A stretch of 37,690 nucleotides of DNA from an uncultured Bacteroidota bacterium (GTDB lineage Bacteria; Bacteroidota; Bacteroidia; UKL13-3): NCBI GenBank assembly GCA_903850915.1, contig CAINMV010000002.1:1-37690 (forward strand), in the 5' to 3' direction. Shown here piece after piece: positions 1 through 37,690 of this stretch. A program made the translations under genes and the position numbers. How positions within the stretch are numbered: position 1 is the stretch's first letter; each line of letters starts with the position of its first letter. The notes below the pieces were generated by a model. The model was not told the DNA's origin. It saw nothing but the letters and a program-made list of their open reading frames with translations, and ran no database searches.

Positions 1-154
1 ATTTCTCAACCATTGCACCTTGTTTTGTTTGAATCATAACAAAATAAACACCCGCACGAATAGCTTTAAAATCTATAGCAGCATTTCTGTCATTAATTTT
101 CTTAATTGAGATGACGTCTACAATATTTTTAATAATCACAATATGGTGTTCAAT
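1..154 (-). pseudogene. Relic or fragment of a T9SS type A C-terminal sorting domain
   Basis: Read on the minus strand, this stretch gives 51 open codons that run off the left edge. Their second half has the typical end of a T9SS type A sorting domain: the segment IDFKAIRAGVYFVMIQ matches the usual pattern of a short strand, then L/I-x-A-G-x-Y, then an alternating hydrophobic strand. An in-frame TAG sits just upstream (155-157) and the first Met is only at codon 40, so no gene can start here. The first half of the domain is missing in this frame. Weak resemblance to it (an ISLF-like string) appears in another frame around 160-180, which would fit frameshift decay. It could be a decayed secreted-protein gene or an assembly frameshift; the rest lies outside the window. 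Confidence 0.55.
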
Positions 155-198
155 CTAATTTAATTACGAATAAAGATATTTCCAATGACGCAGTTTGG

Positions 199-891
199 CT
201 ATTTTTCAGCCAATTGAATTAGATTCCATACATGGTAATCTATCCATTTTTTATCCTGATCTATGAATACTTCAGTGACCTTTTTATCTGGAAATAATTT
301 AAAATTAAACTTGTCAATGCCAGGTGCAATATAACCGGGATAAACATATTGGATTTTGTTTTGTATCGAAAAACCGATCTCCATCATCAATAATAATTTC
401 CCTAAACCAAACGACTGATAATCAGGATCATAATAGTTTAATATAGGAGCTATACTTTCGTTGCCAATGTCGAATAAACCAGCTGCAATAAGCTTTTCAC
501 CGTCTCGTATTTTAAGCACTCCTGTATCATAAACGCCTGTATCCATAACACTTGCAAACGTTTCTTCTAACGTTGTAATATACGTAAAGGTAGCCAATTC
601 CTTGTATTTTGAAAATAAAGTTTCAAGTTCTTCGTCTATTCGGAAAGTTTCATAGGTCACCTTAAAGCCTTCCTTTTGGTTCTTCTTTAGTAATCGACGT
701 TGGCTGGAGCCATAGTGAAATTTAGAAACGTCGTAACGAAGCCAATGCACCGGAACTTGAACCTCTTCCTTTTCCAAATGGGAGGTGGTAAACATAACGC
801 CATAGGACAAAGCACGAAACCAACCCTTGGAAAGAAAAAAATCTAACACATCACCTTTGTATTCCGATGGCAAAAAAAGCTCTTCTTCCAT
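199..891 (-). CDS. Arginyl-tRNA--protein transferase-like (ATE/Bpt C-terminal fold) protein
   Basis: This protein of about 230 residues resembles the C-terminal part of aminoacyl-tRNA--protein transferases (Ate1/Bpt), which add Arg or Leu to protein N termini in N-degron pathways. Supporting segments are an early LPSEY, a GWFRALSYGVMF segment, the basic SSQRRLLKKN motif typical of the family, and a late GNAT-like part with GLGKLLLMMEI and YPGYI. The N-terminal cysteine cluster usual in Ate1/Bpt is absent, since there are no Cys residues at all. The ATG at 891 was preferred; an in-frame GTG at 903 would add four residues. The gene stands alone: a terminator lies upstream at 937-970 and a broken sorting-domain fragment follows downstream. 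Family membership is fairly clear. The activity and the transferred amino acid are not known from the sequence. Confidence 0.65.
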   Translation of the reverse strand: MEEELFLPSEYKGDVLDFFLSKGWFRALSYGVMFTTSHLEKEEVQVPVHWLRYDVSKFHYGSSQRRLLKKNQKEGFKVTYETFRIDEELETLFSKYKELATFTYITTLEETFASVMDTGVYDTGVLKIRDGEKLIAAGLFDIGNESIAPILNYYDPDYQSFGLGKLLLMMEIGFSIQNKIQYVYPGYIAPGIDKFNFKLFPDKKVTEVFIDQDKKWIDYHVWNLIQLAEK

Positions 892-936
892 ATTTAAACG
901 CACAAAGGAAGATATTAATTACAAGAGATTCAAAAT

Positions 937-970
937 AAAAAAGCAAGTCGAAAATAACATTTCGACTTGC
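937..970 (-). terminator. Rho-independent terminator of the T9SS cassette
   Basis: Two perfectly complementary 10-base arms, GCAAGTCGAA (943-952) and TTCGACTTGC (961-970), enclose an 8-base loop. On the minus strand the hairpin is followed by six T. It lies about 75 bases past the stop of the lipoprotein gene at 1044-1478, so it closes the operon that begins at 7252. Confidence 0.85.
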
Positions 971-1043
971 AAGTGTTAAAAGGCATTGATCGCTAAACTT
1001 TCGTTAAATAACGGTATTAAATAAAATCTATCCCAAAGGAATT

Positions 1044-1478
1044 TTAATCTACACTCTTTAAACGAAACTTTAAGGATATACCTATCGCCTTTGCTGCATT
1101 GGCTCGTCCTGATTCAGTTACATAATACAACAACTTATTTGTGGTTGCATCGAAAACAACGTACAAGTTTTTCTCATTTTTGTAGCGTTCTGGACCGCCA
1201 CGCAAATTGTCTGCGTTATTTTGATTTTTAATATTTACTTGCTGGTATTTAAGTTTGTACTTAAATACAACTACCTTGGTTTTGTTTTCAATTACAGAAT
1301 AAACATCCTTTGGTGGAATGTTTAAACCAGAGACAACTTCATCTAATGTCATCCCATATTTTAGATTAAAAATCAAGGCTGGTGTGGTGTCGTAGTTAGT
1401 TTGAATTTTACTTCTAGAGCAACTAGTAGTAAATAAAAGCGCAATTAAAAAAAATGCGGATAATAATATATTTTTCAT
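1044..1478 (-). CDS. Small lipoprotein with a BamE/SmpA-like motif
   Basis: This 144-residue hypothetical lipoprotein has a hydrophobic signal peptide ending in a lipobox (FTTSC, lipidated Cys20), so it should be anchored in the envelope. After the anchor, residues 38-55 read LKYGMTLDEVVSGLNIPP, which resembles the G-M-T-x-x-E-V-x-x-x-L-G-x-P motif of BamE/SmpA-like small lipoproteins. The rest is a hydrophilic domain with YVVFDATTNKLLYY. It is the last gene of the minus-strand cassette, 27 bases after the preceding lipoprotein gene, and a strong terminator follows. Both lipoproteins share the BamE-like segment, so they may have arisen by duplication and divergence. Function unknown; a role with the upstream PorP-OmpA fusion is inferred only from the operon. 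Confidence 0.8.
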   Translation of the reverse strand: MKNILLSAFFLIALLFTTSCSRSKIQTNYDTTPALIFNLKYGMTLDEVVSGLNIPPKDVYSVIENKTKVVVFKYKLKYQQVNIKNQNNADNLRGGPERYKNEKNLYVVFDATTNKLLYYVTESGRANAAKAIGISLKFRLKSVD

Positions 1479-1505
1479 GAATTGGATTTTTTTGTTGATT
1501 AATAT

Positions 1506-2336
1506 TTAGTTTTTCTTGGCTGGTTTGGGGATCATTTTTAACTTACTATTGTCAGTAGCTTCTATTTTATTTCCGGGTGACGTCTTCTTTGCTTGGTTAA
1601 ATTTAGGCAATTGAAATTTCGATGATTTGCTTTTCTCATCAGCTTTGTCGCCATCTAAATTCAAATTCACATTAATCGTTGCCTTACTTGCCGTTAACTT
1701 ATCAATAATCTCACAATTGCTGCAAGAAACCTGACCGTTTCCGGCATCATGATTGGCAATAGAAATACACTTAGAATTACACTCCGAAACCGGTTGCATT
1801 GAGTTGAAATTCGGGTTTTTTATATATTCACAAGGGCAATATTCACAGGCACCATCACTTACAATGGCATCAGGGTTATAATTTAAACTCATTGGATCAG
1901 TACATCCTCGTAGTCCTTTTTCTTCGCATATATCGTTAATTTTAGTGAGGTCATTTATTAACTTATCCAAATCCCTTTTCCCTATATTAGTGATCATAGA
2001 TTGTAATTTACCATCCTTATAAACAATAACAGCATCAGATTCATCAACATACTGCTGCACTCCTGAAGTTAGCCCAACAGCTCTTGCTTCTTCATAGCTA
2101 GTGTTTAATTTTGCTGGCGTTTTATATTTGTATAAATGCACTTCACATGCACCTCCGCCCGACATTACATCGAAAGGGAAAACACTTCCAAGGGTTTGCT
2201 TTACTTGGGCTTTAGTGCTACCAATAGTTAAATTGGCTAAGTCCACCGAGGATACATAATTGGGCAATAAAACGAAACGGGTTTTACAGCCGCTTATTAC
2301 AAAAAGTAATAAAACAATTTTTAGGGTTAATTTCAT
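1506..2336 (-). CDS. Cysteine-rich lipoprotein with BamE-like and GCTDP-type motifs
   Basis: This 276-residue predicted lipoprotein has signal peptide lipobox VISGC (Cys17). Residues about 34-52 (LANLTIGSTKAQVKQTLGS) resemble the BamE/SmpA-like helix-turn motif also seen in the next gene. Around residues 143-166 there is a GCTDPMSLNYNPDAIVSDGACEY-type unit, a short Cys-containing repeat common in secreted Bacteroidota proteins; one copy is present. A Cys-rich stretch follows, to about residue 210 (CPCEY, CNSKC, CSNCE). The C-terminal 50 residues are Lys/Ser-rich and look disordered. It lies 59 bases downstream of the PorP-OmpA gene and 27 bases upstream of the second lipoprotein, so it is probably co-transcribed with both. 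Function is unknown; an envelope role next to a T9SS outer-membrane partner is inferred from context. Confidence 0.8.
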   Translation of the reverse strand: MKLTLKIVLLLFVISGCKTRFVLLPNYVSSVDLANLTIGSTKAQVKQTLGSVFPFDVMSGGGACEVHLYKYKTPAKLNTSYEEARAVGLTSGVQQYVDESDAVIVYKDGKLQSMITNIGKRDLDKLINDLTKINDICEEKGLRGCTDPMSLNYNPDAIVSDGACEYCPCEYIKNPNFNSMQPVSECNSKCISIANHDAGNGQVSCSNCEIIDKLTASKATINVNLNLDGDKADEKSKSSKFQLPKFNQAKKTSPGNKIEATDNSKLKMIPKPAKKN

Positions 2337-2395
2337 TGTTGGTTTGGATTAATTGTTGTTTTAAATTTAGTTGGGAAATGCTATAATTTTAGTTG

Positions 2396-4093
2396 TTAAT
2401 TGAAAATATATTCGATGTTAAATGCAGGTATTGTATTCTCTGAATTACTTGAATTGAGTTTTGAATTTTCAACTCCATAATATTCTATAAACACACGTTC
2501 TTGATCTAAACCCAAGGCGATCAAACGATTCCTAACCGATTCAGCTTTTTTATGCGATAGTTCGACATTTGAAGCATCGAATCCTGAAATATTACATGTT
2601 ATTTTAACATTCCAATCGCCATTAACATTGAGCAACTTCGACAACTTGCTAATGTCTCTATCCGACTCATCTGAAATTCTAGTTCCATCAAATCTAAGAT
2701 CTCGAACAAGCTGCTTTAACAGTTGATTTTGAGAATCAGAAATAACAGGACAACCATGGTTTTCGGAATCACCTTTTGTGTTAGGGCATCTATCGGCTGT
2801 ATCAACAACATTATCGTTATCTGTATCTGGTGTTTTAAATATTAATGTTGAAGTTTCATTTGAGTTCTCAAGTGGAGGCGCATTTCTGTAAGAAGTTGGA
2901 TTGTTGTCTTGCACTTCATTACTGTTGGCGGTGTTTCTAAAACTGGTAGACGTAGATTCCACTTTTTCCTCCTTTAATTGAGTGTTTTTAAAACTTGTAA
3001 CTTGGGGTTCTTGAACGTTCTCAGATATATTCTCTTTTGGCTTTTCTAAAATAACTTTTTCAGGCTGCAGTGTCACCAATTCCTCCTTCTTTTCTTTCTT
3101 CGGTTCTTCATTTGGTTCAACTTTAGGAGCCTCTAGTTTTTTCTTTTCTATTACCACAGGCTTCTCTTTAACAGGATTTCTCGTTTTTTCATTTTTTACC
3201 TTCGACTTTATAAAGTATCCCAGAAAAATCTCTTGTGAGGCAGAAGTATATGGAATATTGGATGTAATGTAATAATCGTAACTATATCCTACATTAAAAT
3301 TTTTCAAGTTAAACCCGACTAACCCTACTAAAGAATGAGATGGACGATAAGACGCCGCAATCCAAAACGCTTTTCCAAATTTCAATTTTAGGTTTAAATC
3401 CAATGCCAAATCGGAAATTTCAGTTTTTCGAAGCACGACCGATGGCTCAATTTTTATAGCCGAGTCTATACTAAATGAAAAAGCCGTTGTAAAATAAAAA
3501 TGACGAGCCAATCGGTTGGATTGATGCGATGAATCCAATTCTTGAAGTGGCGACTCGAGGAGCTGATGTGATGCCAAACCAATTTTAAAAGCATTTTTAT
3601 AACGAAACATTATACCTGCATTGGCATCAGGAGTAATTGCTTTTTGAAGATTCAAAGGCATCAATGGATCATTTTGATAAAGAGTCTTTACTTTGGAATT
3701 GTCGAAGCCAAATTGATTAACAACGCCTGAAAGGCCAAGCGACATATTAAAGTCTTTAGTAAACCTAACGTGATATGCATAGTTAATCGCCACCCCACTT
3801 CGAGTGATTGCACCTCCTGTGGCATCTTTATAAATGTTAAAACCAAGCCCCATCAAACGGCTTAATTTAAAGTTACCACTTGCCGTTAATGTATTGGGCG
3901 ATGAACTAAGTCCCACCCATTCCTTTCGGTTCGAAATCCAAATTGGATTGCGTGTTGCATAACCTGTATTTCCGGGATTAATAATCGCATCATTAATATA
4001 AAATTGACTGAAAGAAGGCAACTGCTGACTATATAATCCTGAGCAATTGAAAAAAATCAATCCAAGGAGCGTAAAAATTCGTGTGATTCTCAT
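2396..4093 (-). CDS. PorP/SprF-family T9SS outer-membrane protein fused to an OmpA-like domain
   Basis: The 565-residue protein has four parts. Residues 1-22 are a signal peptide. Residues 24-295 form a PorP/SprF beta-barrel, with the diagnostic start QLPSFSQFYINDAIINPGNTG and alternating strands such as LGFNIYKDATG. Residues 296-422 are a Lys/Glu/Pro linker with a 17-residue repeat. Residues 423-449 are a calcium-binding thrombospondin-3-type unit (DTDNDNVVDTADRCP), followed by an OmpA-like domain to the end (NVELSHKKAESVRNRL, with Lys where the usual Arg would be). SprF-type proteins anchor or export cargo with type B sorting domains, and OmpA domains usually bind peptidoglycan. Its start lies six bases past the stop of a type B cargo gene, which strongly suggests they work as a pair. 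SprF itself lacks an OmpA domain, so the fusion is notable. Confidence 0.88.
   Translation of the reverse strand: MRITRIFTLLGLIFFNCSGLYSQQLPSFSQFYINDAIINPGNTGYATRNPIWISNRKEWVGLSSSPNTLTASGNFKLSRLMGLGFNIYKDATGGAITRSGVAINYAYHVRFTKDFNMSLGLSGVVNQFGFDNSKVKTLYQNDPLMPLNLQKAITPDANAGIMFRYKNAFKIGLASHQLLESPLQELDSSHQSNRLARHFYFTTAFSFSIDSAIKIEPSVVLRKTEISDLALDLNLKLKFGKAFWIAASYRPSHSLVGLVGFNLKNFNVGYSYDYYITSNIPYTSASQEIFLGYFIKSKVKNEKTRNPVKEKPVVIEKKKLEAPKVEPNEEPKKEKKEELVTLQPEKVILEKPKENISENVQEPQVTSFKNTQLKEEKVESTSTSFRNTANSNEVQDNNPTSYRNAPPLENSNETSTLIFKTPDTDNDNVVDTADRCPNTKGDSENHGCPVISDSQNQLLKQLVRDLRFDGTRISDESDRDISKLSKLLNVNGDWNVKITCNISGFDASNVELSHKKAESVRNRLIALGLDQERVFIEYYGVENSKLNSSNSENTIPAFNIEYIFN
2846..2998 (-). repeat. 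Three tandem 17-residue units in the PorP-OmpA linker
   Basis: Units begin at residues 366, 383 and 400 with TSFKN, TSFRN and TSYRN, an exact 17-residue (51-base) period. A fourth degenerate unit (LIFKT) starts in phase at residue 417. The rest of each unit is diverged and acidic or polar. The repeat lies between the beta-barrel and the OmpA-like domain, so copy number would set the reach between outer membrane and cell wall. Confidence 0.75.
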
Positions 4094-4099
4094 TGTAAA

Positions 4100-7000
4100 T
4101 TATCTTTTAATGGTGATGGTGCCTGAAAAACGGGCGTCATTGGTCTTTAAATCGATCAAATAATAGTAATCGGCTGTTGGACATTCTTGCCCATTGAATT
4201 TACCATCCCAAGGCGTGGAATACCCCTCACTCGAATAAATAATTTGCCCCCATCTATTATATACATTTAAGATGCTATTTGGATAATCTCTAATTCCAGG
4301 TATTTCCCAAATATCATTGATGCCATCTCCGTTTGGTGTAAACATTGTTGGAATAAAAAAACAGGGAACATCCGAACCTTTAACATTTACAAAGGCACTA
4401 TCAAAACATCCATTGGCATCGGTTATAATAACTTTATAGGTACCGAAATCTTTTAAAGCCACCACATCAATAATTGGATTTTGATCGTTGGATGTGTATC
4501 CGTTGGGGCCTATCCACTTATAAATAACCCCTCCTGAAGCCAATAGAGATAAGGTATCTCCAGTGCACAATTTATTTCTAGTAATTGATGCCACTGGCTT
4601 AACCGCAGGAAATAAATTTACGGTTATAACTTCTAATATGCCTACGCAACTCCCATTAAGTGAGGTGGATAGAACATTGTATGTTAACGTTTGCGTAGTA
4701 CTTGTTAAATTAACTAGCGTATCATTAATAACACCATTGCTTTGTGCATTAGCCGATGCACCTTTTACATTTGAATTGGCGATAGCTAACCAAGAAAATG
4801 TTGACGGAACTGATGCCGTTAAAGCCAAGTTCACGGAACTTCCTGAACATACATTGATTGCGTTTGCACTAGTTAACCGAGGCTCAGGCAACACCGAAAC
4901 GGTTATGGTTGAGATATTTCCAGCGCATGAACCGAGATTAGAGGTTGGTAAAACATCATAATCAATAGTTTGAATGGAATTGGTTGTATTCACTAAAATA
5001 TCACCAATATAATTATTGTATTGAGCGGTGGCACTAGCGCCTGAAATATCTGGATTTGGTTTGGCAATCCAAGCAAATGAAGAACTAATATTCGCATTTA
5101 AAGTCACGCCCACCGAGGTTCCACTACAAATCGTTTTAGTTAATGCGGTGGTGAATGATGGCATAGGATTCACTGTCACAATAACGTTCTGAGAGGCACC
5201 TGTGCAGAGCGCACTAGTTGATTTTGGTGTTACTAAATACGTTACGGTTTGAGGCACACTGGTTAAATTATTCAACAAATCACTAATAATATTAGTTGAT
5301 TGAAGTGAGGTGCTTTCACCATTTATATTTGGGTTAGATGTAGCCACCCAAGTGAAAGTGGAAGTTAAGTTTGCTGCAAGATTGAGGTTCACCTGATTTC
5401 CACTACAAATAGTAACTGACAAAGAACTAGTAAGCGTAATAGCTGGCAATACGTTAATCACTACCGTTTGGGGGAGACCAGTACACATAGATCCATTGGA
5501 TTTAGGTGTAACAATATATACTACAGCTTGAGTGGTTGCGGTTGTATTTACTAAAACATCACTAATTATTCCAGTAGATTGTGTGGTGGTAGTTTCCCCA
5601 GAGACAGCGGTGTTACTTACTGCAGCCCAAGTAAATGTAGAGGCAACATTAGAAGTGAGTGTTAAATTCACAGCAGCACCATTGCATCGTGTTAGCGAGG
5701 AAACACTTGTCATGGTTGGTGCAGGATTTACAGTAATCGTAATAGTTTGAGGCGCACCGGAACAGCCTCCTGATATCGCAGTTGGAATAACGGTGTATGT
5801 AATGTTTTGTGGTATGGTAGAAACATTCACTAATGTATCCGTAATGATTGATCCTGTTTTAGCAGAAGTACTTGCACCTGTGATATTTGCATTTGATGTG
5901 GCAACCCAACTGAAATTTGAACCCAAATTAGACGTTAACCCAAATGCTAAAGGCACTTTACTACACGTTATTCCTGTTGCTCCACTCGTCATAGCAGGCG
6001 TCTGGTTTATTGTAATATTATATCCTATTGTTTGACCTGTAGCGGCTACATTGGAACTTACAATGCGAATTCGATATCCTGAACCTGATGCTGTTGAAAA
6101 AGGAATTACCGCGCTTATTGTTCCTCCGGTTAAACTTGTAAGTGTTCCTATATTAACCGGAGAAGTAAAGGAACCAATAGAGTTGCTTAATTGAGCCGTA
6201 AATACGTTTCCTGAATTATAAACACCTGCTACAGTAAAGTTTATTGGGACCGTAGCACCTGAACAAATAACCGACGGAATCGTATCTAATCCAATATCAT
6301 TAATCGAAGTATATTCCCATAAATCGTTTATTCCTGCAGTACCATTTAATCCAGTTCCAATATAGCCTTTCCCATTCACATCGAAGCCACAAACGGCCTC
6401 CCTTAAAGTACTAGGAAAACTCAAAACTGTTGTCCAAGCATTGGCAGTGGATGCATATTTGTAGGTAATGGTTGACAATACAGTACTAGCATAACCAACA
6501 GTAACATATCCATTGGGACCTATAGCAAAGGCTCCTCTTTTATAGCCGCTCGATGGCATACTTGAAATTGCAATCCAAGCATTGGTAGCAGGATTATATT
6601 TATAAAAATCAATTTGCCCAATCGAAGTTGCATTTAAACCACCGCCCACATAGGCGATATTATTAATTACAAAAACACTGGCTGAATGCCGAGCCGCGCC
6701 AGGGAAATTAGCTTTTTGTGTCCATGCATTGGTGGCAGGATTGTACTCCCATAAGTCGTTATAACTAAGTAAGCCATTGGTTCCTAAACCAATATATCCT
6801 TTTCCATTGGCTGAAAACCCTACGGCCCTGCAACGTGCTGCAGCAGGCAAACTAGCTTTTGCAGTCCAAATATTAGTGGCGGGGTCATATTCCCAAAAAT
6901 CGCTATAGTTTCCAGCTGTTGTAGGAATAGCTGCTGAATTTCCTGTGCCTACATAAACCTTGGTGCCAATGGAAAAAGCAACTGCCAAGTGCCTTGAGGC

Positions 7001-7252
7001 TATTGGGAAATTGGCTTTAATTGCCCAAGTATTTGTTGTAGGATTATATTCATAGAAGGCTTGATTATTGGCAACGGTTGGAGCCGTACGATAACCTAAA
7101 CCAAGGTAACCTTTGCCGCCAACAGATGCAGCAACACCATTATAAATACTGCCTCCAGGGTAGGCAGCTCTATTCAACCAAGTGTCCTGAGCATTGAGAA
7201 AACAAGAAATAAAAGATAGGCTAACTCCAAAAAGTAAAAATAATTTCCTCAT
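4100..7252 (-). CDS. Secreted Kelch and repeat adhesin-like protein with gliding-type (type B) C-terminal sorting domain
   Basis: The 1050-residue protein has signal peptide 1-21 and six Kelch-like units (about 25-315; recurring GKGYIGLG, YNPATNAW and DLWEY), predicted to form a beta-propeller. A beta-sandwich-like region follows at 320-418, then five about 93-residue repeats at 420-883, each with a CSG-type start, a ...F-x-W-x-A motif and a TYxVxP end. An Ig-like segment (885-960) and the C-terminal domain (965-1050) complete it. The last has the hallmark FTPNGDGINDIWEI, IYNRWG-type and WDGKFNGQ motifs of gliding-motility/CHU_C type B domains, which direct export through T9SS. It is the first gene of the minus-strand cassette and is followed after six bases by its likely PorP/SprF partner. 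A surface or adhesive role is inferred; the ligand is unknown. No consensus promoter was found in 7253-7487. Confidence 0.88.
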   Translation of the reverse strand: MRKLFLLFGVSLSFISCFLNAQDTWLNRAAYPGGSIYNGVAASVGGKGYLGLGYRTAPTVANNQAFYEYNPTTNTWAIKANFPIASRHLAVAFSIGTKVYVGTGNSAAIPTTAGNYSDFWEYDPATNIWTAKASLPAAARCRAVGFSANGKGYIGLGTNGLLSYNDLWEYNPATNAWTQKANFPGAARHSASVFVINNIAYVGGGLNATSIGQIDFYKYNPATNAWIAISSMPSSGYKRGAFAIGPNGYVTVGYASTVLSTITYKYASTANAWTTVLSFPSTLREAVCGFDVNGKGYIGTGLNGTAGINDLWEYTSINDIGLDTIPSVICSGATVPINFTVAGVYNSGNVFTAQLSNSIGSFTSPVNIGTLTSLTGGTISAVIPFSTASGSGYRIRIVSSNVAATGQTIGYNITINQTPAMTSGATGITCSKVPLAFGLTSNLGSNFSWVATSNANITGASTSAKTGSIITDTLVNVSTIPQNITYTVIPTAISGGCSGAPQTITITVNPAPTMTSVSSLTRCNGAAVNLTLTSNVASTFTWAAVSNTAVSGETTTTQSTGIISDVLVNTTATTQAVVYIVTPKSNGSMCTGLPQTVVINVLPAITLTSSLSVTICSGNQVNLNLAANLTSTFTWVATSNPNINGESTSLQSTNIISDLLNNLTSVPQTVTYLVTPKSTSALCTGASQNVIVTVNPMPSFTTALTKTICSGTSVGVTLNANISSSFAWIAKPNPDISGASATAQYNNYIGDILVNTTNSIQTIDYDVLPTSNLGSCAGNISTITVSVLPEPRLTSANAINVCSGSSVNLALTASVPSTFSWLAIANSNVKGASANAQSNGVINDTLVNLTSTTQTLTYNVLSTSLNGSCVGILEVITVNLFPAVKPVASITRNKLCTGDTLSLLASGGVIYKWIGPNGYTSNDQNPIIDVVALKDFGTYKVIITDANGCFDSAFVNVKGSDVPCFFIPTMFTPNGDGINDIWEIPGIRDYPNSILNVYNRWGQIIYSSEGYSTPWDGKFNGQECPTADYYYLIDLKTNDARFSGTITIKR
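4604..5995 (-). repeat. Five diverged ~93-residue protein repeats in the Kelch/type B protein
   Basis: Residues 420-511, 512-604, 605-698, 699-791 and 792-883 align end to end. Each carries a Cys near its start (ITCSK, TRCNG, TICSG, TICSG, NVCSG), a NLxxxFxW-type strand, an S/A-T-A/T-Q-S segment, I-x-D-x-L-V-N, and a second Cys before the last strand (GGCSG, SMCTG, ALCTG, GSCAG, GSCVG). The paired cysteines suggest one disulfide per domain. Confidence 0.8.
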
Positions 7253-7487
7253 ATTATATAATTTAAATATCCCTAAAAGACTACATTTTCACATTAATAG
7301 TATTACATTAATGACTTTTATAATTTAACATAAAAGCATCCGATTTGATCGCTTTTGAATAAACTTTTTAATACCGCTTTTCTAAAATACCTCGGCAAAA
7401 TAGTACTTAAACAGATTAATTAACCTATTTTTAACGTAATAGTTATAAACAAAAATTACAAATAGGTTTAACGGATCAAGATATGCC

Positions 7488-7521
7488 AAAAAAAAGTTCC
7501 AGAGGAAAAAACCTCTGAAAC
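7488..7521 (-). terminator. Rho-independent terminator after tRNA-Leu
   Basis: On the minus strand a 10-base-pair stem (7496-7521, one T:G pair) with a six-T loop is followed by eight T. It starts four bases after the tRNA-Leu 3' end. Confidence 0.85.
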
Positions 7522-7524
7522 TTG

Positions 7525-7608
7525 TGCTCGGGACGGGGGTCGAACCCGTACAGCCGTGAAGCCACAGGATTTTAAGTCCTGCGTGTCTACCAATTCCACC
7601 ACCCAAGC
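7525..7608 (-). tRNA. tRNA-Leu (anticodon UAA)
   Basis: The 84-base gene folds as a class II tRNA. The acceptor stem GCTTGGG pairs with CCCGAGC (one G:T), with discriminator A at 7525. The anticodon stem CAGGA/TCCTG encloses CTTAAAA, giving anticodon TAA. A long variable arm follows, then the T-arm GGGTTCGACCCC. The CCA end is not encoded, because the bases after the discriminator read CAA. It lies downstream of tRNA-Gly. Confidence 0.95.
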
Positions 7609-7613
7609 GGTGT

Positions 7614-7647
7614 AAAAAAAATTAGTAGCCGTAGCTACTAATTTTTC
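7614..7647 (-). terminator. Hairpin terminator between the two tRNA genes
   Basis: A perfect 9-base-pair stem, ATTAGTAGC (7621-7629) and GCTACTAAT (7634-7642), encloses a four-base loop. On the minus strand seven T follow (7614-7620). On the plus strand it is followed by five T, so it could work in both directions. It lies three bases past the tRNA-Gly discriminator. Confidence 0.75.
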
Positions 7648-7649
7648 TG

Positions 7650-7722
7650 AGCGAGAGACGAGGCTCGAACCCGCGACCTTAACCTTGGCAAGGTTACGCT
7701 CTACCAACTGAGCTACTCTCGC
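7650..7722 (-). tRNA. tRNA-Gly (anticodon GCC)
   Basis: The 73-base gene has acceptor stem GCGAGAG/CTCTCGC with discriminator T at 7650, a D-arm AGCTCAGTTGGTAGAGC, an anticodon stem TAACC/GGTTA around loop TTGCCAA (anticodon GCC), and T-arm CGGGTTCGAGCC. CCA is not encoded. A Bacteroidota promoter lies immediately upstream and a hairpin terminator immediately downstream. Confidence 0.96.
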
Positions 7723-7732
7723 AATTATGCTG

Positions 7733-7764
7733 CAAATATAAGTGTTGTGATTTTTTTATGCAAA
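7733..7764 (-). promoter_or_regulatory. Bacteroidota-type promoter of tRNA-Gly
   Basis: On the minus strand TTTG (7761-7764) is followed after 20 bases by TATATTTG (7733-7740). This matches the Bacteroidota primary sigma consensus TTTG-N19/20-TAnnTTTG. The expected start of transcription falls a few bases before the tRNA 5' end at 7722. The -33 element directly abuts the mutS stop codon at 7765. Confidence 0.75.
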
Positions 7765-10374
7765 CTAATTTTCATTTATTTTTAAAAGCTGTTTCAACTC
7801 CTGCAATTTCAACAACGCTTCGATGGGTGAAAGGGTATTAATCTCTAGCTTTAGCAAGGTTTCTTTCAACTTTGCCATCTCTGGTGTAGTACTATCAAAC
7901 ATATTTAATTGAAAGGTTGACTTCGGGATTTTCTTAATAAATTCTTTGCCTGAGATGTCTGCACGTTGCGATTCTAGATGATGTAATATCTCATTGCTTC
8001 TGTCTAAAATTGTTTTGGGTATGCCCGCCATCTTGGCCACATGAATACCAAAACTATGTTCACTCCCTCCCCTTGTTAATACCCGTAGGAAAATTACTTT
8101 CGTTGCAGTTTCCTTCACTTTCACATGATAATTCTTAATACTTCCAAAATCTTTCTCCAATTCATTCAACTCATGATAATGGGTAGCGAAAATAGTTCGT
8201 GGATGATACGGATGTTTGGCTAAAAACTCTGAAATACTCCAAGCTAAAGAAACCCCATCGTAGGTGCTTGTTCCACGCCCAATCTCATCCAACAACACCA
8301 AACTACGGCTAGAAAGGTTATTAATAATACTCGCTGTCTCCATCATCTCCACCATAAATGTACTCTCTCCAAACGATAAATTGTCGGAAGCTCCTACGCG
8401 TGTGAAAATCTTATCTGTCAATCCAATCTTAGCATCTGAGGCCGCAACAAAACATCCAATTTGTGCCATTAGCACGGCCAATGCGGTTTGACGTAAAACA
8501 GCACTCTTGCCACTCATATTGGGCCCTGTTAAGATAATAATCTGCTGTTCTTCATTATTCAACATTACATCATTAGGGATATAACTTTCTCCTGCTGGCA
8601 AGCGCTTTTCTATCACGGGATGTCGAAGTTGACGAAGATACAACACAAAATCATCGGTAATGGTGGGCCTGATATAATTGTTTTCTTTGGAGATTTTAGA
8701 GAAACACAACAAGCAATCCAAACGCGCTAGGATATTTGCATTTTGCTGAATCGGGATTATATATTCCGCCAAGCTCGTTACAAGCTCGTTATAAAGCTGC
8801 TGCTCCAGAGAAAGAATTTTCTCTTCAGCTCCGAGCACTTTTTCTTCATAAATCTTTAACTCTTCGGTGATATAGCGCTCTGCATTGGTTAATGTTTGCT
8901 TTCTAATCCAACCTTCCGGAACACGACTTTTGTGGGCATTGGTAACTTCAATATAATAACCAAAAACACTATTGTAAGCTACTTTTAACGAAGTGATTCC
9001 CGTTTTTTGAATCTCTTCTTGTTGTATTTTTAAAATATACTCTTTGCCACTGTTAAGTACGCTTCGCAAATCGTCGAGAACGGCATTAACTCCAGCTTTA
9101 ATAATACCTCCTTTACTCAGTAGCAAAGGAGCATCATCTTGCAAAGTCAGATCTATCTTGGTATAAATAAGCTTGCATTCGTTGAGCTGCTCCCCTATTT
9201 TTTGAAAAGCAAAATTATCTGTTTTTTCACAGGCACTTTTAATTGGCGAAATAAAACCTAAAGACCGCTTCAAGTGTGATAATTCTCTAGGATTAATGCG
9301 CATCAAAGCTACTTTAGAGATTAAACGTTCTAAATCTCCAATTTGCTTTAACTGGTCTTCTAGCCCGAATTGAAATGCGTCTTCCTTTAATGCATATCCT
9401 ACAGCATCCAACCTCTCGTTAATTTGAATGCTATTTTTTAAGGGTAACATCATCCAACGTTTCAACATCCTACCTCCCATGGGCGTGATGGTTTTGTCCA
9501 AAATTTGAATTAAAGAGGTACCATTAGCATCAGGAGTTTGCAATAATTCTAAATTACGAATGGTAAATCGGTCGAGCCAAACATATTGATCTTCTTCAAT
9601 ACGCGCAATTTTAGAGATATGGCTTATGTTGCTATGATGATTGTTCTCTAAATATTGTAATGCTGCGCCTGCGGCTATTATTGCATTTTTATATTCGTCG
9701 ATTCCAAAGCCTTTTAACGTTACTGTTCCGAAATGATGGGTTAATTTTTCGAAGGTATAATCATATGCATACACCCAATCCTCTATGCCATACAAATAAA
9801 AGTCGCTTCCGAAATTTGACTCAAAAACAGGAATCATTTTTTTTGCAACAATTACTTCGGAAGGCTTAAAAGCTTGAAGTAATTTTTCAATCACGTCTTT
9901 GGAGCCTTCCGCAGCCAAAAACTCACCCGTAGAAATATCGAGTAATGCTAATCCAAAATTCTTATCTACACAATTTACGGAAGCTAGGTAATTGTTCGAT
10001 TTGTGTTCGAGTACGTTATCATTAAAAGTAACTCCTGGTGTAATTAATTCCGTAACCCCACGCTTAACTATCTTTTTAGTGAGTTTAGGATCTTCAAGTT
10101 GCTCGCAAATTGCTACGCGCTGCCCTGCACGTATTAACTTCGGCAAATAGTTATCTAAAGAATGATATGGAAACCCTGCTAAATCCATGTGAGAAGCAGC
10201 TCCATTGGCTCTTTTTGTTAAAATAATACCCAATATTTTTGAAGCTAGAACGGCATCTTCATTAAATGTTTCATAAAAATCGCCAATACGAAACAATACC
10301 ATACAACCAGGATATTTGCCCTTTATCTGATTGTATTGTTGCATTAACGGCGTAGGCTCTGTTTTTTTATTCAT
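7765..10374 (-). CDS. mutS: DNA mismatch repair protein MutS
   Basis: The 869-residue ATPase recognises mismatches and small loops and starts methyl-independent mismatch repair with MutL. The N-terminal mismatch-binding domain has the diagnostic Phe-x-Glu within GDFYETF (Phe33, Glu35). The connector, lever and clamp regions follow. The ABC-type ATPase has Walker A GPNMSGKS (617-624, Lys623), Walker B LVLLDEIGRGTS, and the FATHYHEL switch. A C-terminal helix-turn-helix/tetramer tail closes the protein (LLKLQELKQLL). Length is normal for bacterial MutS. It is transcribed divergently from the SpoU methyltransferase gene at 10459. The tRNA-Gly promoter lies directly beyond its stop, so read-through into the tRNAs is possible. 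No defect seen. Confidence 0.98.
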   Translation of the reverse strand: MNKKTEPTPLMQQYNQIKGKYPGCMVLFRIGDFYETFNEDAVLASKILGIILTKRANGAASHMDLAGFPYHSLDNYLPKLIRAGQRVAICEQLEDPKLTKKIVKRGVTELITPGVTFNDNVLEHKSNNYLASVNCVDKNFGLALLDISTGEFLAAEGSKDVIEKLLQAFKPSEVIVAKKMIPVFESNFGSDFYLYGIEDWVYAYDYTFEKLTHHFGTVTLKGFGIDEYKNAIIAAGAALQYLENNHHSNISHISKIARIEEDQYVWLDRFTIRNLELLQTPDANGTSLIQILDKTITPMGGRMLKRWMMLPLKNSIQINERLDAVGYALKEDAFQFGLEDQLKQIGDLERLISKVALMRINPRELSHLKRSLGFISPIKSACEKTDNFAFQKIGEQLNECKLIYTKIDLTLQDDAPLLLSKGGIIKAGVNAVLDDLRSVLNSGKEYILKIQQEEIQKTGITSLKVAYNSVFGYYIEVTNAHKSRVPEGWIRKQTLTNAERYITEELKIYEEKVLGAEEKILSLEQQLYNELVTSLAEYIIPIQQNANILARLDCLLCFSKISKENNYIRPTITDDFVLYLRQLRHPVIEKRLPAGESYIPNDVMLNNEEQQIIILTGPNMSGKSAVLRQTALAVLMAQIGCFVAASDAKIGLTDKIFTRVGASDNLSFGESTFMVEMMETASIINNLSSRSLVLLDEIGRGTSTYDGVSLAWSISEFLAKHPYHPRTIFATHYHELNELEKDFGSIKNYHVKVKETATKVIFLRVLTRGGSEHSFGIHVAKMAGIPKTILDRSNEILHHLESQRADISGKEFIKKIPKSTFQLNMFDSTTPEMAKLKETLLKLEINTLSPIEALLKLQELKQLLKINEN

Positions 10375-10458
10375 AAAACAAGGATACTCTAAGTATTTTT
10401 AAAGAAGTTTGTAAAATTATATTTAACAACGTTACGATAACAAACATTTTTTCACCAA

Positions 10459-10998
10459 ATGAACTTTAACAAGACAAACATGGAAGATTTAGGCCGCTTG
10501 GACTTACCCGCATTCAAAGCCGCAACAAAGTTACCCGTGGTGGTGGTGCTTGATAATGTGAGAAGTGCGCATAACATCGGATCTATTTTTCGCACCTGCG
10601 ATGCTTTTCGGGTGGAAGCCTTATATTTAACGGGGATTTGCGCCACCCCACCGCATAAAGAAATTATGAAAACAGCGTTAGGGGCAGCAGATAGTGTTAC
10701 TTGGGCTTATTTCTCAAGCACCGTAGAGGCTATTCAGGCGTTGAAAGAAGCCCATTTTCAAATTGTCGCGGTAGAACAAACAAGTAACAGCACTTCATTA
10801 GAAAAGTATCCCACAAGACAAAAAACAGCATTTATTTTTGGCAACGAGGTAAACGGTGTTGATGCAGAGGCACTGGCGCTTTGTGAAACATGTGTGGAAA
10901 TACCACAGTTTGGCACGAAACATTCATTTAACGTATCAATAACTGCAGGCATTATCCTTTGGGATACATTTTTAAAGCTACAAATAACACCCCAATAA
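10459..10998 (+). CDS. SpoU/TrmH-family RNA 2'-O-methyltransferase
   Basis: This 179-residue SPOUT-fold enzyme transfers methyl from S-adenosylmethionine to a ribose 2'-OH in tRNA or rRNA. The three family motifs are intact: motif 1 LDNVRSAHNIGSIFR (31-45, with catalytic Arg45), motif 2 FGNEVNGV (127-134) and motif 3 IPQFGTKHSFNVS (148-160), which form the knotted SAM site. It lacks the N-terminal substrate-binding extension of RlmB, being close to the minimal catalytic core. A second Met at residue 8 could be the start. It is divergent from mutS, with 84 bases between, and convergent with bshC. The substrate cannot be told from the sequence (tRNA position 18 or an rRNA site are options). Confidence 0.9.
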   Translation: MNFNKTNMEDLGRLDLPAFKAATKLPVVVVLDNVRSAHNIGSIFRTCDAFRVEALYLTGICATPPHKEIMKTALGAADSVTWAYFSSTVEAIQALKEAHFQIVAVEQTSNSTSLEKYPTRQKTAFIFGNEVNGVDAEALALCETCVEIPQFGTKHSFNVSITAGIILWDTFLKLQITPQ

Positions 10999-11028
10999 CG
11001 AAATATTGCGAAGCATAAAATGTCAATA

Positions 11029-12636
11029 TTATTTAGAAAAGACCTTCAGTTGCAATGCCAATGGATCGGCATGTAAAATAAGCTCTTCTAAGGAGAATGC
11101 TGTGAAATCGAAGGTATCGCAAATGTTAATATATCTTTCTTGAAAATGATTTTCTGGAAAGAGAACTCCTTTAAGTCTTTGTATCACCTTAACATCGGCT
11201 TCCGATTTCATTTTCAATGCCTTATTAAACTTTTGTTGAAGACGATGCAAAATATCACGTATGTTTTTTTCTTCAACCTTCACTTGCGTTTCTAATTGCT
11301 TGTCTATTTGATTTACCTTGATCTTTAGCAAGTCAACCAACGCTGTTATTGTTTCGTTTTCAAGTTCAAAATTAAGTTCATCTCCATGTGTTTCGTGCAT
11401 AAAAGTAGCTACAATACCAGCTAAATCTTTGGTTAGAAAATCGAAGATAGAAAAACCATGTTTGGCAACTTTTTCATCCAACCCCGCAGGAATGATTGCA
11501 AACGAACTACGCACCAATACCGCCGGATAAGGAACATTGAAGCTTGCAAAAACTGATTTCAATTGCAGCCAATAAGCCACTTCCGCTGGGCCTCCGATAT
11601 AGGCCAAATTTGGCAATATTATTTCTTGATAAACAGGACGAAGTACCACATTAGGGCTAAAGCGTTCAGGATATTGCTGTATTTCATTTTCAAGGGCTTC
11701 AGCAGTGAAAAAAAACCCAGAGCTATGGAGGATAAAGCCATCGTTCAGCCTTTCGATTCGCTCTCGAATATTATGATTATTTAAATAAAACAAATTAATA
11801 TCTCGTGAAACAATTTGTCCTTGAAAATTCAACTTCTCCAATTCGAGCGTTGTCTCTGTTAATGCTATATGAGAAACAGATTCCTTCACTTCTTTTATTA
11901 AAAGGGGTTTCATTAGGGCTTTTAAATCTGGGTCGTTGCCATCGATGATTACCAAGCCATCATTACCAAAAAGGCCATGCAAAAAAGCGCGAGTGGCATC
12001 GCTTAGGTTATTGTGAGAGGCATATGCCGTTTGGAAATTATCGAGTAATGAAGTAACATGAACCTCTTCCCTAAAGTAACTTTTCATCTCTGCAGCCCAA
12101 ACCGCGATTTGCTTCGGAGATAAAAGCCCAACGGGAACCTTCCCAAAATTATCATTTTCTTTCTCCCATTTCCATTTCTTACCATAAAAATGCACCTCAC
12201 TTATCTCTTCAAAATCATGATCTTCGGAAGCCATCCAAAATACAGGCACGATATTTTTCGAAGGGTTGCTTTTGGAAAGCTGACGGGCTAAGTTGATAGC
12301 AGAAGCAATTTTATACATAAAGTAAGCCGGTCCGGAATATAGGCAAAGCTGATGACCCGTGGTGATGGTAAACGTAGAATCTTCAGCCAATAATTCGATG
12401 TTGGACTTCACCTTACCTTCAATAATTAAATTTTGGTATTGACGAGATAGGACTTTGGAAAGAACAACCCTATTTGCCTTGGGGTAAACTTTACTTGATA
12501 AGGCATCTTCAAGTCCTTCTTTGGATGGAGAAGTAGTATAGAAAGGCTTTAGAAAATCATTTTCCAACAAATATTCTTTAACGAGAGCACTATGAAAAGG
12601 AAGTTTATTGAAAGGAATTGAAGTTATGAATTGCAT
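11029..12636 (-). CDS. bshC: Bacillithiol biosynthesis cysteine-adding enzyme BshC
   Basis: This 535-residue protein is BshC, thought to ligate cysteine to glucosaminyl-malate in the last step of bacillithiol synthesis, a low-molecular-weight thiol used in redox defence. Family signatures are TTGHQLCLYSGP (92-103), FWMASEDHDFEEI (133-145), and VLRPVYQEIILPNLAYIGGPAEVAYW in the middle, which form the Rossmann-like core. Residues about 430-490 are Lys/Glu-rich and predicted coiled coil, as in known BshC. Length is typical. No bshA or bshB is visible in this window, so the pathway must be completed elsewhere. It is convergent with the methyltransferase gene (30-base gap) and follows pcm in the same direction. 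Confidence 0.95.
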   Translation of the reverse strand: MQFITSIPFNKLPFHSALVKEYLLENDFLKPFYTTSPSKEGLEDALSSKVYPKANRVVLSKVLSRQYQNLIIEGKVKSNIELLAEDSTFTITTGHQLCLYSGPAYFMYKIASAINLARQLSKSNPSKNIVPVFWMASEDHDFEEISEVHFYGKKWKWEKENDNFGKVPVGLLSPKQIAVWAAEMKSYFREEVHVTSLLDNFQTAYASHNNLSDATRAFLHGLFGNDGLVIIDGNDPDLKALMKPLLIKEVKESVSHIALTETTLELEKLNFQGQIVSRDINLFYLNNHNIRERIERLNDGFILHSSGFFFTAEALENEIQQYPERFSPNVVLRPVYQEIILPNLAYIGGPAEVAYWLQLKSVFASFNVPYPAVLVRSSFAIIPAGLDEKVAKHGFSIFDFLTKDLAGIVATFMHETHGDELNFELENETITALVDLLKIKVNQIDKQLETQVKVEEKNIRDILHRLQQKFNKALKMKSEADVKVIQRLKGVLFPENHFQERYINICDTFDFTAFSLEELILHADPLALQLKVFSK

Positions 12637-12747
12637 GTGATGAGAACGCTTTTTCGTTTGAAAGAAAGAAATTGCGTTACTGTAATTTTAATAATGCAAA
12701 TTAACAATAATAAAACAAAATATATAGTCCTTCAATAATACTATTCA

Positions 12748-13398
12748 CTAACTCCAACCATGCTCGCCTATAAGCGGCACAAAAGCAAAACCATCATAGG
12801 AAAGTGTGTCTATTTCAGTTGCAGTAGTTCGAGTTATCTTTAACATTCTTTGTTTGGTGTTATCTCCTACCGGGATCACCAATACACCTCCAATTTTTAA
12901 TTGCGAAACCAATGTCTCTGGCACCAATGGAGCTCCAGCGGTGACAATAATTTTATCGAAGGGCGCCAATTTCTCCAAGCCTTTTGTGCCATCTCCACAA
13001 ATGAGATGTGCCATCAGTTTCATTTCATTTAAAAGCGACTTCGCATTTTGATAGAGCAAACGATGGCGTTCGATGCTGTATACAGAAGCTCCCATCGAAC
13101 AAAGTACTGCGGTTTGATAACCACTGCCTGTTCCTATTTCTAAAATCTTATCACCACGACGGATTCCAAGCAGCTGACTTTGGAATGCTACTGTAAATGG
13201 CTGTGAAATAGTTTGACCTTCGGCAATAGAAAAAGCCTTATCATCATAGGCATTTTCGCTAAAGGCGCTATCTAAAAAACTATGCCTCGGAACAGATTCC
13301 ATTGCTTTTAGAACACTGGCATCCACTATCCCTTTGGTTTTTAATAAAGCAATAAGATTTTTTCGCTTTCCTTGATGTAAATGGGTATCTATTAACAC
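12748..13398 (-). CDS. pcm: Protein-L-isoaspartate O-methyltransferase
   Basis: The 216-residue SAM-dependent enzyme methylates isoaspartyl residues in damaged proteins so that they can be repaired. The SAM-binding glycine loop EIGTGSGYQ lies at 87-95, and the PCMT-specific GQTISQP at 61-67 and VPRHSF at 36-41 are present. The start is a GTG at 13398: an in-frame TAA lies three codons upstream, and the sequence after it (DTHLHQGKR) aligns with the N terminus of Bacteroidota homologues, so no better start exists. It precedes bshC on the same strand with a 111-base gap and is divergent from the Gfo/Idh-like gene. Confidence 0.95.
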   Translation of the reverse strand: MLIDTHLHQGKRKNLIALLKTKGIVDASVLKAMESVPRHSFLDSAFSENAYDDKAFSIAEGQTISQPFTVAFQSQLLGIRRGDKILEIGTGSGYQTAVLCSMGASVYSIERHRLLYQNAKSLLNEMKLMAHLICGDGTKGLEKLAPFDKIIVTAGAPLVPETLVSQLKIGGVLVIPVGDNTKQRMLKITRTTATEIDTLSYDGFAFVPLIGEHGWS

Positions 13399-13592
13399 AA
13401 CATCAAATTAAACATTCAGGAATTAGATATATAGCACAGTAATACAATTTATTATGTTGAAAAAACATTGAGTGTACAATAAACTTGCATTTTGCATTGT
13501 TCGATTTTATAGAACTTAAAAAGTTATTGCCGTCTAACGGGTGTATAATTCAATAAAAAGATTTATTACTAAAGCCTTTGTTTTGAAGGCAA

Positions 13593-14534
13593 ATGAGAAA
13601 GATCCCCGTTGGCTTAATTTGCAAGGATTCTATTGCACCCGAAATTGCAATATGTATCGCCAGTATAACTGATTTTGAACTCATTGGATATAGCGGAACA
13701 AGTAATAAAGAGCTATTTACAGAATATTCTTGGCCTTATTTTGAAGATTTAGATAATCTTATCGACCGCACTGAAGCAATCCTTCTTATTGTGCCTGCCG
13801 AGTCACAATTTGAACTTGCAAAAAGAGCTTTAAAAAAATCCAAACATATATTCATTGAAGAGCCATTAACCACTAATATCGAAAAGGCTGAGATTCTACT
13901 TTCAATGCAACGCGAAGCTGATGTGAAAGTTCAAGTTGGAAGTGGAATGCGCTTGAACCCCTCGGTAATAGAAACCAATGTATTTAAGCTAAAGCCATTG
14001 TATATTGAAACCCAATATCTAACCGAAAAAGAAAGTGAGCTTTCAGTTGTTTTGGACTTAATGCTTCGCGATATCGATTTTGTATTGCATCTTATTAAAA
14101 GCGAAGTACGAAAAATTAGTGCCAATAGTGTATCTCTTTCTGGAGTTACCTCCGACGTGGTAAATGCACGAATAGAATTTGGCAACGGCGGCGTAGCTTC
14201 ACTAACGGTAAATCGAAATGCAAAAAAGGAAATTCATACTGCAAGTATTTTCGAGAATGGCAATGCGGTAGTACTGGACTTTAACGCATCAATTATGGAA
14301 AATGTGCCACAAAGTGCCTATAATTTAGCGATAACAAAACAAGTCGAAGAAAATAGCAACAAATCAACATTAATTGGCCATCGCGCCGAAGCATTAAAAG
14401 TTGAGCTACAGTCATTCTTTAATTGCATTATCGAAAATAAAAACCCTTTGGTTCCTCTATCAGATGCCTGCAGAGCCTTAAAACTCGCTTACCAAATTTT
14501 AGATAAAATTGAAGAGAGGCGAATGGAAAATTAA
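13593..14534 (+). CDS. Gfo/Idh/MocA-family protein with eroded catalytic motifs
   Basis: The 313-residue protein matches the Gfo/Idh/MocA fold: an N-terminal Rossmann-like domain (1-125) and a C-terminal alpha/beta domain. Best similarity in pattern is to the Bacteroidota group with VVLDLM-x-x-DID and ARIEFxNG-x-A-x-L motifs (residues 152-162 and about 192-205). Key positions differ from active members. The N-terminal NAD(P) glycine motif is replaced by VGLICKDSIAP, with only one Gly. The usual EKP catalytic Lys is Glu (FIEEPL, Glu90). The usual HDID histidine is Arg (LRDID, Arg159). It may therefore be a non-catalytic relative or bind another ligand. It is 84 bases upstream of the lolD-like gene on the same strand. 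Confidence 0.8.
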   Translation: MRKIPVGLICKDSIAPEIAICIASITDFELIGYSGTSNKELFTEYSWPYFEDLDNLIDRTEAILLIVPAESQFELAKRALKKSKHIFIEEPLTTNIEKAEILLSMQREADVKVQVGSGMRLNPSVIETNVFKLKPLYIETQYLTEKESELSVVLDLMLRDIDFVLHLIKSEVRKISANSVSLSGVTSDVVNARIEFGNGGVASLTVNRNAKKEIHTASIFENGNAVVLDFNASIMENVPQSAYNLAITKQVEENSNKSTLIGHRAEALKVELQSFFNCIIENKNPLVPLSDACRALKLAYQILDKIEERRMEN

Positions 14535-14618
14535 GTAGAATTCAGCTCATAGATCAAATATTGTAAAGTTATTCAATGTCTTTCATGCTTTATTAATAAA
14601 AATGCATTAATTTGAATT

Positions 14619-15275
14619 ATGATTTTAGCCACTGAAATTGTTAAAAGCTATGGAAAATTAGAGGTTCTGAAAGGAATCTCTTTGTCCATTGCCGCTGGTG
14701 AGCTGGTTGCCATCGTTGGTTCTTCAGGAGCAGGTAAATCCACGCTACTTCATATACTTGGCACGCTCGATGCAGCAGATGAAGGCACCGTTGAAATCGA
14801 TAAAACTTCAATCGCTTCTCTAAAAAGCAAACAGCTTTCCTCTTTTCGCAATCAAAAAATTGGCTTTATTTTTCAATTTCATTACTTATTACCAGAATTT
14901 ACCGCTTTAGAAAATATTTGCATTCCAGCCTACATTAAAGGCACCTCAAAAAAGGACGCACAACAACGTGCTATGGAAATCCTCGATTTACTTAACCTAA
15001 GCGAAAGAGCCAATCATAAACCTGCAGCTATGAGCGGCGGAGAACAGCAACGTGTTGCGGTAGCAAGAGCCTTAATAAACAATCCAAGCGTGATCTTTGC
15101 TGACGAGCCAAGTGGAAATCTCGATAGTAAAAATGCTGATGAGTTACATCATCTTTTTTTTGAATTGCGTAAAAAATTCAATCAGACCTTCGTCATCGTA
15201 ACACATAACAATTTACTGGCTAGCCAAGCCGATCGAATCATAACTTTAAATGATGGAAGAGTCATTGGGAATTAA
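14619..15275 (+). CDS. lolD: LolD-like ABC transporter ATP-binding protein
   Basis: The 218-residue protein is an ABC ATPase of the LolD/MacB type, which powers release of lipoproteins from the inner membrane (LolCDE) or related export. Walker A is GSSGAGKST (Lys40), the Q-loop lies in [12 protein letters not shown], the signature is MSGGEQQR (138-145), Walker B is [12 protein letters not shown] (Asp162, Glu163), and the H-loop is VTHN. The [12 protein letters not shown] segment is typical of LolD rather than of other MacB-like ATPases. No permease gene lies beside it, so the partner must be elsewhere. Its last 26 bases overlap the NUDIX gene in another frame. Confidence 0.9.
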
Positions 15276-15711
15276 CCCATCCATAAATAAATTTAACATC
15301 CGTGTTTACGGTATCGCTATTTCCTCGAAAATGGAGGTGTTGCTATGTGAAGAAAATTATCATGAGAAAAAGTTTACAAAATTCCCTGGTGGTGGCTTGG
15401 AATTTGGAGAAGGTCTTGTGGATTGCCTGCATCGCGAGTTTCAAGAAGAGTTGAATGCCGAAATTGATGTGGTGCGACACTTTTATACAACGGAGTTTTT
15501 TCAACGAAGCTTATTTTTTCAAACAGATCAACTTATTTCTATTTATTATCTGGTTAAAATTAAAGATGAAGGCCTCTTAGAAGTAAGTAATATTGCACAC
15601 AATATCTCGAAATTTTTTTGGCAACCTTTGCATCAATTGAAAAAAGAACATCTTACCTTTCCAATTGATCAACTTGTAGCTATGCAACTTCGTGAAGGAT
15701 TCTTGAAATAA
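15250..15711 (+). CDS. NUDIX hydrolase
   Basis: This protein of about 153 residues contains a complete NUDIX box at 48-70, fitting G-x5-E-x7-REU-x-EE, with REFQEE carrying the metal-binding glutamates. The Gly usual near the end of the box is Asn69. Family members hydrolyse nucleoside diphosphates linked to another group; the substrate here is not identifiable. The start is ATG at 15250 or the next codon (15253), both inside the 3' end of the lolD-like gene, so the two overlap by 23-26 bases and are probably translationally coupled. Confidence 0.9.
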
Positions 15712-15771
15712 AACCAACCTTTTCATTCGTAATTCTTCACTTTTGAAATCGGATAATTAAAACAAAATTTT

Positions 15772-16899
15772 ATGCTTAGTTTTTGGGAACGGGAAAGCTT
15801 AATATCGTCTGATATCATCATCATCGGTGCTGGCATCGTTGGTTTATCAACGGCACTTAGCATCAAAAATAAGCATCCGAAAAAATCTATCCTAGTATTG
15901 GAACGTGGCTTATTGCCTGCCGGTGCAAGCACACGCAATGCCGGTTTTACTACATTTGGTGGCGTCGGTGAATTGCTTCATGACTTAAAAACTATGCGCC
16001 ATGAAGATGTATTCAACTTGGTAGTGAAACGTTGGGAAGGCCTACAGATGTTGCGAAAGCGGCTCGGAGATACACAGATTGAATACCTAAACCATGGTGG
16101 ATACGAGCTTATATTCAACAAAGAAAAAATCGACCAACCTGAAGTGGAAAGAATCAATGATTTGCTTTTTCCACTCTTTAAAAAACCGGCTTTCACATTA
16201 AAAAATGAGGCTATTGCTGAGTTTGGATTCAATAAAAACTTTATCAAAGATTGTTTCTTTACCCCTTTCGAAGGGCAAATTAACACCGGGAAAATGATGA
16301 AGGCCCTCACCTCATTAGCATTACAATCCGGAATCGAAATTCGAACTGGCTCTGAGGTAATGGCTATAGAGAGTAAAAAAAACGGGGTTGGGGTGGATGT
16401 AAAAAATGCAATCTATAATGGATCATCGCGTTTTGAAGCAGAACAACTTATAGTTTGTACTAATGCGTTTACGTCCACCTTTTTTCCTAGATTCGACATT
16501 ACGCCAGGGCGAGGACAGGTGCTTGTTACAGAGCCAATTCCAGACCTTCCATTTAAAGGTATCTTTCACTTCGATGAAGGGTATTATTATTTTAGAAATA
16601 TCGACCAACGTATATTATTCGGAGGTGGTCGTAACTTAGATTTTGCAACAGAGAAAACAACAATTTTTGAGCTCAATACGGAGATACAAAACAAATTGGA
16701 TTATTATTTAAAGAACTTAATTCTGCCAAAAATAAAATACAAGATAGATATGAGGTGGAGTGGTATTATGGCCTTTGGCAATGAGAAAACGCCAATTGTA
16801 AAACGTGTCGACGAGCGCATTATTGTTGGCGTAAGGATGAATGGAATTGGAGTTGCATTGGCTTCAAAGGTAGGCGAAGAAATTGCAGAATTGCTTTAA
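15772..16899 (+). CDS. FAD-dependent oxidoreductase (DAO/glycine oxidase family)
   Basis: The 375-residue protein has an N-terminal dinucleotide-binding motif IIIIGAGIVGLSTA (Gly19-Gly24) and the DAO-family follow-on LERGLLPAGASTRNAGF, which places it with amine or amino-acid oxidases such as PuuB-like enzymes. A C-terminal RWSGIMAFGNEKTPIVKRV segment and MNGIGVALASKVGEEIAELL complete the FAD fold. It has no signal peptide, so it is cytoplasmic or peripheral. The substrate is unknown. It starts 60 bases after the NUDIX gene on the same strand and converges on the capA-like gene (32-base gap). Confidence 0.9.
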   Translation: MLSFWERESLISSDIIIIGAGIVGLSTALSIKNKHPKKSILVLERGLLPAGASTRNAGFTTFGGVGELLHDLKTMRHEDVFNLVVKRWEGLQMLRKRLGDTQIEYLNHGGYELIFNKEKIDQPEVERINDLLFPLFKKPAFTLKNEAIAEFGFNKNFIKDCFFTPFEGQINTGKMMKALTSLALQSGIEIRTGSEVMAIESKKNGVGVDVKNAIYNGSSRFEAEQLIVCTNAFTSTFFPRFDITPGRGQVLVTEPIPDLPFKGIFHFDEGYYYFRNIDQRILFGGGRNLDFATEKTTIFELNTEIQNKLDYYLKNLILPKIKYKIDMRWSGIMAFGNEKTPIVKRVDERIIVGVRMNGIGVALASKVGEEIAELL

Positions 16900-16931
16900 A
16901 TTGAATCGCTAATACGCTATTAACAGAAACA

Positions 16932-18260
16932 TTATTTTTCAAACACGTTACTAAAAATCTTTTTAAGATATTTAGCTTCTTCAATATTAAAATTAGGTAA
17001 AGATATATCTTCACTTTTCGCAATGGCATCCCATAAGCGCAATGCATTTAATAACCGAAGATCGCGTTTTAACTTAGAATGATAAATGCCGCACACATAA
17101 ATAGGGTTCACTGTAACATCACTCAAAACAACCCCATTCTTAGTTTTTGCTAATTCAATCTTCAACCAAATGGGAAGATGTCCCCAAGTGAAAATATCAT
17201 ATGCTACAAAATCGCCCAAACAAAAAGCGGCCAAGCCTTGTTTGCTGCGTTGTGTTATAGGACAAACGAATTGGTGATAAATAAGCGGTTGTAAATTATG
17301 TCCGTGATTCCCAAGTAAAATATCTAATCCACATTCATCAAACAATCGTTTGGTGATATCAATAATGTGATTGCCAGGAAAAAGCTGATAAGCATTTCCA
17401 TAATGCATCGAACCAACTACAATATCAGCACCACGTTCATGGGCTAAAAGTACTTGCTTTTTAATAAACGACAAATCGCAATTCGCTTGATTTAGTTTAA
17501 TATGATTGCATAAATACGCCTTTCCGGGTGGCAACTGTAAGTGATTCAAAGAATAGGTGCAGGCAATAAATGCTATTTTTATTCCATTACGCTCTAGAAT
17601 AGGAAAATCATGCACGGTGGTTTCGCTAGCTGAGGTACCGGTATAATGGATTTCCCTCTCATTCAAAAATTCAATGGTGTTAAGAATACCAGTTTCACCC
17701 TGATCAAAGGAATGGTTGTTGGCTGTGCTCAAGATGTCAAATCCTTTATAATTACTATTGCCATTAAACACATCAAACATAGCAGCATCGCCATTAAATT
17801 CCATGTCGTTAAGCATTAATTCTGGCACGACAGCTGCAGGCTTAATTCTATTTATCGGGGTTTCTAGGTTCGCAATTACAATATCCCCTGAAAAGAAATC
17901 ATCACCAATATCGTCCCATAAAGCTTTACAATAGTCGGAATTAACCCACTCGTAAGGCATGAGGTCGCCTCCAGCGGTAATGGTAACACGATTATCCGAA
18001 GCCTCTATATTTGGCTTAAGAAAAGTGAAATTCAAATTACCCTTTATATCATTACTTTCAAATTGCTCAAGCGGTTTAAAATAATATTTATAAGCAAAGA
18101 AGATAATATCTTTAATCTTATAATGTGCAGGATCTTCATGAAAATTAGCCGGAGGTCTTTGCCATTGCTTGCCTTTAAACAAATACACCATGGCTAGTAA
18201 ACTACGAAGACAAGCAACTATAAATTTCCCATTTAAACTATATGCACGCACTGGCTTCAT
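16932..18260 (-). CDS. CapA-family (poly-gamma-glutamate synthesis type) metallophosphatase-fold protein
   Basis: The 442-residue protein has the CapA/PGA_cap series of motifs: GGDLM (97-101), NLETP (131-135), ANNHSFDQG (180-188), MHYGNAY (285-291) and GNHGHNLQP (317-325). The histidines and asparagines match a metallophosphoesterase-type fold. Family members act in poly-gamma-glutamate or capsule synthesis, but Bacteroidota members often stand apart from capBC genes, as here. The N terminus has a modest hydrophobic stretch (FIVACLRSLLAMVYLF) that could anchor it. Its start overlaps the vanZ-like stop by four bases (ATGA), so the two are translationally coupled. Confidence 0.88.
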   Translation of the reverse strand: MKPVRAYSLNGKFIVACLRSLLAMVYLFKGKQWQRPPANFHEDPAHYKIKDIIFFAYKYYFKPLEQFESNDIKGNLNFTFLKPNIEASDNRVTITAGGDLMPYEWVNSDYCKALWDDIGDDFFSGDIVIANLETPINRIKPAAVVPELMLNDMEFNGDAAMFDVFNGNSNYKGFDILSTANNHSFDQGETGILNTIEFLNEREIHYTGTSASETTVHDFPILERNGIKIAFIACTYSLNHLQLPPGKAYLCNHIKLNQANCDLSFIKKQVLLAHERGADIVVGSMHYGNAYQLFPGNHIIDITKRLFDECGLDILLGNHGHNLQPLIYHQFVCPITQRSKQGLAAFCLGDFVAYDIFTWGHLPIWLKIELAKTKNGVVLSDVTVNPIYVCGIYHSKLKRDLRLLNALRLWDAIAKSEDISLPNFNIEEAKYLKKIFSNVFEK

Positions 18261-18649
18261 ACAAGGCTCTTTTTTTTATTATACACAACTACATATATAA
18301 CTGCACCCAAAGTCACTCCTATGCCATCAGCGAGAAAATCAAGCCAATCACCTGTTCGATGAATAGCTAATAAAGCTTGAGCTATTTCTGTGGTTGCGGC
18401 CAAAAGTAGGCAATAAGCTACAGCCCACCGTAAAGCATGCCGACGTAAATAGCTAAAATGAAGATATTTTGCTAAGCCTGTAACAGTAAAAAAGCAAAGT
18501 AATCCAAAGCAGAAGAAATGAGCCATTTTATCGAAAGAAAGCAAATCCATAAACTCCAACGTGGGCATTTTATCTCCCGGAAAGCCACAAAGTGAGATGA
18601 TAAATACGCTGAAAGCCAAAGCCACTTTATTATAACGTAAAAAGATCAT
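18257..18649 (-). CDS. VanZ-like membrane protein
   Basis: The 130-residue integral membrane protein has four predicted helices, the usual VanZ-like layout: KVALAFSVFIISLC, the helix around HFFCFGLLCFFTVTGLA, WAVAYCLLLAATTEIAQALL and GIGVTLGAVIYVVVY. The DKMAHFFCFGLL and EIAQ...R-x-x-D-W-x-D-F-x-A-D-G-x-G motifs are typical of the family. It overlaps the capA-like start by four bases (18257-18260). A TATTTTTG promoter-like string at 18680-18687 on the minus strand lies within the preceding terminator. The biochemical role is not known; the pairing with CapA suggests a cell-envelope function. Confidence 0.85.
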   Translation of the reverse strand: MIFLRYNKVALAFSVFIISLCGFPGDKMPTLEFMDLLSFDKMAHFFCFGLLCFFTVTGLAKYLHFSYLRRHALRWAVAYCLLLAATTEIAQALLAIHRTGDWLDFLADGIGVTLGAVIYVVVYNKKKSLV

Positions 18650-18679
18650 TTATTAGATGAGATTAAAATTGCTTTAAAA

Positions 18680-18712
18680 CAAAAATAGCCGAAAGTAATT
18701 ATACCTGCGGCT
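18680..18712 (-). terminator. Terminator after gcvH, overlapping a possible vanZ promoter
   Basis: AGCCG (18687-18691) and CGGCT (18708-18712) form a stem with a mismatched upper part. On the minus strand it is followed by ATTTTTGTTTT, and on the plus strand by six T, so it may act both ways. The minus-strand T-run also reads TATTTTTG (18680-18687), a match to the -7 promoter element. Confidence 0.6.
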
Positions 18713-18735
18713 TTTTTGTTTAATGGTAATAAAAA

Positions 18736-19110
18736 CTATGCGCCTACCAGCTCTGAATAAGCATCGGAAGACATTAAATGATCAAGAGATCCCGTTACTT
18801 TTATTTTAATCATCCAACCTTTCCCATACGCATCTTCGTTTACATATTGTGGGTTGCTTTCTAATTCAGGATTAACTTCAACCACTTCGCCGGCCATAGG
18901 CATGAACAAGTCAGAAACAGTTTTCACCGCCTCAACAGATCCAAAGACCTCTTCGTTCGCCAAGGCCTGACCTTCGGTTTCGATTTCTACAAAAACAATA
19001 TCACCCAATTCGTGTTGAGCGAAATCAGTAATACCTACATAAGCGAAGTCGCCTTCCATACGTACCCATTCGTGATCTTTGGTGTACTTTAATTCTGCGG
19101 GGAAATTCAT
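18736..19110 (-). CDS. gcvH: Glycine cleavage system H protein
   Basis: The 124-residue lipoyl carrier protein shuttles the aminomethyl group between the P, T and L proteins of the glycine cleavage complex. Lipoylation site is Lys63 in [11 protein letters not shown]. The start [15 protein letters not shown] (ATG 19110) fits the family and lies about 15 bases after the expected transcription start. An upstream Met eight codons earlier (19134) sits next to the TATTTTTG promoter element, so it is unlikely to be used. It stands divergent from the xer gene. Confidence 0.96.
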
Positions 19111-19131
19111 GTTATTAATAAAATTAGGATT

Positions 19132-19139
19132 CAAAAATA
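19132..19139 (-). promoter_or_regulatory. Promoter -7 element of gcvH
   Basis: TATTTTTG on the minus strand matches TAnnTTTG, 22 bases before the gcvH ATG at 19110. No TTG is seen at the expected -33 distance, so confidence is moderate. It lies about 50 bases from the oppositely directed xer element. Confidence 0.5.
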
Positions 19140-19187
19140 ATAAATAGATTCAGGTTAAATTAATTTTTTATTCACTCTTAATATACG

Positions 19188-19195
19188 TAATTTTG
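19188..19195 (+). promoter_or_regulatory. Promoter -7 element of the xer-hpf pair
   Basis: TAATTTTG on the plus strand fits TAnnTTTG and lies 20 bases before the ATG at 19216. The -33 region is T-rich (19164-19169) without a clean TTG. Confidence 0.5.
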
Positions 19196-19215
19196 TAAGG
19201 TAAGTAGTCGGAGCC

Positions 19216-20094
19216 ATGGTAGATAACTTCTTAAACAACCTGAAATTTGAAAGACGCTATTCCGCACATACGCTAACGGCATACAAAACCGACCTGTTTC
19301 AGTTCTCCTCATATTTACGGAACGCCTACGACTTCGAAGCGCCTGAGAAGGCGGCTCCAATTCATATTCGATCGTATTTAGCCCAACTCATCGACCAAGG
19401 TATTACTTCGCGCAGCGTGCAGCGAAAGATGATTAGTCTGCGTAGTTTTTACAAATTTTTAATGCAAGAGAATGTCATTACCACTAGCCCTATGGTAAAA
19501 ATCACCTTGCCCAAATCGGGATCTAGGTTGCCTTCCTATATTGAAGAAAAAGATATGCGTAAAACCAATGTTATGCCTTCGCCTGAAGATGAATTCTCTG
19601 CCATTCGCAATCATTTAATTGTTCAAATGCTTTACCAAACAGGCATGAGACTTAGTGAATTAAAAACTTTGAAAACAGATGACATAAACTTAAACAAATG
19701 TGAACTTAAAGTGATGGGGAAAAGAAAGAAAGAACGTATCATTCCGTTTACAGAAGACCTTAAAATTATTATAGAGGCTTTTCAGAAACAGAAAAACACC
19801 TTGCCTGCTTCGAACAGCATCTTTTTACTTGTTTTAAACAACGGAAAGCCTGTATATGATAAATTTATATATAGAGTGGTAACATCCGCATTGGACTTAA
19901 TTACGACAGCAGAAAAGAAAAGTCCCCATGTGTTGCGTCATACCTACGCCACTCACTTAATGAATCATGGAGCCGACATTAATGCAATTAAAGAACTTTT
20001 AGGCCATAGTAGCCTTGCTGCTACCCAAATTTACACCCACAATAGCATCGAAAAGCTTAAAGAAGCACATCGAAATTCTCATCCAAGAGCTTAA
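19216..20094 (+). CDS. Tyrosine site-specific recombinase XerC/XerD family
   Basis: The 292-residue tyrosine recombinase has an N-terminal SAM-like core-binding domain (1-90) and a catalytic domain with all expected residues: Arg145 (GMRLSEL), a Lys in VMGKRKKER, His238 and Arg241 (HVLRHTYATH), His264 (GHSSLAATQ) and Tyr273 (QIYTH). Length and the LGHSSLAATQIYTH ending fit the chromosomal XerC/XerD proteins that resolve replication dimers at dif, rather than phage integrases. Which of the two (C or D) cannot be decided here. It is followed after 55 bases by the hibernation factor gene. Nothing suggests a mobile element around it. Confidence 0.9.
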   Translation: MVDNFLNNLKFERRYSAHTLTAYKTDLFQFSSYLRNAYDFEAPEKAAPIHIRSYLAQLIDQGITSRSVQRKMISLRSFYKFLMQENVITTSPMVKITLPKSGSRLPSYIEEKDMRKTNVMPSPEDEFSAIRNHLIVQMLYQTGMRLSELKTLKTDDINLNKCELKVMGKRKKERIIPFTEDLKIIIEAFQKQKNTLPASNSIFLLVLNNGKPVYDKFIYRVVTSALDLITTAEKKSPHVLRHTYATHLMNHGADINAIKELLGHSSLAATQIYTHNSIEKLKEAHRNSHPRA

Positions 20095-20149
20095 AAATTA
20101 AAAAAACAATTATCAACGTATAAATTCACAATCATTAAAACCAAATACT

Positions 20150-20443
20150 ATGAAACTTGATATTCAATCCATACATTTTGATGCAGACAAGAAACTATTA
20201 GAGTACATTGAAAAAAAAATAAACAAACTTGATACTTTTTATGATCAAATCTTAGGAGGCGAGGTATTCTTAAGACTAACCAACGAAGCTAAAGAAAATA
20301 AGCTTGTTGAGGTAAAACTGCATGTACAAAATCAAAGTATCTTTGTAAAAGAAACTAGTATTAGCTTCGAAGCTGCTATAGATATGGCTGAGAACACGTT
20401 GAGAAGCCAACTAGTGAAATACAAAGAAAAATTAAGGGGATAA
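20150..20443 (+). CDS. hpf: Short ribosome hibernation-promoting factor (HPF/RaiA family)
   Basis: The 97-residue protein is the short form of the ribosome hibernation factor. It binds the 30S decoding site and blocks translation in stationary phase. The beta-alpha-beta-beta-beta-alpha pattern is visible: VQ-like strand SIHFDADKKLLEYIEKKINKL, then VEVKLHVQNQSIFVKE, and the final helix AAIDMAENTLRSQLVKYKEKLRG. It lacks the C-terminal dimerisation domain of long HPF. It follows the xer gene by 55 bases and is probably co-transcribed with it, an arrangement seen in Bacteroidota. Confidence 0.9.
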   Translation: MKLDIQSIHFDADKKLLEYIEKKINKLDTFYDQILGGEVFLRLTNEAKENKLVEVKLHVQNQSIFVKETSISFEAAIDMAENTLRSQLVKYKEKLRG

Positions 20444-20491
20444 TTTTTCAACTCTTTTGAAATTGATCGAATAAACAACCACAAATTCAAG

Positions 20492-21643
20492 TTATTCAGT
20501 AAAGAATTCCTTCATTCTTTCAAAAAAGCCCTTTTCCCCTTTTAAAGGGTTAGGCTTAAAGTTTTCAGAATGTGATAATTTCTCAAGTATAGCTTTTTCT
20601 TCACTGCTTAACTTTTGTGGTGTCCAAATGTTCACGTCAATGAGTTGATCTCCTTTTCCATGACTATTCACTGTTGGTAGCCCTTTCCCACGTAAGCGCA
20701 ATATTTTACCAGCTTGTGTTCCTGGTTCAATCTTTATCTTCGCCTTACCATCGATGGTGGGAATTTCGAAGCTTGCTCCGAGAGCGGCTTCTGGTATAGA
20801 AATATGCAAATGATAAACTACGTTATTCCCTTCCCGTTTTAAAATTTCGTGTGGCTCTTCTTCAATTAATATATAGAGATCCCCATTCATGCCATTGCGT
20901 TCTCCTGCATTTCCTTTGCCACTGAGATTTAGTTGCATCCCCTCTTGAACACCGGCAGGAATATTCACATTAATTAATTCTTCACCATCCATAATACCAC
21001 TGCCATGACAACCTGTGCATTTATTACTAATAGAACTTCCTTCGCCTTGGCATGATGGACACGTAGACGTAGTTTGCATTTGACCTAAAAATGTGTTGGT
21101 AACACGTTTAACAGAGCCCTGACCATTACAAGTTCCACAGGTTTTAAAACCACTTTTATCTTTTGCACCTAAACCATGGCAGGTAGAACATTTTACTTTC
21201 TTGCGAACTTTAAGTTTTTTCTCCGCGCCATTGGCGATATCTTCTAAGCTCATTTTCACTCGTAAGCGAAGGTTTCCACCTACATTTTGCCTACGACCAC
21301 CACCACTGCGCTGGCCCCCAAAGAATCCTTCAAAGCCATCACCAAAAACACTTCCAAAATTTTCAAAGATGTCGTCCATGCTCATGCCGCCATTGAAACC
21401 ACCACCACCGGAAGCCCCTCCAACACCTTGATGACCATAGCGGTCATATCGCGCACGTTTTTGTTCGTCGCTTAGAACTTCGTAAGCTTCTGCTGCCTCT
21501 TTGAATTTCTCTTCCGCCTCATTATTTCCAGGGTTTTTATCCGGATGAAACTCAATTGCCTTCTTTCGATATGCTTTTTTTAACTCCTCGGCGGAAGCAC
21601 TTTTAGATACACCTAAAATTTCGTAGTAATCTCTTTTGGCCAT
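20492..21643 (-). CDS. dnaJ: Chaperone protein DnaJ
   Basis: The 383-residue Hsp40 co-chaperone stimulates DnaK ATPase and delivers substrates. The J domain (1-70) has the essential HPD (33-35). A Gly/Phe-rich region with [12 protein letters not shown] follows, and then four zinc-finger repeats ([32 protein letters not shown]). The C-terminal substrate-binding domain runs from about 215. It is the second gene of grpE-dnaJ, 27 bases after grpE, on the minus strand. Its end faces the end of hpf, with 48 bases between. Confidence 0.98.
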
Positions 21644-21670
21644 AAATAAAACTTAATCTATTCTTTAGTA

Positions 21671-22252
21671 TTAATTTCCAACAATAACTTTTGCAAAACG
21701 AATCACTTTTTCGTTTAGTAAATATCCCTTTTCAACTACATCAACCACCTTACCTTTCATTTCCTCTGAAACAGGGATACCTGTGATGGCTTCAGCCAAA
21801 TCGCTGTTAAAGTCTTGTCCTTGACTTTCCATGGGTGTTAATCCACGCTGCTCCAATATCTTATGAAATTTATGACGTACAAGTAAAACCCCCTCTTTAA
21901 TCGACTGTATATCGTTGGCGGATTCCATCACTTGGATGGCTCTGTCAAAATCGTCTAAAACGGGCAACATTGACACAATTATATCTTTCCCGGCGGTCTT
22001 AATTAGGTCTAAACGCTCGGTAGCGGTCCGTTTTTTAAAGTTGTCGAACTCCGCATAAAGGCGAATAAACTTATCATTCATCTCGCTTACCTTATATCTT
22101 AGCTTCTCCTCTTCGCTTAATGAAACCTCAGGTTCTTCTTTAGATAATTCGGCATTTTCGTTTGCTGTATCTGAATTTTGATCCTCATTAGAATCAGTTT
22201 GGTTGATCTCATTAAAGACCTCCTCCTTTTGTTTGTTTTTCAAATCACTCAT
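21671..22252 (-). CDS. grpE: Nucleotide exchange factor GrpE
   Basis: The 193-residue GrpE releases ADP from DnaK. The N-terminal 55 residues are acidic and coiled-coil-like. The central helix bears FIRLYAEFDNFKKRTATERLD, and the C-terminal beta domain holds VVDVVEKGYLLNEKVIRFAKVIVG, typical for the family. It precedes dnaJ by 27 bases and forms an operon with it. dnaK is not in this window. The leader has an inverted repeat, 22260-22280 (GGC-GTTATTTTAAC-CGCC on the plus strand), that could form a hairpin a few bases before the start codon; its effect is speculative. Confidence 0.96.
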   Translation of the reverse strand: MSDLKNKQKEEVFNEINQTDSNEDQNSDTANENAELSKEEPEVSLSEEEKLRYKVSEMNDKFIRLYAEFDNFKKRTATERLDLIKTAGKDIIVSMLPVLDDFDRAIQVMESANDIQSIKEGVLLVRHKFHKILEQRGLTPMESQGQDFNSDLAEAITGIPVSEEMKGKVVDVVEKGYLLNEKVIRFAKVIVGN

Positions 22253-22324
22253 GTTTAAAAGGCGTTATTTTAACCGCCATTATTTCAATTTTATTGCCAA
22301 AAAACAATTGCGCCAATGTGACAT

Positions 22325-22353
22325 AAAAAAGGCGGGGCCATTTGCTCCGCCTT
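22325..22353 (-). terminator. Rho-independent terminator after the TlpA-like gene
   Basis: On the minus strand AAGGCGGAGC and GGCCCCGCCTT form a GC-rich stem with one A-C mismatch, then six T. It lies about 15 bases past the stop of the thioredoxin-like gene and before the grpE start. Confidence 0.88.
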
Positions 22354-22366
22354 CCTATTGATGAGA

Positions 22367-22879
22367 TTATTTTTTTCGAATCGTTGCAAGGTAACTGTCA
22401 AGCATCAAACCACGTAGGTCTTTAGCTATAATTTTACCATTTCCATCAAGTAAATAGTTGGCAGGGAGTGAACTAACCTGATAATCTTTGGCGATTTCAG
22501 CATCCCATTTCTTTCCTTCAGATACATTGGTCCATGTATAGCCATCTTGAACCACAGCATCTCTCCAATCATCCAAATTATCGTCCATTGCTATACTAAT
22601 TATTTCAAAACCAGAACCTCCTTCGAAATCCATATTTTGATATTTTTGATACGTCTTCACCAATTTAGGACTTTCCATACGGCATTGCTTACACCAAGAC
22701 GCCCAAAAATCAATTAAAACAATCTTACCCCTAAAGTCATAAAGCTTTGTGGGGATGCCTTTGGTGTCGATCAATACAAAACTTGGTGCCTGCTTACCCA
22801 CAGGCAAACCACCATTGTTCGATTTAAAAGCAACCGCAGTAAACACGAAAGCCAAAATTAGAAACATGTACTTTTTCAT
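22367..22879 (-). CDS. TlpA-like periplasmic thioredoxin-fold protein
   Basis: With the start at 22879 the protein is 170 residues. It has a signal-like N terminus (KKYMFLILAFVFTAVAF) followed by a TlpA/ResA-type redoxin domain beginning GKQAPSFVLIDTKG. The active site is WASWCKQC (Cys63, Cys66), which would reduce or exchange disulfides in the periplasm, for example for cytochrome c or secreted protein maturation. A longer in-frame start at 22954 is less likely, because a promoter element TACATTTG lies at 22913-22920 and the shorter form has a clean signal peptide. It is divergent from the sterol-desaturase-like gene and ends at a strong terminator. Confidence 0.9.
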   Translation of the reverse strand: MKKYMFLILAFVFTAVAFKSNNGGLPVGKQAPSFVLIDTKGIPTKLYDFRGKIVLIDFWASWCKQCRMESPKLVKTYQKYQNMDFEGGSGFEIISIAMDDNLDDWRDAVVQDGYTWTNVSEGKKWDAEIAKDYQVSSLPANYLLDGNGKIIAKDLRGLMLDSYLATIRKK

Positions 22880-22912
22880 TTTAATGAGATTTGGTAAATT
22901 ACTGTTCGGCTT

Positions 22913-22920
22913 CAAATGTA
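22913..22920 (-). promoter_or_regulatory. Promoter -7 element of the TlpA-like gene
   Basis: TACATTTG on the minus strand matches TAnnTTTG, 33 bases before the chosen ATG. It supports the shorter start. No clean -33 TTG was found. Confidence 0.5.
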
Positions 22921-22947
22921 ATACCAAATTTAAAATAATAAAGAATA

Positions 22948-22977
22948 TTGACATGTATTACAATAAATCTATTTTTG
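22948..22977 (+). promoter_or_regulatory. Promoter of the sterol-desaturase-like gene
   Basis: TTG (22948-22950), 19 bases, then TATTTTTG (22970-22977): a full match to TTG-N19-TAnnTTTG. It places transcription start near 22981-22984, so only the ATG at 22989 can be used. It overlaps the more upstream in-frame ATG at 22953, which is thereby ruled out. Confidence 0.7.
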
Positions 22978-22988
22978 CACTTTTAGAA

Positions 22989-23864
22989 ATGAGCCGAGAA
23001 TTTATACTTTTTTATCTTTCAATTGCAATCTATTCTGTTTGTATTTTGTATGAATTATACATAAACCATAAGCAGCGAATGCATAACTATATCCTTGCCG
23101 AGTCAATTATGAGTGGCTGGTTTGCGTTGGCTGGCTTTATTTGCGATCTAATAATAAAAGGATTTGTTTTAGGTTTGTTTTATTGGGCAAACTTACATGC
23201 TATTTTACAACCCGAACTTTTGAAAACCAACCCTATCTTGGCTTGGGGAATAGTTTTTGTGGCGCAAGATTTCTGTTTTTATTGGCTCCATAGAACCGAA
23301 CATTATAGCCGTTTCTTTTGGGCTGTGCATAGTAACCATCATAGTGCTGAGAAATACAATTTCACGGTTGCGTTGCGCTCCTCTGTCTTTCAACCTTTTT
23401 ATCGTTTCCTATTTTACCTTCCCATTGCCTTTTTAGGATTCGATTATATGACCATTATGTTTATGTATGCCATCAACCAAATGTATCAATTTTTTCTGCA
23501 TACAGAAATTGTAGGACGCTTACCCGCTTGGTACGAGGCTATATTTGTTACTCCATCGCACCATCGGGTGCATCATGCCAGCAATATTAAGTACCTCGAC
23601 AAAAACATGGGCCAAGTTCTCATCCTTTGGGATAAACTTTTCGGAACATTTCAGGTAGAGCAAGAAACACCTGTTTACGGACTTACCACCCCATTAAACA
23701 CTACAAACCCAATAAAAGCCATTGTTAGCGAACACCTTAAAATTGTCAATGATCTGAGAAAGCCATCCTCCTTATCAACCAAATTTAATTATCTCTTTAA
23801 AGCACCAGGCTGGAGCCACGATGGAAGCACCAAAACTAGTGATGAATTGCGCAAGGGGCTCTAA
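22989..23864 (+). CDS. Sterol desaturase / fatty acid hydroxylase family membrane protein
   Basis: This integral membrane protein of about 291 residues has several transmembrane segments. It carries the three histidine clusters of the di-iron fatty acid hydroxylase superfamily: HRTEH, the following HSNHH, and HHRVHH near residue 190. Such enzymes hydroxylate or desaturate lipids; bacterial members also act on hopanoids, carotenoids and ether lipids, so the substrate is open. An ATG at 22953 or further upstream would place the start inside or before the promoter, and the reading frame further left is antisense to the TlpA-like gene. It is divergent from that gene and is followed 62 bases later by tgt. 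Confidence 0.88.
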   Translation: MSREFILFYLSIAIYSVCILYELYINHKQRMHNYILAESIMSGWFALAGFICDLIIKGFVLGLFYWANLHAILQPELLKTNPILAWGIVFVAQDFCFYWLHRTEHYSRFFWAVHSNHHSAEKYNFTVALRSSVFQPFYRFLFYLPIAFLGFDYMTIMFMYAINQMYQFFLHTEIVGRLPAWYEAIFVTPSHHRVHHASNIKYLDKNMGQVLILWDKLFGTFQVEQETPVYGLTTPLNTTNPIKAIVSEHLKIVNDLRKPSSLSTKFNYLFKAPGWSHDGSTKTSDELRKGL

Positions 23865-23926
23865 AAGTTTCTTTGCGTTAAAATACATTATAATATTTAA
23901 ATTAAAGCTAATACAAATTCAAACTA

Positions 23927-25045
23927 TTGAAATTCACATTACAACATACCGATATAAAAAGTAAAGCTCGTGCAGGGATACTTGAAACTGCCCATGGCAA
24001 TATTCAAACACCCATTTTTATGCCTGTAGGCACTGTAGGAAGTGTAAAAACGGTACATCAGGAAGAATTAAAGACGAGAGTCAAGGCTCAAATAATACTT
24101 GGCAACACCTATCATTTATTCCTTCGTCCTGGAACTGATATTTTACAAAAAGCAGGTGGACTTCATAAATTTATGAATTGGGACAGGCCCATACTTACCG
24201 ATAGTGGTGGCTATCAAATCTTCTCTTTATCCGGCCGACGTAAAATCACAGAAGAAGGAGCGAAATTCCAAAATCATATTAACGGGTCCTATCATTTGTT
24301 TACTCCAGAAAACGTAATGGATATTCAACGGCAAATTGGTGGCGATATCATCATGGCATTTGATGAATGCCCTCCTTACCCTTCCGATGAAAAATACGCA
24401 ACTCGAAGCATGCATCTAACCCACCGTTGGCTTCAAAGATGTATCACACATTTCAATAAATCAGAAGGATTGTATGGCTATGAACAGGCATTATTTCCCA
24501 TCGTTCAGGGAAGCACCTACCCACATTTACGCAAGCAATCCGCAGAATTTATTGCTTCTCAAAATTGCTTTGGCAATGCCATTGGTGGATTAAGCGTTGG
24601 AGAACCCGCCGAAATGATGTACGAGATGTGCGCCATGGTATGCGACATTTTACCCGTGGAAAAACCAAGATACCTTATGGGAGTTGGAACGCCAATAAAC
24701 ATAATCGAAAATATTTCCCTCGGCATCGATATGTTCGACTGCGTAATGCCAACACGCAATGCTCGAAATGGAATGCTATTCACGCAACATGGTATTATAA
24801 ACATCCGAAATAAAAAATGGGAAAACGATTTCAATGCTATCGATGAAACATTAATGCCAGAATACAGCAAAGCATATCTGCGTCATCTATTTATTGCAGA
24901 AGAAATGCTTGCCAAGCAGATTGCCTCAATTCACAATTTAAGCTTCTACCTTTGGCTTGTTAATGAAGCTCGTGCGAAAATAATTGATGGCACTTTTACG
25001 GAATGGAAAGCGGCCATGATTCCAAAATTGGGACACCGCTTATAA
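23927..25045 (+). CDS. tgt: tRNA-guanine transglycosylase (queuine/preQ1 insertion)
   Basis: This 372-residue TIM-barrel enzyme exchanges guanine 34 for preQ1 in tRNAs with GUN anticodons. The start is TTG at 23927; the translated KFTLQHTDIKSKARAG follows the family N terminus. Conserved motifs are TDSGGYQIFSLSG, DECPPYPSD, NAIGGLSVGEP and FDCVMPTRNARNG (nucleophile Asp271). In the C-terminal zinc region, where most bacterial enzymes have CxCxxC with a later His, this protein reads NAIDETLMPEYSKAYLRHL. The three cysteines are gone while His320 remains. To my recollection Bacteroidota homologues share this loss, so it is likely functional. It converges on recB. Confidence 0.95.
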   Translation: MKFTLQHTDIKSKARAGILETAHGNIQTPIFMPVGTVGSVKTVHQEELKTRVKAQIILGNTYHLFLRPGTDILQKAGGLHKFMNWDRPILTDSGGYQIFSLSGRRKITEEGAKFQNHINGSYHLFTPENVMDIQRQIGGDIIMAFDECPPYPSDEKYATRSMHLTHRWLQRCITHFNKSEGLYGYEQALFPIVQGSTYPHLRKQSAEFIASQNCFGNAIGGLSVGEPAEMMYEMCAMVCDILPVEKPRYLMGVGTPINIIENISLGIDMFDCVMPTRNARNGMLFTQHGIINIRNKKWENDFNAIDETLMPEYSKAYLRHLFIAEEMLAKQIASIHNLSFYLWLVNEARAKIIDGTFTEWKAAMIPKLGHRL

Positions 25046-25120
25046 TTTGCTTATCCACACGCAAAAACATTTCTCGCAATTCCGAAATTCTTCAATTTAG
25101 CTTCCTACGTTTTAGAATTT

Positions 25121-28100
25121 TCAAATGTCTTTTCCAAGGCAGTCGGTGAGTTTAGAGATGGTATCCAATTCGGGCTTGCAGAAAAAAATACCGCTATTAT
25201 TGCCCTTCCTTACCCCTCTTACAAACAGATAGATTACACCACCAAAATGCTCATCATAATTGAAATCAGGTAAGCGAAGTGCGAGATATTTACATATCGC
25301 AACCGCATAAATATGATATTGAAGATGATAGTTGTTTTCAGCCATAGCCTGCCTTACATTTATATCGTCATAATCCGACAAACGATCACCAAGGAAATTC
25401 GACTTCCAATCCAAGATATAATATTTACCATCTTTCTCAAAAAATAAATCCATCTTTCCATTCATCAATCCCTCTAAATTGTCAAACGACTTCACATGAA
25501 AGGGATATTGCACGGTAGCCAATTTATTAATTTGTTCCGCATGAAACGGCGTCACAACAAAATCAAATTCAAACTCATTCAAACGACTTTCGGTATTAAC
25601 TTCGGACAATGAAAAGCGTTTGTTATTACATTGCAGCGTGCATTGGGTAACATGATCTAGAAGCTCAAGCAGCCCGGCCTCGTATACATTTTGATTACTA
25701 GGCGATAGCCTTTGAAGTGCCGTGGCAATTACTTTCTTCCACAACGACGGATTCGCAAAATTGATAAACTCAAAAATATAGTGCAAAAGATTTCCAGTAA
25801 AGGCACCTTTTTTAAGCTTATGAAAAATGAAATCGCTGTAAGCATCAGTAACCTCTCCAGAAGTAAACTTCGCTGTTGGAGTATGCTCAGTGGTAAGATA
25901 AGAGTAACTTATTTTACGCCAATACTTTTGTGATAATTTAAACCCAATAGCTTTTTTATACTCAATGGGAAAGGTTTTTTGAGCCGGTTGGTATCTATAT
26001 CCGGACAATCGTTGTGGGGCATTTTGCCATTGAATTCCAGCGGGGTTGGATGTTTTAATTACATCAAGAAAGGTTTTTAATGACGACTTTTTATAATAAA
26101 GACTACTATTAACAATACATTGATACTTGGCTCGGGTAATAGCCACATAAATAAGGCGACGATTTTCCTGTTCCAACTGTTTTTTGGCGGCAGCCACCTG
26201 CTCTGCATTAAAAATAGTTGTTGGCCCAAAGTAGTAATCCCCTGTTGCCTCGTCGCGGAAGCTAGCAGCAGTGCCAACATCGGATAACATATCCAAAAAA
26301 GGTGCAATGACAATATTGTATTCCAAGCCCTTGCTCTTATGTATTGTAACTATTTTAACTGCGTCTTCATCACTTTCAATACGTTGTTCAAATTCATCAC
26401 CTTCAACAAATTGACCTTCCACAGCACGTTGAAGCCAGTTGATAAGCTCAACAGGAGAATAATGATTTCGAAATTGAACTTTGTGCAATACTTCTAATAG
26501 CTGAAGGATATTTGATATTCTTCGATCGCCATTTACGCTATTGATATCGAGTAAACGTTTTTTAATGCGATAATCAGTGATAAAGCGCATCAACATTACG
26601 TAAACGCCGTCCTTATTCCATGCAAGCTGATATTCTTTAAACTGCTCCAATACCAATTCTTCGTTACGTAGCTTCAACTCCGAAATTGAGAGACCCGTCA
26701 TTTCGGTAAGCAACGCTTTATTTAAACTAGACGTGTTTATATCTACCACAGCTTGCAATAGATATAAAATCTCCTTGGCTTCAGTTGTCGATGTTATGCG
26801 CGTATCGTCAATGGTGATGGCAGGAATCTTGCATTTCGATAAGTTTTCTCGAATGATTTTACCCTTACTGTTGCTTCGCACTAAAATGCCGATGTCGGAA
26901 GGTTGCACTCGGCGTGTACCATTTTTATCTTGAATCTGATAATTTGAATCGCTAAGCAATTGTATTACGGTAGCGGTAACCGCCTCATATATTTCATCGT
27001 TCTTATCAGCATCCATCACCACAATCGGCACTGCAGGATTTCCACCTATTAAAAGGTTACCCACTTCCTTCTCCTTCTGTGCTTCTACAGTTGTATAATG
27101 AATGGCATGTTCTGCCCCATCATAATGAAAAGTATCAAAATCTTCTTTTGGCAGAAAAAAGGCATTCTGCGCACCAACCATAGCCACAGTAGATCGGTAA
27201 TTAGAATTCATCCCATAGCGATTATCAACTGCCTCGGATGCTCTAAAATAGGTATTGATATCCGCCTTTCTCCACCCATAGATAGATTGCTTTGGGTCAC
27301 CAATATAAAACACAATAGTTGGTGATGTGAATAACGTACTGAAAATCTCATATTGCTTCTTATCTGTATCTTGAAATTCATCGATAAATACTGCACGAAA
27401 TTTCAATTTAATAGCATCAAGCAAATGTTGATTCTTTTGAATCACCGCGGCCTCGTGTAACTTACCAATCATATCCTCAAACGTAAGGAAACTGCGTTGC
27501 TCCTTCTGCTTTTGAATTTCACTGCCTATTTGTTGAATAGCGAATTGAAATAGTTTGTTTGAAAATACGGATAATATATTATTAATGGTGGATTCAGCAT
27601 CAATAATAGGCTCCATTATTTCGAGCGCATCTTTAAATATTTTTTGCACATAATTAACATTGGAATTCGCCCAAATTGTATTTAATAAGTCATCCATCGA
27701 ATCGAGTACACCAGAAAACTTCTTTACCGCATTTAAATTTTTATTTAAACCTGCAATCAGGCTTGCTTTATTGCTTTCGATAGATGCCGCAGCCAACTTG
27801 CGTGACTCCTTAATAATAATGTATTTTGATTCTAAATCGGCTACAATTTTCTTTTGATTATCCTCCGATAAAAAATCCATTCCAGGTGTTTCCAATGAAA
27901 TTAATATTTTACCATTTAACGCATCTTTTATTGTGGAATCTAAAGCATCACGACTAAGAAAATTTGGAATCAGCGCTTTTAAAATAACTTTTTCCAACGT
28001 CACAATATTTTTGCGCCAAAAATGATTTACCTCATCCAATTTCAATTCATTCATGGAGGTTTCATCAAGAGTTTCCGCTCCAAATATTTGATTCGTTTCA

Positions 28101-28504
28101 AAGGCGTATTCGGTGAGGGTTCGCTGACAAAAACTATGAATAGTTAATACCGAAGTCTCATCAAGAAAGAGCAACGCAGATTTTAAACGGAATTCAGTTT
28201 CTAATAATCCAATCTTGGCAATGGCTTGTTTTACAATTTCAGCAATTGTAACATCATCTACTTTTTTCCCTAAACTAGCTAAATGCGCGATCCGAACAAA
28301 CGACCTTACACGTGTCTCAAGTTCAGCCACAGCAGGTTTTGTGAAGGTAACCATCAAAATCTCTTGAATAAGAATATTCTGCTCCAAAATCAAACGCAAA
28401 GTTAATATTGCAATAGAATATGTCTTGCCAGTACCAGCACTAGCTTCAATAAGGTTTCCTTGCTTTAAAGCAACCGTGTCGACTTCAAAATTTTTTAATT
28501 CCAT
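25121..28504 (-). CDS. recB: Exodeoxyribonuclease V beta subunit RecB (helicase-nuclease)
   Basis: The 1127-residue protein has an N-terminal UvrD/Rep-type SF1A helicase, with Walker A ASAGTGKT (21-28, Lys27), Walker B DEFQDTD (375-381), motif IV-like YIGDPKQSIYGWRKAD and HKSKGLEYNIVIAPF. The C-terminal RecB nuclease carries Asp1019 (GKMDLFF), Asp1032 and Lys1034 (ILDWKSN), and then NNYHLQYHIYAVAI and HFGGVIYLFVRGV. The last segments resemble RecB specifically rather than AddA. With RecC and RecD it resects double-strand breaks and prepares recombination ends. It begins one base after the recC stop, so coupling is near certain. It is the last gene of the recD-recC-recB operon. Confidence 0.95.
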   Translation of the reverse strand: MELKNFEVDTVALKQGNLIEASAGTGKTYSIAILTLRLILEQNILIQEILMVTFTKPAVAELETRVRSFVRIAHLASLGKKVDDVTIAEIVKQAIAKIGLLETEFRLKSALLFLDETSVLTIHSFCQRTLTEYAFETNQIFGAETLDETSMNELKLDEVNHFWRKNIVTLEKVILKALIPNFLSRDALDSTIKDALNGKILISLETPGMDFLSEDNQKKIVADLESKYIIIKESRKLAAASIESNKASLIAGLNKNLNAVKKFSGVLDSMDDLLNTIWANSNVNYVQKIFKDALEIMEPIIDAESTINNILSVFSNKLFQFAIQQIGSEIQKQKEQRSFLTFEDMIGKLHEAAVIQKNQHLLDAIKLKFRAVFIDEFQDTDKKQYEIFSTLFTSPTIVFYIGDPKQSIYGWRKADINTYFRASEAVDNRYGMNSNYRSTVAMVGAQNAFFLPKEDFDTFHYDGAEHAIHYTTVEAQKEKEVGNLLIGGNPAVPIVVMDADKNDEIYEAVTATVIQLLSDSNYQIQDKNGTRRVQPSDIGILVRSNSKGKIIRENLSKCKIPAITIDDTRITSTTEAKEILYLLQAVVDINTSSLNKALLTEMTGLSISELKLRNEELVLEQFKEYQLAWNKDGVYVMLMRFITDYRIKKRLLDINSVNGDRRISNILQLLEVLHKVQFRNHYSPVELINWLQRAVEGQFVEGDEFEQRIESDEDAVKIVTIHKSKGLEYNIVIAPFLDMLSDVGTAASFRDEATGDYYFGPTTIFNAEQVAAAKKQLEQENRRLIYVAITRAKYQCIVNSSLYYKKSSLKTFLDVIKTSNPAGIQWQNAPQRLSGYRYQPAQKTFPIEYKKAIGFKLSQKYWRKISYSYLTTEHTPTAKFTSGEVTDAYSDFIFHKLKKGAFTGNLLHYIFEFINFANPSLWKKVIATALQRLSPSNQNVYEAGLLELLDHVTQCTLQCNNKRFSLSEVNTESRLNEFEFDFVVTPFHAEQINKLATVQYPFHVKSFDNLEGLMNGKMDLFFEKDGKYYILDWKSNFLGDRLSDYDDINVRQAMAENNYHLQYHIYAVAICKYLALRLPDFNYDEHFGGVIYLFVRGVRKGNNSGIFFCKPELDTISKLTDCLGKDI

Positions 28505-28505
28505 G

Positions 28506-31500
28506 TTATTTTATTATTCCTGGCAAAATACAATTTACCGAATCAATTATTAATTTTGTGTTTGTGCGTATCGCTTCGAAATTCTCTTCAGAGAAGAAAT
28601 CCAAATAATATGATTTTGAGATATAGTCATCTTCAAACAAATGAATGTATTTATCATTCTTCATTTTTTCTATAGCGCCGATGAAATCCAAAGCATCTTT
28701 CTCGAAAATTTCTAACGGAAAGTCAGGATAAAATAAAAACGGTTCCTTAAAGCCTGAGCAATAGTATTCTACTATCTTCTCGAGTTGAGTAATTGCATCA
28801 GCTTGACTTATACAATTTGGCAATGATTGGGTTACTTTAGAGAATTTAAAATCGAGATAATAAAGGTCAATATTGAAGCCTTGAGCATGCGCTAGCAAAA
28901 AAGAAACATAGGCTTGAATGATATATTTATTTTTATTCTTAGAATCAGAAATGGCAATTAGTCGATTGCCATAAACAGAATTAATAGTACCTGTGATTAA
29001 ACTGCCTCCAATGGTTAAATTTACTGCAATTGGTTTATGTTCCAATCCTTGTGAAACGTCTTTAATCTGTTGGATTTTAGGCATCGTTGATTCAATTGCC
29101 TTTTCAAATTCTAGCTCTCCACTATTTTTAAGAGGTAAAAAACCCATAAGATGAAGTCGCTCAAAATACGTGCGATAGGATGATTCAGGCATCTGCAATA
29201 GGTCGTCTTTGAGCTTCCAATTACTCAAAAAATCTAATTCAAAAATTTCAGTATCAGGCAATAAAAGTTTTTCATCGCGATAATAAACCCCAAGTCCTTT
29301 ATTAAAATACCATTTGATCGGATTTTTTATAAACTTAAGAAGTTGATCTGTATTGATCTCTGAAAAGTCAAAATCAGGAGCATCATTTTTACTTGATGTA
29401 ATATTGGTGGTTGCTGTGTATTTATCATCGCTTAGATATGACACCAAACCGCTGCCATTAAAATAACGTTGACTAAAGCCATGTAGTGGGTGGGTTGTAA
29501 TAATTTTTGACTTCAAAGTATCCTCTTGGTTAGGCGTTCCTTGAATTATATATTCTACTAGCTCATCAACCAAGGAAGATGGAGGTATCTTAGTACCATC
29601 TTTCGCGCTTCTGCCAATAAAACTAAGATAAAACGACTCTTCGGCACTCAATATCGTTTCTAAAAAAAGATGCTTGTCATTGTCCTTAACATTTCGATCC
29701 CCCTTTCTTCTCTGACTTTCAATAAGATTAAAACTCAACTTATTTTCCTTGCGTGGAAATTTATCAAAGTTCATTCCCAACATCGCTACCACCTTAAATG
29801 GAATGCTTCGCATGGGTATCAGTGAACAAAAGGTTATTCCAGCTCCTGCAAATGCCATAGCTTTGGTTTCAGAAGTCAATATTTCTAAAAAGCTATGTTT
29901 AAAGACATCGAATCCAATAGGCTCATTGCTAATTTCTTCAAGTAACGTAAGTTTTTCGAGATATGAAATTAGTCGATGGTAATCCTCGTCGTCGGTTTCT
30001 GCGGCTTGAAAAACTAGCGACTCAATAAGTTCCTGTAAATACAAACTCCATTGCGCAATACTACGAGGCTTTGATCGCTGCCGAATAGTATACTCCAACA
30101 TTTGCATCATATGCCAAAAACGAATGAGCTCTTGGGCATCTGTACCTTCTATAGAATCAAGTGGAATTAATATATCATCATCAATATTTAAAATTGGCTC
30201 ACCACTAATACAGATGCCATAAATAATCCGTTTCAAACCATATTGCCAACTAAGTAAACGGGTATCATCATTTTTGTCGCCAACGGTTCCAAAACGGATG
30301 TTTGCCGCATCAACTGTCTTACGAATTAAATCGACATCCGAAATCCCAAAGCGCTCCCTAATATATTTAGATTCCAAAAGCTGTAAAATCTCCTCCGCTT
30401 TAAAACTCTCTGGATGCAAGCTTAATATCGTTTCAATAGATGTAAAAAATGTATTTCCTTCCGACAAATTTTCATCAGCAATGGTATATGGAAATGAATA
30501 GGGTGCATTATCGAAAACAGCTCTGATATATGGCGCGTAGCTATTAATATCGCTTACCATAACCACAATGTCGCGTGGAGAATATTCAGCACTGGATTGC
30601 TCAACTCTATTCACCAAATAATTGTAAAGCACCTCTACCTCCCGAACAATAGTGTAACACGAATTTACAGTTATCGATGCGTCGACTAGATCCGATTCAT
30701 TAATTTGATTGCGGCTTTCAACAGGAGCATTAAAATAAATATCGTGTTGTATCTTCTTTAATAATGTTGTTGGATCAGCTGGCTCTAAAGCTAAGCTATC
30801 ATTATAATTATTAATGTAAGACTCTTCTTCAAAAAGCAAGGAGAAACTTTCTTTAATGATTGTACCCCAACTATTAAGCAATTCATTACCAACCATGGCA
30901 AAATTCCCTGCAGGCCCTTTCCGCTTCGACTTTTGCACAATACGTGCGATTTCCTTCTCTGAATGATCTTCCAACCAATAAGATGCGGGTGCAGGATTAA
31001 GAAGATAGAACTGAATAGAGATGTGTTTTGATAACTCATAGAACAATCTCAAATAAGCTGGTGTAATTACAGCAATACCAAAAAAGTGAACATGTGGTAA
31101 CTTGCTTTTTAATATTTTTAATTTATCCGGTTGGGCCAAAAACTGAATTATGGCATGTATAGCGTCCGTTTTGTCGAGCATCACGCCTTTAGAATCTTGA
31201 TAAATCTTGAGCCATATATAGTGCTGCCATTCTTGAATGTCTGACATTTTCTTCGTCTCTTTCCATGCTGTAATTATCTCTGGACGATATACTTGATATT
31301 GATCAAAAAGGTCGGCCACCTTTGAGGCAAGTGCAATTCTCTTAATGTCATGATTTTTATAATATACAGCGATAAAAGGAAACTGCTTGATGAAATCAGC
31401 ATCATTTAATAAGTGGTAAACACTCCATTTTATATAATCCGAACTAATAACAGGCTTATCGTAGCCACCTAGCCAAAAGTAAATTAAAGAAACCAAATCA

Positions 31501-31697
31501 TTCGGCTTTTTGAATGCGCAGTTGGCAGCAATACCAAGGTGTTCGGCTAACTTAATTTTAAGCCAGTTATTCATACCGTCGGTTTGCGTTACAATTTGCT
31601 GTTGAGCAAATACACCATTATGATTTTCCTTTAAATCAATGGCGAGCTGTTTCGCTAATTTAGGCAACGCATTTGAAACGTAAAGTTGTATAGCCAT
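28506..31697 (-). CDS. recC: Exodeoxyribonuclease V gamma subunit RecC
   Basis: The 1063-residue RecC homologue is the scaffold that splits the DNA strands and scans for Chi. The N terminus follows the RecC pattern (LYVSNALPKLAKQLA, then QTDGMNNWLKIKLAEHLGIAANCAF), and the middle has YSPRDIVVMVSDINSYAPYIRAVF and PFKVVAMLGMNFDKFPR. The C-terminal nuclease-like domain seen in E. coli RecC, which has lost catalytic residues, appears to be represented by the last 300 residues. It starts five bases after the recD stop and ends one base before recB. I cannot predict the Chi sequence it reads. Confidence 0.93.
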   Translation of the reverse strand: MAIQLYVSNALPKLAKQLAIDLKENHNGVFAQQQIVTQTDGMNNWLKIKLAEHLGIAANCAFKKPNDLVSLIYFWLGGYDKPVISSDYIKWSVYHLLNDADFIKQFPFIAVYYKNHDIKRIALASKVADLFDQYQVYRPEIITAWKETKKMSDIQEWQHYIWLKIYQDSKGVMLDKTDAIHAIIQFLAQPDKLKILKSKLPHVHFFGIAVITPAYLRLFYELSKHISIQFYLLNPAPASYWLEDHSEKEIARIVQKSKRKGPAGNFAMVGNELLNSWGTIIKESFSLLFEEESYINNYNDSLALEPADPTTLLKKIQHDIYFNAPVESRNQINESDLVDASITVNSCYTIVREVEVLYNYLVNRVEQSSAEYSPRDIVVMVSDINSYAPYIRAVFDNAPYSFPYTIADENLSEGNTFFTSIETILSLHPESFKAEEILQLLESKYIRERFGISDVDLIRKTVDAANIRFGTVGDKNDDTRLLSWQYGLKRIIYGICISGEPILNIDDDILIPLDSIEGTDAQELIRFWHMMQMLEYTIRQRSKPRSIAQWSLYLQELIESLVFQAAETDDEDYHRLISYLEKLTLLEEISNEPIGFDVFKHSFLEILTSETKAMAFAGAGITFCSLIPMRSIPFKVVAMLGMNFDKFPRKENKLSFNLIESQRRKGDRNVKDNDKHLFLETILSAEESFYLSFIGRSAKDGTKIPPSSLVDELVEYIIQGTPNQEDTLKSKIITTHPLHGFSQRYFNGSGLVSYLSDDKYTATTNITSSKNDAPDFDFSEINTDQLLKFIKNPIKWYFNKGLGVYYRDEKLLLPDTEIFELDFLSNWKLKDDLLQMPESSYRTYFERLHLMGFLPLKNSGELEFEKAIESTMPKIQQIKDVSQGLEHKPIAVNLTIGGSLITGTINSVYGNRLIAISDSKNKNKYIIQAYVSFLLAHAQGFNIDLYYLDFKFSKVTQSLPNCISQADAITQLEKIVEYYCSGFKEPFLFYPDFPLEIFEKDALDFIGAIEKMKNDKYIHLFEDDYISKSYYLDFFSEENFEAIRTNTKLIIDSVNCILPGIIK

Positions 31698-31702
31698 TGT
31701 TT

Positions 31703-33502
31703 TTATTTTACTTGTATTTCGTCAAAACGATTTAATATTCCGGAGATCCTTTTTACACTTGCTTTAGCCGACATAAGCAATAAATCCTCTGAAGCCAATA
31801 AAACAATATTTTCTTTGGCACGTGTGATGGCCGTATAGAGTAACTCACGGGTTAAAAGCTGAGCACCATAATTTTCCGGCAATAAAACCAAAACATTGGC
31901 GTATTCAGAACCTTGGCTTTTGTGAACCGTCATGGCAAACACCGTTTCAGCATTCGCTAAATATCCTGGCATCACCGAACGAATATTTTTGTTACTATCC
32001 TCAAACCATGTTCTAAGGTTTCCATTCTCATCTTTACGAAGTAGTCCAATGTCGCCATTAAAAAGGTTTAAATCCGGATAATTCTTAGTAATTATTATCG
32101 GACGATTTTCATAAAAGTCGCCAGAAATTTGAAGCAAACCGCGTTGTTGTAAAAAGCGTTCGATGTCTTTATTCACTTTATAAACCCCTTGTGGACCCTC
32201 TCTTACAGCGCAAAGCACGCGCAACTGGTTCAGCTTTTTAAGTGCATAAGCAATATCGGGTTCTTGTATGTAAGCAGCATAGTCCTTGATGAAATTTTCG
32301 AAAATCGCCTTATTATCGCTAGGGTATATATGAACTGAATTTTGCGATACAACTTTAACAAAATCTAGTAATTCATTAACTTCATTATGAATAATTGCTT
32401 GACTAAACTTACCAATACCACTATCACTTCTAAAGCGATGACTTTTTTGCAACTCCACGATATGTCCTGCTAAAATATGTCTCTGAGGGATAATATTTCC
32501 AATTGGAATTTGTCTGTTGACATCCGGAATAAAATGATGAATAAACTCCGAGATTACAGTGGTAAAAGAATTAGCAGCACCAGATGCATTGCATAAATCC
32601 CCGAACAAGCTCCCGGCTTCTACCGAAGCCAATTGATTTTTATCTCCAAGTAAAATAACACGCGTATTTGGTCCAATAGCATCAAGTAATTTGGAGAAGA
32701 CCGCAACATCAATCATCGAAGCCTCATCCACAATCACAACATCAAATGGAAGTGGATTGGACTGGTTATGTTTAAAATTAACCGAGTTAGGAATATATCC
32801 TAAAAGGCGATGTATGGTATTTGGCGTTAGTGATTTAAGCTTTTCTGACACCGATGCGTCGACGGGCAAAACTGATTGTTTTAAAGACTCAGCCATACGC
32901 ATTGCCGCCTTACCGGTAGGGGCGGCCAAGGCAACAGAAGCATTTGGTTGAATAGAAAACAAAACAGAAAGTATTTTCGCGACTGTTGTGGTTTTACCTG
33001 TGCCAGGACCACCCGTAATCATCGAAAAATCATACATAATACTTTGTATAACAGCCACCATCTGCCAATCTGTTTTTTCTTGCTCAGTTGCATTTAGAAG
33101 ATCATAATTAGCTGCAAAACTATGGAGGAGGTTATTATGCTTCAACAATGTATCTTGCCTTTCTATTTGACGCCCTGCACCCTGCTTTAGCAAACGTTCA
33201 ATAGATTTCAAGATATTTGTTTCATACGTAAAATAACGATGTAAGTAGAGTCGATTATTGTGCAGTACAAATGGAAGAATTTGTTCTGTATCGGTGCTAA
33301 TTACAGTCGAAAGAAGAGGTAAATTCTTTGCTGGAAAAATTCGCGAAAACGGAATTTCATCAGCGATATGTTCCATTTCGGAGGTATCAATGCATATATG
33401 TCCCTCTTGCAAACGCTTTGAAACCAAGTATGCGTATGGTCGTATCTTGTCCTCTTTAAAAAAATCAGCAAAATGTTGATGAATATCGTTTGTCGTAATC
33501 AT
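31703..33502 (-). CDS. recD: Exodeoxyribonuclease V alpha subunit RecD
   Basis: The 599-residue SF1B helicase is the 5'-3' motor of RecBCD. Walker A is TGGPGTGKTTT (Lys170), Walker B is VVIVDEASMIDV, and the C-terminal UvrD-like part shows VFAMTVHKSQGSEYANVLVLLP and ELLYTAITRAKENIVLLAS. Length is close to E. coli RecD (about 608), and no long N-terminal extension of RecD2 type is present. It is the first gene of the operon, followed by recC after five bases. The 500 bases upstream have no clear promoter by the TAnnTTTG criterion. Confidence 0.95.
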   Translation of the reverse strand: MITTNDIHQHFADFFKEDKIRPYAYLVSKRLQEGHICIDTSEMEHIADEIPFSRIFPAKNLPLLSTVISTDTEQILPFVLHNNRLYLHRYFTYETNILKSIERLLKQGAGRQIERQDTLLKHNNLLHSFAANYDLLNATEQEKTDWQMVAVIQSIMYDFSMITGGPGTGKTTTVAKILSVLFSIQPNASVALAAPTGKAAMRMAESLKQSVLPVDASVSEKLKSLTPNTIHRLLGYIPNSVNFKHNQSNPLPFDVVIVDEASMIDVAVFSKLLDAIGPNTRVILLGDKNQLASVEAGSLFGDLCNASGAANSFTTVISEFIHHFIPDVNRQIPIGNIIPQRHILAGHIVELQKSHRFRSDSGIGKFSQAIIHNEVNELLDFVKVVSQNSVHIYPSDNKAIFENFIKDYAAYIQEPDIAYALKKLNQLRVLCAVREGPQGVYKVNKDIERFLQQRGLLQISGDFYENRPIIITKNYPDLNLFNGDIGLLRKDENGNLRTWFEDSNKNIRSVMPGYLANAETVFAMTVHKSQGSEYANVLVLLPENYGAQLLTRELLYTAITRAKENIVLLASEDLLLMSAKASVKRISGILNRFDEIQVK

Positions 33503-34002
33503 AGTGGTTATATAAATTTTCTTATCTCTGTTCCTAAATTAACATCTTTTAGGCGATGGGCCAATGATTAAAGCAGCGAAAAATAAACTAATCTAGAAAG
33601 TAATACAATGGTTCAAATATTCTTCGTGTAAACTTGATAAAGACAATTTATAAAGTATATATCATTTTTATCTGTTTGTTCGTCAACCCACGACTTTGAA
33701 TTTAAACCTGTGTTTCTTTGCTTATTAACAATAGACCCAACTCCAACAACCAAGCCTAGATGCAATAAATGTTTCCATAACATCACAAAATTATAAATAA
33801 AACACCTTCCAAAGCTTTAATTTTATAAGTACAAGAAATTTAACATTAATGAGATAAAAACAAAGAAACTATTACGGCAAATACAATTACAATTGAATAT
33901 CAATAAGGCAATATAATTAACAGGCTGCAATACTACAACTTAAGTATGCAATATGATTGCATACTTAAGTAAAATAAAGAATGAAAATTATCTGAAAGTT
34001 GA
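33503..34002. other. Non-coding AT-rich spacer between recD and the small lipoprotein gene
   Basis: No convincing coding region, tRNA or known RNA motif was seen in about 500 bases. It has many A/T runs and one clear structure: the inverted repeat at 33938-33970 described separately. Confidence 0.6.
33938..33970. repeat. Perfect 15-bp inverted repeat
   Basis: ACTTAAGTATGCAAT (33938-33952) is followed by three bases and its exact reverse complement (33956-33970). It lies 33 bases past the stop of the small lipoprotein gene on the minus strand. No T-run follows on either strand, so it is not a standard terminator. It could be a transcript-end stabilising hairpin or a protein-binding palindrome. 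Confidence 0.85.
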
Positions 34003-34245
34003 TTATTTTCTAGAATGATACTTCCCACGAGTTTGATAGTAATAACGAGAGCGATTTTGATTTTTAATTGCGTTTTTATTCGCACTAACAGGCATACGAA
34101 CATGGCCTTTATGGAAATGGCCTTTATAGTCGACAGAGGGGCTAATGTAAACTGGCTTTTTGGCTTCAGAATCATAAGACATCTTGTTATCACAGCCCAC
34201 AAGCATCAAAAACAATGAGGCAAACAAGAGCAAAAGAATACGCAT
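34003..34245 (-). CDS. Small basic lipoprotein, hypothetical
   Basis: The 80-residue product has a hydrophobic signal peptide and a lipobox LVGC (Cys18). The mature part is very basic and aromatic, with FHKGHVRMPVSANKNAIKN and RSRYYYQTRGKYHSRK. I recall short Bacteroidota proteins with the same KGHVR and YYYQTRGKY patterns, but the function is unknown to me. A basic, lipidated peptide of this kind would sit at the membrane surface and could bind polyanions such as lipopolysaccharide or nucleic acid; this is inference. It stands alone between recD and the phosphatase gene and is followed by the inverted repeat. Confidence 0.75.
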   Translation of the reverse strand: MRILLLLFASLFLMLVGCDNKMSYDSEAKKPVYISPSVDYKGHFHKGHVRMPVSANKNAIKNQNRSRYYYQTRGKYHSRK

Positions 34246-34786
34246 AGAATCTATTAATTACGGCAACCAATAATGATAAGGGAGCAAATTACCAGCTTTG
34301 GTGGTATTTTAAAAGCCTGATGCGAATATCTGTAATTAGTTTAACTAAAAATGAACAACGTAAAATAATTGCCAAAAAAAATAAACTATTTTCGAAATTT
34401 GCAGTTTAACGAATTTATGCAATAACCGAATTATCCTTTTGATCAATCTTAGGAAACGACTTAGGCTATTAATACAATGTTCGATTTCATAAACTTTAAT
34501 TTTTACTTCATTTCTGAAGGTTTTAAGGAACATATATTGTGACATTAGTAATTTAAAAAGCAACCAAAATGTTAATTAAACCAAAAAAACATTTCAGTCT
34601 TTTGACTTGAGTATTATTATTTTCTAGTGGTTGAAATCAAAAACTAACTGTTAAAAATATGATTTTAAAATTCAAATAACATTATTAAATATTAATTCGA
34701 AAATAATAATAGAAAGGAAATATTATAATGTCTTTTTAGTGCTATTTTGATAATATAAAAAACAAATGCAGTTAATGTGACATGGG
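34246..34786. other. Non-coding AT-rich spacer upstream of the multi-domain phosphatase
   Basis: About 540 bases with strong A/T bias. No supported coding region was found; the one short open frame here (34345-34563, minus) is compositionally biased and unlike a protein. The only signal I see is the promoter element at its right end. Confidence 0.6.
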
Positions 34787-34794
34787 TAAGTTTG
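34787..34794 (+). promoter_or_regulatory. Promoter -7 element of the multi-domain phosphatase gene
   Basis: TAAGTTTG matches TAnnTTTG and lies 23 bases before the ATG at 34818. No good -33 element was found. Confidence 0.45.
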
Positions 34795-34817
34795 TAAACA
34801 AAAAACGTCCCCATTTC

Positions 34818-37690
34818 ATGAACTTCAAATTTACAAAGTCTGTCTACTTTATCGGTTTTTTGTTATTATTTAGCATAAAAACATTTGCACAAATCACTAA
34901 AATTCAGGATTACCTGAATATTACTTCCCCAACTATTGGGACTTTTCAAGGAATCACTTTTCGCGAAGCGGGATTCTCCGGTTTGTATCCTATAGCGGGA
35001 ACTAATGGCACCGAATTTTGGACATTATCTGATAGAGGTGTCAATGTAGATTGCGGTAGTGCAAACTCAGCATCATGTCGCCCAACCTATGATAAAATGT
35101 ATGCATTCCCATCCTATGCACCTAAAATACATCGCATTCGTATCATAGGAACGGAAGTCCAGATTTTGCAAACAATCACCATTAAACGTCCTAATGGTAG
35201 CGGCGCTTCAGGAATCATTAACCCAACTGGTTTAGGAAGTACAGCCATAGAGGTTGCATCTACCGACACGGTATTGGATTGCGCCAATTTCAATTTGAAA
35301 ACCACTCCTAAAGATACTTTTGGTATCGACCCGGAAGGTATTGTGGTGGATAAAGATGGTAATTTTTGGTTATGTGAAGAAGGTGGTGCTACCATCTGGA
35401 AATTAAGCCCTAATGGAGTTTTATTAAAACGTTATACTCCTTATGCTAACTTAGCCGGTGCACAGTCAGTAGATGTGCAAATAGACACAGTATTTAAATA
35501 CAGAAAGAACAATCGTGGATTTGAAGGTATAGCCATCGCACCCAATGGTAAAATATATGCCATTATTCAAAGTCCTTTATTATATCCTACTACTTCAATA
35601 GGAGAAGGAACCCGCATACATCGTATTCTGGAAATAGACCCGAGTAATAATGCCATGCGTACCATAGTATATTTAAATGATGGTATCATTGGTTCTAGCG
35701 GTTCGAATCAAATAAGATTAAGAGATTGGAAAATTGGCGACATGGCAGCAGTAAATGATAGTGTATTTTTGGTATTAGAAGCTGCAGCAAGAGGAACCTC
35801 AGATATCAAACGTTTGTATCAGATTAATATCAATCAAGCTACTGCTGTTACCTCAGCATTATATGGCACCCAAACATTAGAGGCTTTGGTTGATTCAACA
35901 GGATTAGCCAGTAAAGGGATAAAAGCCGTAAAGAAAACTTTGGTGATGGACTTATTGGCAAATGGATGGCCAGCCACTTTAGATAAAGCAGAAGGTTTAG
36001 CTATTATCAATGACAGTACCATAGCTATTAGTAATGATAATGATTTCGGTCAAACTTGTCCGAATGCTGATGGAATTGCAATTCCAACAACTAACGTGAG
36101 TCATGTAATTACCTTTGGATTAAGTGGCGCAAATAAATTATCGAACTATCAGCCAGCTAATCCACCATCTAATGCGAAGCAAGACTACTCTTTTGTTGTA
36201 TTGGGATGTAATCGAGTAGAAACAGATGACTCAGTAGGAAATCCAAGTACCGCTAATGTATATCAATTAAACAGGGTGTTCACTGAAATTTCTCAAATGA
36301 ATCCATTACCAAAATATTTATTTTTTGCGGGAGATATGGTTTTGGGATATGAAAACGACACCATGAAATTAGCTTCTCAGTTAAGCAACTGGTTGGCTAT
36401 TTATAATGCGCATCCAATAAAAAATTTACAAGTTCAATTAGTTGCCATCGAAGGTAACCATGAAACCCAAGACAAAGCCAATGGTAAAAAATCATTTGTT
36501 GCCGCTGAAAGAACTTTCGTGCGTGTCATGGGAAATTATATCCTTGGCAGCAATGGACCAACGATTACCGGACTGGTTCCCGGAACTGACAGTTTAACTA
36601 CCGATCAAAGTAAACTCACCTACTCCTTCAATTTTAAAAATGACCACTTTGTTATTGTAAATACAGATCCTGTTGGAAGAGATGCAAAAGTATCATACAA
36701 TTGGATTAGAAATGACATTGCGAATGCACGTACCAATGGCGCCCGACATATTTTTGCTATAGGTCATAAACCAGCATATACTGGTCATTTTAAAAGCACA
36801 CCTGATGGACTGGATAATAATATTTCACAGCGTGATAGCTTTTGGAATACTATGGAACAATATCAGGCAGATGCATTTTTCTCAGCGCACATACATGCTG
36901 CCGATTCATTGCAACCACATGCTGGAAAAACATGGCAGGTAATAGCAGGTAATGGTGGAAGTTTGGTAGAGCCAACTTTTACTTCCTTCCCAAATGCTTA
37001 TTTCGGATATGTAACGGTTCATGTTTACGATAACGATTCAGTGAATGTAAAAAGCTGGGGTCGCGATGCCGTGATGACCGCCACCAGATACCAAGATTCG
37101 ACACCAGGAAATCCTACTACCTTAAGAGCAAGTTACAATTTAAATATCAACCCAGTAATAAGACATACTCCTTTAAGTAATACATTATTGAATGGTCCTT
37201 TTACTGTTGCTGCTACTATTACAGATAATATTTCGGTTACAGGAGCACAATTGAATTATAACGTGAATGGTGTAAATCAAACGGCTATCGCACCAACGAT
37301 TTCAGGAAACACTTATACATTTATTATTCCTTCAATTTCTGGATATGGCCTAATTAACTATAATATACAGGCAAACGATGCTTCCTTGATTAAAATTTAT
37401 TCAATTGGAGTTGGGTCAAGTTATCATTCTTTTAGTTTTGGACCAATTAGTCAGAAAGGACCAAGTAGTTCACAAACTCCTTATTTGGTTCCAGTTGCGC
37501 CTGGTGTGATTTTAAATTCCATCCTCACCACTCCTGACTCTTTAGCCAATGGATATAAAATGGCAGGTATTCCCGATGGCTTAGGTGCCTATGATAATGG
37601 CAATGGAACTTTTACATTGTTGATGAATCAAGAATTGGGTAATACGGTAGGTGCAGTAAGAGCACACGGATCAATAGGATCTTATGTATC
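34818..37690 (+). CDS. Secreted multi-domain phosphatase: phytase-like esterase plus metallophosphoesterase (3' end outside window)
   Basis: The frame stays open from ATG 34818 to the edge (957 codons). Residues 1-24 are a signal peptide (ending TFA). Residues 25 to about 450 resemble the esterase-like activity of phytase domain, with GTEFWTLSDRG near the start, FGIDPEGIVVDKDGNFWLCEEGG in the middle, and GFEGIAIAPNGKIYA. Residues 458 to about 755 are a metallophosphoesterase, with FAGDMVLGY (Asp506), GNHE (Asn547, His548), GHKPAY (His650) and SAHIH (His691, His693). The usual first Asp-x-His motif is replaced by VLGCNRV. An Ig-like segment (about 775-870) follows, and then a third module with MAGIPDGLGAYDNGNGTFTLLMNQELG. 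It probably scavenges phosphate outside the cell; a T9SS sorting domain is expected past the edge. Confidence 0.85.
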   Translation, partial: MNFKFTKSVYFIGFLLLFSIKTFAQITKIQDYLNITSPTIGTFQGITFREAGFSGLYPIAGTNGTEFWTLSDRGVNVDCGSANSASCRPTYDKMYAFPSYAPKIHRIRIIGTEVQILQTITIKRPNGSGASGIINPTGLGSTAIEVASTDTVLDCANFNLKTTPKDTFGIDPEGIVVDKDGNFWLCEEGGATIWKLSPNGVLLKRYTPYANLAGAQSVDVQIDTVFKYRKNNRGFEGIAIAPNGKIYAIIQSPLLYPTTSIGEGTRIHRILEIDPSNNAMRTIVYLNDGIIGSSGSNQIRLRDWKIGDMAAVNDSVFLVLEAAARGTSDIKRLYQININQATAVTSALYGTQTLEALVDSTGLASKGIKAVKKTLVMDLLANGWPATLDKAEGLAIINDSTIAISNDNDFGQTCPNADGIAIPTTNVSHVITFGLSGANKLSNYQPANPPSNAKQDYSFVVLGCNRVETDDSVGNPSTANVYQLNRVFTEISQMNPLPKYLFFAGDMVLGYENDTMKLASQLSNWLAIYNAHPIKNLQVQLVAIEGNHETQDKANGKKSFVAAERTFVRVMGNYILGSNGPTITGLVPGTDSLTTDQSKLTYSFNFKNDHFVIVNTDPVGRDAKVSYNWIRNDIANARTNGARHIFAIGHKPAYTGHFKSTPDGLDNNISQRDSFWNTMEQYQADAFFSAHIHAADSLQPHAGKTWQVIAGNGGSLVEPTFTSFPNAYFGYVTVHVYDNDSVNVKSWGRDAVMTATRYQDSTPGNPTTLRASYNLNINPVIRHTPLSNTLLNGPFTVAATITDNISVTGAQLNYNVNGVNQTAIAPTISGNTYTFIIPSISGYGLINYNIQANDASLIKIYSIGVGSSYHSFSFGPISQKGPSSSQTPYLVPVAPGVILNSILTTPDSLANGYKMAGIPDGLGAYDNGNGTFTLLMNQELGNTVGAVRAHGSIGSYV

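Follow-up and report, generated by a model that had tools for sequence, protein, structure and literature searches.

Gene organisation of the locus

The stretch of DNA analysed here, referred to as the window, comprises 37,690 nucleotides from an uncultured Bacteroidota bacterium. Four open reading frames, located on the minus strand between positions 1044 and 7252 as an earlier note on this DNA had described, encode in the order of transcription a type B cargo protein of the T9SS, a PorP-OmpA protein, lipoprotein 2 and lipoprotein 1. The intergenic gaps are of 6, 59 and 27 bases. The features of the locus, all on the minus strand, are given below from upstream to downstream.

7524-7608, minus strand: tRNA-Leu (taa), which in five species of the genus forms the conserved upstream border of a locus that varies
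7494-7523, minus strand: terminator-like stem in the interval between tRNA-Leu and the cargo gene (terminator scan)
4100-7252, minus strand: T9SS type B cargo of 1050 aa with signal peptide (by eye), Kelch repeats, PKD-like repeats and type B sorting domain
4103-4354, minus strand: type B sorting domain (TIGR04131 / CHU_C, profile matches)
2396-4093, minus strand: protein of 565 aa with PorP/SprF-type outer-membrane barrel, linker, weak TSP3-like stretch and OmpA-like tail
3215-4030, minus strand: PorP/SprF barrel domain (PF11751 residues 22-293; TIGR03519 residues 6-293)
2450-2692, minus strand: OmpA-like domain without peptidoglycan-binding hallmarks (PF00691 residues 468-548; alignments)
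1506-2336, minus strand: lipoprotein 2 of 276 aa with lipobox Cys17 (by eye), BamE-like domain, Cys-rich GCTDP domain and Lys/Ser-rich tail
1938-2261, minus strand: BamE-like domain of lipoprotein 2
1713-1928, minus strand: Cys-rich GCTDP domain of lipoprotein 2, residues 137-208 (conserved cysteines in the alignment)
1044-1478, minus strand: lipoprotein 1 of 144 aa with lipobox Cys20 (by eye) and BamE-like domain
943-970, minus strand: intrinsic-terminator-like stem ending the four-gene run (terminator scan)

The last of these stems agrees with the terminator that the earlier note had placed at 937-970. Two weaker terminator-like stems of the minus strand are internal to genes, one in that of the cargo (7148-7168) and one in that of PorP (3724-3741), the scan giving 9 sites in total versus 6.3 expected. 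Promoters of the Bacteroidota type follow the consensus TTTG-N17-23-TAnnTTTG. With at most one mismatch in all, no such promoter is found upstream of the cargo gene or in the three gaps, so that this pattern indicates no internal promoter; the absence is little informative because the background is about 1.1 matches per kb. The sigma-70 promoter scan, with 38 sites versus 32.4 expected, is uninformative. The layout is compatible with a single transcription unit for the four genes.

The cargo protein and its PorP-OmpA partner

The C-terminal region of the cargo protein matches TIGR04131 with 80.4 bits (cut-off 35) and CHU_C with 85 bits, which bears out the view of it as a Kelch/repeat protein with a type B sorting domain. 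Its repeats are recognised in Pfam as Kelch and as five PKD_5 stretches. The gene following after six bases had been assigned to the PorP/SprF family and this holds as well, with matches to TIGR03519 (212.6 bits, cut-off 90.55) and PF11751 (204.4 bits). A type B cargo with a co-encoded PorP/SprF protein is, in the portions of two published accounts that are drawn on here (PMC12618676, PMC9143113), the arrangement of a shuttle or anchor, in agreement with the co-encoded SprF-like partner expected earlier. The cargo and PorP-OmpA part of the locus is a known kind of surface-protein export pair. It resembles SprB-SprF and Fjoh_3952-Fjoh_3951 in having a TIGR04131 cargo with a PorP/SprF gene directly behind it and differs from them in the OmpA-like tail on the barrel, the missing CxC tail and the two lipoprotein genes that follow.

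A Cys-Xaa-Cys motif in the periplasmic tail is described for gliding-type SprF in a part of PMC12635249. Such a tail is absent from the PorP-OmpA protein, the cysteines of which occur only at residues 17, 436, 448 and 500, and since it is missing the surface display is, on sequence grounds, probably static rather than gliding.

The OmpA-like C-terminal region is assigned with 31.2 bits to PF00691 (cut-off 27.2). The residues of OmpA-type domains that bind peptidoglycan are the Asp of GHxD and the Arg of RA. In alignments the tail encoded in the window has CNIS in place of GHTD, a lysine in place of the arginine of RA (LSHKKA) and no NRR, and owing to the loss of these hallmarks the link to the cell wall that had been proposed earlier is weakened and is not supported. 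A full PorE was not detected in the protein either, NF052230 giving just 30 bits (cut-off 600) over the OmpA part only. The tail is a PorE-like domain fused to the barrel that probably no longer holds the wall. Complexes of cargo, PorP and PorE and static PorE-containing operons are described in portions of the two accounts mentioned above (PMC12618676, PMC9143113). The locus shares with the PorE-PorP-PG1035 complex and with the F. johnsoniae operons encoding a PorE homologue the co-encoded cargo, PorP barrel and OmpA-type domain. Unlike in these, the OmpA-like domain is here fused to PorP, no PorE-length protein is encoded and the peptidoglycan-binding hallmarks are missing.

PorP-OmpA fusions in other genomes

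The OmpA-fused partner had been regarded earlier as part of an unfamiliar layout. We have identified at least 12 PorP-OmpA fusions in 30 loci opened, two of them from the genus of the window; the other 18 loci have no fusion by the local OmpA profile, and as some of these have long frames the count of 12 is a floor. A type B cargo gene or sorting domain lies directly ahead of 11 of the 12, and alignments spanning both the PorP and the OmpA parts come from at least seven families in one draw of 395 genomes, so novelty of the fused partner is not supported. These 12 fusions largely retain the hallmarks, namely the Asp of GHxD in 10 (C in 2), the RA arginine in all and NRR in 11. The own genome has PorP over cut-off at 5 places and a second copy with a large cargo (G000:C23), and relatives are also found in G020, G021 and G023.

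Sequence family and fold of the lipoproteins

The two lipoproteins had been said to carry the same BamE-like segment. A profile made from four relatives, with the proteins of the window left out, picks up both of them with 44.6 and 35.2 bits, the next protein reaching 5.0, and by this sequence profile they belong to one family beyond chance. To that extent the statement stands; BLASTP of lipoprotein 1 against lipoprotein 2, however, finds nothing (E 5.3), and lipoprotein 2 alone reaches Pfam BamE (PF04355), below threshold with 17.3 versus 23.2 bits, lipoprotein 1 giving no match. Pfam BamE is hit by 22 of 41 family members with an E-value of 0.1 or less. A match to a BamE sequence in PDB (E 0.0015) includes the signal-peptide region, and against chains without that region the E-value is 0.04 or weaker.

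The best Foldseek match of both lipoprotein models is BamE (E 0.005 and 0.002), with VIA Z up to 7.4 and a pLDDT of 52.6 for the lipoprotein 2 model; structural matches of this kind (Foldseek E 0.002-0.05, VIA Z below 8) are at the level that the tool calls a possible common arrangement. TpgA-N is also among the fold matches of the lipoproteins, and those of lipoprotein 1 include the B. fragilis T6SS immunity protein BtiO (9uu1, Z 6.4), for which our literature search found no paper, and BLIP (Z 7.9). With BamE, BLIP and BamE-like immunity proteins the lipoproteins share a predicted domain of two helices and three or more strands behind the lipobox. They differ in staying below the Pfam cut-off, in forming a family of their own with several clades and, for lipoprotein 2, in the additional Cys-rich domain.

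This likeness in sequence and fold would fit general barrel-assembly helpers, that is, stand-ins for BamE that act on BAM rather than on the cassette, the more so as bioinformatics is said in a part of PMC12578637 to suggest that Bacteroidota have no BamE homologues. The family is however uncommon, being carried by 27 of 395 genomes of the class, own genome included, and the lipoprotein 2 type by 1 of 395 genomes drawn from the phylum, the own one (at E 1e-12, with few candidates scored per genome). Since a general assembly factor should be widespread, we consider this role very improbable.

Distribution of the lipoprotein pair

One other genome (G299) encodes orthologues of both lipoproteins in the same order, with 45% and 43% identity, and without cargo or PorP. 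In a tree the lipoprotein 1 and lipoprotein 2 types form two distinct clades, and a partner of the lipoprotein 1 clade is adjacent in 10 of 10 genomes of the lipoprotein 2 clade, which represent five families. By comparison of these sequences the lipoproteins are shown to be a two-gene module which is conserved and also occurs in the absence of the cassette. No description of the pair was found in a full-text literature search. A third gene of 229-250 aa stands behind the pair in G299, G663, G633 and G599; it has no usable family match and is for this reason not taken to encode a barrel.

In 30 lipoprotein regions, drawn from 29 other genomes, no cargo or PorP gene adjoins the lipoprotein over the length that the contigs cover. 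A contig end removes the flank upstream of the pair in G663, G599, G436 and G573 and almost does so in G225; the lipoprotein 2 gene is split over two contigs in G633 and runs off the contig in G292. A further genome scan for lipoprotein 2 gave 3 loci, two with the cargo-free pair and one ending inside lipoprotein 2, which appear to be the same as G663, G299 and G633 and are not independent. No orthologue of the full four-gene cassette turned up in the lipoprotein 2 scans. None of the 30 opened PorP and PorP-OmpA loci has a BamE-like lipoprotein of this family in its 1.5-kb flanks.

These counts bear directly on the interpretation given in the earlier note, in which the cargo, the OmpA-bearing barrel and both lipoproteins constitute a dedicated, self-contained module linking surface, outer membrane and cell wall. 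The compact order on one strand closed by a terminator-like stem, the known PorE-PorP-cargo complexes and the presence of TpgA-N among the fold matches are in keeping with it. The search for the same gene order elsewhere has however revealed that the lipoproteins occur mostly without cargo and partner, an outcome that the earlier note had named as refuting it, the OmpA tail has no wall-binding residues, and lipoprotein 2 is not conserved within the genus as described below; a four-part module of this kind is therefore improbable.

Members of the family have also been identified beside other secretion genes. In four genomes of one genus (g148) a single family lipoprotein lies directly behind porV2-porU2, which are T9SS genes; the four may go back to one event. 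This points to a possible second link to the T9SS, a point in favour of the module idea. A literature search on PorV2/PorU2 gave nothing relevant by title. Tandem pairs of other clades are found in G152 and G039, a tandem in G514 having been left out of the tree, and the two members in G039 lie within a T6SS locus with TssN and TssO.

The variable site behind tRNA-Leu

In other species of the genus the site behind tRNA-Leu is occupied by other genes, and lipoprotein 2 was not found in four same-genus genomes beyond the short GCTDP motif, which rules out the cassette as a feature of the genus. The family profile likewise gave no match in the sister genome G020 of the class draw. Because the pair is absent in the sister species, we infer from these sequences that its association with the cassette arose in this lineage, the site behind tRNA-Leu being a variable one. 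The layout of four genes seems to be a local combination and not a standard machine, since elsewhere the lipoproteins stand as a two-gene unit without cargo or PorP. Integration by tRNA duplication was considered and rejected, the window having no second copy of the tRNA-Leu 3' end and no long exact flanking repeat being seen. The base composition of the cassette genes (32-40% G+C, against 36.9% for the window) gives no sign of recent foreign origin.

The variation of the site between species also speaks for the main rival explanation, that the lipoproteins are BamE-like proteins of immunity or inhibitor type which are carried along as passengers of the variable locus and have no relation to the cargo or its shuttle. 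Membrane-anchored BamE-like immunity proteins are reported in PMC12419801 as the most widespread of the new immunity types against lipocone toxins, and the fold matches to BtiO and BLIP and the tandem members in the TssN/TssO locus point the same way. Profiles of Pfam and of TIGRFAM/NCBI type nevertheless detect nothing resembling a toxin domain in any of the four encoded proteins, and PADLOC has no match for the two lipoproteins and PorP-OmpA, on which ground a defence system is also rejected. The co-divergence of lipoproteins 1 and 2 over five families, with a conserved Cys-rich domain in one of them, is unexpected for fast-swapping immunity genes, and a relative stands behind porU2 in four genomes. 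On balance we regard a role in immunity as rather unlikely.

Possible role of the lipoproteins

The reading that we propose, and to which we give about even chances, is that of a T9SS operon for the surface display of a type B cargo, to which a lipoprotein pair has been added; the pair may brace the barrel from the periplasmic side. As shown for relatives, the Kelch/PKD cargo would be exported by the T9SS and then received by the cognate PorP/SprF barrel, which would hold it at the cell surface. Most likely the lipoproteins would sit on the periplasmic side of the outer membrane, where they may attach to the barrel and brace it when the surface protein is pulled, in the way known of TpgA-N and the adhesin AtaA. 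This last step, suggested by our analysis of the fold, is by itself possible but doubtful. Family members elsewhere are observed away from PorP, and a tandem pair of the family is found in a T6SS locus; both observations speak against this reading.

The wall-binding domain of TpgA is of the OmpA type. In the AtaA-TpgA system of Acinetobacter sp. Tol 5, TpgA, to which the lipoproteins have a fold match, binds the outer-membrane barrel that displays the adhesin, and a domain of wall-binding type is part of the system. The secretion system is a different one, and TpgA joins the barrel- and wall-binding domains in one protein beside a trimeric autotransporter, whereas here the BamE-like domains form lipoproteins of their own, the barrel carries the OmpA-like domain in a degenerate form, and the cargo is of T9SS type. 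The likeness is a comparison of how the parts may work only.

The means by which type B surface proteins are kept on the cell are under active study; some of them glide, and others are static and thought to be bound to the wall via PorE. The window encodes a PorP barrel that includes a PorE-like tail, seemingly without wall binding, and two BamE-like lipoproteins behind it, and if these brace the barrel they would represent a second way of holding type B surface proteins. The pair is conserved and has BamE-like domains, in a phylum for which bioinformatics suggests the lack of BamE, as a part of PMC12578637 has it. A broader possibility, which we consider unlikely, is that lipoproteins with a BamE fold form a class, so far undescribed, of accessory subunits that assist T9SS outer-membrane barrels from the periplasm. 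A single copy would then serve PorV2/PorU2 in one genus, and here PorP would be served by a co-diverging pair, of which one member has a Cys-rich domain, in bracing or sorting without wall binding.

Organisation of the four-gene locus

The source genome (2.94 Mb in 37 contigs, 99.65% complete), which T9SS families and its neighbours place in the Bacteroidota, contributes the window as its contig 2, in which a minus-strand run of four genes spans 7252 to 1044 with intergenic gaps of 6, 59 and 27 bases. All the elements named in the earlier note, namely the four open reading frames, the type B sorting domain, the PorP/SprF-OmpA protein, the lipoproteins and the terminator-like stem, have been confirmed to be present.

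Features of the four-gene run in the window
7494-7523, terminator-like stem behind tRNA-Leu, upstream border of the run
4100-7252, minus strand, cargo of 1050 aa; Kelch repeats, PKD-like repeats, type B sorting domain
2396-4093, minus strand, second gene, PorP-OmpA protein of 565 aa (PorP/SprF with OmpA tail)
1506-2336, minus strand, third gene, lipoprotein 2 of 276 aa
1044-1478, minus strand, fourth gene, lipoprotein 1 of 144 aa
943-970, terminator-like stem

The gene past the latter stem (199-903) encodes a protein with the C-terminal domain of arginyl-tRNA-protein transferase (ATE_C, 60.5 bits). An open-ended gene with phytase-like and calcineurin-like phosphoesterase domains is located at 34782-37688.

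The cargo and its OmpA-fused shuttle

The cassette is comprised of a cargo and shuttle of known kind, and is a variant through a degenerate OmpA tail and an added lipoprotein pair. In two reports, the type B substrates tested require a cognate PorP/SprF shuttle, PorP is found to bind the cargo PG1035 as well as PorE, and five F. johnsoniae operons encode a type B substrate together with a shuttle and a homologue of PorE (PMC9143113, PMC12618676). The type B cargo with its co-encoded SprF-like partner, as proposed earlier, matches this published dependence, and the cargo-shuttle half of the cassette is thus already familiar.

The OmpA-fused partner had been counted, along with the two lipoproteins, as part of an unfamiliar layout; by itself it is not unusual, as the fusion is not rare and would be expected from the PorE-PorP complex. 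A fusion profile run on one draw of 395 class genomes aligned over both the PorP and the OmpA parts at at least 20 places in at least 18 genomes of at least seven families, the window's own counted. Using a local OmpA profile, the fusion has been identified in 12 of 30 opened loci, two of the 12 belonging to the genus of the window, and in 11 of the 12 a type B sorting domain lies immediately upstream on the same strand. No mention of such fusions was found in a limited full-text literature search. One of the two same-genus fusions is a second copy in the source genome itself (contig C23); it follows a cargo 2869 aa or more in length and has relatives in the same-genus genomes G020, G021 and G023. 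This copy (L065:7898-18129) keeps intact GHAD, RRA and NRR motifs, and its gene order, including a downstream gene of the 268-aa type, recurs in the same three genomes.

The aspartate of GHxD, the arginine of RA and the NRR motif are associated with peptidoglycan binding in OmpA-type domains. The tail encoded in the window has CNIS in place of GHxD and lysine in place of the RA arginine, and lacks NRR, whereas in the 12 other fusions the aspartate is present in 10 (cysteine in two), the arginine in all 12 and NRR in 11. The cell-wall link suggested earlier for the module is therefore doubtful. SprF has a Cys-Xaa-Cys tail that is reported to couple the gliding adhesin to GldK (PMC12635249), whereas no such tail was found in the PorP-OmpA protein, whose cysteines are residues 17, 436, 448 and 500. 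Because the hallmarks and this tail are both missing, display of the cargo would be static and probably not wall-bound.

A family of BamE-like lipoproteins

The BamE-like segment said to be common to the two lipoproteins stands in so far as they belong to one family, although BLASTP gives no mutual match. A profile built from four relatives, with both window proteins excluded, scores the two at 44.6 and 35.2 bits, the next protein reaching 5.0; lipoprotein 1 is the cleaner test, as the four relatives were originally found with lipoprotein 2. Membership in BamE itself does not stand, the likeness suggested by the models being one of fold. Pfam BamE is touched by 22 of 41 family members at E up to 0.1, and against BamE chains of the PDB the family profile gives E 0.0015 where the alignment takes in the signal peptide, and 0.04 at best for signal-peptide-free chains. 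The lipoprotein 1 model (pLDDT 74, from seven sequences) has BamE as its best Foldseek match (E 0.005), with BLIP, OsmE, BamE, BtiO and TpgA-N at VIA Z 7.9 to 6.3; the poor lipoprotein 2 model (pLDDT 53) likewise points to BamE.

Lipoprotein 2 also carries a Cys-rich GCTDP domain (window 1713-1928), in which C137, C145, C164, C167 and C169 are invariant and C190, C205 and C208 nearly invariant in 10 rows. Frames of 693-798 residues in family f19 share the short GCTDP motif.

The two lipoproteins form a module of their own. Genome G299 encodes orthologues of both (45% and 43% identical) in unchanged order and with the Cys-rich domain kept, and has no cargo or PorP in 19 kb. A third short gene follows the same pair in G663 and, to the extent that contig ends permit, in G633 and G599 of the same genus. 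In a tree of 48 family domains with two starred clades, the lipoprotein 2 clade (10 rows) has the GC[TM]D Cys-rich domain in 10/10, and all 10 genomes, spread over five families (f1, f3, f19, f23, f50), have an adjoining partner from the lipoprotein 1 clade (12 rows); four subgroups are common to both clades. The remaining members are mostly solitary, tandem pairs of other clades being found in G152 and G039.

The main rival reading is that the lipoproteins are immunity proteins. A membrane-anchored BamE-like family is the most widespread immunity type found for lipocone toxins in one study (PMC12419801), the tandem pair of G039 adjoins TssN and TssO, and BtiO, among the fold matches of the lipoprotein 1 model, is a T6SS immunity protein. 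However, no toxin-like element was seen in the four-gene unit, and the two lipoprotein types, one of them with the Cys-rich domain, diverge jointly across families. In the T6SS locus (L061:6945-10668), the tandem lipoproteins directly follow TssN, a gene with a weak, sub-threshold likeness to TssK, and TssO.

Occurrence of the cassette

The earlier reading of a self-contained four-gene module finds no support in the comparison, and the link between lipoproteins and cassette is not general. Lipoproteins occur with no adjoining PorP or type B cargo at any of 30 loci in 29 other genomes, as far as contigs reach, the nearest such genes being about 6.4, 7.1 and 8.1 kb away (L062, L099, L100); conversely, no family member was found within 1.5 kb flanks at 30 opened PorP loci. 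Any family member is present in 27 of 395 genomes of the class draw, own genome counted, and the lipoprotein 2 type in one of 395 of the phylum draw, which is the window's own.

The site behind mutS, tRNA-Gly and tRNA-Leu (window 7524-7722; L152-L155) is variable among species of the genus. It is occupied by a giant PKD/Ig protein running off the contig in G020, a 1716-aa protein in G021 and G022 (type A tail by Pfam in the G021 copy) and an unrelated gene in G023. With these differing contents, and with lipoprotein 2 not found in the four same-genus genomes, short motif aside, the cassette is lineage-specific, through either gain in this lineage or loss elsewhere. Several of the varying genes encode large surface proteins.

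Association with porU2

Four genomes of genus g148 have a lone family member immediately after porU2, which is itself preceded by porV2; the gene behind the lipoprotein is lnt-like, a name given from its translation.

The porV2-porU2-lipoprotein loci of genus g148, with lipoprotein-porU2 gap
L108:2105-8732, 19 bases
L109:8647-15400, 76 bases
L112:1-6094, -1 (one-base overlap)
L118:2577-9191, 13 bases

Of the proteins scanned, two PorU2 and two PorV2 exceed the cut-off, and the others match those at 61 to 83%; porV2 of L112 is visible in part and porU2 of L109 in pieces. This adjacency, from one genus and perhaps one event, keeps alive a possible T9SS role of the lipoproteins. The TpgA-N likeness of the lipoprotein 1 model is of interest here: TpgA-N binds the AtaA adhesin's barrel, and a simulation study argues that this binding alone strengthens the anchor, even when nothing couples it to the wall (PMC13082670). 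The lipoprotein family, with the two links to the T9SS described for it, deserves follow-up.

A weak type B profile match (13 bits) adjoining the lipoprotein of L109 is not a cargo and is a piece of porU2, which there occupies two overlapping reading frames (L109:9167-14184), broken or through sequencing error. A 384-aa relative (L106:10062-11216) shows a weak likeness to outer-membrane barrels in its C-terminal half (OMP_b-brl, sub-threshold at E 0.0018) and is a possible lipoprotein-barrel fusion.
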